Source: a virus. Taken from it: 48,101 nt of DNA. The position numbers and the translations under genes are program-made. Location of the stretch: IMG/VR virus record IMGVR_UViG_3300045918_000141, positions 1 through 48,101 of that record; one strand, given 5' to 3'. Each line of letters opens with the position of its first letter. Positions within the stretch are counted from its first letter, which is position 1. Below are positions 1-48,101 of this stretch, in pieces. A model generated the notes under the pieces. It had not been told where the DNA came from, searched no databases, and saw only the letters and a program-made list of their open reading frames with translations.

Positions 1-76
1 TGCTAAAGATAGGGAGGCCGACCTTGCCACAATGAGGATGTTAGCTGCGAAACACAAAGTGACCATAGTAGTTTAA
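1..76 (+). CDS. C-terminal end of an upstream gene (partial)
   Basis: The frame starting at base 2 is open from the window edge to a TAA at 74-76 and encodes about 24 residues ending in HKVTIVV. It lies 19 bases before the Hen1 start on the same strand, so it is probably the tail of the preceding gene in the operon. Too little is present to suggest a function, and a chance open frame cannot be excluded. Confidence 0.45.
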   Translation, partial: AKDREADLATMRMLAAKHKVTIVV

Positions 77-95
77 CGAACGTAGGGAGACTTCA

Positions 96-1376
96 ATGTC
101 TATATTGAAAGTAGGGTCTAATAACCCCAAGTTGTCTTTTATTTTGTCCAAAAATCCAGCAACCATCCGCACCTCGCTGGAGCCTTTTACAAGAGATCTT
201 CGTAAAGGAAAACTATATGGTTGGTTTAATAAAGCAGATGATTCAGAGTTCAAACTCCTATTTAAGGATTCAGACACTGAAGTCTCTTTTGTAAGTTTTA
301 GCGAATGGGAATACCTTGATAAAACCAGGTACAGCAGCCCATATCTCCCAATAGGCATGGTGACTACTGCATTAGCCTCAGCTCTCAAGAAAGAGAGTGA
401 GTTTGATACACCGGAATTCACTAGCTACGTTGAGACAGTAATCAAGGTTTCAAACCCTAAGATTGCTTCAGCTTGTGCTCGTCACTTCGTGAACATGGCT
501 AAAATCGAGATGGGGATTCTATCCGGACAAATGTACACCATACATATCGAGGGTAACTCGGTACAGACTATTCTGAACGTGATGGTTGTATTCTGTCTCA
601 TTCAGGCTATGTACGATAAAGAGTGTTACATTGACATGAACGCTTCTGCAATCGAGTTCTACATTCGTGCGCTGAACCGTGTCAATGCACCGTACTTCAT
701 CCGTTACCTGTTCAACCGCACCGTGTTCTCGGATAAGCATACGTTCAACACGTATCGTGAAAGTATGCAACTAGCCGGCACTGTGATGAATTATGGTGAC
801 ACTCGCAGACACCGCTTTGATGCAGTGGCCGAGATACTAAAAGGTGGAGAGCGTTTAGTAGACGTTGGATGTGGAGAGTTGTTCTTCTCCAAACGCCTAG
901 CTAAAAAGTATGGCATGGTAGATGCATTTGATGCTGATCCAGTGGTGGCAGAAGACAGCACTGGAAAAGCTAAAGGTTGGGGGCTGGAAAACGTTGTAGT
1001 TACCTGTGAGGAGATCAATGCAGGATATGTTGATACGGCTGCTTATATGCTAGAAGGGGCGGATATCTTACTCACTGAAGTGATTGAGCACATGGAATTG
1101 GATCAAGCCATGTCGTTACTTCGAGCCCTGTTGAAAACCGACTACAACCAGATTGTAATCACCGTTCCTAATAAGGACTTCAACGTCAACTATGACATCT
1201 CAGAAGAAGGCTCTCGTCACAGCGACCATAAGTGGGAACTCGGTACTAGTAAGTTCAGTGAGGTACTGACTCAGCATGGCATCCTCCCAGATGACCTACG
1301 TGGAATTGGTGACAGCGTAGACGGTATCCATTCCTCTATCCTGTTACATTTTAAGAAAAAGGAGGTAATAGCATGA
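96..1376 (+). CDS. hen1: Hen1-type RNA 3'-terminal ribose 2'-O-methyltransferase
   Basis: 426 aa. The C-terminal half is a SAM-dependent methyltransferase with a glycine-rich motif near residues 256-260 (DVGCG). It has the two metal-binding clusters typical of Hen1: E328-V-I-E331-H332 and R-H375-S-D-H378. The first 220 residues align by eye with the bacterial Hen1 N-terminal domain (a KNP-containing stretch near residue 20 and YSSPYLPIGMV near 80); in bacteria this domain activates the Pnkp ligase. Known role of the family: methylates the 2'-OH of the 3' end of a cleaved RNA before ligation, so the repaired bond cannot be cut again. The start has AGGGAG about 7 bases upstream. The stop overlaps the Pnkp start (ATGA), so the two are translationally coupled, as in bacterial RNA repair operons. 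Confidence 0.93.
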   Translation: MSILKVGSNNPKLSFILSKNPATIRTSLEPFTRDLRKGKLYGWFNKADDSEFKLLFKDSDTEVSFVSFSEWEYLDKTRYSSPYLPIGMVTTALASALKKESEFDTPEFTSYVETVIKVSNPKIASACARHFVNMAKIEMGILSGQMYTIHIEGNSVQTILNVMVVFCLIQAMYDKECYIDMNASAIEFYIRALNRVNAPYFIRYLFNRTVFSDKHTFNTYRESMQLAGTVMNYGDTRRHRFDAVAEILKGGERLVDVGCGELFFSKRLAKKYGMVDAFDADPVVAEDSTGKAKGWGLENVVVTCEEINAGYVDTAAYMLEGADILLTEVIEHMELDQAMSLLRALLKTDYNQIVITVPNKDFNVNYDISEEGSRHSDHKWELGTSKFSEVLTQHGILPDDLRGIGDSVDGIHSSILLHFKKKEVIA

Positions 1377-3853
1377 CCGCCGTTGCTTTGAAAAAGAGTC
1401 AAGTTCAGATCTCAGCGCCATTAAACACGGTGTTCATTCTGGCTGGACCTTCTCGTTGTGGTAAGACTACATTCGCTTGGAACTTGGCGGCTGAGTTGGA
1501 GAAGGGATATCTGAAGCTGTTTAATGAGATTAAGGTAGGCCTGCGTCCAGTCTCTGTTCTTACTAGTGATGCTTACCGCAGTGTGCTTACCGGTAAGGAA
1601 ACCCCTAGTTATTGTACTACTGAGATGCAGGAACTGTCTGAGCAAGCTTTCCAACTTCTGTTCGCAGAGTTAAAGGCCTTCACCTCTTTCCCCGTCAATA
1701 CTCCATACGTCATTGTGGACACGACGGGATTGGATCCTTGGTTCCGCAATGAAGTATCTAGGATTGCCAAGGATGCATGTTACCATGTGCAACTAGTCCT
1801 GTTTGACCTGCCTCATTCTGAGTTTTATGACGCTATACCGGAAGGCCGTGAGCACAAGTATCGTGTTGTTATTGCAGCTCAAGCAAAACGATTCAAGACT
1901 GAGGTGATGCCATCTACCCGTTCTAAAGACTACGACGCTGTATATCGTATGCGTCATCGTATCAATCAGAGTCCTAACGTGGAAGGCGGCTTTGTTGTAA
2001 CCGTTGATTCTAACGGGTTGGCCATGTTACCTAACTACACTCTGGAGGGTGATGATACGTTTGTGATAGTAGGTGACGTCCACGAACATAACACCGCTCT
2101 GATGGATATGTTACGGATTGTAGACTCAACCTATACTCATGACAATGTGCGTATAGTACTGATCGGTGACTACTTGGACAAAGGTGGTTTCACTAAGGAG
2201 ATAGTTGACACGGTGTGGACTCTGGTAAACGCCAGGGGTGCCATAGTAGTGCGTGCCAATCATGAGAACTACGTTGTGAAACGTATCCTCGGTGAGATTG
2301 ATCCCAACTTGGACTTAGAAGCTAAATCCTTCAGTTCATTAGGATTCTTGCTCAAGCCGGAAAACCAAGAGTACGCTGATAAGGTGGTAGAGATATGGGC
2401 ACGTTCCGTACCTTACTTGAAGCTAACTCGTATCAACGCTCCAACCGTGTACGTAACTCACGCACCATGCAAGAACGAGTTCATCGGCAAGGTGTCAGAC
2501 TTCGCCCAACGTGAACAACGTAACTTGCGTAGGTTTATGGCTGATGATGCCCGCCCTCATTATGAGTTCTTATTCACTGAAGCTAAGGGTAACCACCCTA
2601 TGCACATAATGGGCCATGTAGCTCATTGTTCTCAGCGGATCAACTATAAGAACAAGTATATGCTGGATACTGGTGCCGTCTACGGAGGTAAGTTATCGGC
2701 AATGGTGATCATGGCTGAACAAGACCGTTTGATTCAAGTTGATTGTGAAAAACTGTTTGAGTACGAGGAAAAGGCTCTTCGTACCGATGCAGTAACTCCG
2801 ATCAAAGTGGAACAAGAGTTCAGTTTGAAACAGTATGACTTGTCGGATGACGACTTGAAGACTCTGCGCAGGTTGGAAAACTCACGAGTGCAGTACGTGT
2901 CTGGTACAATGGCTCCGGCTCGTTCTACCAAGGATGACATCGAGTCCCTAGAAGAGGCATTGAAGTACTTCAAGGACTACGGTGTTGAGGAGGTTGTCAT
3001 TGAGCCTAAGTACATGGGCTCTCGTGGCCAACTCTATCTGTATCGTGATACTCCTGAGAAGTCTTTCGCTGTGTCTCGTAATGGGTATGTAGTTCACCAG
3101 GATGGTATTCAGAAGCTGATCAGTGACGCCTTCGATAAATTCGTTAAACTAGACTTCTGGAAAAGCGAGTTGATCCTAGACTGTGAGCTGATGCCTTGGT
3201 CTCTACTGGGTGCTGGTCTCATTAATAGAGACTTTCAGGCTTACGGTGATCTGGTTCTCAATGAGCTGACTGATTTGGATCATGATGAAGAGCTAGCTAA
3301 ACTCACGTTGCATAAAGAGTTGAAACTGGATGAACGTCAAGAGTTCCTCAATGTCTTCTTTCAACAGTTGGCGTTGTATGGGGAAGTTGGGGAGCCTCAC
3401 GCTAAACCATTCTCAATACTTAGTATTGATGGGGTGGAGCAGGTTACAACCATGAGTGCAGATGAGGCTTACAGCAAGGTCTCTGACGATGAGTTTATCG
3501 TTGTAAACACTGCAGTAGGTTTGCTGGAAGCTCAGGAGTTCTTCAATAAGAAGACTACAGCCGAAGGTATGGAGGGCATCGTAGTTAAGCCTCGTTACTA
3601 CAAGCCGGAAGTTGCACCGTACATGAAGGTTCGGAACAAATCCTACCTCACAATTGTCTACGGTTATGATTTTTGGCTACGTTACGATAAGCTTTGCGAA
3701 CAGAAAAAAACTAATGGTAAAATGCGTACTTCTATCAAGGAGCACGAATTGACCTTGGCTTTGCTGAGCGACAAAGGTGAACGTAGAACCGAACTCATGG
3801 TTAAGATGATTGCTGAGCTGGGTAAGGAAAAAGGTCTGGATCCACGTTTGTAA
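1373..3853 (+). CDS. pnkp: Pnkp: polynucleotide kinase-phosphatase-ligase
   Basis: 826 aa, close to the usual bacterial Pnkp length. Three modules are visible in order. Kinase: P-loop GPSRCGKT with K31, followed by SDAYR. Metallophosphatase: GDVHEH at 234-239, then GDYLDKG, a NHE motif and MGHVAH; the family usually has G-C after GDVH, here E-H. RNA ligase: nucleotidyl lysine K546 in KYMGSR, motif III-like LDCELMPW, motif IV EGMEGIVVK and motif V KVRNKSY. Known role: trims 2',3'-cyclic phosphate ends, phosphorylates 5'-OH ends and, with Hen1, seals broken RNAs such as tRNAs cut by ribotoxins. The start follows a strong AAAGGAGG site and overlaps hen1 by 4 bases. All active-site motifs are present, so it looks functional. 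Confidence 0.95.
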   Translation: MTAVALKKSQVQISAPLNTVFILAGPSRCGKTTFAWNLAAELEKGYLKLFNEIKVGLRPVSVLTSDAYRSVLTGKETPSYCTTEMQELSEQAFQLLFAELKAFTSFPVNTPYVIVDTTGLDPWFRNEVSRIAKDACYHVQLVLFDLPHSEFYDAIPEGREHKYRVVIAAQAKRFKTEVMPSTRSKDYDAVYRMRHRINQSPNVEGGFVVTVDSNGLAMLPNYTLEGDDTFVIVGDVHEHNTALMDMLRIVDSTYTHDNVRIVLIGDYLDKGGFTKEIVDTVWTLVNARGAIVVRANHENYVVKRILGEIDPNLDLEAKSFSSLGFLLKPENQEYADKVVEIWARSVPYLKLTRINAPTVYVTHAPCKNEFIGKVSDFAQREQRNLRRFMADDARPHYEFLFTEAKGNHPMHIMGHVAHCSQRINYKNKYMLDTGAVYGGKLSAMVIMAEQDRLIQVDCEKLFEYEEKALRTDAVTPIKVEQEFSLKQYDLSDDDLKTLRRLENSRVQYVSGTMAPARSTKDDIESLEEALKYFKDYGVEEVVIEPKYMGSRGQLYLYRDTPEKSFAVSRNGYVVHQDGIQKLISDAFDKFVKLDFWKSELILDCELMPWSLLGAGLINRDFQAYGDLVLNELTDLDHDEELAKLTLHKELKLDERQEFLNVFFQQLALYGEVGEPHAKPFSILSIDGVEQVTTMSADEAYSKVSDDEFIVVNTAVGLLEAQEFFNKKTTAEGMEGIVVKPRYYKPEVAPYMKVRNKSYLTIVYGYDFWLRYDKLCEQKKTNGKMRTSIKEHELTLALLSDKGERRTELMVKMIAELGKEKGLDPRL

Positions 3854-3932
3854 CAGTAAGTGCACTTCGTCAGGCCCTTGTTTACTCAGGGGTTTGACTA
3901 GGTAACACTAAAACTAACTGAAAGGAGATAAC
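3854..3932 (+). other. Short gap with a weak hairpin
   Basis: This spacer holds a weak CCC(T)/(A)GGG hairpin around 3882-3898 without a clear U-tract, and then the AAAGGAG ribosome-binding site of the next gene. I see no promoter matching the recurrent GGTATAA motif here, so read-through from Pnkp is likely. Confidence 0.3.
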
Positions 3933-4187
3933 ATGATTCATGTGAACTTAAAAGAGAAGTGTCTAGTAGATGGAGACACTGGAGAAATTTTACGACCGGA
4001 GTGCTTTGACTACCTGAGTCAATACTGCTCATTCATCGAAGAGCGTGGGCACAAGGGTGCTTCTCAGTCCTTACTACGTCGGGTCTTTGACGGAGAGAAG
4101 GTCATTTCAAAGATGATTGACTTTTACCAGAAACATGAGGCCAAGGGTGATTTCAATCATAGACACCCGTTGCAACCATCTCAATAA
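3933..4187 (+). CDS. Small hypothetical protein
   Basis: 84 aa, with a strong AAAGGAG site about 5 bases before the ATG. It is soluble by composition, with no membrane segment. It starts MIHVNLKEKCLVDGDTGEIL and ends in a His/Pro-rich tail. I do not recognise a family. It directly follows Pnkp and is probably in the same transcription unit, so a role near RNA repair is possible only by position. Confidence 0.75.
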   Translation: MIHVNLKEKCLVDGDTGEILRPECFDYLSQYCSFIEERGHKGASQSLLRRVFDGEKVISKMIDFYQKHEAKGDFNHRHPLQPSQ

Positions 4188-4208
4188 TACGAATATTTGC
4201 GGTATAAG
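4182..4208 (+). promoter_or_regulatory. Phage promoter, GGTATAAG type
   Basis: CTCAATAATA followed by GGTATAAG at 4201-4208, with the TCAA element 19 bases before GGTATAA. The same spacing occurs at 14730, 15109 and 16370. It would drive the gene-free structured region 4210-4620 and then the gene at 4641. Confidence 0.55.
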
Positions 4209-4209
4209 A

Positions 4210-4620
4210 AATTTGTGAGTATAGTATATATCCACTTATCTAAGGCCCATAGTTTCGACTAGTGGTGTTAAAGGTATCGGTGGTGAGTGAAGTGTTACAC
4301 TTTACGGTTACCACTCTTCATCAAAGCACTACCAATTTCCTTCGTCATTGGTAGCAGCAGGTGGAGAGCGAGCTCGAGATCTATTAGTACTTATACTATT
4401 GATAAGCTTCGAAGAGCTAAACCAATTTCCTATCGGAAATCAGTATACACACAAGTTTCAAAGTTTCACCTTTTGTATTTTGTACGTGTACGCACGTCGT
4501 ATAGAGCTACTCTATACTTGGATTGCGCACATCAGCTGAGAACGTCCCTACCAACCTAGGGGTTGTCCGGGCCGTGCTCGAGATGTGCATAAGGCATGAT
4601 GAGAAAAGGCATTAGATTTT
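4210..4620 (+). ncRNA. Candidate structured non-coding RNA region
   Basis: About 410 bases without a credible gene but dense in perfect inverted repeats. 4280-4314: GTGGTGA + GTGAAGTG, loop TTA, returning CACTTTAC + TTACCAC. 4329-4354: CTACCAAT / ATTGGTAG. 4425-4440: ATTTCC-TATC-GGAAAT. 4484-4497: ACGTG-TACG-CACGT. 4499-4517: GTATAGAG-CTA-CTCTATAC. 4546-4561: CCCTA / TAGGG, which competes with CAACC / GGTTG at 4552-4565. The 11-mer ACCAATTTCCT occurs twice (4331 and 4421). A promoter lies just upstream. The two open frames here (90 and 63 codons) lack ribosome-binding sites and run through the stems. The RNA boundaries are not defined by sequence alone. Confidence 0.55.
4499..4517 (+). repeat. 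TAGAG-N3-CTCTA hairpin, copy 1
   Basis: Perfect 8-bp stem GTATAGAG/CTCTATAC with loop CTA. It is preceded, after one base, by a separate 5-bp hairpin (4484-4497). The same layout, hairpin then one base then GTATAGAG-N3-CTCTATAC, recurs at 15962-15997 with a different first hairpin. Confidence 0.8.
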
Positions 4621-4640
4621 TAACTTAACCAGGAGTACGC

Positions 4641-5015
4641 ATGTCTGAAGAAACTGCAGAATTCATCGACCGCATAGTAGAAGGCGTAGATGAGATTGAT
4701 CAAGAGATAATAATGGTTAACCCTGTTATGTCAAAGAAGGAACTCAACGCCCCTTCAAATCCTGTCGAGGATAGATACGGCAGGCCTCGCTGGATTAGAA
4801 CCCGCATGTGTTACTGTAGGGATTCACGTGTAGATTCATGTAACATTATCATGAGAAGTAGTTGTCCTTCGGAAACTTTGGACAAAACTCAACGTACGGC
4901 TGGTAAATGGCTTTGGGCTTCAAACCCGGATTTCAACGCTACTCCAGTGAACGAAGAGGGTGAGTCAGCAGAAGTAGAAGCAACTAACGATTCTGGAACA
5001 ATCGTAATTAGCTAA
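4641..5015 (+). CDS. Hypothetical protein with four clustered cysteines
   Basis: 124 aa. The start has AGGAG about 6 bases upstream. The acidic N-terminus is followed by a basic middle section with CYCRDSRVDSC and RSSCP near residues 57-75, which could bind a metal; the C-terminal 30 residues are acidic and probably disordered. I do not recognise a family. It is followed by a strong hairpin, so it may end its transcription unit. Confidence 0.7.
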   Translation: MSEETAEFIDRIVEGVDEIDQEIIMVNPVMSKKELNAPSNPVEDRYGRPRWIRTRMCYCRDSRVDSCNIIMRSSCPSETLDKTQRTAGKWLWASNPDFNATPVNEEGESAEVEATNDSGTIVIS

Positions 5016-5031
5016 ATATTTTCTTCAATGT

Positions 5032-5064
5032 CAACAGGATGTTACACGCATCCTGTTGATTTCA
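5032..5064 (+). terminator. Hairpin terminator candidate
   Basis: Perfect 11-bp inverted repeat TCAACAGGATG / CATCCTGTTGA with loop TTACACG, followed by TTTCATTGGATTTT. It sits 17 bases after the stop of the preceding gene and before the ribonucleotide reductase leader. The U-tract is interrupted, so an RNA-stability or processing role is an alternative. Confidence 0.6.
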
Positions 5065-5111
5065 TTGGATTTTAAAACCTTGTTTTTTAGATAAATTTGT
5101 ATTAACATAAC

Positions 5112-5137
5112 AGTTCACTGAAAAATTCTGGTATGTT
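5112..5137 (+). promoter_or_regulatory. Weaker promoter before nrdJ
   Basis: GTTCACTG then, after a spacer, TGGTATG at 5129-5135. This is a degenerate match to the recurrent TCAAYTTA...GGTATAA motif with the expected spacing. It lies about 40 bases before the nrdJ start. No cobalamin riboswitch is evident in this 157-base leader. Confidence 0.4.
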
Positions 5138-5172
5138 TTTGGTAGTAGAAGTACCCACATAATAATAACGAG

Positions 5173-7782
5173 ATGGAAATGATAATAGAACAACGAGATA
5201 CAACTCAGGCAGTACAATCAACTTCACAAACAGTTTTTGAAGACGGATTCTCAGAAGAAATCTGGGCCTCTACTTATAAAGACCACAACGATAAAGATGT
5301 AAATGATACGATGTTGCGAGTAGCCACCGCCGTCGCATCAATGGAAAAAACATCAGATTTACAGAGGGAGTGGACGGATAAGTTCTACGACCTACTTAGT
5401 GGATTCAAAGCCACTTCTGGCGGACGCATTTATGCTAACGCGGGAACTGAGTGGAAGTCTACTACTCTTATGAATTGTTATGTTGCTCCAAGGGCCTCAC
5501 ACGATATTGACTCCCTTAACAACATAATGAAGACTCTGAATGATCAGGCTAACACCCTTAAATCAGAGGGTGGCTGGGGGGAGAACTTTAGCTACATACG
5601 TCCTAGAGGATCCTTCATTCATGGTATTGGAGTTGAGTCCCCCGGGGCAGTTAAGTACATGGAGCTGTTTGATAGGGCTTCCGATATCATCACCTCTGGG
5701 TCTGGTAAGAAATCTTCAAATAAAAGAGCTAAGGGTAAGATCCGTAAAGGCGCAATGATGGGAGTTTTAGACTGCTGGCACCCTGACCTTGTAGAATTCA
5801 TTACTGCTAAACAGCAACCCGGCCGCCTGTCTAAGTTTAATATCTCCGTTAATTGTACGGATGAGTTCATGGATAGAGTGGTACGTATTTCTGAACTTGA
5901 ATCTAGCGTAAACGATAGTGCAGCAGAAATCCAGGAATTAGATAAGTGGGACTTAATGTTCCCTGAAACTACTTTTGAAAAGTATAAACAAGAGTGGAAC
6001 GGGGATATAGGCCTGTGGAAATCTAAAGGATATCCTGTGGTTATCCATAACACGGTTTCTGTAAAGTGGTTGTGGAACCTGATCATGGAGTCCACCTACA
6101 ATAGGGCGGAACCTGGTATATTGTTCCTTGACCGTGCTAATTACTATGGCCCTTTGAATTACCTAGAAACCATATTTGCTACGAATCCTTGCGGAGAGCA
6201 AACATTGTCCCCAGGCAACGTATGTAACTTGGGTTCACTAAACCTTGTACACTTCTTGAACAACACAAGAACTGGTTTTGATCTGGAAAAAGTAAAGATG
6301 TACACTGAATACCTGGTAAGATTCTTAGATAACGTAAGTGATTTATCTAAGGCTCCATTACCTGAGTACGAGTTCTCCATGCGCAACAAAAGACGCATTG
6401 GGGTTGGTATTCTTGGGTGGGGCTCAGCATTGTATATGCTCAAGACGAGACTGGGGTCTGAAAAAGCAAACACTATTCGTGAAGACCTTATGAGGACTAT
6501 AGCCCAAACCTCCTACACGTATTCCGTAACCCTTGCAGAAGAAAAAGGCATGTTCCCATTATGTCAACCTGAGAAACACGTAGCCGGGGCTTTTGTTAAG
6601 AGTCTAGGACTACCTCAATCAGTATTGGATAGAATGGGAAAGACTGGTATCCGCAACAGCTCTCTACTGTCTATACAGCCTACTGGAAACACTTCCATAT
6701 TTGCAAACGTAGTGTCCGGAGGTTTAGAGCCGGTTTTCATGCATGAGTATATCCGCACTGTTATAGTTAACGCTATGCCAGATCACATATCTAAAGTAAC
6801 CCCTAGGTGGTTTGAGGGGGAGTGGTTTGAGACAGAGATGTTCAAACTTGCAAAAGAGGGTGATGAGGAAATCCTCCGTGGTATTGACCCTAATGGGATT
6901 GTTTATAAGATAGACAAGAACCGCGGATTAACTAAAGAGGTTCTGTGTGAGGACTACGGAGTCCGATTCATGAAGCGTATTGGTGAGTGGGATCCTACGG
7001 CAGACTGGGCAGCTACCACTGTTAGTATGTCAGTAAACGACCACGTCAATGACCTGACCGGATTTGCTAAGTGGATTGATTCCGCTATGAGCAAGACGGT
7101 TAACGTGCCTAATGAGTATCCGTTCACATCCTTTGGTGACATCTACTTAGATGCGTATAAGTCTAATTATGTGAAGGGCGTAACTACCTACCGGTCTGGA
7201 ACTATGACCTCAGTATTGGCTGCTAAAGATGAGCTTAACGCTGAATCTACTGATGAGGAGATAATCCTTAGTGATGTTAAGTTGCCTGATAGCTCCCCTG
7301 CAACTATGAAGATCCTTAAAGCAGAAGATCGTAAGTGGTACTTGACGATTATCTGGAATGAGGAACAGACTAGACCTTTCGCATTATTTGTGCACACCAA
7401 TAGCCATGAAAAGAGTGTAACTACTACTGGTGCTATGGAGCACTTAGTAGAGCTAGCTAGACGTAAGGGTATTCCCGAACGACACATTGAGGCAACAATG
7501 GATAAGAGCGGGGCAGATAGTAATGCCACTAAGATAGCCAGAGTTATAAGCATGTGTCTAAGACATGGTATTCTGATAAGGAACATTGTTCATACCCTGG
7601 ATCAGGTGGAGGATATCTTTGTGGGATCTTTCCTATTCCAAATTAAGAAGTTCCTATCTACCCTTATTAAAGATGGTGAGAAAGCGGAGGGTCAAAAGTG
7701 TGAGGTATGCGAATCTAGTAACATTATCTACAGCGAAGGATGCCAGAAGTGCGCAGACTGTGGAAGCAGCAAATGCGGCTAA
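5173..7782 (+). CDS. nrdJ: Class II (adenosylcobalamin-type) ribonucleotide reductase
   Basis: 869 aa. It reduces ribonucleotides to deoxyribonucleotides and needs no oxygen or separate radical subunit. The redox cysteine C102 (in LMNCYVAP) and C351 (in GNVCNLGSLNL) would pair. C340 with N338 and E342 (NPCGE) is the thiyl-radical site. The long C-terminal part (ARVISMCLRHGI) and the cysteine-rich end (CEVC, CQKCADC, KCG) match the B12-dependent NrdJ family rather than class Ia. The start is preceded only by AACGAG; the ATG six bases further in is an alternative. It works with ThyX, the deoxyribonucleotidase and the dUTPase in this window to supply dNTPs for phage replication. The host or medium must provide the cofactor. 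Confidence 0.93.
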   Translation: MEMIIEQRDTTQAVQSTSQTVFEDGFSEEIWASTYKDHNDKDVNDTMLRVATAVASMEKTSDLQREWTDKFYDLLSGFKATSGGRIYANAGTEWKSTTLMNCYVAPRASHDIDSLNNIMKTLNDQANTLKSEGGWGENFSYIRPRGSFIHGIGVESPGAVKYMELFDRASDIITSGSGKKSSNKRAKGKIRKGAMMGVLDCWHPDLVEFITAKQQPGRLSKFNISVNCTDEFMDRVVRISELESSVNDSAAEIQELDKWDLMFPETTFEKYKQEWNGDIGLWKSKGYPVVIHNTVSVKWLWNLIMESTYNRAEPGILFLDRANYYGPLNYLETIFATNPCGEQTLSPGNVCNLGSLNLVHFLNNTRTGFDLEKVKMYTEYLVRFLDNVSDLSKAPLPEYEFSMRNKRRIGVGILGWGSALYMLKTRLGSEKANTIREDLMRTIAQTSYTYSVTLAEEKGMFPLCQPEKHVAGAFVKSLGLPQSVLDRMGKTGIRNSSLLSIQPTGNTSIFANVVSGGLEPVFMHEYIRTVIVNAMPDHISKVTPRWFEGEWFETEMFKLAKEGDEEILRGIDPNGIVYKIDKNRGLTKEVLCEDYGVRFMKRIGEWDPTADWAATTVSMSVNDHVNDLTGFAKWIDSAMSKTVNVPNEYPFTSFGDIYLDAYKSNYVKGVTTYRSGTMTSVLAAKDELNAESTDEEIILSDVKLPDSSPATMKILKAEDRKWYLTIIWNEEQTRPFALFVHTNSHEKSVTTTGAMEHLVELARRKGIPERHIEATMDKSGADSNATKIARVISMCLRHGILIRNIVHTLDQVEDIFVGSFLFQIKKFLSTLIKDGEKAEGQKCEVCESSNIIYSEGCQKCADCGSSKCG

Positions 7783-7990
7783 TTCTATAGCCTGGCCAGA
7801 CCTGGAACTGCCTCCTATAAACCTATTATCACTTGGTAGGGAGGATTCTCCTTGTCAAGGTAGGTGTGTGTTGAGAGGTGGAGTATGTGAGGGCTGTCTG
7901 CGAACAAGCGATGAAATAACTGAGTGGACTCTATATGAGCCACATGAGAGGTTACAAGTGTTGAATAGGATTAATGGGGCTAGTAAGTAG
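7760..7990 (+). CDS. DUF1289-like small cysteine protein
   Basis: About 76 aa, with the DUF1289 pattern SPCxGxCxLxxGxCxGCxRTxDEIxxW followed by ER. The pattern starts in the first third of the protein. Members are small predicted metal- or Fe-S-binding proteins of unknown function. No ATG lies after the nrdJ stop, so the start is probably the GTG at 7760 (23 bases inside the nrdJ end, with AGAAG about 10 bases upstream); an ATG at 7673 would mean a 110-base overlap. It is probably translated by coupling to NrdJ. The family call is good, the start uncertain. Confidence 0.75.
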   Translation: MEAANAANSIAWPDLELPPINLLSLGREDSPCQGRCVLRGGVCEGCLRTSDEITEWTLYEPHERLQVLNRINGASK

Positions 7991-8046
7991 GGACTTACAC
8001 TTATCCAAGTGATACCTCTTCATATTTGATGAGGTCCCCCTTTTAT
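7988..8046 (+). terminator. Hairpin terminator after the nrdJ unit
   Basis: Nested stems: CACTT-ATCC-AAGTG at 8000-8013, then ACCTC.TCA / TGATGAGGT near 8016-8037, then CCCCC and TTTT. It lies between the DUF1289 stop and the resolvase start, so it is probably an intrinsic terminator. Confidence 0.5.
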
Positions 8047-8065
8047 CACAGTATAGGTACATTAT

Positions 8066-8614
8066 ATGATAAAAATGTGTTTAGGGGTAGATCCCGGTAA
8101 AACTAATTGTGGGATATCCCTACTTAGGATTAATGAGGATAAAACCTTTTCATTGGTTAAGGCAGAAACTCTAGATACTTCATCCTTTACCAGCATGTCA
8201 GCATGTGCGGATTACATATGTAACACCTTCACTGAGGGTAAAGACATTCACTATGTAACTTTAGAAAGATTTGTGTCTTTCGGGGGAACCTCTCCAAGTG
8301 TTGCAGAAGATATTAATATTTTAGTCGGATCCATACTGGGTATCTTACACTATCGTGGTAAAATTAACAGTAACCAAAGTGATCCTAGCGTTTTATTAGT
8401 AAGATCTATAGAGTGGAAAACTGCCTTGGTAAAAACCCTAGTAAAGACTAGGGGGTTCGATAATCCAAGTTCGTCAGGGCTACTTGACAAAAAATTCAGT
8501 ATGGCCGCAGCAGCGTGTATATTAGGATTAGATAAATTAGAGAAAGGAGTGAATAATCATGAAGCAGACGCCATCTGCGTGGCCGCTTTCCCAATACTAT
8601 GTGGCAATACGTGA
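8066..8614 (+). CDS. RuvC-like Holliday-junction resolvase
   Basis: 182 aa with the RNase H-like RuvC fold. The four acidic/His catalytic positions are visible: D9 in GVDPGKTNCG, E67 in LERF, and H165 and D168 in NNHEADA. The spacing matches bacterial RuvC. It would cut branched DNA during phage recombination or before packaging. The ribosome-binding site is weak (AGG about 11 bases upstream), and an in-frame ATG at 8075 is possible. Its end overlaps the next gene by 56 bases. Confidence 0.85.
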   Translation: MIKMCLGVDPGKTNCGISLLRINEDKTFSLVKAETLDTSSFTSMSACADYICNTFTEGKDIHYVTLERFVSFGGTSPSVAEDINILVGSILGILHYRGKINSNQSDPSVLLVRSIEWKTALVKTLVKTRGFDNPSSSGLLDKKFSMAAAACILGLDKLEKGVNNHEADAICVAAFPILCGNT

Positions 8615-8975
8615 CTGGTTTAGTTTCAGACTAGCTTACGTAAGGGACACTATGGATGAGTGGGTGGATAGAAACATTATGGGTGCAGTAGATATGGCTT
8701 ACGGACATCCATTGGATCCCGTGGATATAGTTGTAGAAGTGGAAGAGATGCAAGCAGATGACGACGTAGTACCACAATACATGATTAACGACATGAAGCT
8801 TGTGTTCGATAAGTACGACAAGGTTGGTGACGACGTAGTTATTCTCCCACAGCATTACCTTACTCGTATGGGTATGACTGAGGAATACTTCACTGAGCGG
8901 GGTATTAAAACCATCGTCTTCTCTGATGAACTCTTACTAAAACCTTCGCTGGTTAAGACTAGCGGTAGGTGGTAG
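8559..8975 (+). CDS. Hypothetical protein
   Basis: 138 aa. The ATG at 8559 has a strong AAAGGAG nine bases upstream inside the resolvase gene, so I accept the 56-base overlap. The next in-frame ATG is at 8652. The protein is acidic in the middle (VEVEEMQADDD) with no membrane segment or known motif. The unit ends in a strong terminator. Confidence 0.7.
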   Translation: MKQTPSAWPLSQYYVAIRDWFSFRLAYVRDTMDEWVDRNIMGAVDMAYGHPLDPVDIVVEVEEMQADDDVVPQYMINDMKLVFDKYDKVGDDVVILPQHYLTRMGMTEEYFTERGIKTIVFSDELLLKPSLVKTSGRW

Positions 8976-8978
8976 TAT

Positions 8979-9000
8979 AAAGAGGCTGGACCCTCTTTTT
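8979..9000 (+). terminator. Intrinsic terminator
   Basis: AAAGAGG / CCTCTTT, a 7-bp stem with a short loop (CTGGAC), running into CTTTTT. It lies immediately after the stop at 8975. Confidence 0.8.
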
Positions 9001-9003
9001 AGC

Positions 9004-9032
9004 TCAATTTAACTCCCATTAATTGGTATAAG
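9004..9032 (+). promoter_or_regulatory. Phage promoter, TTGGTATAAG type
   Basis: CTCAATTTAA, a spacer, then TTGGTATAAG at 9023-9032, directly after a terminator. It is one of the clearest copies of the recurrent motif; its spacer is one base longer than in the others. The leader also holds TGCAGT-AAAC-ACTGCA (about 9038-9053). Confidence 0.7.
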
Positions 9033-9081
9033 AAAAGTGCAGTAAACACTGCAACTTAACTTAACTCAACGGGAGTTTTTT

Positions 9082-9309
9082 ATGCATAAGAATAAAATGG
9101 GATTGTTCGGACGTGCGGTAGCAAAGGTGTTTGGTAAAGAGTTGGAGCACCGTGACGCAGAACGACAAGCTGAAAAGAAAGTGCAACATCTGATTAAGAT
9201 AGGTCCCAGGAATCGGGACATCAGTAAAGATAAGTTCATTCATAGAGAGATCGGTAGAATCCCGGTCTTCACGGTTAAATGTCGTAAGATAGCGCTACTT
9301 AAAGGTTAA
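9082..9309 (+). CDS. Small basic hypothetical protein
   Basis: 75 aa. The ATG is preceded by GGGAG. It is rich in Lys and Arg (KVFGKELEHRDAERQAEKK; KCRKIALLKG at the end) with a helical N-terminal half. I recognise no family. It lies between a strong promoter and the damaged tRNA-Arg, probably on the same transcript. Confidence 0.7.
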   Translation: MHKNKMGLFGRAVAKVFGKELEHRDAERQAEKKVQHLIKIGPRNRDISKDKFIHREIGRIPVFTVKCRKIALLKG

Positions 9310-9324
9310 ACTACCCTGGAGTAT

Positions 9325-9403
9325 GGGTCAGTATCACAACCGCCTTCTAAGCGGTAGCCGTGTAACTGGATCAATATAGGTTCGAGTCCTATCTGGCCCC
9401 CCA
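9325..9403 (+). tRNA. tRNA-Arg(UCU)-like, no D-arm in the normal place
   Basis: Acceptor stem GGGTCAG / CTGGCCC (one G-U pair), discriminator C and encoded CCA (9401-9403). Anticodon arm ACCGC-CTTCTAA-GCGGT (9339-9355) with anticodon TCT at 9346-9348. T-arm ATAGG-TTCGAGT-CCTAT (9376-9392). Only 7 bases (TATCACA) separate the acceptor from the anticodon stem, so there is no D-arm. Instead 20 bases follow the anticodon stem. CAC 9335-9337 can pair with GTG 9360-9362 and lengthen the anticodon helix. The string GTGTAACTGGATCA after the anticodon arm resembles a D-arm sequence in the wrong order. It could be a degenerate tRNA, a rearranged one or a decoy. Confidence 0.65.
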
Positions 9404-9422
9404 ATAGTTTAAGTGAGAATAT

Positions 9423-9881
9423 ATGCCGTCAATAAAACCCTCTAAAGTCGCCATGACTTTACTTTTTACTGTATTCGCTATTGGTATATACCTAATAACC
9501 TTAGCGGGATATACGGTGTTCCACGTGGTTATGGATCACCTAGGTTATAGGGGGGTGATACTTATCAGCATCTTAACCCCGTCGTACATAGCTATACTAA
9601 TAGAACAAAACCCTAACCCTACCTATGGGCTGGTTTACAATCTGAGTTTAGCCCTGATCAGACTCCCTATATTGTTAATGGGTATAGCTGCAGTTCTAGG
9701 GGCGTGTTCTATAGTATTTGAAACTAAGTCAGTGTATTCCCTGATATACTGGGCGTTAGTACCGGCCATAATATACGTGACTAACATTCTAATGATACGG
9801 GTGGAATTACTAACTAACAAGTTTATGTTGGTTTTTCTGGATGTTAAAGACCGTTGGACTTCAATACGTAACAAATCTTAG
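9423..9881 (+). CDS. Multi-pass membrane protein
   Basis: 152 aa with about four hydrophobic segments (roughly residues 10-30, 40-55, 75-95 and 105-125) and a short basic C-terminal tail. No family is recognised. It lies between the two tRNA-like sequences. The ribosome-binding site is weak (AGTGAGAA). Confidence 0.7.
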   Translation: MPSIKPSKVAMTLLFTVFAIGIYLITLAGYTVFHVVMDHLGYRGVILISILTPSYIAILIEQNPNPTYGLVYNLSLALIRLPILLMGIAAVLGACSIVFETKSVYSLIYWALVPAIIYVTNILMIRVELLTNKFMLVFLDVKDRWTSIRNKS

Positions 9882-9892
9882 TTTCAATCAAT

Positions 9893-9939
9893 GCGGGATT
9901 AACTCAGTTGGTAGAGCTCGAGTCTCTTATCCCGCTCCA
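9893..9939 (+). pseudogene. tRNA-Gly remnant without an anticodon arm
   Basis: 47 bases: acceptor GCGGGAT (9893-9899), a D-arm with AGTTGGTA loop and GAGC, then TCGAGTCTCTT and acceptor ATCCCGC (9929-9935), then T and CCA. Both ends match an enterobacterial-type tRNA-Gly(GCC); the anticodon arm, variable loop and T 5' strand are missing. The join lies in GAGC/GAGT-like microhomology, as expected for a deletion. The last acceptor pair is T-A, whereas E. coli tRNA-Gly has A-T, so pairing is kept. It ends 28 bases before the nucleotidyltransferase start, inside that gene's leader. Confidence 0.7.
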
Positions 9940-9967
9940 AATTCAACCAAACCTAGAGGTACCAATA

Positions 9968-11020
9968 ATGGGTGGGAATGCACTTAAGAACTGTGAGACG
10001 AGGCGTGTCTCAGCAGTGGATTACGAAAAGATAGTCTTTGATGTTGTCCCTATCCTCAGGGGCTTAAACTTTAGAAATGCTAGGATTAACCCTATTAGAA
10101 GTTACTCTAGCAAGCCAGACTTCGGGGACTTAGATGTTCTGTTTGAGATAATAGAACATGTTAACTATACTGACCTTAAAGAAGAAATACGGAAGGCCTT
10201 CAACTCTAAGGAGGTTGTCAGCAACGGTAACTGCATCTCCGCTGAGTACCAGGGCTTCCAGGTTGACGTCATTAAGGTGCCTAGTGTAGAGTATTTCTCA
10301 ACCTACATTTACTTCGCTTTCAACGACTTAGGTAACTTCATAGGGCGTATAGCCCATAAGATGGGTTTCAAGTACGGCCATCAAGGGCTGGTGTATCAAT
10401 TCCGAGCTATGGATGATCACGTCGTAGAAGAAATAATCATCTCAAGGGATATGCCAGTAGTGCTCAGGTTTCTAGGGTATGACTTTGGTATGTTGAGTAG
10501 GGGGTTCCAAGAACTGGAAGACGTCTTTATCTACGCAGCTACAAGCCGTTTCTTTAACAAGGAGATTTTCCTTCTTGAGAATAGAAGTCACATTTCTCGT
10601 ACTCGTGACAAGAAGAGGAAAAACTATAGGCTGTTCCTTGAATGGATGAAAGACAAGTCCGGGCTGCCTGAATATAAGTGGCCTTCGATGGAAGAGTGTG
10701 GCGGTAGGAAGACTAGTGTGGAATTTCTACAGGAGGCGTTCATTCAGTTTCCAGGATTTCAAGAAAGGTACGAAGAAGTACGTCTCAGGGTCAACAAGTA
10801 CGAGCAATATAGAACCCTGTTCAATGGAGAACGTATAAGGATTATCACTGGACTAGAGAATCTCGAGCTAGGTAACTTCATCAAGACTCTGAAGAACTGG
10901 GGAGATAACTCCTTAGAGGGTTCACTTCAAGATCACGTACTTAAACTTGAAACTCAGGAGAAGGTAGACTACTTTATTAAGGATTTCTTTGAATTACAGA
11001 AAGGTTTCAAACATGAGTGA
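9968..11020 (+). CDS. Nucleotidyltransferase-fold protein
   Basis: 350 aa from the ATG at 9968 (AGAGG about 9 bases upstream); the frame is open further upstream but that part crosses the tRNA remnant. Pol-beta-type nucleotidyltransferase signs: GG at residues 2-3, GDLDV with D54 and D56, and D100 in FQVDVI. The arrangement fits a metal-dependent NMP transferase. The substrate is not evident: a CCA-adding, tRNA-tailing or antitoxin-like role are all possible. The C-terminal 150 residues are helical and charged. Its position right behind tRNA-like sequences makes an RNA substrate attractive but unproven. Confidence 0.7.
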   Translation: MGGNALKNCETRRVSAVDYEKIVFDVVPILRGLNFRNARINPIRSYSSKPDFGDLDVLFEIIEHVNYTDLKEEIRKAFNSKEVVSNGNCISAEYQGFQVDVIKVPSVEYFSTYIYFAFNDLGNFIGRIAHKMGFKYGHQGLVYQFRAMDDHVVEEIIISRDMPVVLRFLGYDFGMLSRGFQELEDVFIYAATSRFFNKEIFLLENRSHISRTRDKKRKNYRLFLEWMKDKSGLPEYKWPSMEECGGRKTSVEFLQEAFIQFPGFQERYEEVRLRVNKYEQYRTLFNGERIRIITGLENLELGNFIKTLKNWGDNSLEGSLQDHVLKLETQEKVDYFIKDFFELQKGFKHE

Positions 11021-11243
11021 CAATGTAATAATGCAAGAAGAGCTGGCCTGGAGAAGGCGGGAAGATACGCTAGAAGTACAGCAGGAACAAAAGATGGCCA
11101 GGGGTCTAAAGGAGATTAAGGTAGAGGACCTAGGTAGTGGTGGGTACCTATTCCTAAAAAAGCACCACCCCTCAGTCCCATTAGCTTCACTAACACAACC
11201 ACAACGTGCGGCTAATAATTGGCCGTTTCCAGCAATAATGTAG
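11013..11243 (+). CDS. Small hypothetical protein
   Basis: 76 aa. The ATG at 11013 overlaps the nucleotidyltransferase stop by 8 bases and has AGAAAGG about 8 bases upstream, so I prefer it to the ATG at 10989. A charged helical N-terminus (EELAWRRREDTLEVQQEQK) is followed by a short domain ending WPFPAIM. No family is recognised. Confidence 0.7.
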   Translation: MSDNVIMQEELAWRRREDTLEVQQEQKMARGLKEIKVEDLGSGGYLFLKKHHPSVPLASLTQPQRAANNWPFPAIM

Positions 11244-11251
11244 GAGGAAGT

Positions 11252-11836
11252 ATGTTTGAATTACATGTAACAGTTAATCACACGGATTGTTCGGCGTTTG
11301 AAGAGGTATGTGAGGAGTTGGATGTAAAACCCTTACGTATCCTACTTCAGGGTATAGGTCATACTGACTCTATTACTTCTTCAGTAATTGACGGGTCTTT
11401 GAAAGACGCTCACGATAAAGTTAAAGAGATCTCTGAATTCTTTAAGAAGAAAGGGTTTATTGTCCTGCGGGAAAAGATTGAAGCTCCAATAGAGTCTAGT
11501 TTACCCATGTTATATATGGAGAGCCGCATTAACGTAGAGGTTCCTGATAGTCTTGAGGGGGTTGAGAATCTGTGTATGTTCCTTCATAAACATAGGCACT
11601 CCCTTATTTATAGTAAGAGGGGTACTAATCAAATAATGACGTTACGGTCGTATCATCCTAACGTTAAGAATTTTCATGAAGACGTTCACTCCATGCATGA
11701 GTTGATCAGTAAATCCTTTACAGTGGAACCTATTACTCTTGAACGCTGTGTAATGGACACCAACACCAACCACGACTTAGACTGGATCAGGTTTAGCCCA
11801 GCCTTTGCCGAACGACTAGTTCAGGGGAAATTATGA
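11252..11836 (+). CDS. Hypothetical phage protein
   Basis: 194 aa. The start at 11252 follows AGGAGG; a longer frame from 11219 lacks a site. It begins MFELHVTVNH, suggesting an alternating-strand domain. It contains HKHRHSLIYSKRG near residue 115. The single HVTV is not matched by a second HxT/S motif, so a 2H phosphoesterase call is not supported. It overlaps thyX by ATGA and is probably co-translated with it. Confidence 0.7.
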   Translation: MFELHVTVNHTDCSAFEEVCEELDVKPLRILLQGIGHTDSITSSVIDGSLKDAHDKVKEISEFFKKKGFIVLREKIEAPIESSLPMLYMESRINVEVPDSLEGVENLCMFLHKHRHSLIYSKRGTNQIMTLRSYHPNVKNFHEDVHSMHELISKSFTVEPITLERCVMDTNTNHDLDWIRFSPAFAERLVQGKL

Positions 11837-13233
11837 AATCAAACATCATCATCCACACCGAACAGAATCCTGAAGACAACGCAATGTTACAAGCATTGTA
11901 CAGCCGTTCTGCAGACAGTGTATTGCAACACTTGGAACGTCTCAAAGAGGTAGGCTCAGGTAAGTTCATGGAACAGTACTACGTTGGGTATGGTCACAAC
12001 TCCATTGCCGACTGTGGTTTCATCACCATCTACTTCGAAGGTGTCTCAATGCTGGCAGCTAAAGCTATTGAAGATAACCCTTTGTTCAACGGCCAAGAAA
12101 GTTCTAGCCGTTACATTGACTGGTCAGAACAGCCTTTCTTCAACCCGTACGCCGACGATGAGAACCCTGAAGTGGCCGAGGCGGCTGAGGTTCTTCTGGA
12201 CGACATCCGTAAGTTCTACGTGAGCAGCATCGAACCTGTGAAGGCTCATCTTCGTAGACAATTCATGCCTAAAGAAGATACAGACATGAATGTATATGAA
12301 AAGACCATCATGGCCAAGACCTTCGATATCATGCGTGGCTTCCTACCATGCGGCGCTGCTACTAATGTAGCTTGGACAACTTCTCTACGTAAGGCACGTG
12401 AGCATTTGGACTTGTTGAAGATGCATCCTCTGGCTGAAATTCGCAATTTGGCTAGTAATGCCTACATTCAGTTGACTGAGAAGTATCCATCTTCATTCCC
12501 GGCAGTGCTGAAGGCTGAAGATACGGCGGTAACTGCTTACAACTACTCATACTTCAACTTCTACGCTGAACGTCCGATCAAGTTTGACGCTAACTACTTC
12601 ATACGTCACGTGGATGAACCAGATGTCTACATCATGGATGGCGAGATTGGCCACATGGAAAAACGTCCAGCTAAGACTGCTTTTCACAAGCATGAAGTTA
12701 TGGCTAGGCTGCGTCGTTTCGATGTGTTCTCCGAGATCGACTTCGGTTCCTTCCGTGACTTACAACGTCATCGTGGTGGATACTGCAGTATGCCTTTGGT
12801 GGACAACACCTCGGGTTTCCATCAGTGGTACTATGATCGGTTGCCGGATGCAGTCAAGGCCGAGGCTAATAACCTTATGGATAAGATTGCAGCATTTCTG
12901 ACTACCACAGTTCCTGAGGAGAACCCTCTACGTACTGAGGAAGAAGACATGAAGGCTGCTGCAGCTAACTACTCAGCTAAGTTGAAGAACCAGTACGTAC
13001 TGCCTATGGGGACTATTGTTCCTACAGTGTTGTCGTATGACTTGCCACAGATGGCTTATGTGATGGAGTTGCGTACAGGTCAGACTGTGCACCCTACGTT
13101 ACGTAAGTACTTCCATGATGTATTTGAGGGTATTGACAAGATGGATAGTGCATACACTAAGAACCTGTATCCGAATCTGGCACCGGACGAGTTCAGTATG
13201 AAACGTGGTACTCAGGACATCGAGAAGAAGTAA
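11833..13233 (+). CDS. thyX: Flavin-dependent thymidylate synthase, two-domain form
   Basis: 466 aa, roughly twice the single-domain ThyX length. The N-terminal half has YVGYGHNSIAD (50-60) and QESSSRYID (88-96), equal to the substrate-binding S-x-R part of the ThyX motif. The C-terminal half has R312-H313-R314-GGYCSMPL, the RHR signature. Known reaction: dUMP to dTMP with methylene-tetrahydrofolate, FAD and NADPH. The tandem form occurs in several phages and bacteria. It starts on an ATGA overlap with the previous gene. Confidence 0.9.
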   Translation: MKSNIIIHTEQNPEDNAMLQALYSRSADSVLQHLERLKEVGSGKFMEQYYVGYGHNSIADCGFITIYFEGVSMLAAKAIEDNPLFNGQESSSRYIDWSEQPFFNPYADDENPEVAEAAEVLLDDIRKFYVSSIEPVKAHLRRQFMPKEDTDMNVYEKTIMAKTFDIMRGFLPCGAATNVAWTTSLRKAREHLDLLKMHPLAEIRNLASNAYIQLTEKYPSSFPAVLKAEDTAVTAYNYSYFNFYAERPIKFDANYFIRHVDEPDVYIMDGEIGHMEKRPAKTAFHKHEVMARLRRFDVFSEIDFGSFRDLQRHRGGYCSMPLVDNTSGFHQWYYDRLPDAVKAEANNLMDKIAAFLTTTVPEENPLRTEEEDMKAAAANYSAKLKNQYVLPMGTIVPTVLSYDLPQMAYVMELRTGQTVHPTLRKYFHDVFEGIDKMDSAYTKNLYPNLAPDEFSMKRGTQDIEKK

Positions 13234-13244
13234 AGTAACACATG

Positions 13245-13271
13245 AAGGCTCTTGGAGACAGGGGCCTTTGT
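13245..13271 (+). terminator. Weak terminator after thyX
   Basis: AAGGCTC / GGGCCTT, a 7-bp stem with one G-U pair and a 10-base loop, followed by TTTGTG. The U-tract is weak, so termination may be partial. Confidence 0.4.
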
Positions 13272-13301
13272 GAGTTGTTTAAAACATAAAGGAGAATTGA
13301 A

Positions 13302-13580
13302 TTGAAAATCGTCAGAAACACCTTAGTAGTATTACTAGTACTCATTGTCCTACTGGGATGCAGCCCTAAGTCCTCACAGAGTACCGACCACAACACAGTC
13401 ATGAACACCATACCTGAACTCAAAGGGTGCAAGGCATTCACCGTTAGTGACGGATACAAGGAGCTGTGGATAGTACGATGTCCTAACTCCCATACTACCT
13501 CTATCAACGAGGTGCACAGCTGTGGCAAGAATTGTACTAGCCATAGTGATACATCAATTATCACTGACAGCGATTTCTAA
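13302..13580 (+). CDS. Small lipoprotein
   Basis: 92 aa from a TTG start with AAAGGAG 8 bases upstream. A signal peptide (KIVRNTLVVLLVLIVLLGC) ends in a clear lipobox LLGC with the lipid-bearing Cys at about residue 21. The mature part has three more cysteines (GCKAF, HSCGKNC) that may form disulfides in the periplasm. Phage lipoproteins of this kind often act in superinfection exclusion, but no family is recognised. It is unlikely to be the Rz1 spanin, since a spanin pair lies at 19414-20108. Confidence 0.75.
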   Translation: MKIVRNTLVVLLVLIVLLGCSPKSSQSTDHNTVMNTIPELKGCKAFTVSDGYKELWIVRCPNSHTTSINEVHSCGKNCTSHSDTSIITDSDF

Positions 13581-13589
13581 CCAGCTCTT

Positions 13590-13615
13590 GCAAACCTCCT
13601 ACCGGCATGGTATAT
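13590..13615 (+). promoter_or_regulatory. Promoter, variant motif
   Basis: GCAAACC, a spacer, then TGGTATATT at 13608-13616. CAA sits 18 bases before GGTATA, close to the 19 of the other copies. It lies about 33 bases before the next start. Confidence 0.5.
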
Positions 13616-13648
13616 TCTCTACTTCTTAAACGAAGTAAGGATTACGAA

Positions 13649-13924
13649 ATGAAATGCATGCACGGTAGGATTCACACAACTGAAACACCTTGCCCTCAAT
13701 GCCTAGAGCTGGGTGACATCGAAATTGCAAACATGAAAGTATGGGAACACATGACAGACGCCATGTCAGACTTCTTCTTCTTTCATTTCAAACACACAGC
13801 GGTAGACCTAATTTGGTTCTTCCAGAAATTAACAAACACCGGAGAGTTTGGCCCTGAAGGCCACTTCGTTACCAAGGGGTATTGGAAAGATGGTAAACCA
13901 ACAAAAAATAGTATTACTGATTGA
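13649..13924 (+). CDS. Small hypothetical protein with a possible zinc site
   Basis: 91 aa. The ATG at 13649 follows TAAGGA and lies just after the promoter; an earlier in-frame ATG at 13607 would overlap the promoter -10. The N-terminus has C3-M-H5 and, later, CPQC (about 16-19), compatible with a small zinc knuckle. The rest is aromatic (SDFFFFHFKHTAVDLIWFF). The end overlaps the deoxyribonucleotidase start by 35 bases. No family is recognised. Confidence 0.65.
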   Translation: MKCMHGRIHTTETPCPQCLELGDIEIANMKVWEHMTDAMSDFFFFHFKHTAVDLIWFFQKLTNTGEFGPEGHFVTKGYWKDGKPTKNSITD

Positions 13925-14546
13925 CCTGGATGGAGTCTGTGCTGACTGGTATGGGCAGATATACCGTGAGTTAAAAGTGATATTCCCCAATGATGAGATT
14001 CCGTCAGTTCATGATTTGGTCTCGTACTTCTGGGAAGACTCATTCGACAAGAAGTATCACACATACGTCGATGCAATCTGTGAAGCTAAGGGCTTCTATA
14101 GGAAGCTGACTCCGTACGTCGAGGCTCAACTGGCACTACAGGACATCGAAGAGAACTGTCTAGACTTCATAGAGCCATTCATCTGTACTAAGCCAAGCTC
14201 AGGATATGAAGAGTACTTGTGTCACTCAGAAAAGATTCAATGGGTGGCGGAAAACCTGGGACATTTCTGGGCTAAGAGAACTATATTGGCACCTGATAAG
14301 ACGCTGATTGGGGTTCAGGAATGTACTGTGCTAGTGGATGATCACCCATGTATAACCGGGGTAAATCCTAATCCTCCGTGGATACAGCTCTTGTATAGTC
14401 AGCCTTACAACACCAATGTCAGAGGGGTTAATATCTTTGATTGGGGATTGTGGAATAATCTAAAACAAGTATTAAGTGAGGATCACCCTTCAAAAGAGTT
14501 ACTCTTGCGTAGATTTTCTGAAGCAGGGATAATCTGTAAGTTGTAA
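13890..14546 (+). CDS. 5'(3')-deoxyribonucleotidase, HAD superfamily
   Basis: 218 aa from the ATG at 13890 (AAGGGG 10 bases upstream); a TTG at 13848 would make a longer form. HAD motif I is [10 protein letters not shown] with D12 and D14, typical of the NT5C family. The acidic motif VLVDDHP lies near residue 150. The family removes the phosphate from deoxynucleoside monophosphates, mainly dUMP and dTMP. In a phage this balances dNTP pools or removes an unwanted dNMP. It fits with the neighbouring ThyX and dUTPase. Confidence 0.8.
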
Positions 14547-14691
14547 TGCACATGCAGGCCACATACGTTCTTACCTCTGAGCGGTACTATGTGGTCTACA
14601 TGATGTTTAATGCCAGTAGACTCTAAGCCTGTCTAGTATCTCTCTGCTGAAGTAGAAGTTTGTTTTTATCATACCTATATTTTAGCACATT

Positions 14692-14711
14692 ATACCAGAC
14701 GTATCTGGTAT
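14692..14711 (+). promoter_or_regulatory. Operator-like inverted repeat
   Basis: ATACCAGA-CGTA-TCTGGTAT is a perfect 8-bp inverted repeat with a 4-base centre. It abuts the upstream element of the promoter for the XRE-type regulator gene and could be its autoregulatory operator. A related ATACCAG-CTA-CTGGT lies at 16051-16065. Confidence 0.45.
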
Positions 14712-14739
14712 TCAACTTTCTGAGTTTCATTGGTATAAC
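14712..14739 (+). promoter_or_regulatory. Phage promoter, TTGGTATAAC type
   Basis: TTCAACTTTC, a spacer, then TTGGTATAAC at 14730-14739. The spacing from CAA to GGTATAA is 19 bases, identical to the copies at 4201, 15111 and 16372. Confidence 0.65.
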
Positions 14740-14821
14740 ACCGTGTAACACTACGTATGTTTTACGCTAGACATACTCCGGCTAAGTAGTAGCGAATTAA
14801 ATATCAGTGAGACTCAGATAA

Positions 14822-15082
14822 ATGAAAACTCCAAAACTAGCTATTGATGTAAGACAACTCGCAAAAAACACTCGTGTAACTCGTATTGAAAATGGCCTGA
14901 CCGTTAAACACATGGCAGCACGAGTAGGTCTGACTCCAGCAACAATCAAGCGTATCGAAAAAGCAATCACTATTGAAGGTGCTAAGAACTATGTTCCTTC
15001 ATATCGCACGTTGTTCAAACTTGCTAATGCAACTCGTGTTACAGTGCACGAATTCACCAACATGCAGTTAAACTTTAAGTAG
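14822..15082 (+). CDS. XRE/Cro-family transcriptional regulator
   Basis: 86 aa, almost entirely one helix-turn-helix domain: VTRIENGLTVKHMAARVGLTPATIKRIEKA (about 20-49) fits the Cro/C1 type, followed by YRTLFKLANATRVTVHEF, the usual helices 4-5. It probably binds DNA as a dimer. The inverted repeat at 14692 is the obvious candidate site. The ribosome-binding site is weak (GTGAG). Confidence 0.85.
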   Translation: MKTPKLAIDVRQLAKNTRVTRIENGLTVKHMAARVGLTPATIKRIEKAITIEGAKNYVPSYRTLFKLANATRVTVHEFTNMQLNFK

Positions 15083-15089
15083 AATTAAG

Positions 15090-15118
15090 GTCAACTTAAG
15101 CTCTATTTTTGGTATAAG
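15090..15118 (+). promoter_or_regulatory. Phage promoter, TTGGTATAAG type
   Basis: GTCAACTTAAGC, a spacer, then TTGGTATAAG at 15109-15118. It drives the 64-aa gene and probably the non-coding region behind it. AAGCTCTATTTTTGGTATAA here resembles AAGCTCTTTTTTGGTTTAAA at 15494-15513, between the first two structured RNAs. Confidence 0.7.
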
Positions 15119-15170
15119 TATAGTGTAAAGAACTATACCTTCTTAAACGTCAATGTCACCGGGAGACAAA

Positions 15171-15365
15171 ATGACTAAGGTTATCGCTCAATACGACGAG
15201 GTAGTAATACTCGAAGACTCAATTGGTAAATTTCTGTTTTCTCGTAATGATGAAATAGTGGAGTTATCTGAGCCATCGAAGTTACCCATTATTAACGTTC
15301 ACGCAAACATTCCTAATCGAATGTCTTGTAACCTATACAGAGAAGCTGTAGCAATGTTGTCGTAA
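15171..15365 (+). CDS. Small hypothetical protein
   Basis: 64 aa. The ATG at 15171 has GGGAG upstream; the ATG at 15153 has no site and would place that GGGAG inside the gene. It is soluble and strand-rich at the start (KVIAQYDEVVILEDSIGKFLFS). No family is recognised. It lies between a strong promoter and the structured RNA region. Confidence 0.65.
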   Translation: MTKVIAQYDEVVILEDSIGKFLFSRNDEIVELSEPSKLPIINVHANIPNRMSCNLYREAVAMLS

Positions 15366-15380
15366 TAGAAAACCGACAAA

Positions 15381-15505
15381 GGCGGGTGTCGTGGATGCGC
15401 TCTGATCATAGCGCGTCCAACTCCTGTGGGGTGTAAGAATGGGCTTCGGCCTAAGAGCGCACCTTGTCTGAGACCTCCCTCTCAGATCCCGCCAAGCTCT
15501 TTTTT
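15381..15505 (+). ncRNA. Candidate structured RNA 1, four-way junction
   Basis: Closing stem GGCGGG (15381-15386) / CCCGCC (15488-15493). Arm 1: TGGATGCGCT / AGCGCGTCCA (15392-15419), 10 bp. Arm 2: GGTGT / GCACC (15430-15463) topped by GGC-TTCG-GCC (15442-15451), a stable UUCG tetraloop. Arm 3: TCTGAGA / TCTCAGA (15467-15486), 7 bp. Six Us follow at 15500-15505, so the RNA could end by intrinsic termination. It has no CCA end and no tRNA-type loops, and I do not recognise it as RNase P, 6S or tmRNA. Pairing is from direct inspection only. Confidence 0.7.
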
Positions 15506-15513
15506 GGTTTAAA

Positions 15514-15725
15514 TGAACAAAGGTCAGTTTAGTAATCTGAGCAGTATTGGAGTAGAGAAACTCTACTCTAGGTTTACTGCGACCGAAAGGTGTCTACTAC
15601 GTATCCACCTGAAGATCGCAAAACGACAGAAACTGGGACGTCTCCAGGGACCGTGGTCCAACCGGTGCCGGGCGGACCGCGGGATCCGGCATTCCAAATT
15701 CTGTGAGTGATCTGACCTTTGTTTA
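15514..15725 (+). ncRNA. Candidate structured RNA 2, closed by a 14-bp stem
   Basis: Bases 15514-15527 pair with 15712-15725 over 14 bp (one G-U). Inside: an 11-bp hairpin centred on GAGTAGAG-AAA-CTCTACTC (15550-15568); TGCGA / TCGCA (15578-15620) enclosing AGGTG / CACCT and a GAAA tetraloop candidate; and GGTGCCGG / CCGGCATT (15664-15693) enclosing GCG-GAC-CGC. The GC-rich part (15635-15692) stands out from the AT-leaning surroundings. A 65-codon open frame here has no ribosome-binding site and follows the stems, so I treat it as non-coding. The RNA type is unknown. Confidence 0.7.
15550..15568 (+). repeat. TAGAG-N3-CTCTA hairpin, copy 2
   Basis: GAGTAGAG-AAA-CTCTACTC, perfect 8 bp, extendable to 11 bp with G-U pairs (15547-15571). 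It lies inside structured RNA 2. Confidence 0.8.
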
Positions 15726-15738
15726 ACACGCATGTTCA

Positions 15739-15960
15739 CGTATAAGAACCTTACTATATAAAGGTGAGTAGAGTAACTCTGCTCTATAACTCTTTACTCA
15801 CTCAGATTGTCGTCTACGACGACGGCACTGAGTGCACGCAGGATCCTGAAGAAGACATGTAGTTTCTTCAGCTGCGGACCCGGTTCGGATGACGGAGGGC
15901 CCCAGAAGCGCATGAGGTGAACAGCAACAGCAACACCAGTTGTAGAAACATGTTCGTGTA
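15739..15960 (+). ncRNA. Candidate structured RNA 3, possible alternative folds
   Basis: Copy 3 of the 19-nt hairpin (15766-15784) competes with a longer 11-bp pairing of 15763-15773 with 15792-15802. Further stems: GTCGTC-TAC-GACGAC (15809-15823), GCAC-TGA-GTGC (15825-15835), and CGCAG + CTGAAGAA / TTCTTCAG + CTGCG (15837-15876). The 5' part, CATGTTC..GTAT..GAAC at 15731, is echoed at 15949 before copy 4, so this and the next unit look like diverged duplicates. CGTATAAG at 15739-15746 might be a promoter -10. Boundaries are uncertain. Confidence 0.6.
15766..15784 (+). repeat. TAGAG-N3-CTCTA hairpin, copy 3
   Basis: GAGTAGAG-TAA-CTCTGCTC, 8 bp with one T-G pair. That change keeps the pairing, which favours selection on RNA structure. 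Confidence 0.75.
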
Positions 15961-16160
15961 TGGAACTAGAAAGTTCCTGTATAGAGTAACTCTATACTTT
16001 TAACTTTCACCAACCGCTGGTTACCTCCGTTTTTATACTAAAAACTACGGATACCAGCTACTGGTGAGATATCTACTGCAGACATCCCAGCAGAGTCAGA
16101 AACATGAGACGAACAAAATTGAGCAATAACGTATGGGGGTTGGAATCGCCTGTACGACTC
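15949..16160 (+). ncRNA. Candidate structured RNA 4
   Basis: Starts with CATGTTCGTGTATGGAAC, a near copy of the start of RNA 3. Stems: GGAACT-AGAA-AGTTCC (15962-15977); copy 4 of the 19-nt hairpin (15979-15997); CCGT+TTTT / AAAA+ACGG (16027-16050); ACCAG-CTA-CTGGT (16053-16065). It is followed by the strong terminator at 16163. The minus-strand open frame across 16038-16277 is not credible because it runs through this terminator. Confidence 0.55.
15979..15997 (+). repeat. TAGAG-N3-CTCTA hairpin, copy 4
   Basis: GTATAGAG-TAA-CTCTATAC; the stem is identical to copy 1, 11.5 kb away, while the loop differs (TAA versus CTA). One base separates it from the preceding hairpin, as in copy 1. Confidence 0.8.
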
Positions 16161-16162
16161 AT

Positions 16163-16216
16163 TAGACCACACTAAGCAATCCTCTACTTGAAGTGATTGT
16201 CGTGGTCTATTTTTAT
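16163..16216 (+). terminator. Strong intrinsic terminator of the RNA region
   Basis: TAGACCAC (16163-16170) pairs perfectly with GTGGTCTA (16202-16209). An inner stem GCAATC / GATTGT (16175-16200) extends it, and TTTTT follows. It would end the transcript or transcripts carrying the structured RNAs. Confidence 0.8.
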
Positions 16217-16357
16217 AACCAACCATGTTTAAACGACGTATAACATATCTAGGAGCTCTCGGAATCCGGTGGGCCATGACGAATGTTCAAGATAAGTTAA
16301 ACGTTGTTAAAACGTGTTTAAAAGGGTTCTGGCAACAGGCTCTTTTTTAGTTCAATT
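16217..16357 (+). other. Spacer with a second terminator-like hairpin
   Basis: Beyond the terminator I see a 41-codon frame (16225-16350) without a ribosome-binding site, and a second hairpin AGGGTTCTG-GCAA-CAGGCTCTT (16323-16344, one mismatch) followed by six Ts at 16343-16348. The latter probably insulates the next promoter. Confidence 0.4.
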
Positions 16358-16379
16358 AAGGACCTCGTTTTGGTATAAC
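16350..16379 (+). promoter_or_regulatory. Phage promoter, TTGGTATAAC type
   Basis: GTTCAATTAAGG, a spacer, then TTGGTATAAC at 16370-16379; the spacing is identical to other copies. It drives the membrane-protein, DHH, DUF6378 and dUTPase run. Confidence 0.7.
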
Positions 16380-16446
16380 GTAGGTACGATTAATTTAGAT
16401 ATAGGAGCATATTTTGAAACTCACACAACATCAAAGGAGGCTGAAC

Positions 16447-16692
16447 ATGCATAGGCCAGAAGACAACTACATTCCAGCAGATCCCCCCAATATATACCGA
16501 GCTACCTTCATTAGTAGCATTAAAAACAAAGTACTACGTAGATTTATGATGATAACGTCACTGCCGGCCATGATAGCATTCAACATAACAATGCCCTTAG
16601 TAGGTGCCATCCTCTCCTCCATTATGATCTTCATTGTTTCCGTGATGGAGAACGTGGAAACACTTTTTAAAAGCTTTAAGGAGAAATGGTAA
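16447..16692 (+). CDS. Small membrane protein
   Basis: 81 aa from the ATG at 16447, which has a near-perfect AAAGGAGG site; a TTG at 16414 with AGGAG is an alternative that adds 11 residues. It has one or two hydrophobic helices (about residues 33-70: MMITSLPAMIAFNITMPLVG then AILSSIMIFIVSVM) and a charged C-terminus. No family is recognised. Its stop overlaps the next start as TAATG. Confidence 0.7.
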   Translation: MHRPEDNYIPADPPNIYRATFISSIKNKVLRRFMMITSLPAMIAFNITMPLVGAILSSIMIFIVSVMENVETLFKSFKEKW

Positions 16693-17561
16693 TGACGACA
16701 GTAGTACTATACCACGGTAACTGTTTAGACGGCACTGGTGCCAAGTATGCGGCGTGGAAGAAGTTAGGTGATAGGGCCACATATATCCCAGTACAGTACG
16801 GGAATAACTCTATACCTCCTGAGGTAGAAAACTCTGCTGGCCTGACTGTATTTGTATTGGACTTCTCATATCCTAAGGACATCCTGTTAAGTCTTCGTGC
16901 TAAACATAAGTCTGTGACTGTAATTGATCACCATAAGACGGCAGAGGCTGACCTTATAGGAATGCCAGACTGTGTGTTTGACATGACTAAGTCTGGTGCT
17001 GTTCTAGCCTGGGAATACTTCCACGGTAAGAAAAAAATTCCTGCAATCTTGTTACACGTCCAAGACCGTGATCTATGGCAGTGGAAGCTTGCTAAGACCA
17101 AGGAAATTACTACCGGGCTCTCTACGTTGAATGGTAGTGTCTTATTGTGGGATTCTACACTGATCAATGATTTACTGGCCGTAGGTGAGGTGCTCTGTGA
17201 GTATACTGACTCAAAGGTAGACTCTACTACTAAACCAGATAGGGTACGTAAGGTGACTATGTTATTCAAAGGTAGGCCTTACATGGTGGGTATTTTAAAC
17301 GTCACAGAAAACGTATCCGAGATAAATCAGGCTATGTACACCAAAGACCCTTCATTAGACTTCACTATGACCTACTTCATTGGACCCCATAATGACGTGG
17401 TAATGTCATTCCGGTCAGACGGTAGTAAGGAGAACGCCTTTGATGTATCGGCACTTGCAAAGGTTTTTGGTGGTGGTGGACATCACACTGCCGCCGGAGG
17501 CAGGACTAGTCTAACTATCCTGGAGAAGATTCTAAATGGGTCTAAAGACTTGGCTTTATAG
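16692..17561 (+). CDS. DHH/DHHA1-family phosphoesterase
   Basis: 289 aa; the ATG at 16692 is 8 bases from AAGGAG (the ATG at 16686 is too close). Metal-binding motifs: D13 in GNCLDG, D57 in VLDF and D79-H80-H81. The DHHA1 motif GGGGHHTAAGG lies near residue 260. The order and spacing match DHH phosphoesterases that cleave short oligonucleotides or cyclic dinucleotides (NrnA/GdpP/RecJ group). At this length without extra domains it is more like an oligoribonuclease than RecJ. Possible roles are nanoRNA recycling or removal of nucleotide signals used in host defence; the sequence does not decide. Confidence 0.85.
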   Translation: MTTVVLYHGNCLDGTGAKYAAWKKLGDRATYIPVQYGNNSIPPEVENSAGLTVFVLDFSYPKDILLSLRAKHKSVTVIDHHKTAEADLIGMPDCVFDMTKSGAVLAWEYFHGKKKIPAILLHVQDRDLWQWKLAKTKEITTGLSTLNGSVLLWDSTLINDLLAVGEVLCEYTDSKVDSTTKPDRVRKVTMLFKGRPYMVGILNVTENVSEINQAMYTKDPSLDFTMTYFIGPHNDVVMSFRSDGSKENAFDVSALAKVFGGGGHHTAAGGRTSLTILEKILNGSKDLAL

Positions 17562-17739
17562 CCTAAAGAAAAAGCTACACCTCCACCTCTGGACAGGTTG
17601 GGGTGTAGTTGAAAGTGTGTACAGACCTAAAGGTAAGGGGCAGTACGTTATCAATAGGTATTGTATGCTGTGTGCAGCAGAACAAAAAAGAACAATAAAA
17701 ATGAAGGATTTCAAATATGGCAGAAGCAGTGGTAGATAA
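17536..17739 (+). CDS. Small basic hypothetical protein
   Basis: 67 aa. It overlaps the DHH gene end by 26 bases and the next start by 23 bases. GGAGAAG lies about 10 bases before the ATG. It contains CMLC near residues 43-46 and many Lys/Arg. Such nested overlaps are common in this block; moderate support. Confidence 0.55.
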   Translation: MGLKTWLYSLKKKLHLHLWTGWGVVESVYRPKGKGQYVINRYCMLCAAEQKRTIKMKDFKYGRSSGR

Positions 17740-18052
17740 GGCTCATTCGTTCCTAGAAGAAGCTGGGACGGTAATGAAACAACGTGCAACCCTACGTGAT
17801 AAACCTGAGGGTGAGCGTAGTATGGCTACAATTGTGCGTACATTTAACGCATTGACTGGAAAAGAATTAACGGAATCAGAGGGTTGGGAGTTCATGATTC
17901 TGTTAAAGATGGTGCGTGGCCGTCAGGGTAACTATAACCGAGACGATTATGTGGATATGGCCGCATACAGTGGGTTGCTTGGTGAATGTGTGTCAGCTAA
18001 GGTAGTAGTGCCGGCGGTAGAAGCTGACACAAGCGGAAGGGTGAATAGATAA
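17717..18052 (+). CDS. DUF6378-like phage protein
   Basis: 111 aa. It carries ERSMATIVRTFNALTGKELTESEGWEFMILLKMVRG and DDYVDMAAYSGLLGEC, the pattern of a widespread phage family now called DUF6378, of unknown function. GAAGG lies about 8 bases upstream. The stop overlaps the dUTPase start by one base (TAATG). Confidence 0.75.
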   Translation: MAEAVVDKAHSFLEEAGTVMKQRATLRDKPEGERSMATIVRTFNALTGKELTESEGWEFMILLKMVRGRQGNYNRDDYVDMAAYSGLLGECVSAKVVVPAVEADTSGRVNR

Positions 18053-18738
18053 TGAACGACCTACAACGATTAGAAGACATGTTGAAACTCCAGGGCACGA
18101 TGAATGCCTTGGTTAATCCTGATTGGAAGAACGCTAACTACAACTGGCGAGATGCCATCATGTTGGAGGCGGCGGAGGCCTTTAACCATACCAGTTGGAA
18201 GTGGTGGAAGGATACTTCTAAAAAGCCTGACTGGGGTCAAATCAAGCTGGAAGTTATCGACATCTGGCATTTCATACTCTCGATAGCAATCGAGAATGAT
18301 ATGACTGCAGAGGAGATCCTGAATAGCAGATGGACCGAGGATGAGCTGGGAGACCTGCCTATCATGGATCAGGAAGCCTTACGTGATGTTCTTAGGGAAG
18401 TAATTTCAGACTCTGTACGTAGCTCAGATATAGAACTTCTTGACGACATCTTCGTCTTGACAGTTTCAGTAGGTATGACACTAGAAGACGTATATAACCT
18501 ATACGTACCTAAGAACGTGCTGAACATCTTCCGTCAGAATAACGGTTACAAAGCCGGGACTTACATTAAGAACTGGAACTCTAACAAGTTTGATATGGAG
18601 ACAGTGATTGAGGATAATCAAGTTCTCACTTCAATCGTGGAAACTACCAAGCCTGAGCTGCTAACCGCTGAGCTATTAACGGGGCGTTTGTATGTTGAGT
18701 ATGAGAAAGTCAAGGAGACAAAACGTGGCAGTACTTAA
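18052..18738 (+). CDS. Dimeric dUTPase (all-alpha NTP pyrophosphatase)
   Basis: 228 aa. EAAEAFNHTSWKWWK (about 38-52) followed by QIKLEVIDIWHFILS (about 63-77) gives the ExxE...ExxD metal-binding pattern of the dimeric dUTPase/MazG-like fold. The family hydrolyses dUTP to dUMP and PPi. This both keeps uracil out of DNA and feeds ThyX. The W-K-W-W-K segment is characteristic of this family. Confidence 0.88.
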   Translation: MNDLQRLEDMLKLQGTMNALVNPDWKNANYNWRDAIMLEAAEAFNHTSWKWWKDTSKKPDWGQIKLEVIDIWHFILSIAIENDMTAEEILNSRWTEDELGDLPIMDQEALRDVLREVISDSVRSSDIELLDDIFVLTVSVGMTLEDVYNLYVPKNVLNIFRQNNGYKAGTYIKNWNSNKFDMETVIEDNQVLTSIVETTKPELLTAELLTGRLYVEYEKVKETKRGST

Positions 18739-18982
18739 GGTAAAAGTGGAGTACGCACAGGAGGGGCATAAGATGATCATTACGCACCCCCTCATGTCTG
18801 GTGAGCTGATGTTCCCCTGTGCCAACGAAGAAGCTGGTAAGATGATGATTGAGTCGTTGAGTAACGCTACGATTCAGGAAGTTCTGTCCTCTAAGAGTCC
18901 AGATCTGGTTGAAACACTGTTAGGCTCTGTAGGAGAGATTAAGTCCTCTATCAGCAGTATTGCAAGTGCTTTGAAGAAATAA
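18725..18982 (+). CDS. Small hypothetical protein
   Basis: 85 aa. The start is probably the GTG at 18725 (AAGGAG 7 bases upstream), 14 bases inside the dUTPase end; the ATG at 18692 lacks a site. A strand-rich N-terminus is followed by a helical C-terminal half (VGEIKSSISSIASALKK). It is the last gene of the plus-strand block. Confidence 0.65.
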   Translation: MAVLKVKVEYAQEGHKMIITHPLMSGELMFPCANEEAGKMMIESLSNATIQEVLSSKSPDLVETLLGSVGEIKSSISSIASALKK

Positions 18983-18987
18983 AAAAT

Positions 18988-19018
18988 AGAGAAACGGGGC
19001 TAATACGTTTCTTTTAGC
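18988..19018. terminator. Terminator between convergent blocks
   Basis: AGAAACG / CGTTTCT, 7 bp with a 9-base loop. TTTT follows on the plus strand, and an A-rich stretch (AAAAAATA) precedes it, giving Us on the minus strand. It can serve both converging transcription units. Confidence 0.65.
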
Positions 19019-19414
19019 TTAAACGAGCTTTGTAGTACTTGGCTTAATAGTAAAAAAACCTTTAATAAACTTAGACCTAACTCCTAGAGTATCGGTAAGG
19101 AATATATCGTAAGTACCAGTAGTACCGCCGTTCCAACCCCCAGCTAGAGTATCCGAATAAGGTATAGTAACTGTAACTGTTCCGGCAGCCCCACCTAAGG
19201 AGATACCCCTAGTAGATACGCTGGTGGCGCTATCATACGCAATGGGGATATTAACGCTGAACTGAGAATTGTAGCCTATGCCTCTAACGTCCATACGAGC
19301 AGAATACCCTGTTAGGTTCTGAGCCAGTCCAGTGGTATTGTCAGTCATGGTAAAGACCTGAGAGTAGTCAGTGCCTTCGTCAATCTCTATATGGTAGGTT
19401 TGTTGTTGTGCCAT
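19019..19414 (-). CDS. Probable virion or tail-associated beta-rich protein
   Basis: 131 aa. It starts MAQQQTYHIEIDEGTDYSQVFTM, with alternating strands, Thr/Gly-rich segments and a GFFTIKPS end, like the small Ig-like or beta-sandwich accessory proteins of phage tails. There is no enzyme motif. It begins on a TAATG overlap with the o-spanin gene and is the last gene of the minus block. Confidence 0.5.
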   Translation of the reverse strand: MAQQQTYHIEIDEGTDYSQVFTMTDNTTGLAQNLTGYSARMDVRGIGYNSQFSVNIPIAYDSATSVSTRGISLGGAAGTVTVTIPYSDTLAGGWNGGTTGTYDIFLTDTLGVRSKFIKGFFTIKPSTTKLV

Positions 19415-19722
19415 TATTTAATCTTGGTTGTAGAAGGATCAGCCGTGCACTTATCTTTGACGGCAACTAACTCTTTGGTGTAGCCACGATAGATTTCAAG
19501 CTCGGCTATAGCCAGTCTAAGCTTCTCAAAAGTCGTCATCTCTTTTTTAGCTTTATCAAAGGGGTACTCTGTAGGCGTGTTTACAGCAGGAGCGTCACAT
19601 TTGACAGCCACAGGGACCTTCTTCTCTACTATAACAATCTCAGGTTTAGGGCACATCCAAGAGCACCCACTAACACTAAGTGATAGAAAAGCTACGAATA
19701 ACACAATCAGTAAATCCTTCAC
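19414..19722 (-). CDS. Outer-membrane spanin subunit (Rz1-like lipoprotein)
   Basis: 102 aa from a GTG start (AAGGG 7 bases upstream). The signal peptide ends in a lipobox LSVSGC, so the mature protein would be lipid-anchored in the outer membrane. The mature part is short with Pro and a helical segment (FEKLRLAIAELEIYRGY). It overlaps the stop of the i-spanin gene (GTGA), the usual layout of separated Rz/Rz1 pairs. Confidence 0.75.
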   Translation of the reverse strand: MKDLLIVLFVAFLSLSVSGCSWMCPKPEIVIVEKKVPVAVKCDAPAVNTPTEYPFDKAKKEMTTFEKLRLAIAELEIYRGYTKELVAVKDKCTADPSTTKIK

Positions 19723-20108
19723 TTTGCGACCCTTTCTGCCTGGCGTTTAGATATGTATAGGTTGAATAAATCTGTGGTGTTTTTATAGTCGTTTGAAGTC
19801 TTAGGCAGCTTACTGCCGAAGTCACGACTGGTCTCATAATTACCCTTTGAGTATTCTTTTGCCTTATCCACAGCCTTCTTGGCATCACCTGATACGTCAC
19901 CCTGAGCCTTGTTAAAATCTTCAATACTCTTGTAGCAACTTTCCAACAAACCAGACTTAGTTAACATATCTAACTCTAGCTTAGTTATGTCTTTCTTTAA
20001 CTCAGTGATTTTACCCTGCTGATACCAGCATAGTAATGATAACGTTATAAAAACTGCAGCCACGCCACCCAGTATATAGGCCTTAAGTTGTTCCAGAATT
20101 GGCATCAT
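19719..20108 (-). CDS. Inner-membrane spanin subunit (Rz-like)
   Basis: 129 aa. One N-terminal membrane anchor (about residues 12-29, YILGGVAAVFITLSLLCWY) is followed by a charged, helical periplasmic domain (QQGKITELKKDITKLELDM). This topology and the overlap with a lipoprotein gene identify it as the Rz-type partner. Together they would fuse the two membranes in the last step of lysis, which implies a Gram-negative host. Confidence 0.75.
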   Translation of the reverse strand: MMPILEQLKAYILGGVAAVFITLSLLCWYQQGKITELKKDITKLELDMLTKSGLLESCYKSIEDFNKAQGDVSGDAKKAVDKAKEYSKGNYETSRDFGSKLPKTSNDYKNTTDLFNLYISKRQAERVAK

Positions 20109-20448
20109 TACCCTTAGCTATTGAATAGTCAGACTGTCTTCGTTTTTTATTAGTGAAAGGTACTGCACTACAGATATTACAAAGGTACGTAATATTCTTG
20201 AAGTACCTGGGGTACACTTCCACTCGTAGAAAAACCCCCATACAAATTACACTTGCCCCCATATCCATAACTAGTCCAGCCGGCGTTATAGTGGTCATGG
20301 AGAGATCAGCCAATGACGCAAACGCCATTAAAGTTAATCCTAGTTTAATTATTAACCCGTCATGTATCTTGTTAGATAGAACTGCCCACGTACATACGGT
20401 GAATATAATAATATTAGATAGTACGTGTATAATCGTATCAATAGTCAT
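20083..20448 (-). CDS. Small membrane protein, holin candidate
   Basis: 121 aa with about three hydrophobic segments (residues 5-25, 33-52, 58-75) and a polar Lys/Arg-rich tail, the general shape of a class I holin. GGAG lies before the start. It overlaps the i-spanin by 26 bases. It is one of four small membrane proteins in this cassette, so the true holin cannot be chosen by sequence. Confidence 0.55.
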   Translation of the reverse strand: MTIDTIIHVLSNIIIFTVCTWAVLSNKIHDGLIIKLGLTLMAFASLADLSMTTITPAGLVMDMGASVICMGVFLRVEVYPRYFKNITYLCNICSAVPFTNKKRRQSDYSIAKGNDANSGTT

Positions 20449-20449
20449 G

Positions 20450-20782
20450 TTAAACTCCTAGTTTCTTCCTAATTATATTAGCTAGGTCCAATTTTTTCAT
20501 GGCATCAATAATTGCTGCACATAACGATAATCCAAATAACCCTATTAGAAATCCTATGGTTTCATTATACAGGGTTAGATCAAAATAGTTGGATGTTGGA
20601 GATGCTAAGAAGTGGGCTAGTGTAGCCCCTGAACCTACTGTCGTTATCTTTTCCCACACTGATAAGGATTGAGATGCAAATCTAAGAGACAAAGTTGCTC
20701 CCAGTATTCCTGCGACTATAACTGCCATACTACTTTTTAATGTAGCCAAAATTCCTGCGGCTGTTGTTAGTGGATCCGACAT
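20450..20782 (-). CDS. Holin candidate (LydA-like topology)
   Basis: 110 aa with three hydrophobic stretches (about 18-38, 45-62, 75-95), a short N-terminus and a basic C-terminal tail (NIIRKKLGV). Start at AAAGGAG. The pattern of Gly/Ala-rich helices and its place beside the endolysin and spanins make it the best holin candidate here. Confidence 0.6.
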   Translation of the reverse strand: MSDPLTTAAGILATLKSSMAVIVAGILGATLSLRFASQSLSVWEKITTVGSGATLAHFLASPTSNYFDLTLYNETIGFLIGLFGLSLCAAIIDAMKKLDLANIIRKKLGV

Positions 20783-20807
20783 TAACTACTCCTTTGATCC
20801 TCCTATT

Positions 20808-21272
20808 TTAAACGGAAGTTTTAGAAGCTATTAAGTAAGTTCTCCAGTCGCAAGGGCTAGGGGGCATATCATGTAGACCCCATGGAGAGTCCCACCCATG
20901 ATCTATTAATATCTGGTTGACCTTTTCGGAACATATAGATCCTTTATAGTTCTTTACGGTAAAGCCAAAAAACTGTGGAATTTTTCTTAGACCAAAAAAT
21001 AGGTAGTCTAAAACTCCATAGTAATCCCAGTCAGTCTCTAATTGTCTCTCTAAGTCTGCAGCTGAAAGTGAGATAGGACAATCATACATTTCGTATTGGT
21101 CTCCTACATACACAGGCCATATCCTTCTGCGGAATAATAGATTCATATCATAAAAGCGATTAGACGCTTCATCTAGAAATCCTATATGGTACGCAGGACA
21201 GCCAGTAAAGAACTTGGTTAACCTGCCGAAAATGTTGTCCTTATTTAGGATTATTACAATTTTAACTGACAT
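20808..21272 (-). CDS. Permuted papain-fold (NlpC/P60-like) hydrolase
   Basis: 154 aa. H29 in YHIGF precedes C114 in GSICSEKV, the His-before-Cys order of circularly permuted papain-like enzymes (YiiX/LRAT group). Such proteins cut peptidoglycan peptides or act on lipids. Its location between holin-like genes and the M15 endopeptidase suggests wall degradation or a lysis accessory role. The family call rests on two motifs only. Confidence 0.6.
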   Translation of the reverse strand: MSVKIVIILNKDNIFGRLTKFFTGCPAYHIGFLDEASNRFYDMNLLFRRRIWPVYVGDQYEMYDCPISLSAADLERQLETDWDYYGVLDYLFFGLRKIPQFFGFTVKNYKGSICSEKVNQILIDHGWDSPWGLHDMPPSPCDWRTYLIASKTSV

Positions 21273-21280
21273 AAGGGCGA

Positions 21281-21610
21281 CTACGCCTTAGGTGAATTAA
21301 CGTACTTAGCCGCCAGCCAAGTATTAGCAAACTTGGCTAAACCTAGAATACCGCTCACCGCTATGGCGTCTTCCCAGTTAGCTTTGTCAAGATATATCAA
21401 GTTACAGAACCAGTACGCCACAAGCAGAAGGGCTAGTAACACCCCTACCTTCTCTAGTGAGCCTTTACCTGTTTCTTTATCCTGTATAAGATCGTAGATA
21501 GAAAAGGGGGTACTAGAGGGTGCAGCCAGGTGGGCGCTTATAAGTAAAGTCAATACAGTAATTAGTATTATTAGAAAAGGGGTGTAGGGTAATACGAAAG
21601 ATAGGTCCAT
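21281..21610 (-). CDS. Membrane protein, possible holin or antiholin
   Basis: 109 aa with two clear membrane helices (about 10-30 and 52-70) separated by a polar loop (SIYDLIQDKETGKGS). It starts directly at the stop of the endolysin gene. No family is recognised. Confidence 0.55.
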   Translation of the reverse strand: MDLSFVLPYTPFLIILITVLTLLISAHLAAPSSTPFSIYDLIQDKETGKGSLEKVGVLLALLLVAYWFCNLIYLDKANWEDAIAVSGILGLAKFANTWLAAKYVNSPKA

Positions 21611-22165
21611 TTAAGCCACCATTGTAGTTTTATTTAAAAGTGAGCCTGCATCAGCAAACATTAGGCCACTTGGGATTTTGTTGTTTCTTAGGGCTGCTAT
21701 AGTCCAGCCCATGCGGTCTTGGTAGTGAGGCTTATCAGAGATACTAGAGAAGTTACCACCCCATTCCAATCCACACTCGTCAGCTAGTGAACCTATCTGG
21801 TCCCAGTCTGTAATACCGTCGTTGTTAGTATCAGCGTGTGGATCAAATATACATGTTTTACCATCTGAATTTATAATAACTATGTCAAAGGCTAATCCAT
21901 AACCGTGGAAGGATAGAGTAGCGTCCTTAGCCTTAGTTACAATGATGTTCTCTTTTTCCGTAATGTAATACAGCCCAGCTTTCTTCATAGCAGCATTAAC
22001 GTCAGGCAAAGGTAGACGACCCTTACACCAGTAAGCGTACTGCTCTTCATCTGTACGTAGGGCTTGGGTAAGTTTGATACGAATACCAAACCGTTCCATT
22101 GCCAAGTACTCCAGTTTTTGGTACTTAGCTTTTAAAGAGGGGTGAAGAGTGTCTATCCTAGGCAT
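21611..22165 (-). CDS. Endolysin, M15-family L-alanyl-D-glutamate endopeptidase
   Basis: 184 aa. Zinc ligands are visible in the M15 order: H87 and D94 in SFHGYGLAFD, and H147 in KPHYQ. It resembles the phage T5 type endolysin. Between them lies an EF-hand-like loop, DTNNDGITDWD (from D112), so Ca2+ control is possible, as known for the T5 enzyme. It has no signal peptide, so it needs a holin. The start has AGGAG at good spacing. Confidence 0.88.
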   Translation of the reverse strand: MPRIDTLHPSLKAKYQKLEYLAMERFGIRIKLTQALRTDEEQYAYWCKGRLPLPDVNAAMKKAGLYYITEKENIIVTKAKDATLSFHGYGLAFDIVIINSDGKTCIFDPHADTNNDGITDWDQIGSLADECGLEWGGNFSSISDKPHYQDRMGWTIAALRNNKIPSGLMFADAGSLLNKTTMVA

Positions 22166-22258
22166 TACTAAAATCTCCTATATAAGTATAACAGTAAGAC
22201 AAGAACTATTATGCACGCTATTATGTAAGAGTTTAAACTCATTCTGACTACCTATAAA

Positions 22259-22306
22259 TCATTATACGTATGGGCCCTTTAATACTCGGGCCTATATGTA
22301 TAATAG
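22259..22306 (-). other. Long imperfect hairpin between the 57-aa gene and the endolysin
   Basis: ATTATACGTAT pairs with ATATGTATAAT (11 bp, one G-U) and encloses GGCCC / GGGCC around a 10-base loop. It lies 4 bases beyond the stop of the 57-aa gene, read on the minus strand. No U-tract follows, so RNA processing or partial termination before the lysis genes is more likely than a full terminator. Confidence 0.5.
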
Positions 22307-22309
22307 TTA

Positions 22310-22483
22310 CTATGGAGCAGTTACAGTAGGTTCGGTATTTGGGATAGAGAGTTGTTTTTGTAGACTCTCAATAGTAGCGTTAGCCTTAGTCACTTGTAGG
22401 GACAGGTTAACAGTACGTTGAACCAACAGATTGATAGTGTTTTGCATTTCGTTTAGCATCGAGTTAACTTCATTTTCATCCAT
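22310..22483 (-). CDS. Short coiled-coil protein, 57 aa
   Basis: A complete frame from ATG (22483) to TAG (22310) with AAAGGAA at good spacing. It is almost wholly helical with heptad-like spacing (VNSMLNEMQNTINLLVQRTV, then ATIESLQKQL) and a short Thr/Pro tail. No family is recognised. It sits at the top of the lysis cassette; a trimeric coiled coil or chaperone-like part is possible. Confidence 0.65.
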   Translation of the reverse strand: MDENEVNSMLNEMQNTINLLVQRTVNLSLQVTKANATIESLQKQLSIPNTEPTVTAP

Positions 22484-22556
22484 TTTAATTTCCTTTTAAT
22501 TATGTATTAACCTGAATGAGTTCAGGTAACATATATTATACTACAAAATTTTTAAA

Positions 22557-22904
22557 TTATCTATCCATATGTCTAGGGTCGAATGGTAGTAGGTACATGT
22601 GCGCAAAAGACCTGGCAAACCTATGTCTCCATCCACCATCAAAGTCCCAATAGTGTCTCTTAATCCTGGAAGTAGTGAGGGTTTCTTCAGGTACCTCTAG
22701 TAGTAACACAGTCATAACTAAAATATTAAGCAGTATGTCAAAGATAAGACCTATATAGAGCATCTGGTACCCTATAGCTTTAGTTGACCAATGGAGTGTG
22801 TCCCACTCAGTAGGACGATCTTTAATAATTTTAAAGTGCATTACACCTACATAAAAAGTAGCAGTAGTAAAGAAAATTAAATAGGCTATAAGTAGACTTA
22901 TCAT
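22557..22904 (-). CDS. Membrane protein with a conserved-looking polar C-terminus
   Basis: 115 aa with two membrane helices (about 2-22 and 45-68), then a polar tail with WDFDGGWRHRFARSFAHMYLLPFDPRHMDR. A tail of this kind seems likely to face the cytoplasm. No known family. It lies between the fibre-assembly gene and the lysis genes. Confidence 0.6.
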   Translation of the reverse strand: MISLLIAYLIFFTTATFYVGVMHFKIIKDRPTEWDTLHWSTKAIGYQMLYIGLIFDILLNILVMTVLLLEVPEETLTTSRIKRHYWDFDGGWRHRFARSFAHMYLLPFDPRHMDR

Positions 22905-22908
22905 ATGT

Positions 22909-23394
22909 TTAGTAAATTATAAGGTTGACTTCTGACTCTGTGGTGGCATTATCTACAGCAACCATTGCTAATTGCTTACGGGCAAAGGAGGTTTGAAAGG
23001 CTGACGCTACTGTTAGTATTACCACTTGGGCATCTACTAAAGATAATATCCGTGCGTTATTACTACAATCGAAGAAAGTGACCTTAACGGCCCCCCCAGC
23101 TTCTGATAGTCTCCTAGCGGCATCTAGCTTTATTGCTGAGTCGAAACCACCTTGATACGCTACGGAGTTCACTGTCACAGGAGACTCTGAATCTAATACA
23201 TACGCCGCACGTATTTCTATGCGTTTAGCCTCCTTAGCGTTAGACAGAGTTTCATCAGTAGTGAACTCAGGTTCTGGAACATTCCCTAATGCTACCCATT
23301 CTAAATACTCCCTATAATCAAGGTTACCTTCAACCATAGGTATACATAAGTTGTCTGATAGACGTACTACACACCCATTTCCTAATTTATACAT
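22909..23394 (-). CDS. DUF4376-like tail-fibre assembly protein
   Basis: 161 aa. The C-terminal half (KRIEIRAAYVLDSESPVTVNSVAYQGGFDSAIKLDAARRLSEAGG...) matches the DUF4376 pattern found in fibre-assembly proteins. The N-terminal YREYLEWVALGNVPEPE is typical of proteins that sit downstream of fibre genes. It directly follows the 1334-aa fibre gene and probably helps that fibre fold or trimerise. Confidence 0.7.
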   Translation of the reverse strand: MYKLGNGCVVRLSDNLCIPMVEGNLDYREYLEWVALGNVPEPEFTTDETLSNAKEAKRIEIRAAYVLDSESPVTVNSVAYQGGFDSAIKLDAARRLSEAGGAVKVTFFDCSNNARILSLVDAQVVILTVASAFQTSFARKQLAMVAVDNATTESEVNLIIY

Positions 23395-23415
23395 TTTAGT
23401 TAGTTCCTATTTAGC

Positions 23416-26400
23416 CTACAGTTCAGAAGAGCATGATATAAAAGCTGCAGCGTCGGCGTTGGCTTGTAGTAGTAACGAGGCTCCTGCTGCTACAAAGGTA
23501 TTTGTTGCTGTTACTTGGACAGCATAGGTTTGTGGACCTGTGTACACCGCATTACCAGCTATTACTACCACTTCATTAGCGCCCCCTATTACCTTGAAGC
23601 TTCCAGATGTAATAATAGATGGTGTTATTCTCATACGTACAGGTAGCTGACCTATACCATAGCCATAAGTAGAGCTCATTGTTGTTACATTGCAGAATCC
23701 GGCACTAGAAACTCCGGCTACTAATTTGGTGTAGTACCTTTGGCATAACAGTAACTCAGTACCGTAAGGACGTAGCTCAAAAGGAGTTCTGAGTGTCCCT
23801 ACCTCCAGGCTTGCATTACCAAAAAGTATGTTAGTACCTGCAGGACCAGCAATAGATGCTACCTCTAAAGTAAATTGAATACCATATGTTATGCTAATCC
23901 CTGCCGCAACAGTATTGGCATTTATCGTTACGTCAGTATACACTCCACTAGGTACACTGACGTAAGACCCTACGGCAAAAGTGATAGGAGCACTATACGA
24001 ATCTACTCCTAGATCAGCATACTTTAGTGTAATTCTCATGTTAACTGCAGCACCAGAGTTCTGGTATACTCTAATACCGCCTATGATGTCAGTGTTCATC
24101 ATATCCAATATATTCACAGCCTCTATTCTCTGTTCTAGGTATATGGCGGTACCACCAAAAGTTCCTATCATCTGTAACTGGTATCCGGATGATGAGTTAC
24201 CCGGACTTGTAACCGTAGTACAGTTTACAGTAGGAGCTGTTCCTCCTACGTAATTAGCCCTCCACCTGTCTACTATGTAAGTTGATGAGGGTGGTAGAGA
24301 AGTTGACTGAACCCTTTGTTGAACATTAAAGCCGCCGTTAATAATTTTGTTCCTAAACCCGAATAACTGAGATCCTATAACTGCCTGTGTACTCGTTGTA
24401 GCTGCATGAGGACTAACATGACCTCCTACGGTTACGCCAAGAGAATTTATAGTTACTACACTGGTGTTATTCGTGCCGAACGTGTGGTCCCCACCAAGAG
24501 GCACATTATAGAACCACCTTAATGTAGTACCGCTACCACCTATCCAAGATTCATTTGCGTTACCGTTGGTGGCACCACTTATCTTCAATGGCCCACCAAT
24601 AACTACTGGGCCGGATAAGTTCCACTTAACATTATCGTGTTGTGCCCTTATCACTCCGGCACCATCGGCTATAATTATATTATTAGAAAGAGCCGCAGCT
24701 ACGTATACTTGGCAGCCGATAATAGTATTGTTAGAACCATAAGTAATCCCTCTACCATTGTTATAACCAATAATGGTATTATATGTCCCGTATGTGACAT
24801 CCGCCCCTGAGTAAGCTCCTGTAATAGTATTGCCAAATCCAGTATTAATACTATTACCTGCGAAATACCCTAAGGCGGTGTTCTGATATCCTGAAGTATT
24901 AACTGGCCCAGTCTCTGCACCAATAAAGGTGTTTTCATACCCCGCGGTGGTTATTTGTCCTGAAAGTGAGCCTACAAAAGTATTCCTATACCCAATAGTA
25001 GTGTTAACCCCAGTGTCTTTACCTAAAAATGTGTTATAAGAACCCGAGTATACAACCCCGGGGTCATATGCAACAAGCTGTCCACCTCCGCCTATAAAGG
25101 TGTTCTTACCATCTGTAGATGTAGCGAACTTAGTAGATAAAAATGTACTTTGAGACTCACCAAATGATACTTGCCCAGTTACAGCCAATCCTGTATCAGA
25201 GACTACTGCCCTATTAGTGCCGGCTATCCCACCAGTTCTAAAAGAGATTGATTTTGCTCCGTCTACGGAAATAACACCGCCTATAGTATCAGTAAAGACA
25301 TTAGTGGTGGTAACACCGGCGTAAGTTGAGGAGAATTTAGAGGCGTTGCCACTTAGGGTCACCGATCCAGTTGCGTCCATTGCCCCAGTTACTGATACGC
25401 CAGTAGTGGAAGCTACTAGACGGGTAGTCCCATTAGCTTGTAGATTAGTTGATGTTGATCCATTAATGTATGTAATGGTTGGGGAAGAGGCAATGGCATA
25501 GTCAGCGGAGTTATTTACATTGGCCGCATTATATATAGCTGCAGTTCCTCCTGTAGTATAGTTGGATATCCTAAGTCCTAGCTGAGTACCACCACTAGTA
25601 TTGAAGACTGCATTTCCAGTAGTACTACTAACCCCTGCTATTGCTACACCAGTAGAGGACACTATAACAGTGTTTGCCGTTGCGTTAGTTATCTTCAGTG
25701 CGTTATACGCACTTACACCACCTACGTTCAAGCCGCTAACGTCTGCGGTGACACTCCCTGAAGCTGTACCATTAGTCTTAAAAACTATGTCTGCGCCGGT
25801 AACTTTATCCAGTACTAAAACATTTCCTGCCGAAGAACCTATGTTTAAGGTTGTTGTAGCTGTAGCTGAGATAGAACCGGCCACTGCTACACTAGAGGCA
25901 GATACCCCGCCAGCGACTTGTAGTATGCTTACTCCTGAGTCTGTAGTGGAACCTATTAGTAATTTTCCAGCTATGTGATTAGGAGCGCCTCCATCCATAT
26001 ATAGGTTCCAGCGGGTTTTGCCAGATACAGGACTGAGAAGTCCACGGAATCCATACGCATTAGCTATTAAAGTGCTAGATGAATCAGAGGCCGAAAAATT
26101 ATGGAAGACTGTTATCCCAGTAGGTGTACCTAGTAAGGTGGGTGGAGCTGAAGCATAGTTATTAACTACAGTTACCGTTCCAGAGGTTACTCCTGCACCA
26201 AATATCATTGAAGCATAATTAACATGCACACCTACTGGGGCATTGTTATTGTTAATAGATGGAGTATTGTATAAACTAAATAAGGTAGACCCTACTACAG
26301 AAGGGGTAAAAGATGATGATATAGAAGTGCCAGCCAAACTGGAAGTAGCATTACCACCAGTCATCTGTGTACCTAACGAGGAACCATATATGATGGAACT

Positions 26401-27420
26401 ATTCGTGGTGTTTTGCCCAAGTATACTAACCTGTGACTGACTAGTACTATTAGTCTGTGAGAACACGGTTCCCCCATTTCCAGTAATTTGGAATGGAGTT
26501 GTACCGTTATACAGGAATCTTAAAGATCCAGCCTGATTATTAACTTGCCAACTAGTATTCCCTAGGGACTTTAATGTTAGTTTACCCCCATCAGTAAGAC
26601 CATTATCTAGTAGTACTCCAGTGGACGTAGTATCAGAGGTGAACGTTTTCACCCCAACAATATTTTGATCCGTTATAAGTGTAACATAGTTATCCCCTAG
26701 AGCTGAAATAGAGGACACTGTACTTTGGTAAACCTCGAACTGATCGCCTACAGTAGGTGCTACTGAAGTATTAGTAGCCCAAGTGAAGCTATTACCAGTA
26801 CGAGTATACAGTTTACGAACTGTACCGGCTATAACACCTGTGGTGAATTGAATTAGGTACTTACCAGGTACTACTGATCCAATCTCTGAAGTAGGAGTTA
26901 TACTGGAGGTAATAGAAGATAACGTAGAAGATGCTACTACACCAGAAAAAGCAGTTTTAGTATAGTTAGTAAACTTCCAGGTTAGGGAAGTAGCCTTAAG
27001 AGCTACTGTAAGGTTATTACCATCATCTACGGTAGAACAAATGTATGAACTGCTATTTGATGTTGTTGGGCTAGTAAGTAAGTCAACAGAGTTTAGGTTA
27101 TATAGAACTCCATCATTTTTTAAAAATGACCCCAGAGTTGAGGAGGTTACCCTTACGCCTATGAAGGTACCAGCAGGGAAGCTGGACGCAACCGTACCTT
27201 CCATAGCCCTTATTACTGTTAAAACATTACCTAGTCTATTCGAACACTCTAGTATCTCTACGCTAGTACCCGTATCTAGGGTTACTAAAAAATATTGCCC
27301 TGCTGAAGGGGAGGGGAAGCTACTTGCGTCTAGCAGAGTTATACTGGTATCTAGGGGCGTTATAGGCTGTGATATCGTAGTCTTAGCGTTATTTGCAAAA
27401 AGCTGTTGTCTTAAAGTCAT
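23416..27420 (-). CDS. Large tail fibre, 1334 aa
   Basis: The N-terminal ~250 residues are nearly the same as in the 1016-aa fibre (both start MTxRQQLFANNAKTT), probably the baseplate-docking part. The middle is a long beta-rich shaft with repeated T/S/G-V-A motifs. At about residues 775-900 there are YadA-head-like repeats (NTFIGxxTGxxxxxGYxNT). From about residue 1023 the KIINGGFNVQQR...YIVDRWRA segment marks a receptor-binding type terminal domain, often linked to sugar binding. GAAGG precedes the start. It is followed by a DUF4376 chaperone candidate. Confidence 0.88.
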   Translation of the reverse strand: MTLRQQLFANNAKTTISQPITPLDTSITLLDASSFPSPSAGQYFLVTLDTGTSVEILECSNRLGNVLTVIRAMEGTVASSFPAGTFIGVRVTSSTLGSFLKNDGVLYNLNSVDLLTSPTTSNSSSYICSTVDDGNNLTVALKATSLTWKFTNYTKTAFSGVVASSTLSSITSSITPTSEIGSVVPGKYLIQFTTGVIAGTVRKLYTRTGNSFTWATNTSVAPTVGDQFEVYQSTVSSISALGDNYVTLITDQNIVGVKTFTSDTTSTGVLLDNGLTDGGKLTLKSLGNTSWQVNNQAGSLRFLYNGTTPFQITGNGGTVFSQTNSTSQSQVSILGQNTTNSSIIYGSSLGTQMTGGNATSSLAGTSISSSFTPSVVGSTLFSLYNTPSINNNNAPVGVHVNYASMIFGAGVTSGTVTVVNNYASAPPTLLGTPTGITVFHNFSASDSSSTLIANAYGFRGLLSPVSGKTRWNLYMDGGAPNHIAGKLLIGSTTDSGVSILQVAGGVSASSVAVAGSISATATTTLNIGSSAGNVLVLDKVTGADIVFKTNGTASGSVTADVSGLNVGGVSAYNALKITNATANTVIVSSTGVAIAGVSSTTGNAVFNTSGGTQLGLRISNYTTGGTAAIYNAANVNNSADYAIASSPTITYINGSTSTNLQANGTTRLVASTTGVSVTGAMDATGSVTLSGNASKFSSTYAGVTTTNVFTDTIGGVISVDGAKSISFRTGGIAGTNRAVVSDTGLAVTGQVSFGESQSTFLSTKFATSTDGKNTFIGGGGQLVAYDPGVVYSGSYNTFLGKDTGVNTTIGYRNTFVGSLSGQITTAGYENTFIGAETGPVNTSGYQNTALGYFAGNSINTGFGNTITGAYSGADVTYGTYNTIIGYNNGRGITYGSNNTIIGCQVYVAAALSNNIIIADGAGVIRAQHDNVKWNLSGPVVIGGPLKISGATNGNANESWIGGSGTTLRWFYNVPLGGDHTFGTNNTSVVTINSLGVTVGGHVSPHAATTSTQAVIGSQLFGFRNKIINGGFNVQQRVQSTSLPPSSTYIVDRWRANYVGGTAPTVNCTTVTSPGNSSSGYQLQMIGTFGGTAIYLEQRIEAVNILDMMNTDIIGGIRVYQNSGAAVNMRITLKYADLGVDSYSAPITFAVGSYVSVPSGVYTDVTINANTVAAGISITYGIQFTLEVASIAGPAGTNILFGNASLEVGTLRTPFELRPYGTELLLCQRYYTKLVAGVSSAGFCNVTTMSSTYGYGIGQLPVRMRITPSIITSGSFKVIGGANEVVVIAGNAVYTGPQTYAVQVTATNTFVAAGASLLLQANADAAAFISCSSEL

Positions 27421-27598
27421 GTTTAAACCTTCGGTCTATAGACCAGTGTACCTACGATAGTCTTTTAGTTTGTTTCAATAAGTAGTATTAATGATACTAC
27501 GTTAAACCTAGTAGTATTTTAACAGTATTATTTACTATATATTAGTCAGGAACCACTATAAAGAATGTGGTTGATTGGTAAGACTATACTGTATAGCT
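27421..27598 (-). promoter_or_regulatory. 178-base leader of the 1334-aa fibre gene
   Basis: No gene. On the minus strand it holds AACCAC / GTGGTT (27551-27572), the possible end of the previous unit, then an AT-rich stretch. It also has GTAGTAT / ATACTAC (27482-27500) and GGTC-TATA-GACC (27433-27444) close to the ribosome-binding site. A minus-strand promoter is likely, but I can define no consensus. Confidence 0.4.
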
Positions 27599-27826
27599 TT
27601 ATAACAAGAACTTTACACAGGATCCTACTGCCGCCCCCACTGCTGTAGCAATTGCATCCCATTTGTCTACAGTATGTCCTGGTACAAAACGGTCATACAC
27701 TACTTCCTTTAAAATTCCTATAATTGATGAGACGATAAATCCTACTAGTGGCCCATATACTATGGACACGGTTATTGCTATTGAGTACCCACCAAAAAGG
27801 TGGAGCTGTTTATCTACTGGTATCAT
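27599..27826 (-). CDS. Small membrane protein, YfiM/DUF2279-like pattern
   Basis: 75 aa. The pattern DKQLHLFGGYSIA...GxxKEVVYDRF...DKWDAIATAVGAAVG resembles the small YfiM/DUF2279-type membrane proteins (K-x-x-H, then G-x-x-KE, then D). It has two or three short hydrophobic segments. Start at AAAGGATA. The role in a phage is unknown; an accessory in lysis or assembly is possible. Confidence 0.6.
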   Translation of the reverse strand: MIPVDKQLHLFGGYSIAITVSIVYGPLVGFIVSSIIGILKEVVYDRFVPGHTVDKWDAIATAVGAAVGSCVKFLL

Positions 27827-27837
27827 TTAGTTATCCT

Positions 27838-28368
27838 TTACCAAACTACTGCTTCTACTTCAGCAACTGTCGTTGCATTTCGTATTGATTCTTTACGTGC
27901 TTGCCTGCGACTAAATAAAGGCTGCCCACGCATCAGTATTGCTAGGCGTAATTCAGCAAACTGTGCGTTAGTAAGTGGTACCTCAACATTGGAGATATCA
28001 TACCAGCCAATACCGGCATTATTTGGAAGTGCTGAAGATACTTGAGCCATTAGTGTCACAGAATCAGCATCTGCTTGATATATATGGTCTGTATATTGTA
28101 TAGGGGCCTCATTAAAAGCTTTATAAATACTCTCTATCAAAGCTATTCGTTCAGTTATAGCCTCCCCCAGTGGTTTTAGATATTGTTTTACATCCCCAAA
28201 TTCCCCAGATATAGCCCTAGCGTATAGGTCTCTCCCATGCTCTTCTACGTCATCCGGGCTGGCAGCAAATGGTAGCCACCCTAATTCAGGATGGTTTATT
28301 TCTAAATGTATCATACCGCCCTGAACATAGGAAGGGGATCTGGCTTCTAGTATTATTAGTTTACTCAT
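27838..28368 (-). CDS. DUF4376-like tail-fibre assembly protein, second copy
   Basis: 176 aa. The C-terminal 110 residues (YQADADSVTLMAQVSSAL...WYDISNVEVPLTNAQFAELRLAIL) are a clearer DUF4376 match than the other copy. It follows the 477-aa tail protein gene directly, so each set of fibre genes has its own chaperone candidate. Confidence 0.75.
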   Translation of the reverse strand: MSKLIILEARSPSYVQGGMIHLEINHPELGWLPFAASPDDVEEHGRDLYARAISGEFGDVKQYLKPLGEAITERIALIESIYKAFNEAPIQYTDHIYQADADSVTLMAQVSSALPNNAGIGWYDISNVEVPLTNAQFAELRLAILMRGQPLFSRRQARKESIRNATTVAEVEAVVW

Positions 28369-28381
28369 TGTTTAGTCCTAG

Positions 28382-29815
28382 TTAAGCAGTTCTTTGAAAT
28401 AATCCTATGGGGAGGACGACAGTAGTGTTTGGGCCTATATTCTTCCAAGTACCAGTTTGTAAACCTATTGTATTAGACGCATTGGTAGTAATACCCCATG
28501 CAGTAAATGAAGCCGTACTACCCCCAGATGCAATAGCAACCCCCACCTGTCCGCCTATACATATTGACCCTACTACTAAAGGAGAAAACATCTTAGAGCC
28601 TGTTGTAGTACATACTTTAGAATAAGTAGGCTGTAAGTTTTGGAAGGCAGTTGGTTCAAAAATTATTCTCCAACCTTTTTTATATAAAGCTGATGTCGCA
28701 TATCCCGTTTGGAACTCCGTTACAAACACTTGCGGGTAGTTCCATGATTGAGCTAGCTCACCTATATACACTATAGGGCTTCCGGTAGCGGTATCTGTAC
28801 CATACCTAATAATGTAACTTAGAGGTGTATCCGAATCTCCTAGAATATAGACGGTAGGGTTAACCCAAGTACCGATACTTAAATGGCTTGAGATATGTAC
28901 ATCTATTGACCACCCAAGGACATAGTTATACACTTTAACAACCATCTTGAGCATACTGGTGGAAGTTACCCCCGCAGTGGGGAGAATAATACCAATAGCA
29001 CCTACTACAGTAGAGGTAGTGGTAACGTAAGAGCCTCCTTTAGGACTGACAAATCTGCTCAGGTTAGTATCATAAGTCATACCCCTAAGCTCTATTTCTG
29101 TATTAGAGTGTTCTATACCTCCACCGTACGTTAGACCGAAATACTCAGTAGATGCAGTGTCACTACCGCCTCCAGGGGCTATGTATACGCCACTAGTGTT
29201 TTGCCACCCAGCGGTACCATGTCTAATCTCCCCGATTTGACTATTACCATTGTAGCCGCCGGATAATACAGACTTTGTAGCAATCCAAGGTATAAAATTT
29301 AAAACCCCATTAAGCGGCACTAAGGTAGCGGTGGAGTTATAAATAAGAGCTGCGTTACTTTGAGTTAGGGAGGCACCTAAAGAGGTAAATACTGAAGGTG
29401 CCATATTAACTGAAGAGGCAGCCACAGAAGTCAGCCCTGCACCATTACCTATAAATGAGGTAGCACTTACTGCACCAGTAACTTGTAATTTACCCGAGCC
29501 ATTATCTGTTGCAGAGCCTATAACTACATTACCTGAATATTGCCCTATCTTAACTACCCCCGAGTCTAATACCTCAATAGATGGTATACCGGATATGTCA
29601 TTTACTGAGAATATGGTTCCAGCTAGTGAGTTAGACACACTAAATAGCTGTCCAGCTGAACCCTCAAACGACAGAGTACCACTGTTAGTAGGGTACACGT
29701 TAAGTGAGATATTCTGTGCAGCCAGAGAGGCATCAGCACCAGAAAATACTATTACAGGGTCAGCAGCTACGCCTTTATTAGGGGTTATTTGTATGTTTTT
29801 ATCGGTGAGAGCCAT
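28382..29815 (-). CDS. Tail fibre or tailspike-like structural protein, 477 aa
   Basis: A Gly/Ser/Thr-rich beta protein. The N-terminal half has fibre-shaft phrases (SGKLQVTGAVSATSFIGNGAGLTSV) shared with the large fibres; the C-terminal half is a compact beta domain ending LPIGLFQRTA. There is no enzyme motif. AGGA precedes the start. Followed by a DUF4376 gene. Confidence 0.75.
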   Translation of the reverse strand: MALTDKNIQITPNKGVAADPVIVFSGADASLAAQNISLNVYPTNSGTLSFEGSAGQLFSVSNSLAGTIFSVNDISGIPSIEVLDSGVVKIGQYSGNVVIGSATDNGSGKLQVTGAVSATSFIGNGAGLTSVAASSVNMAPSVFTSLGASLTQSNAALIYNSTATLVPLNGVLNFIPWIATKSVLSGGYNGNSQIGEIRHGTAGWQNTSGVYIAPGGGSDTASTEYFGLTYGGGIEHSNTEIELRGMTYDTNLSRFVSPKGGSYVTTTSTVVGAIGIILPTAGVTSTSMLKMVVKVYNYVLGWSIDVHISSHLSIGTWVNPTVYILGDSDTPLSYIIRYGTDTATGSPIVYIGELAQSWNYPQVFVTEFQTGYATSALYKKGWRIIFEPTAFQNLQPTYSKVCTTTGSKMFSPLVVGSICIGGQVGVAIASGGSTASFTAWGITTNASNTIGLQTGTWKNIGPNTTVVLPIGLFQRTA

Positions 29816-29841
29816 TTTATCCTAACTTAATACTTATATAA

Positions 29842-31158
29842 TTATATTCCATAACGACCCCTAGTCGCATTAAAATTCTGTTTTACTTCAGTAGCTGTTA
29901 AAGCACGATTATATATTTGTAATCGTGAAAGTCTACCTGCATACATATCAGCTAAGTCCCATCGTTGACCTAATCTAAGACCACTTCCACTACACGTTGG
30001 GTTACCTGAGTATGTTATAGTCCCACCTATATAAACACCGTTCAGGTATATACCCTGAGTAGTACCGTCATAAGTATATGTAACATGCTGCCAGGTGTTA
30101 AGTGTCATCACTGCTGTAGGACTATAGTACCACGTACCTGCCTGGAACATACCTCCCTGCCAGTATCCTGCACAAATAAGGCAGTAGTTTATCGAGGATA
30201 TAAATTTATCGGCAAGTATAGCAGGATATACTCCAGTGTACCCCGTAGGGTAAGCCCATATACTTATTGAAAATCTCGTTAATGCCGTAGTATAATTTAT
30301 ATTAACTACGTCGTTAACACCATCAAACACCAGACTACCATCATTAGATGAACTATAGGTAGGTCCGTTAGTCAACGTGCCAGCACTTACTCCTCCACTT
30401 ACATCATATATTAAACTACCTGTGTTATTTAATAACTGTGATATAGTAGGCTCGTTACCATCTACTAAATCAATTCTGGGTTGAAAAAACTGAATACTAC
30501 TAGTAATGTCTGTACAGTAGAAATGATAACACCTTGACCACATAGTTGTAGCATTTGGAGGAAACTTTACATCACTAGGAGCGTTTCCAGCATTGATTCT
30601 AACCTTAGTTGTACTGGCAGTAGTGTACAACCCGCTATCTGGATGTGCAGTAGTCCCCGTGTAATTGTACGGGAATATAAATCCAACCGCTAAGTACCAT
30701 TGATTCTGTGTCAGTGAGGATATTGCAGCTATATCCCAATAAGGGTTTGCTTGAACCCCACCAGCCAACATGATAGTACTATTGGTACCGTTAGTGTATA
30801 ATCCAAAATAGTAGGAACCTGTAGCTGTGGCTGATGAACGTTTAACCCACACGCTGAAACGATAAGTCTTTGTCATGTCTGCCGGTATTGCCGTTCCATT
30901 CCAGCCACCATTAGGTCCGCTAACTCCGTTAGGAGCAGATGACCATACAGTATTGGAAAAACCCCACGGGTCAGTACCGGTTATTCTAGAAGATTGAGCT
31001 ACTCCATTTTCGGAGTATCCAGTGACAGAACCAGTGCCTAATGTCCATGTATCCCAATTAATAAGAGTGGTTTTATATTTAGAGGATTTTTTATTACCAG
31101 CATCTAAATCTAGTACTAGTCCACTGGTAACTACTCCAGGCCCAGAAGAACAACTCAT
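29842..31158 (-). CDS. Tail protein with a LamG/concanavalin-like domain
   Basis: 438 aa. The C-terminal ~160 residues carry the LamG pattern: FSISIWAYP, WQHVTYTYDG, QGIYLNGVYIG, LRLGQR...GRLSRLQIYNRALTATEV. The N-terminal SGLVLDLDAGNK is a common start of such phage proteins. The fold binds sugars or proteins, so a receptor-contact role is plausible. It overlaps the next LamG gene (ATGA), with which it shares design: both start with an N-S/T-G-L-V-x-x-x-D-A motif and end NFNAxRxRYG. Confidence 0.8.
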   Translation of the reverse strand: MSCSSGPGVVTSGLVLDLDAGNKKSSKYKTTLINWDTWTLGTGSVTGYSENGVAQSSRITGTDPWGFSNTVWSSAPNGVSGPNGGWNGTAIPADMTKTYRFSVWVKRSSATATGSYYFGLYTNGTNSTIMLAGGVQANPYWDIAAISSLTQNQWYLAVGFIFPYNYTGTTAHPDSGLYTTASTTKVRINAGNAPSDVKFPPNATTMWSRCYHFYCTDITSSIQFFQPRIDLVDGNEPTISQLLNNTGSLIYDVSGGVSAGTLTNGPTYSSSNDGSLVFDGVNDVVNINYTTALTRFSISIWAYPTGYTGVYPAILADKFISSINYCLICAGYWQGGMFQAGTWYYSPTAVMTLNTWQHVTYTYDGTTQGIYLNGVYIGGTITYSGNPTCSGSGLRLGQRWDLADMYAGRLSRLQIYNRALTATEVKQNFNATRGRYGI

Positions 31159-32276
31159 AACCCGTATCTCCTACGCATTGCGTTAAAGTTTTGTTCTATC
31201 TCATACTCTGAAAGAGATCTATTATAAATCTTAGTGTTATCTATATTACCAGCGAAGAACTCCGCACCACCAAATGAACCTACAAGAAGATCTCCTACAG
31301 TAGGAGCAGTAGGGGCAAACGCTACAGCATTAGAGGCTACTAGAACTCCATTAATATATGCCTTCAATCCATATGCGTCCCCTGTCACTACACAGTGTGT
31401 CCATATATTTAAAGGTACAGTACCGCCACTAATAAGGTTACCAGATACGTACCACCATAAAGCCCCTGTTGTTTCTACTCTGAACCGGTAGGCAGCATTC
31501 CCATTCTTACTCATTATGTTTCCAACCCATGCCCAAGTCGTTGGATTAACCCATGCCTCCATAGTTATACATGAAGGCTGCTGTAATGTAACTCCATTAC
31601 CACAATTTATGTAATCAGTGGTTCCGTTAAAACTAAACGAGTTATTACTGGCATACGTTAAACTAGACGCAGTAATTATGTTATTGTTAGTTAAATCATT
31701 TAGAACTTGTGTAGTAGATCTGGTACCAGCTACAAAGGGTGTTGTTAGGGAGCCGGGTTCCGCCTGTGGCATGGTTACTTGCCAGGAAGATAAATCTACA
31801 TTATTAGTACCGCCAAAACTGATAAGGTAAAAAGTTACCGAGGTAAGAGTGCAATTTAGCGTAACACTAATCCTCTGCCACTGACCTGGTAGCGTCCTAT
31901 TGGTTGCAGAAGAAGTATCAGCGCCACCCCATCCAGAAATGTAAACAGTCCCTCCGTTCACTAGGCTGGAACCGCCAATCCATTTAATCCACGCTGAAAA
32001 TGTATATGTTCCTGTAGATGGTAATGTAATTACTTTAGAAATCCCGTTCCATGAACCTACGTTATCCATGCGATATCCCATAGTACCAAAGTCAGTCCTG
32101 AATATGGCAGGAGTTCCATTAGCAGTATTGGAATAGTTTGTCCACCCAGACATAGTACCCGCATTCGCTACATAGTTTATAGTAGGAGGACCTTTGTACG
32201 ATTTCTGGGTGTTAGCTGCATCGTATGCAAATACTAGGCCATTCGTAATAATAGAAGGAGAGTGATTAAGGGCCAT
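31155..32276 (-). CDS. Tail protein with a LamG/concanavalin-like domain, second copy
   Basis: 373 aa, a paralogue of the neighbour at 29842-31158: same N-terminal NGLVFAYDAAN, same C-terminal LamG block (ITMEAWVNP, WTHCVVTGD, LKAYINGVLV, DNTKIYNRSLSEYEI) and the same terminal NFNAMRRRYGL. It probably arose by tandem duplication and may give two binding specificities. Confidence 0.8.
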   Translation of the reverse strand: MALNHSPSIITNGLVFAYDAANTQKSYKGPPTINYVANAGTMSGWTNYSNTANGTPAIFRTDFGTMGYRMDNVGSWNGISKVITLPSTGTYTFSAWIKWIGGSSLVNGGTVYISGWGGADTSSATNRTLPGQWQRISVTLNCTLTSVTFYLISFGGTNNVDLSSWQVTMPQAEPGSLTTPFVAGTRSTTQVLNDLTNNNIITASSLTYASNNSFSFNGTTDYINCGNGVTLQQPSCITMEAWVNPTTWAWVGNIMSKNGNAAYRFRVETTGALWWYVSGNLISGGTVPLNIWTHCVVTGDAYGLKAYINGVLVASNAVAFAPTAPTVGDLLVGSFGGAEFFAGNIDNTKIYNRSLSEYEIEQNFNAMRRRYGL

Positions 32277-32278
32277 AC

Positions 32279-32815
32279 TTACCAGATATAAATATTTCGT
32301 ACTGTAGTAATTCCATTAACTCCTATGCAGGATAATCCATGACTTATACCTGCTAGCCCAACTCCAACATTCCTGCGACGACTGACAAAGAAGCTTCTGT
32401 AAGTACCCACAGCGAATGAATTATGATACATATTTCCCGTTGCATTGTCACATGCTGTCATAACTTTAGAAAACTGAGGAAGTTCGAAACAATTTACTGA
32501 CCTACTTATGGTATCAATTACTGGGTTAAAAGCAAGTAAGTTACCGATACTAGAATAACTGGCCGTATTAAACCCCCAGCAAGATGCTTTACTAGTTAGG
32601 TTGAACTCACAAGTAATGTTAGTCCATGCTATAGTGTCCTTCAACTCTATGTAGAAGGATGATGTAGTTATACAGGCATTACCTGCGTGTTGAATCTGTA
32701 TTTCAGCCCCGCCGTTAATATCACTCTGTAATAGTATACTGGAGTTAACTAAGGTTATAGCGTTTATATCAGATGCCAGGACTCTTCGTGCTTTTCTTCC
32801 ATAGTGTGTAGCCAT
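32279..32815 (-). CDS. Hypothetical structural protein
   Basis: 178 aa from the ATG at 32815, which overlaps the previous stop (TGATG) with GAAGGG upstream; an ATG two codons earlier is possible. It is beta-rich with scattered cysteines. No family is recognised. Its place in the fibre cluster suggests a virion part. Confidence 0.6.
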   Translation of the reverse strand: MATHYGRKARRVLASDINAITLVNSSILLQSDINGGAEIQIQHAGNACITTSSFYIELKDTIAWTNITCEFNLTSKASCWGFNTASYSSIGNLLAFNPVIDTISRSVNCFELPQFSKVMTACDNATGNMYHNSFAVGTYRSFFVSRRRNVGVGLAGISHGLSCIGVNGITTVRNIYIW

Positions 32816-33051
32816 CACCATTTCCCTTCAGGGCAAAATAAGTCGACGAAAGATGTCCTATGCTCTAATATACAGCTGCACTTCGAACATGACTCTTTCC
32901 CTATTAGCTGTTCATCATCTATAGAGTAGAACTCACACACTTTGCATATTCCCAACCTATTAGCTTTTACTTCTGACGTTGTATAGTCAGAGTCTTCTAA
33001 TATATTTTCTATTATGGTGACGCCACCATATGTTGATTCCACCGTTCTCAT
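32815..33051 (-). CDS. Small zinc-ribbon-like protein
   Basis: 78 aa with two Cys pairs, C36-x-x-C39 and C55-x-x-C-x-C, then FCPEGKW at the end. This pattern (CxxC...CxxCxC...CPxGKW) is a recurrent small phage protein of the DUF6171 type. It probably binds zinc. It is wedged between fibre genes by 1-base overlaps on both sides. Function unknown. Confidence 0.7.
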   Translation of the reverse strand: MRTVESTYGGVTIIENILEDSDYTTSEVKANRLGICKVCEFYSIDDEQLIGKESCSKCSCILEHRTSFVDLFCPEGKW

Positions 33052-34838
33052 TAACTCTCCACTACTAGTTTCTCTATATCACAACGTTCCCCGTATACTA
33101 CATAAAAACAATCTATCATGTTAGTAAGGTCCTCATTGCCTATTGTAACACAGTTAGTATGAGTGTTTTCTATATATAGCTTTTGGCTCTTACCTATAGG
33201 GGTTAACGTGGCAGTGATTGAGGACGGATCAACTAGTTTAATCCAGTACTCAGGTAAACTAATTACGTTATGATTAGTTAAACGCCCTCTTACGTATACA
33301 CCATTCTCAGGCCCTTCTAGTGAGCCATAACGCAACGTTCTACCATTCTTAGTAGGATGTGGAATAACAAATGACTTAGAGGTAGCCGATAGGGTTCCAG
33401 TAATGTCTAACCCCGTAGAGGTAAACTTAGCTATTGCACCTGATGTAGCTGGGTTTAAAGGATCTCCTGCATTAGCTGTAGATTGTCTTACACATAGATC
33501 ACCATACCCTATGTTGTCGGCTGCAATAGCCCAGGTTCGTATAGCAGCATTAACAGCTAGGGACTTAAATTGTATGTTTGGGTTTGTTATAGATGACTCT
33601 AATAGTAGACCTATACTATAATTCCCCGCTTGAGTATTCTTCAATTGTCCTGTGACAGTAGTAGCACCTAAACCCCAAGTCGCTGACGTTCCTGTCACAG
33701 CACCTGTGATTGTTACAGATGATAAAGTTTTATTAGAAACGGTAACTGTGTTACTAGAATCCAGCAATTGTTTCCACGGATTAGCCCAAGTAGTTCCAGA
33801 ACCAGCCCTATGCCATATGTTTTGGTTATCAGTAAATCCAAGCTGATGAGATAAACCGCCTGACCAGTCAGTGGCATTTCCGAACTGCCTAAAGGTCATT
33901 TCACCAAAGTAAGATCCCCCATCAGATAGACCTTCTGTAGTATTGGTTTTAAAATCATAAACTACACTTTTAGTAATAGACTCTGGTGTGGTAACTACAG
34001 CCCTAGAATCTGTTACTGAAATACTTATTGATGTAGTAGCTGCAGTAGCCGTAGTAGCAGAAACAGCAGAGGTAGCTGTAGCAGCCAAAGTAGATGTTGC
34101 TGCGTTGCCTCCTATGTTTAAAAGAGAAGCAGTTCCAGTTAAGCTAGTGCCAGCTCCAGAAAAGGTTGTTGCAGAAACTGTCCCAGTTACGGCCAGTCCG
34201 GTGTTGGATACTCGTGTTATTAATGTGGGTGTGTAGGCAGTATTTTTAGCTATTACATCTGCTACATTGAAGTATGTATCAACTCCTAATGAACCTAATG
34301 AGATTGCAGACTTTGCCCAACTAGAGGATATGGAAGATTCATAGCCGTTAGATATCGTTCTAGAACCTTGAAGACCACTGCCTAAGGTCAGTCTTCCTAC
34401 AGAAAAAGATGACCATATAGTAGAGTATTTACTAGCTGAGTTAGTGCCCCCCCAGGTTAGTCCGTATCCATTCGTACTTCCACCTAAGTCTAAAGTTTCG
34501 TCTGTAACGCCGGCTTTGATTGATAATGAGCCACCTAGTTGTGTTAGCCCAGTAGCCCTACTAATACTAACTTGGGTGCGCAATAACACTCCCGAGTCAT
34601 CATAGGAATACATTAAGAAATCTCCACCTGCATTAGCAGTGGATTCAGCGGTGTCTTTTCCCACTATCCACCTGTTTACACCGCTGGTGGAGAAACGTAG
34701 AAATGAGGCTGCAGCTGGGCCGCTTGAAATATATGCGTTAGCCTGTACGTCACCAGTACCTACATATAAGTACCCGCTAATACTGGAGTCTCCGAGTATT
34801 ACAGACCCGTTATTACCCAGTATCTTTGTTTCGGCCAT
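33051..34838 (-). CDS. Tail fibre/structural protein with conserved C-terminal module
   Basis: 595 aa. A beta-rich shaft is followed by a compact end domain from about residue 480: SFVIPHPTKNGRTLRYGSLEGPENGVYVRG...LPEYWIKLVD...LTPIGKSQKLYIE. This module is common at the end of T4-like and cyanophage structural proteins. It is likely part of a fibre or whisker. Confidence 0.78.
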   Translation of the reverse strand: MAETKILGNNGSVILGDSSISGYLYVGTGDVQANAYISSGPAAASFLRFSTSGVNRWIVGKDTAESTANAGGDFLMYSYDDSGVLLRTQVSISRATGLTQLGGSLSIKAGVTDETLDLGGSTNGYGLTWGGTNSASKYSTIWSSFSVGRLTLGSGLQGSRTISNGYESSISSSWAKSAISLGSLGVDTYFNVADVIAKNTAYTPTLITRVSNTGLAVTGTVSATTFSGAGTSLTGTASLLNIGGNAATSTLAATATSAVSATTATAATTSISISVTDSRAVVTTPESITKSVVYDFKTNTTEGLSDGGSYFGEMTFRQFGNATDWSGGLSHQLGFTDNQNIWHRAGSGTTWANPWKQLLDSSNTVTVSNKTLSSVTITGAVTGTSATWGLGATTVTGQLKNTQAGNYSIGLLLESSITNPNIQFKSLAVNAAIRTWAIAADNIGYGDLCVRQSTANAGDPLNPATSGAIAKFTSTGLDITGTLSATSKSFVIPHPTKNGRTLRYGSLEGPENGVYVRGRLTNHNVISLPEYWIKLVDPSSITATLTPIGKSQKLYIENTHTNCVTIGNEDLTNMIDCFYVVYGERCDIEKLVVES

Positions 34839-34840
34839 GT

Positions 34841-37800
34841 CTAGACCATTTCACAAACTGCTGATATATTAACCCCTGCGGTAACGGCTGTGGAAAAGAC
34901 TAAGTTATATATAAATCCATCGTATGTGACGGTATAATCGAAGCCTAAACCCCCCCTCATATCCAGGCCACCTTTACGTACATCAACAGGTTTCCACCCC
35001 TTCTGAAGTGAGTAGGTCGTAGCCCCTGTTCCAGTTATATAAAACTTTTTAGAGATTTGTAACTGAGTCTTACTTTCAAGTAACTCAGCAGAGATATTGC
35101 GCTCTGGTGCCGTGTAGTTTAAGCCTGCTCCACAGACTGCAGAGAGGCCATTAAGTGCGGCCATACCCGCAATAACCGTTACCCCGTGCGATTGTGTTGA
35201 TATACGTTTTAGTTCTTGGAAGGTATCTATTGAAGTTCCCGTTCCTACAAGAAGAGAATCGGTGTCTTTATCGTAAGCAAAAGAGGTTACTGAGGACGAA
35301 CTAGATAATAGACAATTGACACCACTGTTCAGAGCGTTCTCTCGTGCACCCATGTATTTTGATTGCTCTTCTATGGGTGCCGTAGCGGAAATACGGACGC
35401 AGGACACCTGTCCCCCTGCCCAAGGGTAGACACCACTAGCTGTACCGCCCATAGCCCCGATGCGCAATGGAGCAACTAGGTTTGATAAGGTTGACGCATA
35501 CACCGCAGAACCTACAACAACCCCATCAACTTTTAATTGAAGAGTTGCCGCCACTCCAGCAACAGTTGAGCGGGATACCTCAACGGTATGCTCTGCAGTA
35601 TCAGTTAATTGCATTGTAGAGGTTACCCTAGCAGCCCAGGCTGTACCGTTATGAGCAAGTAATGATAAATATTCAGTGCTTATAACTAGGGCGAACTCAC
35701 CAGCAGAAGGTATATCTTGGACGACACCTATTAACGCTCGGTTTGTTGCAGCTGTTCCCCACTTCACCCCAGACATGATAATAGAGAAGTCTCCAGTACC
35801 TAGTGCATTCCAATCAACTGAGGTAGCTTCTTGCAGATAGTTAGTGGCAGAGAATCCAGAATAGACCGATCTGCCTCCGGTGTAGATAGTCTCAGTTACA
35901 GTCCCGACTTGTGTAAGTGTTGCGGCTTTAACTGAACGGTCTAGTGTCTTTGAGTTAGCTAAGAAGCACCGTCTGATATCTCCGACCATGTAGCCAGTGT
36001 TGTAGGTGGAGGTCACGTAGGACACCATTCCACTACCGACTAATGATTGATTATTCTTAAACACTGAAAAACCAACACTAGAACCCGATACAACTTTTGA
36101 TACCCCTATAGCTAGAGTAGCTACTGGAGAGGGTATGTTATATGGGAAGGTAGGCGTAGCGTCATTACTGGCATAAATTTTATATGTCTCAGCAAACGCA
36201 GGGGTCGTGTAAATAGTTCTTAGATATGCACGATAAGTACGTGAACCAGGAACATTATTCATCACATACAAAGTACCATCCGAGTCAAATGAGCAGTAGT
36301 AGTTGGCTGTAATAATAGCACTACTTTTTACAAGGCCATCGTTGTTTATTACTGACGTTCCCCCAGCAGTCGCCACCGCAATAGTCGGCACAGGCATACC
36401 AAACTCATCTTGTGGTGCGTCTGGCAGGATGGTGATGGCTACGTCGTTTACAACGGCGTTGACGATAGCAGGAATTATATTTTGTCCGTATCCACTGGTG
36501 TTTATATTCCTACTTGCTATGTTAACTCCAGAGAATAAGCCGGTGTTATTAGTCCAAGCCGAAAAATATCGTGCTAGTTTTTCACTTATAAAGTTTATGT
36601 AAGCCAATCCATTGTTATGGCCAATAACTAACGTACTTCCTGATGCTGCAATTGATGTGATTGAAGACGAGCCAAGTAAAGCCCCCAAGGCTCCCATAAA
36701 CACCATCCACATCGTAGGCGCAGCACCGTCTAAGTCCCAAATAATCACTCGACCTGCTTCCGCTGTAATAAGCGCATTGGTTGGGTAGTCCTCACGACCT
36801 GCACGGTAAGTAACAGAGGATGTTGTCGGTGCAGTTACTTCATGGAATGCATTAGATGTTGTGTTGTAGTACACATCACCCATAACAGCACCCGCCGCAA
36901 CAGCAAGCGTGGCAGTAGCATACGCACCCCTATGATTACCAACAGACCTAACCTCACTCCTCCATGACTGACCTTTCCTCTTCCTCCATGCACCTTTATC
37001 TGTATCGTCCTTAGCTAAATGTAGACAAACATCTGTATATCCTACGTACGGTGTAGATGCTACTATAGACTGTACTAGTGGAGAGCTAAACTTAGTAGCG
37101 GCAGAGAATGTCTTATTACCCCCAACTATCTGATTGCTGGCAACCTGAACATACGTTTCCGAATATAGTGATACATCAGAATATGTACTCTTGTACACTT
37201 CAAACTGATCTCCAGTAACTGGTAGGCTGGGGGAGCTGGTAGTCCATGTAAATCTCCCGTTAACGTGAGAGACTATTGGGCGTACTGTTCCTGCTAGTTG
37301 ACCGCTTGTAAATTGAAGAAGGTATCTACCCGGTATTACTGCACCTACCAGAGTAGGTGTTACAGTAGAAGACATTTCTGTTAGAGTGGCTAGGGGGGAT
37401 ATTGAGATAGTCCCAGTAAACACTTTAGTACTATAATTTGTAAAACTCCATATAGAGGAACTATTTTTTACCGCTATAGTAGGATTACCTCCATCATCTA
37501 GGGAATAACAAACATAGGATGTACCATTAGATGTAGAAGGGCTAGTTAATAGTTCTACCGAAGATAGTTGGGACATTGAGCTATCAGACTTAGCAAAAGA
37601 CTGAAGTGTAGCTGAAGTAACTCTTACTTCTACGGAAGTGCCTGATACGAAACCAGAAGCTATAGTGTTTTCCCTAGCCCTTACTACAGTCAAAACGTTT
37701 CCTACCCTAGTAGAACACTCTAGTATTTCTATGGTAGCTCCTACCTCTAATGTGAGGAGAAAGTACTGTCCATTAGTAGGTAACGGAAACCTGCTAGCGT

Positions 37801-37891
37801 CAACCAAAGTTATACTAGTGTCAGAACTAAGTATCGTAGAGGCTAAAGTAGTCTTAGCGTTATTTGCGAAAAGCTGTTGTCTTATAGTCAT
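34841..37891 (-). CDS. Large tail fibre, 1016 aa
   Basis: The N-terminal ~250 residues closely parallel the 1334-aa fibre (MTIRQQLFANNAKTT, then NGQYFLLTLEVGATIEILECS), while the rest is unrelated. The middle includes CLHLAKDDTDKGAWRKRKGQSWRSE and a possible LamG-type segment (about 640-800: WNALGTGDFSIIMSG, LQLKVDGVVVG, RIGAMGG). The shared N-terminus suggests attachment at the same baseplate site, with different receptors. Confidence 0.85.
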   Translation of the reverse strand: MTIRQQLFANNAKTTLASTILSSDTSITLVDASRFPLPTNGQYFLLTLEVGATIEILECSTRVGNVLTVVRARENTIASGFVSGTSVEVRVTSATLQSFAKSDSSMSQLSSVELLTSPSTSNGTSYVCYSLDDGGNPTIAVKNSSSIWSFTNYSTKVFTGTISISPLATLTEMSSTVTPTLVGAVIPGRYLLQFTSGQLAGTVRPIVSHVNGRFTWTTSSPSLPVTGDQFEVYKSTYSDVSLYSETYVQVASNQIVGGNKTFSAATKFSSPLVQSIVASTPYVGYTDVCLHLAKDDTDKGAWRKRKGQSWRSEVRSVGNHRGAYATATLAVAAGAVMGDVYYNTTSNAFHEVTAPTTSSVTYRAGREDYPTNALITAEAGRVIIWDLDGAAPTMWMVFMGALGALLGSSSITSIAASGSTLVIGHNNGLAYINFISEKLARYFSAWTNNTGLFSGVNIASRNINTSGYGQNIIPAIVNAVVNDVAITILPDAPQDEFGMPVPTIAVATAGGTSVINNDGLVKSSAIITANYYCSFDSDGTLYVMNNVPGSRTYRAYLRTIYTTPAFAETYKIYASNDATPTFPYNIPSPVATLAIGVSKVVSGSSVGFSVFKNNQSLVGSGMVSYVTSTYNTGYMVGDIRRCFLANSKTLDRSVKAATLTQVGTVTETIYTGGRSVYSGFSATNYLQEATSVDWNALGTGDFSIIMSGVKWGTAATNRALIGVVQDIPSAGEFALVISTEYLSLLAHNGTAWAARVTSTMQLTDTAEHTVEVSRSTVAGVAATLQLKVDGVVVGSAVYASTLSNLVAPLRIGAMGGTASGVYPWAGGQVSCVRISATAPIEEQSKYMGARENALNSGVNCLLSSSSSVTSFAYDKDTDSLLVGTGTSIDTFQELKRISTQSHGVTVIAGMAALNGLSAVCGAGLNYTAPERNISAELLESKTQLQISKKFYITGTGATTYSLQKGWKPVDVRKGGLDMRGGLGFDYTVTYDGFIYNLVFSTAVTAGVNISAVCEMV

Positions 37892-37893
37892 TA

Positions 37894-38307
37894 TTAAACC
37901 TTAGGTATATATAATATGGAACTAGACGCTGTTTTTAGCTTCATTTCTGCGCTCAATAGTCTAATTGAAGTGGTAGCTCTAGTCACATATGGTAATGGGT
38001 CTTCCGTTAACCCTAGCAGTATTGTAGCAATATTATGTCTTACATACTTATTAGCAAATTTAGCAATAGGGGTAGATGGGTTATGGACTTGTAATCTGCT
38101 AAGTTCATCCAAATTACAAATACCTATGTAAGCCCCTAATGTAGTAGTACCTGAGTTTTCGTATACAAAAATTTCCCCAGGTAGATTGGGGTAAACTCCT
38201 TCTACTTGTAATAGACTGAGGGATAAAACTTTATTCTTGTTAGAGTCTAGTGAGACCTCAGAATTAAGGTAATCTCCTACACCTTGGTAAAAAGGGGGAA
38301 TCGGCAT
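37894..38307 (-). CDS. Hypothetical baseplate/fibre connector
   Basis: 137 aa from the ATG at 38307 (AAGGTG upstream, TAATG overlap with the previous stop); an earlier ATG at 38328 lacks a good site. It starts MPIPPFYQGVGDYLNSEVS. No known family. It lies between baseplate genes and the fibre, where short connectors are usual. Confidence 0.6.
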   Translation of the reverse strand: MPIPPFYQGVGDYLNSEVSLDSNKNKVLSLSLLQVEGVYPNLPGEIFVYENSGTTTLGAYIGICNLDELSRLQVHNPSTPIAKFANKYVRHNIATILLGLTEDPLPYVTRATTSIRLLSAEMKLKTASSSILYIPKV

Positions 38308-38852
38308 TAGGTCACCTTTATAGTCCACTCAAAGTGGATACTAAAGTCTGCCGTCTTAGGTATCCCTGGGAAGGTTTTTATATTAAACAAGGAGTTATCA
38401 GTAAATAATAATCCTGCTTCAGTTATTAGAGTACCATTGCATGTGGCCTGGTCTATATCCGCTATAAATGTTATAGACGGCACTAATGGTGCTTCAGTAG
38501 TGTAGGTGGTCACACTTAAAAGTGGGGTAAAGAGAGAAGACAGAGACTGACTTACCGATTTTGGGTATAGCCCAGCCGGGTCGATAGTCCCTCCAGTTCC
38601 AACCTGTAGTCTATTAATTATTTTCAGTACAAATCCACTGTCATATATGCTGGATAACATATAGCGCTTAGGTAGTAACATTATCATGTTCTGTTCTTTA
38701 ACTACAGGCTCTATGATACCATTACTAAACACTTTGGAGATGGCTAAAGTACCATCTATAGCGTGTATTTTAAATAGTACCCTTATAGAGTTAACTGCTG
38801 AGTTATAAAACCCTCTAACTTTATTTAGTATGTGTGCTGGAATATTTCTCAT
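38307..38852 (-). CDS. Hypothetical baseplate/tail protein
   Basis: 181 aa, beta-rich, with the stretch LLFTDNSLFNIKTFPGIPKTADFSIHFEWTIKV at the C-terminus; this type of ending occurs in small baseplate or fibre-connector proteins. It begins one base after the 748-aa gene ends. Family not recognised with certainty. Confidence 0.6.
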   Translation of the reverse strand: MRNIPAHILNKVRGFYNSAVNSIRVLFKIHAIDGTLAISKVFSNGIIEPVVKEQNMIMLLPKRYMLSSIYDSGFVLKIINRLQVGTGGTIDPAGLYPKSVSQSLSSLFTPLLSVTTYTTEAPLVPSITFIADIDQATCNGTLITEAGLLFTDNSLFNIKTFPGIPKTADFSIHFEWTIKVT

Positions 38853-41099
38853 TTATCTATGGGCCCTATGTACTATGATAGAACCGTTCCTAATTATCTG
38901 TATGGGGGCGTTATCAGCATCCGAATATTCGGTATTTATAGTAGTCGTTTGACCACCTTCGTTGATCCCGTTACTAGATGTATTATAGCTTAAAACCCCC
39001 CTTCCCCTCATAGAGTACACGGTAGAAAGTGTAGTCCCTAACCCTCTAGACATACCAGAAGATATCTGTTGCACTACAGGATCGGGATCCGGTACTACTA
39101 CATATGGAGAGGCCTCCAAATCAAGATTAGAGGTAACTAAGTATACTCCAATAAGACCTGGTAGTATTCTTATTCCCATAGCTATATCACCATCTCTTAA
39201 GTCCGTATAGGATTGTGGTAACCATAGGAAGTCTCCGCCCTTGGGTAAAAATGGGCTATCAGGTATCTGATAATCAGGTCTGCTAAAAATTATACTAAAG
39301 TTGGCTATCAGAAGCTCCTTACTGTTCTCTAGGCTTGAGTCAGCATTTATGGCTACGCTATTGACAGTCTGGTCAATACCTTTAGACATTATATTAAAAC
39401 TCCAGTGTAAAGGATTAGGAGTAGTAATGTTCATAGCATTACATTTTATAGCCATAGTATCGTCGGTTATTATATACATAGGAATAACACGTTTATCGGA
39501 CAACACTAGAGCAGTAGATGAGTATCCACTAGACACCGGTTGACCGAAGGATACCCCTAATCCCCTAGTATTAGAGAAGGTAGACCTTTTAATCCTATAG
39601 GTGTCTTGCCCTCTATTAAATAAGGTAGTTAACCAACCCTTGTTATTACTCATAGTATTGGCGTACTGTCCTTGAAGATTTATAATTCCAGTAACAGTTT
39701 GATCACCAGTCCTCATAGATAACCCTCGTGTGAAAAGGTTACCTACAGACTCCGATACATTCATACGCATAAACAACGGAGTATCCCTGATTATACAATC
39801 AACAGGGATGGAAGTACTTGTAGGTAGTCCGCTAACGTTAAAGTTAACAGAGTCATTATTCATATTACCAGGTGCTAACCCTAAAATCCTAGTATTATCC
39901 CTAACCATCCTGGATATTGGGAAAGTAAGGTTCTCTGTAGTACGTTTGTCCCTACGTTGAAGTAAGTCATCCGTAGCCGTCAACACCTCTTCTAAGTAAG
40001 GTATACTCCATATATACACAGCTTGAGAATACAGTGGTTTAACTCTATTTATAATCTCAGATAGTTGCTGGAAGTCCTGGTTATTCTTAAAGGTGCTTAC
40101 CTTAACGTTTACAAGAAAGGTATGGTTCTTCAGGTAGGTACGCATAAGGTAGTCAAAATCACTCCCTACAGTAGCATACCGGTTTATTTGTGTTTCAGGT
40201 AGGGCTGGTATTAATGAGGGGGGTATTGATAAGTTTATCCACCACTCTCCGTCCTCAACCCAGTCTTTAATTTCTACCCACTGAGATAGCTCATCGGATG
40301 CACTTAGGAAGTCCCCTGGAAGTACTGAAGGTACTAGCCCATATGGAAGGACGTATTTATTCTTATCCGTTATTACTATGTACTGGTCTGTGTCTACGTA
40401 TGGGCGGACATCAATAACCTCTTCATCCTCTCTGGCCAACGGGATGCCTAGACATAGGTTAAGCCCTTTACGAAGAATAGATAAGGTAGGACCTTGATAG
40501 TAGATATAGTATAGGCCATATATGAAACTCTTATATACCTCAGTAGAGGAGGCCGGATCTACTCCGATAAGATTTGCGTAGTGTTTATATAGTAACTGTT
40601 CATCCACCTCTACGTCTACAAACCAAAGAGCGTACTCGGTAGTCCCATCTGAAACTACTCTAGCAGGGAATCCCAGCTCAGATAAGGGTTTGTATAGTAG
40701 TAATTCCCCATTCTTAATCCTGTAGTCAACACCGGTAGCCAGGGAAGTAGTTGGTAGTAAGGGTCTATTAGCTATAAACTTAGAACTAACAATGTCTATG
40801 GGTAGGCTAAAGGTATTAGTTTTACCGGCAACAGCGTAAGAGTCTTTAATTATTACAAGTTTAATAGTCGACCCTATAGAGTCTTCAATATCTTTAAGAC
40901 TAATGGAAGAAGCTAACTGTAAGAACCTGCTATATATAGAGGCGGCAGATTCTGACGTAGACTCCAGTATAAGATTCATTATACTAGTGTCCTCGAACAT
41001 AACAGAGAAGAAGTCTGATATACCATATAGGTATGTAAGGTTGGTGTCGTTAGCACCAACTGGTAGACCATCTACTCCGAATCCTGAATACGTTGTCAT
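38853..41099 (-). CDS. Large baseplate/tail structural protein
   Basis: 748 aa directly downstream of the J-like gene, the place where contractile-tail phages carry gpI-like or wedge proteins. The segment IYYQGPTLSILRKGLNLCLGIPLA (about 200-223) resembles wording in large wedge proteins of jumbo and SPO1-like phages. No enzyme motif. The call rests on position and general character. Confidence 0.65.
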   Translation of the reverse strand: MTTYSGFGVDGLPVGANDTNLTYLYGISDFFSVMFEDTSIMNLILESTSESAASIYSRFLQLASSISLKDIEDSIGSTIKLVIIKDSYAVAGKTNTFSLPIDIVSSKFIANRPLLPTTSLATGVDYRIKNGELLLYKPLSELGFPARVVSDGTTEYALWFVDVEVDEQLLYKHYANLIGVDPASSTEVYKSFIYGLYYIYYQGPTLSILRKGLNLCLGIPLAREDEEVIDVRPYVDTDQYIVITDKNKYVLPYGLVPSVLPGDFLSASDELSQWVEIKDWVEDGEWWINLSIPPSLIPALPETQINRYATVGSDFDYLMRTYLKNHTFLVNVKVSTFKNNQDFQQLSEIINRVKPLYSQAVYIWSIPYLEEVLTATDDLLQRRDKRTTENLTFPISRMVRDNTRILGLAPGNMNNDSVNFNVSGLPTSTSIPVDCIIRDTPLFMRMNVSESVGNLFTRGLSMRTGDQTVTGIINLQGQYANTMSNNKGWLTTLFNRGQDTYRIKRSTFSNTRGLGVSFGQPVSSGYSSTALVLSDKRVIPMYIITDDTMAIKCNAMNITTPNPLHWSFNIMSKGIDQTVNSVAINADSSLENSKELLIANFSIIFSRPDYQIPDSPFLPKGGDFLWLPQSYTDLRDGDIAMGIRILPGLIGVYLVTSNLDLEASPYVVVPDPDPVVQQISSGMSRGLGTTLSTVYSMRGRGVLSYNTSSNGINEGGQTTTINTEYSDADNAPIQIIRNGSIIVHRAHR

Positions 41100-43550
41100 T
41101 TACCTTTTTACCGGGGCACTAGTTGTGGGTAGATATTCCACAGTAGTAGATATGTTGTCTAGTATAAATAAACTAGTAGGGTCATTAGGATCTAACACGT
41201 CAGTAATAACGCCAGTATCAGGAGTGTTAATCTCTGTTAAATCACGTGTATGCCTAGTGTAGGAAATTGACACTGGCAGTTTGATGTCTAGCATACCAGC
41301 ATTTTTTAAACTAGAGATTAATTCAGCTACTACAAAAGGTTGTCCAGGGGCTAAACTGTCTAAGTATGACTGAGCAGCTGCTGTAACTGAGGTGTTACTT
41401 GACTGAGTATATTGAGTTATAGACATACTGAGTATGTATATATTAAACCCTCTAGCTAAGTAGTTGGCGCATAAAACTCTTTTGTCCCTATTATCTAAAT
41501 AGTTCTGAACTACGTCTAAATTATCAAATCTGCGAATTTCGAAAGTAGCAGTCCTATTGGGATATGCTGACCCAAAGTCTACAGATAATTCCTGCTTAGT
41601 ACTAAACCCAAAGTCTGAAGACGGGTATGTAGATGTACACACTGGGCTAGAAGTAGTGATACTAGTAATTATTCCGGTCATAGTAGGAACGCTGACAACA
41701 AAGTTGTCTTGATCAGTAACAGAGCCTATGACCCAGCTACCATTAAATCCTGATGGTGTAAGACCTGATAGGGTAACCTTACGACTAGTTTGTAACCCGT
41801 GCCTAGGTAATAGTATAGAGACCGTACCATCCCCTAGGTTAGTTACAGACACCGGTGTTCTATATTCAACGTTCTCGTTACTCACAGTGTATCGTACTGG
41901 ACTGGTAATGGTGGCGGTACCGGTATTGGTCGTCTTTGGGTTACTAGTTAATACAGAGAAAGTATTTGTTGTTGATGCTTGTACAGTTCTAGATCCGTTT
42001 AGGACATTAACTTCACATAACATCGTGCCTATGCCCACGGAGGCTATACTGGCTAAAACTACGTACGAGAATGTGTTAGTAGTAGTTGATAGTATTATAA
42101 AGGTTCCGTTATAGTCAGCTGGGGTTACTCCAGAAACAATAACAGTCTCACCTGGCAAAAATCCATGTCCATTAGAGGTAGCTGTTACAGTAACACCTGA
42201 ACAGGTAATACTGGATATAGATCGTTGCTGTACAGACCCGCTTATAGCTAATACTTCACCGACTATAAAGGGGTGACCGTTAGACGTTATAGTGCAGGTT
42301 GCAGTACCCGATGTAGGAGTGTTTATAGAGAAAACTATGTTAGGGCTAGTAACGTTTACACTATTCAGTAGTGGTATAGTATCCTCTACACCAACCGGTA
42401 TATTACTACGGGTTAACTTATAGTTAGGCCCTGTTAATAATGCCACCCCGCTGGAATCAGTGCTCAACTGTACTAGTTCAGCTACTGGGGAGTTAGAACA
42501 ATACACATCAACGGCTCCCCCTACGTGTATCCTAGTCTGAATTGGGTGCTCTTGTATGGAGGGTAAAGTAACTGGAACAGCTGTCCCGGATGGAACTGTA
42601 ACACTTATAGTGTTAGTTGTCGTAGCGTTAATCTTAAATTCACCATTTATGTTTATGGATGATGCTCCGCTAGAAGTTATATACTGGCCTGGAAATAGTT
42701 TATGGTTGGTTACGGTTATAGTAGCTACAGTGCCTACTACGGAAACAGCCTCAGCAAGTCTAGCTGCACGCTGTGGCAACATTCCAAGGAGCAAGTCCCT
42801 CATCATACTAGAATCACCCATACCTATAGTGAGCACATGTTTAAGGCTAGTAAATAACTCACGTAAGTTAAAGTCTACTGAGGGTTGATTAATTAAGTTT
42901 CTAGTAGATACAGAGGACTTAGACCTTGCTATAAATTGTGTATTAGTCTCTGTGGGGGTAGAAGTACTGACTAGATAGTTAATCTCCCCTCTTAAGAAAT
43001 ATGGGTCAAAGTTAGAAAAATACAGTAAACTTCCTGAAGACACGTTGTAGTTAACACCTTCGCTTTCTGCAGTAAGGTCTACATCAGTAAAGTATTCGTT
43101 ACTATATGAGTCATACTGAAGATATGAGGATGGTAGGTTATATGCCTGAGTTGGGAAGAACTTAATCTTGTTATCTATAGAGAAGAACGTACTGGAGGGT
43201 ATGCCTATGTTCTTAGCTCTAGCAAAGAATAAACGTGCATTCACTATACTTTTAGTACCTGGATTACGTTGCACGAACAGGTTAGACATTATCTTATCCA
43301 CCATGTCGGTAGAGGTAGTGTCATCTACACCACTTATAGTGTTCTGCTCAAAATGGTAGTCCAAGCCTTTTTTGATCATGGCCAATAAGGTAGCGGTTGG
43401 CCTAATGACAGCATCTCTTAGACCTGTGCCCTCTCGTAAATCTAACGTAGGGAATTTAGCCTCTAGAATCTGTTTGGCTAAGTATTCAGCCTCAAGTATG
43501 TCTCCTTGAGAGGGTTGTATTCCTGGTAGTACTGAGTAGAAGTCTGTCAT
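41100..43550 (-). CDS. Baseplate J-like protein
   Basis: 816 aa. The N-terminal LREGTGLRDAVIRPTATLLAMIKKGLDYHFEQNT and the SVSTRNLI segment match the baseplate-J family. Several repeats of beta domains (GHxFxxGExxxISG) sit in the middle (about 420-640). The C-terminal part (PGQPFVVAELISSLKNAGMLDIKLPVSI) is typical of J/gp47-like proteins. It joins wedge and hub in the baseplate. It follows the gp25-like gene, the normal order. Confidence 0.85.
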   Translation of the reverse strand: MTDFYSVLPGIQPSQGDILEAEYLAKQILEAKFPTLDLREGTGLRDAVIRPTATLLAMIKKGLDYHFEQNTISGVDDTTSTDMVDKIMSNLFVQRNPGTKSIVNARLFFARAKNIGIPSSTFFSIDNKIKFFPTQAYNLPSSYLQYDSYSNEYFTDVDLTAESEGVNYNVSSGSLLYFSNFDPYFLRGEINYLVSTSTPTETNTQFIARSKSSVSTRNLINQPSVDFNLRELFTSLKHVLTIGMGDSSMMRDLLLGMLPQRAARLAEAVSVVGTVATITVTNHKLFPGQYITSSGASSININGEFKINATTTNTISVTVPSGTAVPVTLPSIQEHPIQTRIHVGGAVDVYCSNSPVAELVQLSTDSSGVALLTGPNYKLTRSNIPVGVEDTIPLLNSVNVTSPNIVFSINTPTSGTATCTITSNGHPFIVGEVLAISGSVQQRSISSITCSGVTVTATSNGHGFLPGETVIVSGVTPADYNGTFIILSTTTNTFSYVVLASIASVGIGTMLCEVNVLNGSRTVQASTTNTFSVLTSNPKTTNTGTATITSPVRYTVSNENVEYRTPVSVTNLGDGTVSILLPRHGLQTSRKVTLSGLTPSGFNGSWVIGSVTDQDNFVVSVPTMTGIITSITTSSPVCTSTYPSSDFGFSTKQELSVDFGSAYPNRTATFEIRRFDNLDVVQNYLDNRDKRVLCANYLARGFNIYILSMSITQYTQSSNTSVTAAAQSYLDSLAPGQPFVVAELISSLKNAGMLDIKLPVSISYTRHTRDLTEINTPDTGVITDVLDPNDPTSLFILDNISTTVEYLPTTSAPVKR

Positions 43551-43628
43551 TTGTTAAACAATGTCCTTGGTTACGTTTAGTTTAACATTTTAAATCACCG
43601 AGGTCTATACGGTAATATCAGTTTTAAT
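43551..43628 (-). other. 78-base spacer with an inverted repeat
   Basis: GTTAAAC / GTTTAAC (43554-43587), perfect 7 bp around a 20-base loop, in the leader of the J-like gene. It is one of the few gaps in the virion operon, so a promoter or processing site is possible. Confidence 0.35.
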
Positions 43629-44144
43629 TTAGACTGAGGGAGTAGTTTTAATATTGGTGGTAGGAAATGGAAGGGCTACCTGAGCAGTCTCACCAGACAC
43701 AGTAGCCATCTTAAGGTACATGGTGGCTGATTCCTTACTAGTGTCCATACCTAGTATCAGTATTTCTTTAAGCCTAGAACTAGGGTCCTCATCATTGTAT
43801 AGGGCCGCCTTTGTTTGGGATTCTGCCGACCTTACTTGGTCTCTTAAATCAGAAACTAAAAGGCGGTCAGTAGTATCTACGTTCGACTGCATTACTAGAT
43901 TAGTAAAAGTAGTCCCATAGTTTGGACGAATAACATCACTACCACGTGTTGTTAGTAGAGTTTTAAGAAAATACTGGGCGACCTTCTGTATACCGGTGAT
44001 ACTCCTAGGAGTGTAGTCTATGTTAAACGTAAGCTGTCCCTCAGGAAATCCATCTGGGAACTTTATCATCAATAGATCATAGGTAGCCCCCAGAGGTAGA
44101 TTCTCGTTTGTACCTAGTCTATTATTTAAGCCTACTATTTCCAT
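43629..44144 (-). CDS. gp25-like (GPW) baseplate wedge protein
   Basis: 171 aa. GIQKVAQYFLKTLLTTRGSDVIRPNYGTTFTNLV (about 52-85) is the gpW/gp25 lysozyme-like core, ending in a region that in T4 contacts the sheath start. It is placed directly before the J-like gene, as in T4-like and P2-like baseplates. Non-enzymatic. Confidence 0.82.
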   Translation of the reverse strand: MEIVGLNNRLGTNENLPLGATYDLLMIKFPDGFPEGQLTFNIDYTPRSITGIQKVAQYFLKTLLTTRGSDVIRPNYGTTFTNLVMQSNVDTTDRLLVSDLRDQVRSAESQTKAALYNDEDPSSRLKEILILGMDTSKESATMYLKMATVSGETAQVALPFPTTNIKTTPSV

Positions 44145-44145
44145 A

Positions 44146-44511
44146 TTATCCGCTCATCCTAGAATCAGTTAACGCACCTTCATCGGTGTAGAACCTAGCT
44201 TCCCTATCGGCCATTGAAGTACGTAACGTCATGTAATCAGATTTAGTCTTAGAGCACATTGCGTGTTCCCTTATAACTGCTACTGAGTGACTGACGGTCT
44301 CTATAATCCTTCCATTACCATAACTGGGAGAATCCCCCTTGTATAATGTGCATACTCTTAATAGCTCTGAGTAGTCTAGCCCACCTAGATAATCCCTGAA
44401 TTCTGTAGGTAGTACACTACCTGTAGCATCATTAGACGCTAAGGCTTCCGACCTAAAAAAATTAGATAGGTTTAAGTATATGGAAGCTGCTTGTTCTTTA
44501 TATGAGGCCAT
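44146..44511 (-). CDS. Hypothetical protein in the baseplate operon
   Basis: 121 aa, helical, mildly basic. It starts MASYKEQAASIYLNLSNFF. It lies between the sigma-like gene and gp25 by 2-base spacings. No family is recognised. Confidence 0.6.
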   Translation of the reverse strand: MASYKEQAASIYLNLSNFFRSEALASNDATGSVLPTEFRDYLGGLDYSELLRVCTLYKGDSPSYGNGRIIETVSHSVAVIREHAMCSKTKSDYMTLRTSMADREARFYTDEGALTDSRMSG

Positions 44512-44513
44512 GT

Positions 44514-45284
44514 TTAGTACATCTTAATGTCAGTTTTAATACCTTTAATTTTCTCTACAAGTTTAGATTTAAGGTAGTTTAATCTGTTAATGTTAACCCC
44601 CAGTTTGTCAGCCAACTGAGTAGCGGTCATGCCTTTAGCATGGTTCAAGATATATTTTTCCTCGCTAGAGAGTTGATCCATCAAGTGGGCCATGAGAATA
44701 GCGTTCTCGTTAAACGAGGTAAACTCATTAGGGCGCTCAGTGTTAGACTCAATAAGGTCGGAGTACAATGAGTTCTTAAATTTGATTGTGTGGCCTTTAC
44801 TCCAACCTAAATGCTTAGCCAACTCATCGTCAGACGGCTCACGATTAAGCTGTTCGGTGAGCTGTGCAAGTCCATGATTATACTCATGAAACTTCAGCTG
44901 CATGTTCTCAGGAAGCCTTACGGCGTTCTGGAACTTGTAGTTCATACGCCTCACCTTAGGTAGGTAGTTCATGACGTGGGTGGAGATGGTAGTGCCACGA
45001 GCAGGGTCGTATGTTTGTATAGCTTTAATCGTCCACTTCTTAGCCTCAGCAGATAGGGCTGCAGGAGGTAGACTACCGGAAAGTCTGTTCACTTCGGACT
45101 TGATAACGGGGCTTAGGCTCTCTACCAAATTACCTAGGTCACGTTTACTACCCGTCTTCTTCCAAGACTCAAACATATCCTGGTCACGCTTACGTGCTTC
45201 AGAATAGTTAAATGGGACTCTTTCAGGAATGAGTGCCTCAGTAGCTGGGTTAAGTGGTAGTGGGGCAAAAGACACTTTGATCAT
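44514..45284 (-). CDS. Sigma-70-family RNA polymerase sigma factor
   Basis: 256 aa. Region 2 is recognisable in YDPARGTTISTHVMNYLPKVRRM (about 93-115), then region 3-type VRLPENMQLKFHEYNHGL...LNREPSDDELAKHLGWS, and region 4 LSSEEKYILNHAKGMTATQLADKLGVNINRLNYLKSKLVEKI near the C-terminus. It probably redirects host polymerase to phage late promoters. The ATGA overlap with the upstream gene shows it is made with the virion operon, which is unusual for a late regulator. The host contacts are not visible here. Confidence 0.8.
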   Translation of the reverse strand: MIKVSFAPLPLNPATEALIPERVPFNYSEARKRDQDMFESWKKTGSKRDLGNLVESLSPVIKSEVNRLSGSLPPAALSAEAKKWTIKAIQTYDPARGTTISTHVMNYLPKVRRMNYKFQNAVRLPENMQLKFHEYNHGLAQLTEQLNREPSDDELAKHLGWSKGHTIKFKNSLYSDLIESNTERPNEFTSFNENAILMAHLMDQLSSEEKYILNHAKGMTATQLADKLGVNINRLNYLKSKLVEKIKGIKTDIKMY

Positions 45285-45496
45285 AGATAGACACTGTGTT
45301 CCGAGTAAATGCTATTATTATATCCTATAAGGAACGCCTGTAGTTTTCCGCTAAACCTCTGGTTGACAAAACACTCATTAGCCAATGACGTAGTAGACAT
45401 TTTTTTAGCCAGGCCAGTGGGTATGAGAGATGTTCTTACACCAGTCTCACCAGCCCTGGGATATCCTAGATTATTATTTAAAGTAGAGTCGGCCAT
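45281..45496 (-). CDS. Small hypothetical protein
   Basis: 71 aa. Gly/Ser-rich N-terminus (LNNNLGYPRAGETGVRTSL), then a helical/aromatic end. No clear ribosome-binding site, but it overlaps the sigma gene by ATGA and lies 16 bases after the hub-like gene. No family is recognised. Confidence 0.55.
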   Translation of the reverse strand: MADSTLNNNLGYPRAGETGVRTSLIPTGLAKKMSTTSLANECFVNQRFSGKLQAFLIGYNNSIYSEHSVYL

Positions 45497-45512
45497 AATT
45501 ATATATCTTAGA

Positions 45513-47987
45513 CTAAACGACCTGTATGTTATTAGCTTTTAGAAAGTCTACGGTCTCTGGATAGTCTAAGAATAGGCTAGCTCCAGGCTCTAATGGAATA
45601 CCATCATCCTTAATAGGATTAAGCTTAGGGTCACCGTACGTTAGGGAATCAATAGTATAGTTTTCTTTAGTTAAGTCAATGAAGGAATAGTTAAAGTTTT
45701 TTTCTATAGATTCTCTTGTTTCTATTGGTCTGTGTACCAACTTCAGGTTACCTATACCAGTAGTGTCATCCCCCTGATGACCTCCGTTATCACCATACGT
45801 AACTCCACCAGTTCCAGGATTAAGTACACCACCCTCCCTTTTATTTGAGTATATTTCCATGTTTTTAAAGTTAACCAAATCAGAGGGAGCAGCAGCTCCT
45901 ACCCCGAGAACTGACATATAGAAACTATCAGCCTTAAGCTTAGCCTTAGGGTTGTTTATTATAGTAGACATGACGCTGGTAACTGCACCGCTAGTAGCAT
46001 CTCTATCAACGTTGTATAGCTGTAAGGAGGTTTGTAACCAAGGGTGAGATGGCATTAAATCATAGTTAGATAGTTCTGAGTACGTAGCTGCACTTACAAA
46101 GGACACTGAGGTACTTATAGAGTCTGCTGTGAAAGTATGAGTTACCGCCGCACATAATGCATGGAAGCTAGGTAAGTTAGGTGACTTAGCTACTATATCC
46201 ATAGGATATCCTGGTATTATGTAAGGATTAAAAATACAGGAGATAGATCCAGTCTTTGAGGATAATACCTCCTTAGTGTAGTCGTAGTCTGCAGCAGCAA
46301 ACAGTATTCTCTGGAACGCAGCTACTCCAGATCCTTTAAAGTTAGGGTCTAGGAGTTCTTTAGACGCATCTGCATTCCCATTCTTACGTGCATGAGTAAA
46401 CACCCACCCATCATGGAGATCTTTAGTTATCTTACCTATATCACTATCATCAGCCGGGTGTTCCTCAGTTAGAACCGTACCAGACGCTACTGACTCGTTA
46501 CAACGCTTGACTAAGTACGCTAACCAGGATGGAGCTATGACCTGCTTAGGTCTATATCCACTTCCTAACTCATACTTACCTGGAACATTATAAGAGGCTC
46601 CGGTGGACTCATGGAGGGATGGTATAACCTCAACTTTGTTCTTAGCTATAACTTTAGCATTAGTAGAGGTTGGTGTATCAAATACACTAGGTAGACTAGT
46701 AGAGTCGGGCTTAGGAGTCTCGTTAGACCTAGTTATCCCTCTTATAGATAATCCAGTTACTATTGACTCTCTTATAGAGTGTGGCCCCCTATAGTATAGG
46801 CCTACCTTTTGTTCATCACCAGGCATGGCACTATGAATCATAGATACCCTAGATGGGACTACACTTTCATTTTGTTCTACCTGTATGCTTGAGTACATGT
46901 TTGGTAGAATAACATTACATAAGGGACTATAGTAGAAGGGTAATTGAGGTTTAATAACTACATCTATAGCCATTAAATCATCAGAATTATGTACAGAAGT
47001 TTTTTTAGGATCTTTTGGTACTAACGCAGGACTGGCTAACGTTATTACCTCATATTCGGAGGCCAAATAGAACTCACTGAATAGCCTGAAGAATCCAGTC
47101 TTCTCCCCCATAAATCCCAACATGTTACCTATAGCCTCTACAGACAGTGAGGTTTGTATAGCTGACATAGAATGTAGCCTGAATGCTGGTGGAACCATTA
47201 TAGGCTTGGATGAATCTGTCTTATTACCTGTATCATCGCAGATGTCTTGTTTGGATGCGTTTACAGCATCCTCTATTGTGTTATGACCTGAAACTCTACT
47301 GAACAGTTTTAGTCCATCCTCTATTAAAGGTATGTACATGGCGACTAGTATAGAGTTGTACTGACTTAGATAATACGCAGAAGCTTTAAGCTGGTTCCAC
47401 ATATTCATCATAGCCGAAGGCATACCTACCCACCTATCCTTGACATCAGCAAACTTAGGGTCTAGTAAGGATTGGCTAGCATTTATAACATTAGGATTAC
47501 TAACGGATATTTCATCTGAGGTCTCGGTAGCTAGACGAACTCTGTCTATACCTCTTAAAGCTAATACTAGAGAGTGTGTTGACCCGAAGCTGCTTGGCAT
47601 AAACATATTTTCTCCAGGGCTGAAGTTGGCGTAAGCCCCAGCAGGATACCCTGAGAAGTCTAGTGTTAAGTGGTTAATAACATGGTTCTTATGAATACAT
47701 TGAAAGTTTATACTTGCCGATTGAACGGAGGCGCTATAGCTATTGGAGGTTATATAACCCCAAAACAGTAGGCGATCCTTACCAAGCACAGGATCTTCAT
47801 AGAATATATGTACTTTGGGTTGGTAGTACCTAATGATATCCATTAACCCAGGGCTTGGAGGTAGCTCTAAAGACGCAGAAGGTATATTACCTATGGCTTG
47901 AGAGATAGATATTGAAGAATATGGTACTTCTACGCCCTCTATAAATAAAGTTACCTTCTGGTATAGGACGTCTGTATTAGAGGACAT
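45513..47987 (-). CDS. Baseplate hub-like/tail protein, 824 aa
   Basis: It starts with VTLFIEGVEVPYSSISISQAIGNIPSASLELPPSPGL...HIFYEDPVLGKDRLLFWGYI, a pattern of hub/gp27- or gpD-like proteins (an inserted ring domain with a ligand to the tail tube). The rest is a long beta/alpha structural chain. It is placed before gp25 and J in transcription order, consistent with a hub. No lysozyme motif is visible. Confidence 0.68.
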   Translation of the reverse strand: MSSNTDVLYQKVTLFIEGVEVPYSSISISQAIGNIPSASLELPPSPGLMDIIRYYQPKVHIFYEDPVLGKDRLLFWGYITSNSYSASVQSASINFQCIHKNHVINHLTLDFSGYPAGAYANFSPGENMFMPSSFGSTHSLVLALRGIDRVRLATETSDEISVSNPNVINASQSLLDPKFADVKDRWVGMPSAMMNMWNQLKASAYYLSQYNSILVAMYIPLIEDGLKLFSRVSGHNTIEDAVNASKQDICDDTGNKTDSSKPIMVPPAFRLHSMSAIQTSLSVEAIGNMLGFMGEKTGFFRLFSEFYLASEYEVITLASPALVPKDPKKTSVHNSDDLMAIDVVIKPQLPFYYSPLCNVILPNMYSSIQVEQNESVVPSRVSMIHSAMPGDEQKVGLYYRGPHSIRESIVTGLSIRGITRSNETPKPDSTSLPSVFDTPTSTNAKVIAKNKVEVIPSLHESTGASYNVPGKYELGSGYRPKQVIAPSWLAYLVKRCNESVASGTVLTEEHPADDSDIGKITKDLHDGWVFTHARKNGNADASKELLDPNFKGSGVAAFQRILFAAADYDYTKEVLSSKTGSISCIFNPYIIPGYPMDIVAKSPNLPSFHALCAAVTHTFTADSISTSVSFVSAATYSELSNYDLMPSHPWLQTSLQLYNVDRDATSGAVTSVMSTIINNPKAKLKADSFYMSVLGVGAAAPSDLVNFKNMEIYSNKREGGVLNPGTGGVTYGDNGGHQGDDTTGIGNLKLVHRPIETRESIEKNFNYSFIDLTKENYTIDSLTYGDPKLNPIKDDGIPLEPGASLFLDYPETVDFLKANNIQVV

Positions 47988-48101
47988 TTGTGTATATCGT
48001 GTAAAGTGCTACTACATATAAAAGTTTTTCCAATGGATCAATTATTTTATCTATGTACTCAGATTGATCTACTGGAATGTCTAAGGATTTTATTCTGTTA
48101 G
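47977..48101 (-). CDS. C-terminal end of the upstream virion gene (partial)
   Basis: Read on the minus strand, the frame from the right edge is open for about 40 codons (ending KIIDPLEKLLYVVALYTIYT and NVL) and stops at 47977-47979, overlapping the hub-like start by 11 bases. The overlap style matches the rest of the operon. The product is unknown. Confidence 0.55.
   Translation of the reverse strand, partial: NRIKSLDIPVDQSEYIDKIIDPLEKLLYVVALYTIYTNVL

Follow-up and report, generated by a model that had tools for sequence, protein, structure and literature searches.

An apparently new family of modular non-coding RNAs in uncultured large phages, at a locus shared with Ro60 and Y RNA genes

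The window analysed here is a 48,101-nt stretch of DNA from a virus. Within it, region 15366-16220 is bounded by the stop of a small ORF (15365) and by a terminator. Its parts are a leader with a pseudoknot (U1), a tandem of three homologous modules (U2, U3 and U4) and the terminator. The features of this locus, together with a solitary module found elsewhere in the window (X), are listed in the following.

14822-15082, plus strand: HTH_3 gene, directly upstream of the locus
15109-15117, plus strand: promoter-like sequence TTGGTATAA (putative function), preceding both the small ORF and the RNA array
15171-15365, plus strand: small ORF of about 64 aa when counted from its ATG at 15171 (start of the listed ORF at 15153), directly 5' of the RNA
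15374-15505, plus strand: U1, an H-type pseudoknot enclosing three inner hairpins, with a U6 tract after it
15516-15723, plus strand: U2, first module; P1 formed by 15522-15531 with 15708-15717, triloop hairpin at 15550-15568
15733-15923, plus strand: U3, second module; P1 UGUUCAC/GUGAACA, GUAU, triloop hairpin at 15766-15784, CAUGAG
15951-16115, plus strand: U4, third module; P1 UGUUCGU/ACGAACA, GUAU, triloop hairpin at 15979-15997, CAUGAG
16163-16215, plus strand: intrinsic-type terminator, UAGACCAC/GUGGUCUA stem, then UUUUU
16686-17561, plus strand: gene for a DHH-type phosphoesterase, downstream; a syntenic marker of the locus
4469-4609, plus strand: X, fourth and solitary module; P1 CCUUUU/AAAAGG, GUAU, triloop hairpin at 4499-4517, GAUGAG

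Region 15366-16220 is non-coding and strongly structured. Its 855 nt fold at -312 kcal/mol as compared to -246 +/- 6 in 20 dinucleotide shuffles (z = -10.9), whereas z was -1.9 and -1.5 for two comparably long unannotated gaps of Salmonella phage Arash, both of which turned out to hold minus-strand ORFs. The sole plus-strand ORF of at least 60 aa within the region (15513-15710, 65 aa) lacks an obvious ribosome-binding site, and L002 does not share its start codon; L002 is one of the two nearest relatives of the window virus (the other, L003, is partial). Across the region the window and L002 align with 60% identity, and the structure conservation index of this pair is 0.58 versus 0.37 +/- 0.03 (maximum 0.42) in 20 column shuffles. 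A preliminary description of the sequence had proposed structured RNAs in place of a protein and at least four units, and both proposals are confirmed, with U1 and the mutually homologous U2-U4 preceding the terminator.

The search against Rfam that had been suggested for a known RNA family was carried out and matched none: nothing reached the gathering score in 15366-16220, and nothing meaningful appeared at E-values up to 10 in 15360-16380. Specifically, the region did not match the Rfam models of GOLLD, ROOL or other large RNAs, neither ARAGORN nor Rfam called a tRNA or tmRNA within it, and blastn against phage isolates gave no match. The earlier view that this is neither an ordinary leader nor a recognisable known RNA stands, and the RNAs are kept at one and the same locus across five phage lineages. 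Elsewhere in the window Rfam gave a tRNA match at 9325-9400 (plus strand, 36.7 bits) that was not called by ARAGORN; by eye this is tRNA-Arg(UCU)-like, with normal acceptor, anticodon and T arms and without a standard D arm.

Modules U2-U4 are 165-210 nt long and their triloop hairpins are spaced by 216 and 213 nt. Their order of elements, which is clearest in U3 and U4, is P1, GUAU, a hairpin, an 8-bp hairpin with a 3-nt loop, P3, variable helices, CAUGAG and P1'. U2 deviates in its flanking motifs (GUAA and GUGAG for GUAU and AUGAG) and extends its P1 by pairing 15516-15521 with 15718-15723. UUCG and GAAA tetraloops had been singled out as candidates; these are not conserved, being UUAG and GAUA in L002, and the conserved loop is instead the one of three bases on the 8-bp stem. 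A hammerhead-like reading of the GUA...AUGAG motifs was dropped because the element order fits no circular permutation. The fourth module, X, was detected with a covariance model of U3 and U4 that pointed to 4499-4524; it lies outside the originally proposed interval. Stretch 4188-4640 has a folding z of -3.7 and no meaningful family match in Rfam. Directly upstream of X, positions 4200-4430 (plus strand) form a further structured intergenic stretch, located behind a promoter-like site CGGTATAAG.

The leader U1 has two pseudoknot stems (15374-15378 with 15387-15391, and 15381-15386 with 15488-15493), and double compensating changes in L002 support both of them and one of the inner hairpins. 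U1 was found only in the window virus and L002, both with a covariance model (R1, 74 records) and with a DNA pattern searched in viral contigs, where additional matches in L061, L063, L064 and L065 were considered chance as their surroundings contain nothing else of U1. At 15494-15505 (plus strand) we noticed by eye an alternative pairing between AAGAGC, a conserved part of the third inner stem, and GCUCUU in the tail just ahead of the U tract, and U1 might for this reason be a switchable terminator ahead of the modules. The intrinsic terminator that had been described for the end of the region holds up as a hairpin with T run at 16163-16215 whose stem covaries in L002 (GGCUAUCA/UGAUAGUC); it was missed by the mechanical scan, which permits only short loops.

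Compensating changes support the pairs of both P1 and the triloop hairpin. For 12 module cores from four lineages, in which P1 and hairpin columns were joined, 95.8% of the cells pair and double changes occur at 10 of 14 pairs. The covariation score of these hand-excerpted, related sequences, among which the window modules had first been recognised partly through their pairing, is 0.671 as compared to 0.231 +/- 0.033 in shuffles (0 of 500 reach it) and to at most 0.136 in slid controls. A descriptor, run over material that took in D181, G060 and G004 in full and almost the whole of Vibrio phage RYC, gave nine matches in 1.85 million strand-bases, all of them in arrays or X, where a Markov null gives 1 per 1.5 million. 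Evidence independent of the pairing-based recognition came from matches picked solely by GTAT and the hairpin core: in these, P1 closed in the arrays and nowhere else.

We define the module family by a P1 beside GUAU and AUGWG that encloses a triloop hairpin with 7 or more bp, with a length of 140-200 nt and a position in a non-coding array. U3, U4, X and the modules of L002, L003, G004, G060, G063, G068, G071 and G072 belong here, with looser members being U2 (GUAA, GUGAG), units a of G063, G068 and G072 (P1 mismatches) and modules of G004 (GUCU or GUAA). Several candidates were rejected: a hairpin-only pattern TATAGAGNNACTCTATA found 64 stretches in which P1 closed only in the window phage and L002/L003, a descriptor match in L024 is an inverted repeat between converging gene ends and no module, pattern matches in L289-L291 lie within long coding frames, and weak matches to model R2 in L101 and L209 overlap long ORFs.

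The window virus is also represented by contigs G001 and G046, and its sigma-like protein (44514-45284) is a good marker for related phages. In total, the locus is kept in five lineages of uncultured large phages, in which an HTH gene, an ORF of about 60 aa, the module array and the terminator follow each other; in all other lineages HTH_3 homologs were found shortly before the array, and every lineage seen has a similar small ORF ahead of it. The small protein of the window has no convincing match among phage isolates; it matches a protein of Vibrio phage RYC (L304) at E = 0.002, and no module was found in the RYC genome.

The U3/U4 model also matched in G067/G068, shortly before a TROVE gene, and DNA patterns added lineages G071, G072 and G073. 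TROVE genes encode Ro60, which deals with defective RNA and has Y RNAs as its partners. Modules lie immediately 5' of TROVE genes in G060/G062/G063, G067/G068, G071, G072 and G073. In these phages the HTH gene and the small ORF come first, followed by unit z, about eight Y RNAs, units a and b, the terminator and the TROVE gene; the DHH gene comes last on contigs that extend far enough. In three of the five lineages a Y RNA array precedes the last two modules and the Ro60 gene stands right behind them. By position, U2-U3-U4 are equivalent to z-a-b. The descriptor identified unit z in G068; in G063 and G060 it was recognised from its stem sequence and in G071 by eye, and in G072 it was not found. 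In the RNA array of G072, a coding insert with an HNH-endonuclease-like ORF (by eye) lies between Y RNAs and unit a (L256, around 7467-7896).

The Y RNAs of the relatives match Rfam YrlA with E-values of 5e-7 and 1e-6, below the curated cut-off, and several of them contain T-arm and D-arm sequences in permuted order. Bacterial Y RNAs are likewise permuted in these arms. The motif G-CCG..GGUUAUC, the form that the conserved Ro60-binding strand takes in the relatives' Y RNAs, occurs in 8, 8 and 6 copies in L223, L250 and L256. The arrays upstream of TROVE in these records (L223 9591-10530, L250 2352-3310 and L256 6589-7440) hold about 6-8 Y RNAs per phage, only some of which score significantly with YrlA; Y RNA arrays of this size may merit a separate study.

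The window phage itself showed no TROVE gene, either by Pfam or with an HMM of the relatives' TROVE proteins, in G000, G001 and G046, which together comprise about 162 kb of a genome that may be somewhat larger. The Y motif is absent from the window, with two isolated matches without outer stem in the phage's other contig, and the Y RNA and YrlA models (RF00019 and RF02553) matched neither 15360-16380 nor 4180-4645, although the identical search does find YrlA in the arrays of the relatives. The 168-kb contig G004 is similar in this respect: Pfam detected no TROVE in it, and yet it has an HTH gene followed by the small ORF, a set of exactly three modules and the terminator. Its hairpins (GAAGGTTG-AAA-CGACCTTC, GAAGGGTG-CAA-CGCCCTTC and GTAGGATG-CAC-CGTCCTAC) have quite different sequences and the same architecture, with a folding z of -4.8. 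Since both phages carry three modules without detectable Ro60 or Y RNAs, a phage Ro60 does not appear to be required, and it is through the neighbourhood only that the modules are tied to RNA quality control.

The window phage does encode an overlapping gene pair for Hen1 (96-1376, PF22032, 1.7e-46) and Pnkp (1373-3853, PF16542, 5e-26) on the plus strand. The preliminary description was correct in ascribing both to the phage, and they constitute a complete-looking RNA repair cassette of bacterial type (96-3853). That description also offered decoys, host regulators and Hen1-Pnkp substrates as roles for the RNAs, and these are hypothetical candidates. The presence of Ro60 and Y RNAs in three lineages and of Hen1-Pnkp in the window phage suggests that the locus is connected to the quality control or repair of RNA. 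In large phages, TROVE proteins have been interpreted as RNA-repair platforms (PMC7824862), and a Listeria phage was described to produce abundant RNAs, putatively Y RNAs, near an Rsr gene (PMC12282133).

Taken as a non-coding RNA family of phages that is separate from the Rfam families, the modules are well supported, and with no description of such modules found in the open-access literature the family appears to be new. Most likely, the modules are RNA parts, either scaffolds or tethers, of ribonucleoproteins (RNPs) in an RNA quality-control or repair locus; the combined reading of a new family acting in this way is one that we put forward tentatively. The small ORF, the pseudoknotted leader, three independently folding modules and the intrinsic-type terminator would form one transcript, which would be produced from the TTGGTATAAG promoter and cut into single modules within the linkers. 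Each module would then assemble with a protein, possibly the small conserved one, and the resulting RNP might serve in RNA maintenance. As to the promoter, TGGTATAAG of the promoter-like site is kept in L002 and TTTGGTATAAG is present at the equivalent place in G004. TTGGTATAA might be a promoter of the phage's own sigma-like factor. It occurs in four copies on the plus strand of the window (9023, 14730, 15109 and 16370; 1.0 expected by chance), such copies often precede transcription units, and similar TGGTATAAT sites are found ahead of the relatives' Y RNAs.

The strongest alternative is an autonomous RNA family with a function unrelated to Ro60, in which the modules would form an RNP with the protein of about 60 aa or bind and block a host factor, and in which Ro60 and the Y RNAs would merely be co-located. 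The small ORF and the modules co-occur in every lineage while Ro60 is present in some only, and G004 and the window phage carry three modules without it. However, in three lineages the modules stand directly 5' of TROVE and are interspersed with Y RNAs, which would be a strong coincidence if the two were unrelated. We regard this alternative as possible and somewhat doubtful; the likelihood of an autonomous RNP with the small conserved protein comes close to that of a role in RNA quality control or repair. Put more broadly, the modules could represent a phage-specific modular RNA class, independent of Ro60 and all described families, that forms a new RNP with the small protein or a host factor during infection, an idea we consider with some reserve.

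The remaining explanations are less likely. By the features tested, the modules are not Y RNAs, and it is improbable that they are aberrant Y RNAs acting as direct Ro60 ligands, which would bind a host Ro60/Rsr where the phage has none. Like Y RNAs (RF02553 YrlA) with Ro60/Rsr (PF05731 TROVE), they are tandem structured RNAs by a Ro60 gene and, in three lineages, even part of the same array and locus; yet they match no Y RNA family, lack the G-CCG..GGUUAUC motif of their neighbours in these arrays as well as any tRNA-like portion, reach about twice the length, have junction motifs of their own in a plan (P1-GUAU..AUGAG-P1') unlike that of Y RNAs, and also occur in phages without detectable Ro60.

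Even less probable is a single ornate RNA of about 850 nt that forms an RNA-only assembly like GOLLD or ROOL. These are likewise large, intricate non-coding RNAs found in phages, their role being unknown, and the units of the window are contiguous and add up to a similar size. Unlike them, the modules have no match in Rfam, are small and repeated, and also occur singly. The solitary X, together with the Y RNAs lying between the first and second modules of the TROVE lineages, argues that modules can stand alone and are not pieces of one obligate large RNA. We find it highly implausible that the palindromic hairpins act as DNA, serving as operators for the neighbouring HTH protein, despite the adjacent HTH_3 gene in all lineages and their near-perfect inverted repeats, since U-G in place of U-A in 4 of 12 hairpins and G-U pairs among the covarying P1 positions break the DNA symmetry and keep the RNA pairing, the hairpin sequences vary widely between lineages, and P1, P3 and the U1 pseudoknot would be left unexplained.

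Two further phage RNAs invite comparison. The packaging RNA (pRNA) of the phi29 type is a compact multi-helix phage RNA similar in size to a module; the modules differ by having no Rfam match and by lying at a different locus, and nothing in our data points to a packaging role. ToxI of type III toxin-antitoxin systems consists of tandem RNA repeats beside a small gene; these repeats precede the toxin gene and are short, each a pseudoknot of about 36 nt, whereas the modules are several times longer and located after the small ORF.

The modules add a strongly covarying structured RNA family to the few known in phages, and they mark a conserved phage locus in which Ro60, Y RNA arrays and modules come and go. 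This locus provides a natural comparison with and without Ro60 for the purpose of the phage Ro60/Y RNA machinery, and it raises the question of why a phage with Hen1-Pnkp keeps the RNA modules and yet shows no Ro60. Phage Ro60/Y RNA loci are the sole functional anchor for the modules; should these work without any Ro60, they would constitute a new class.
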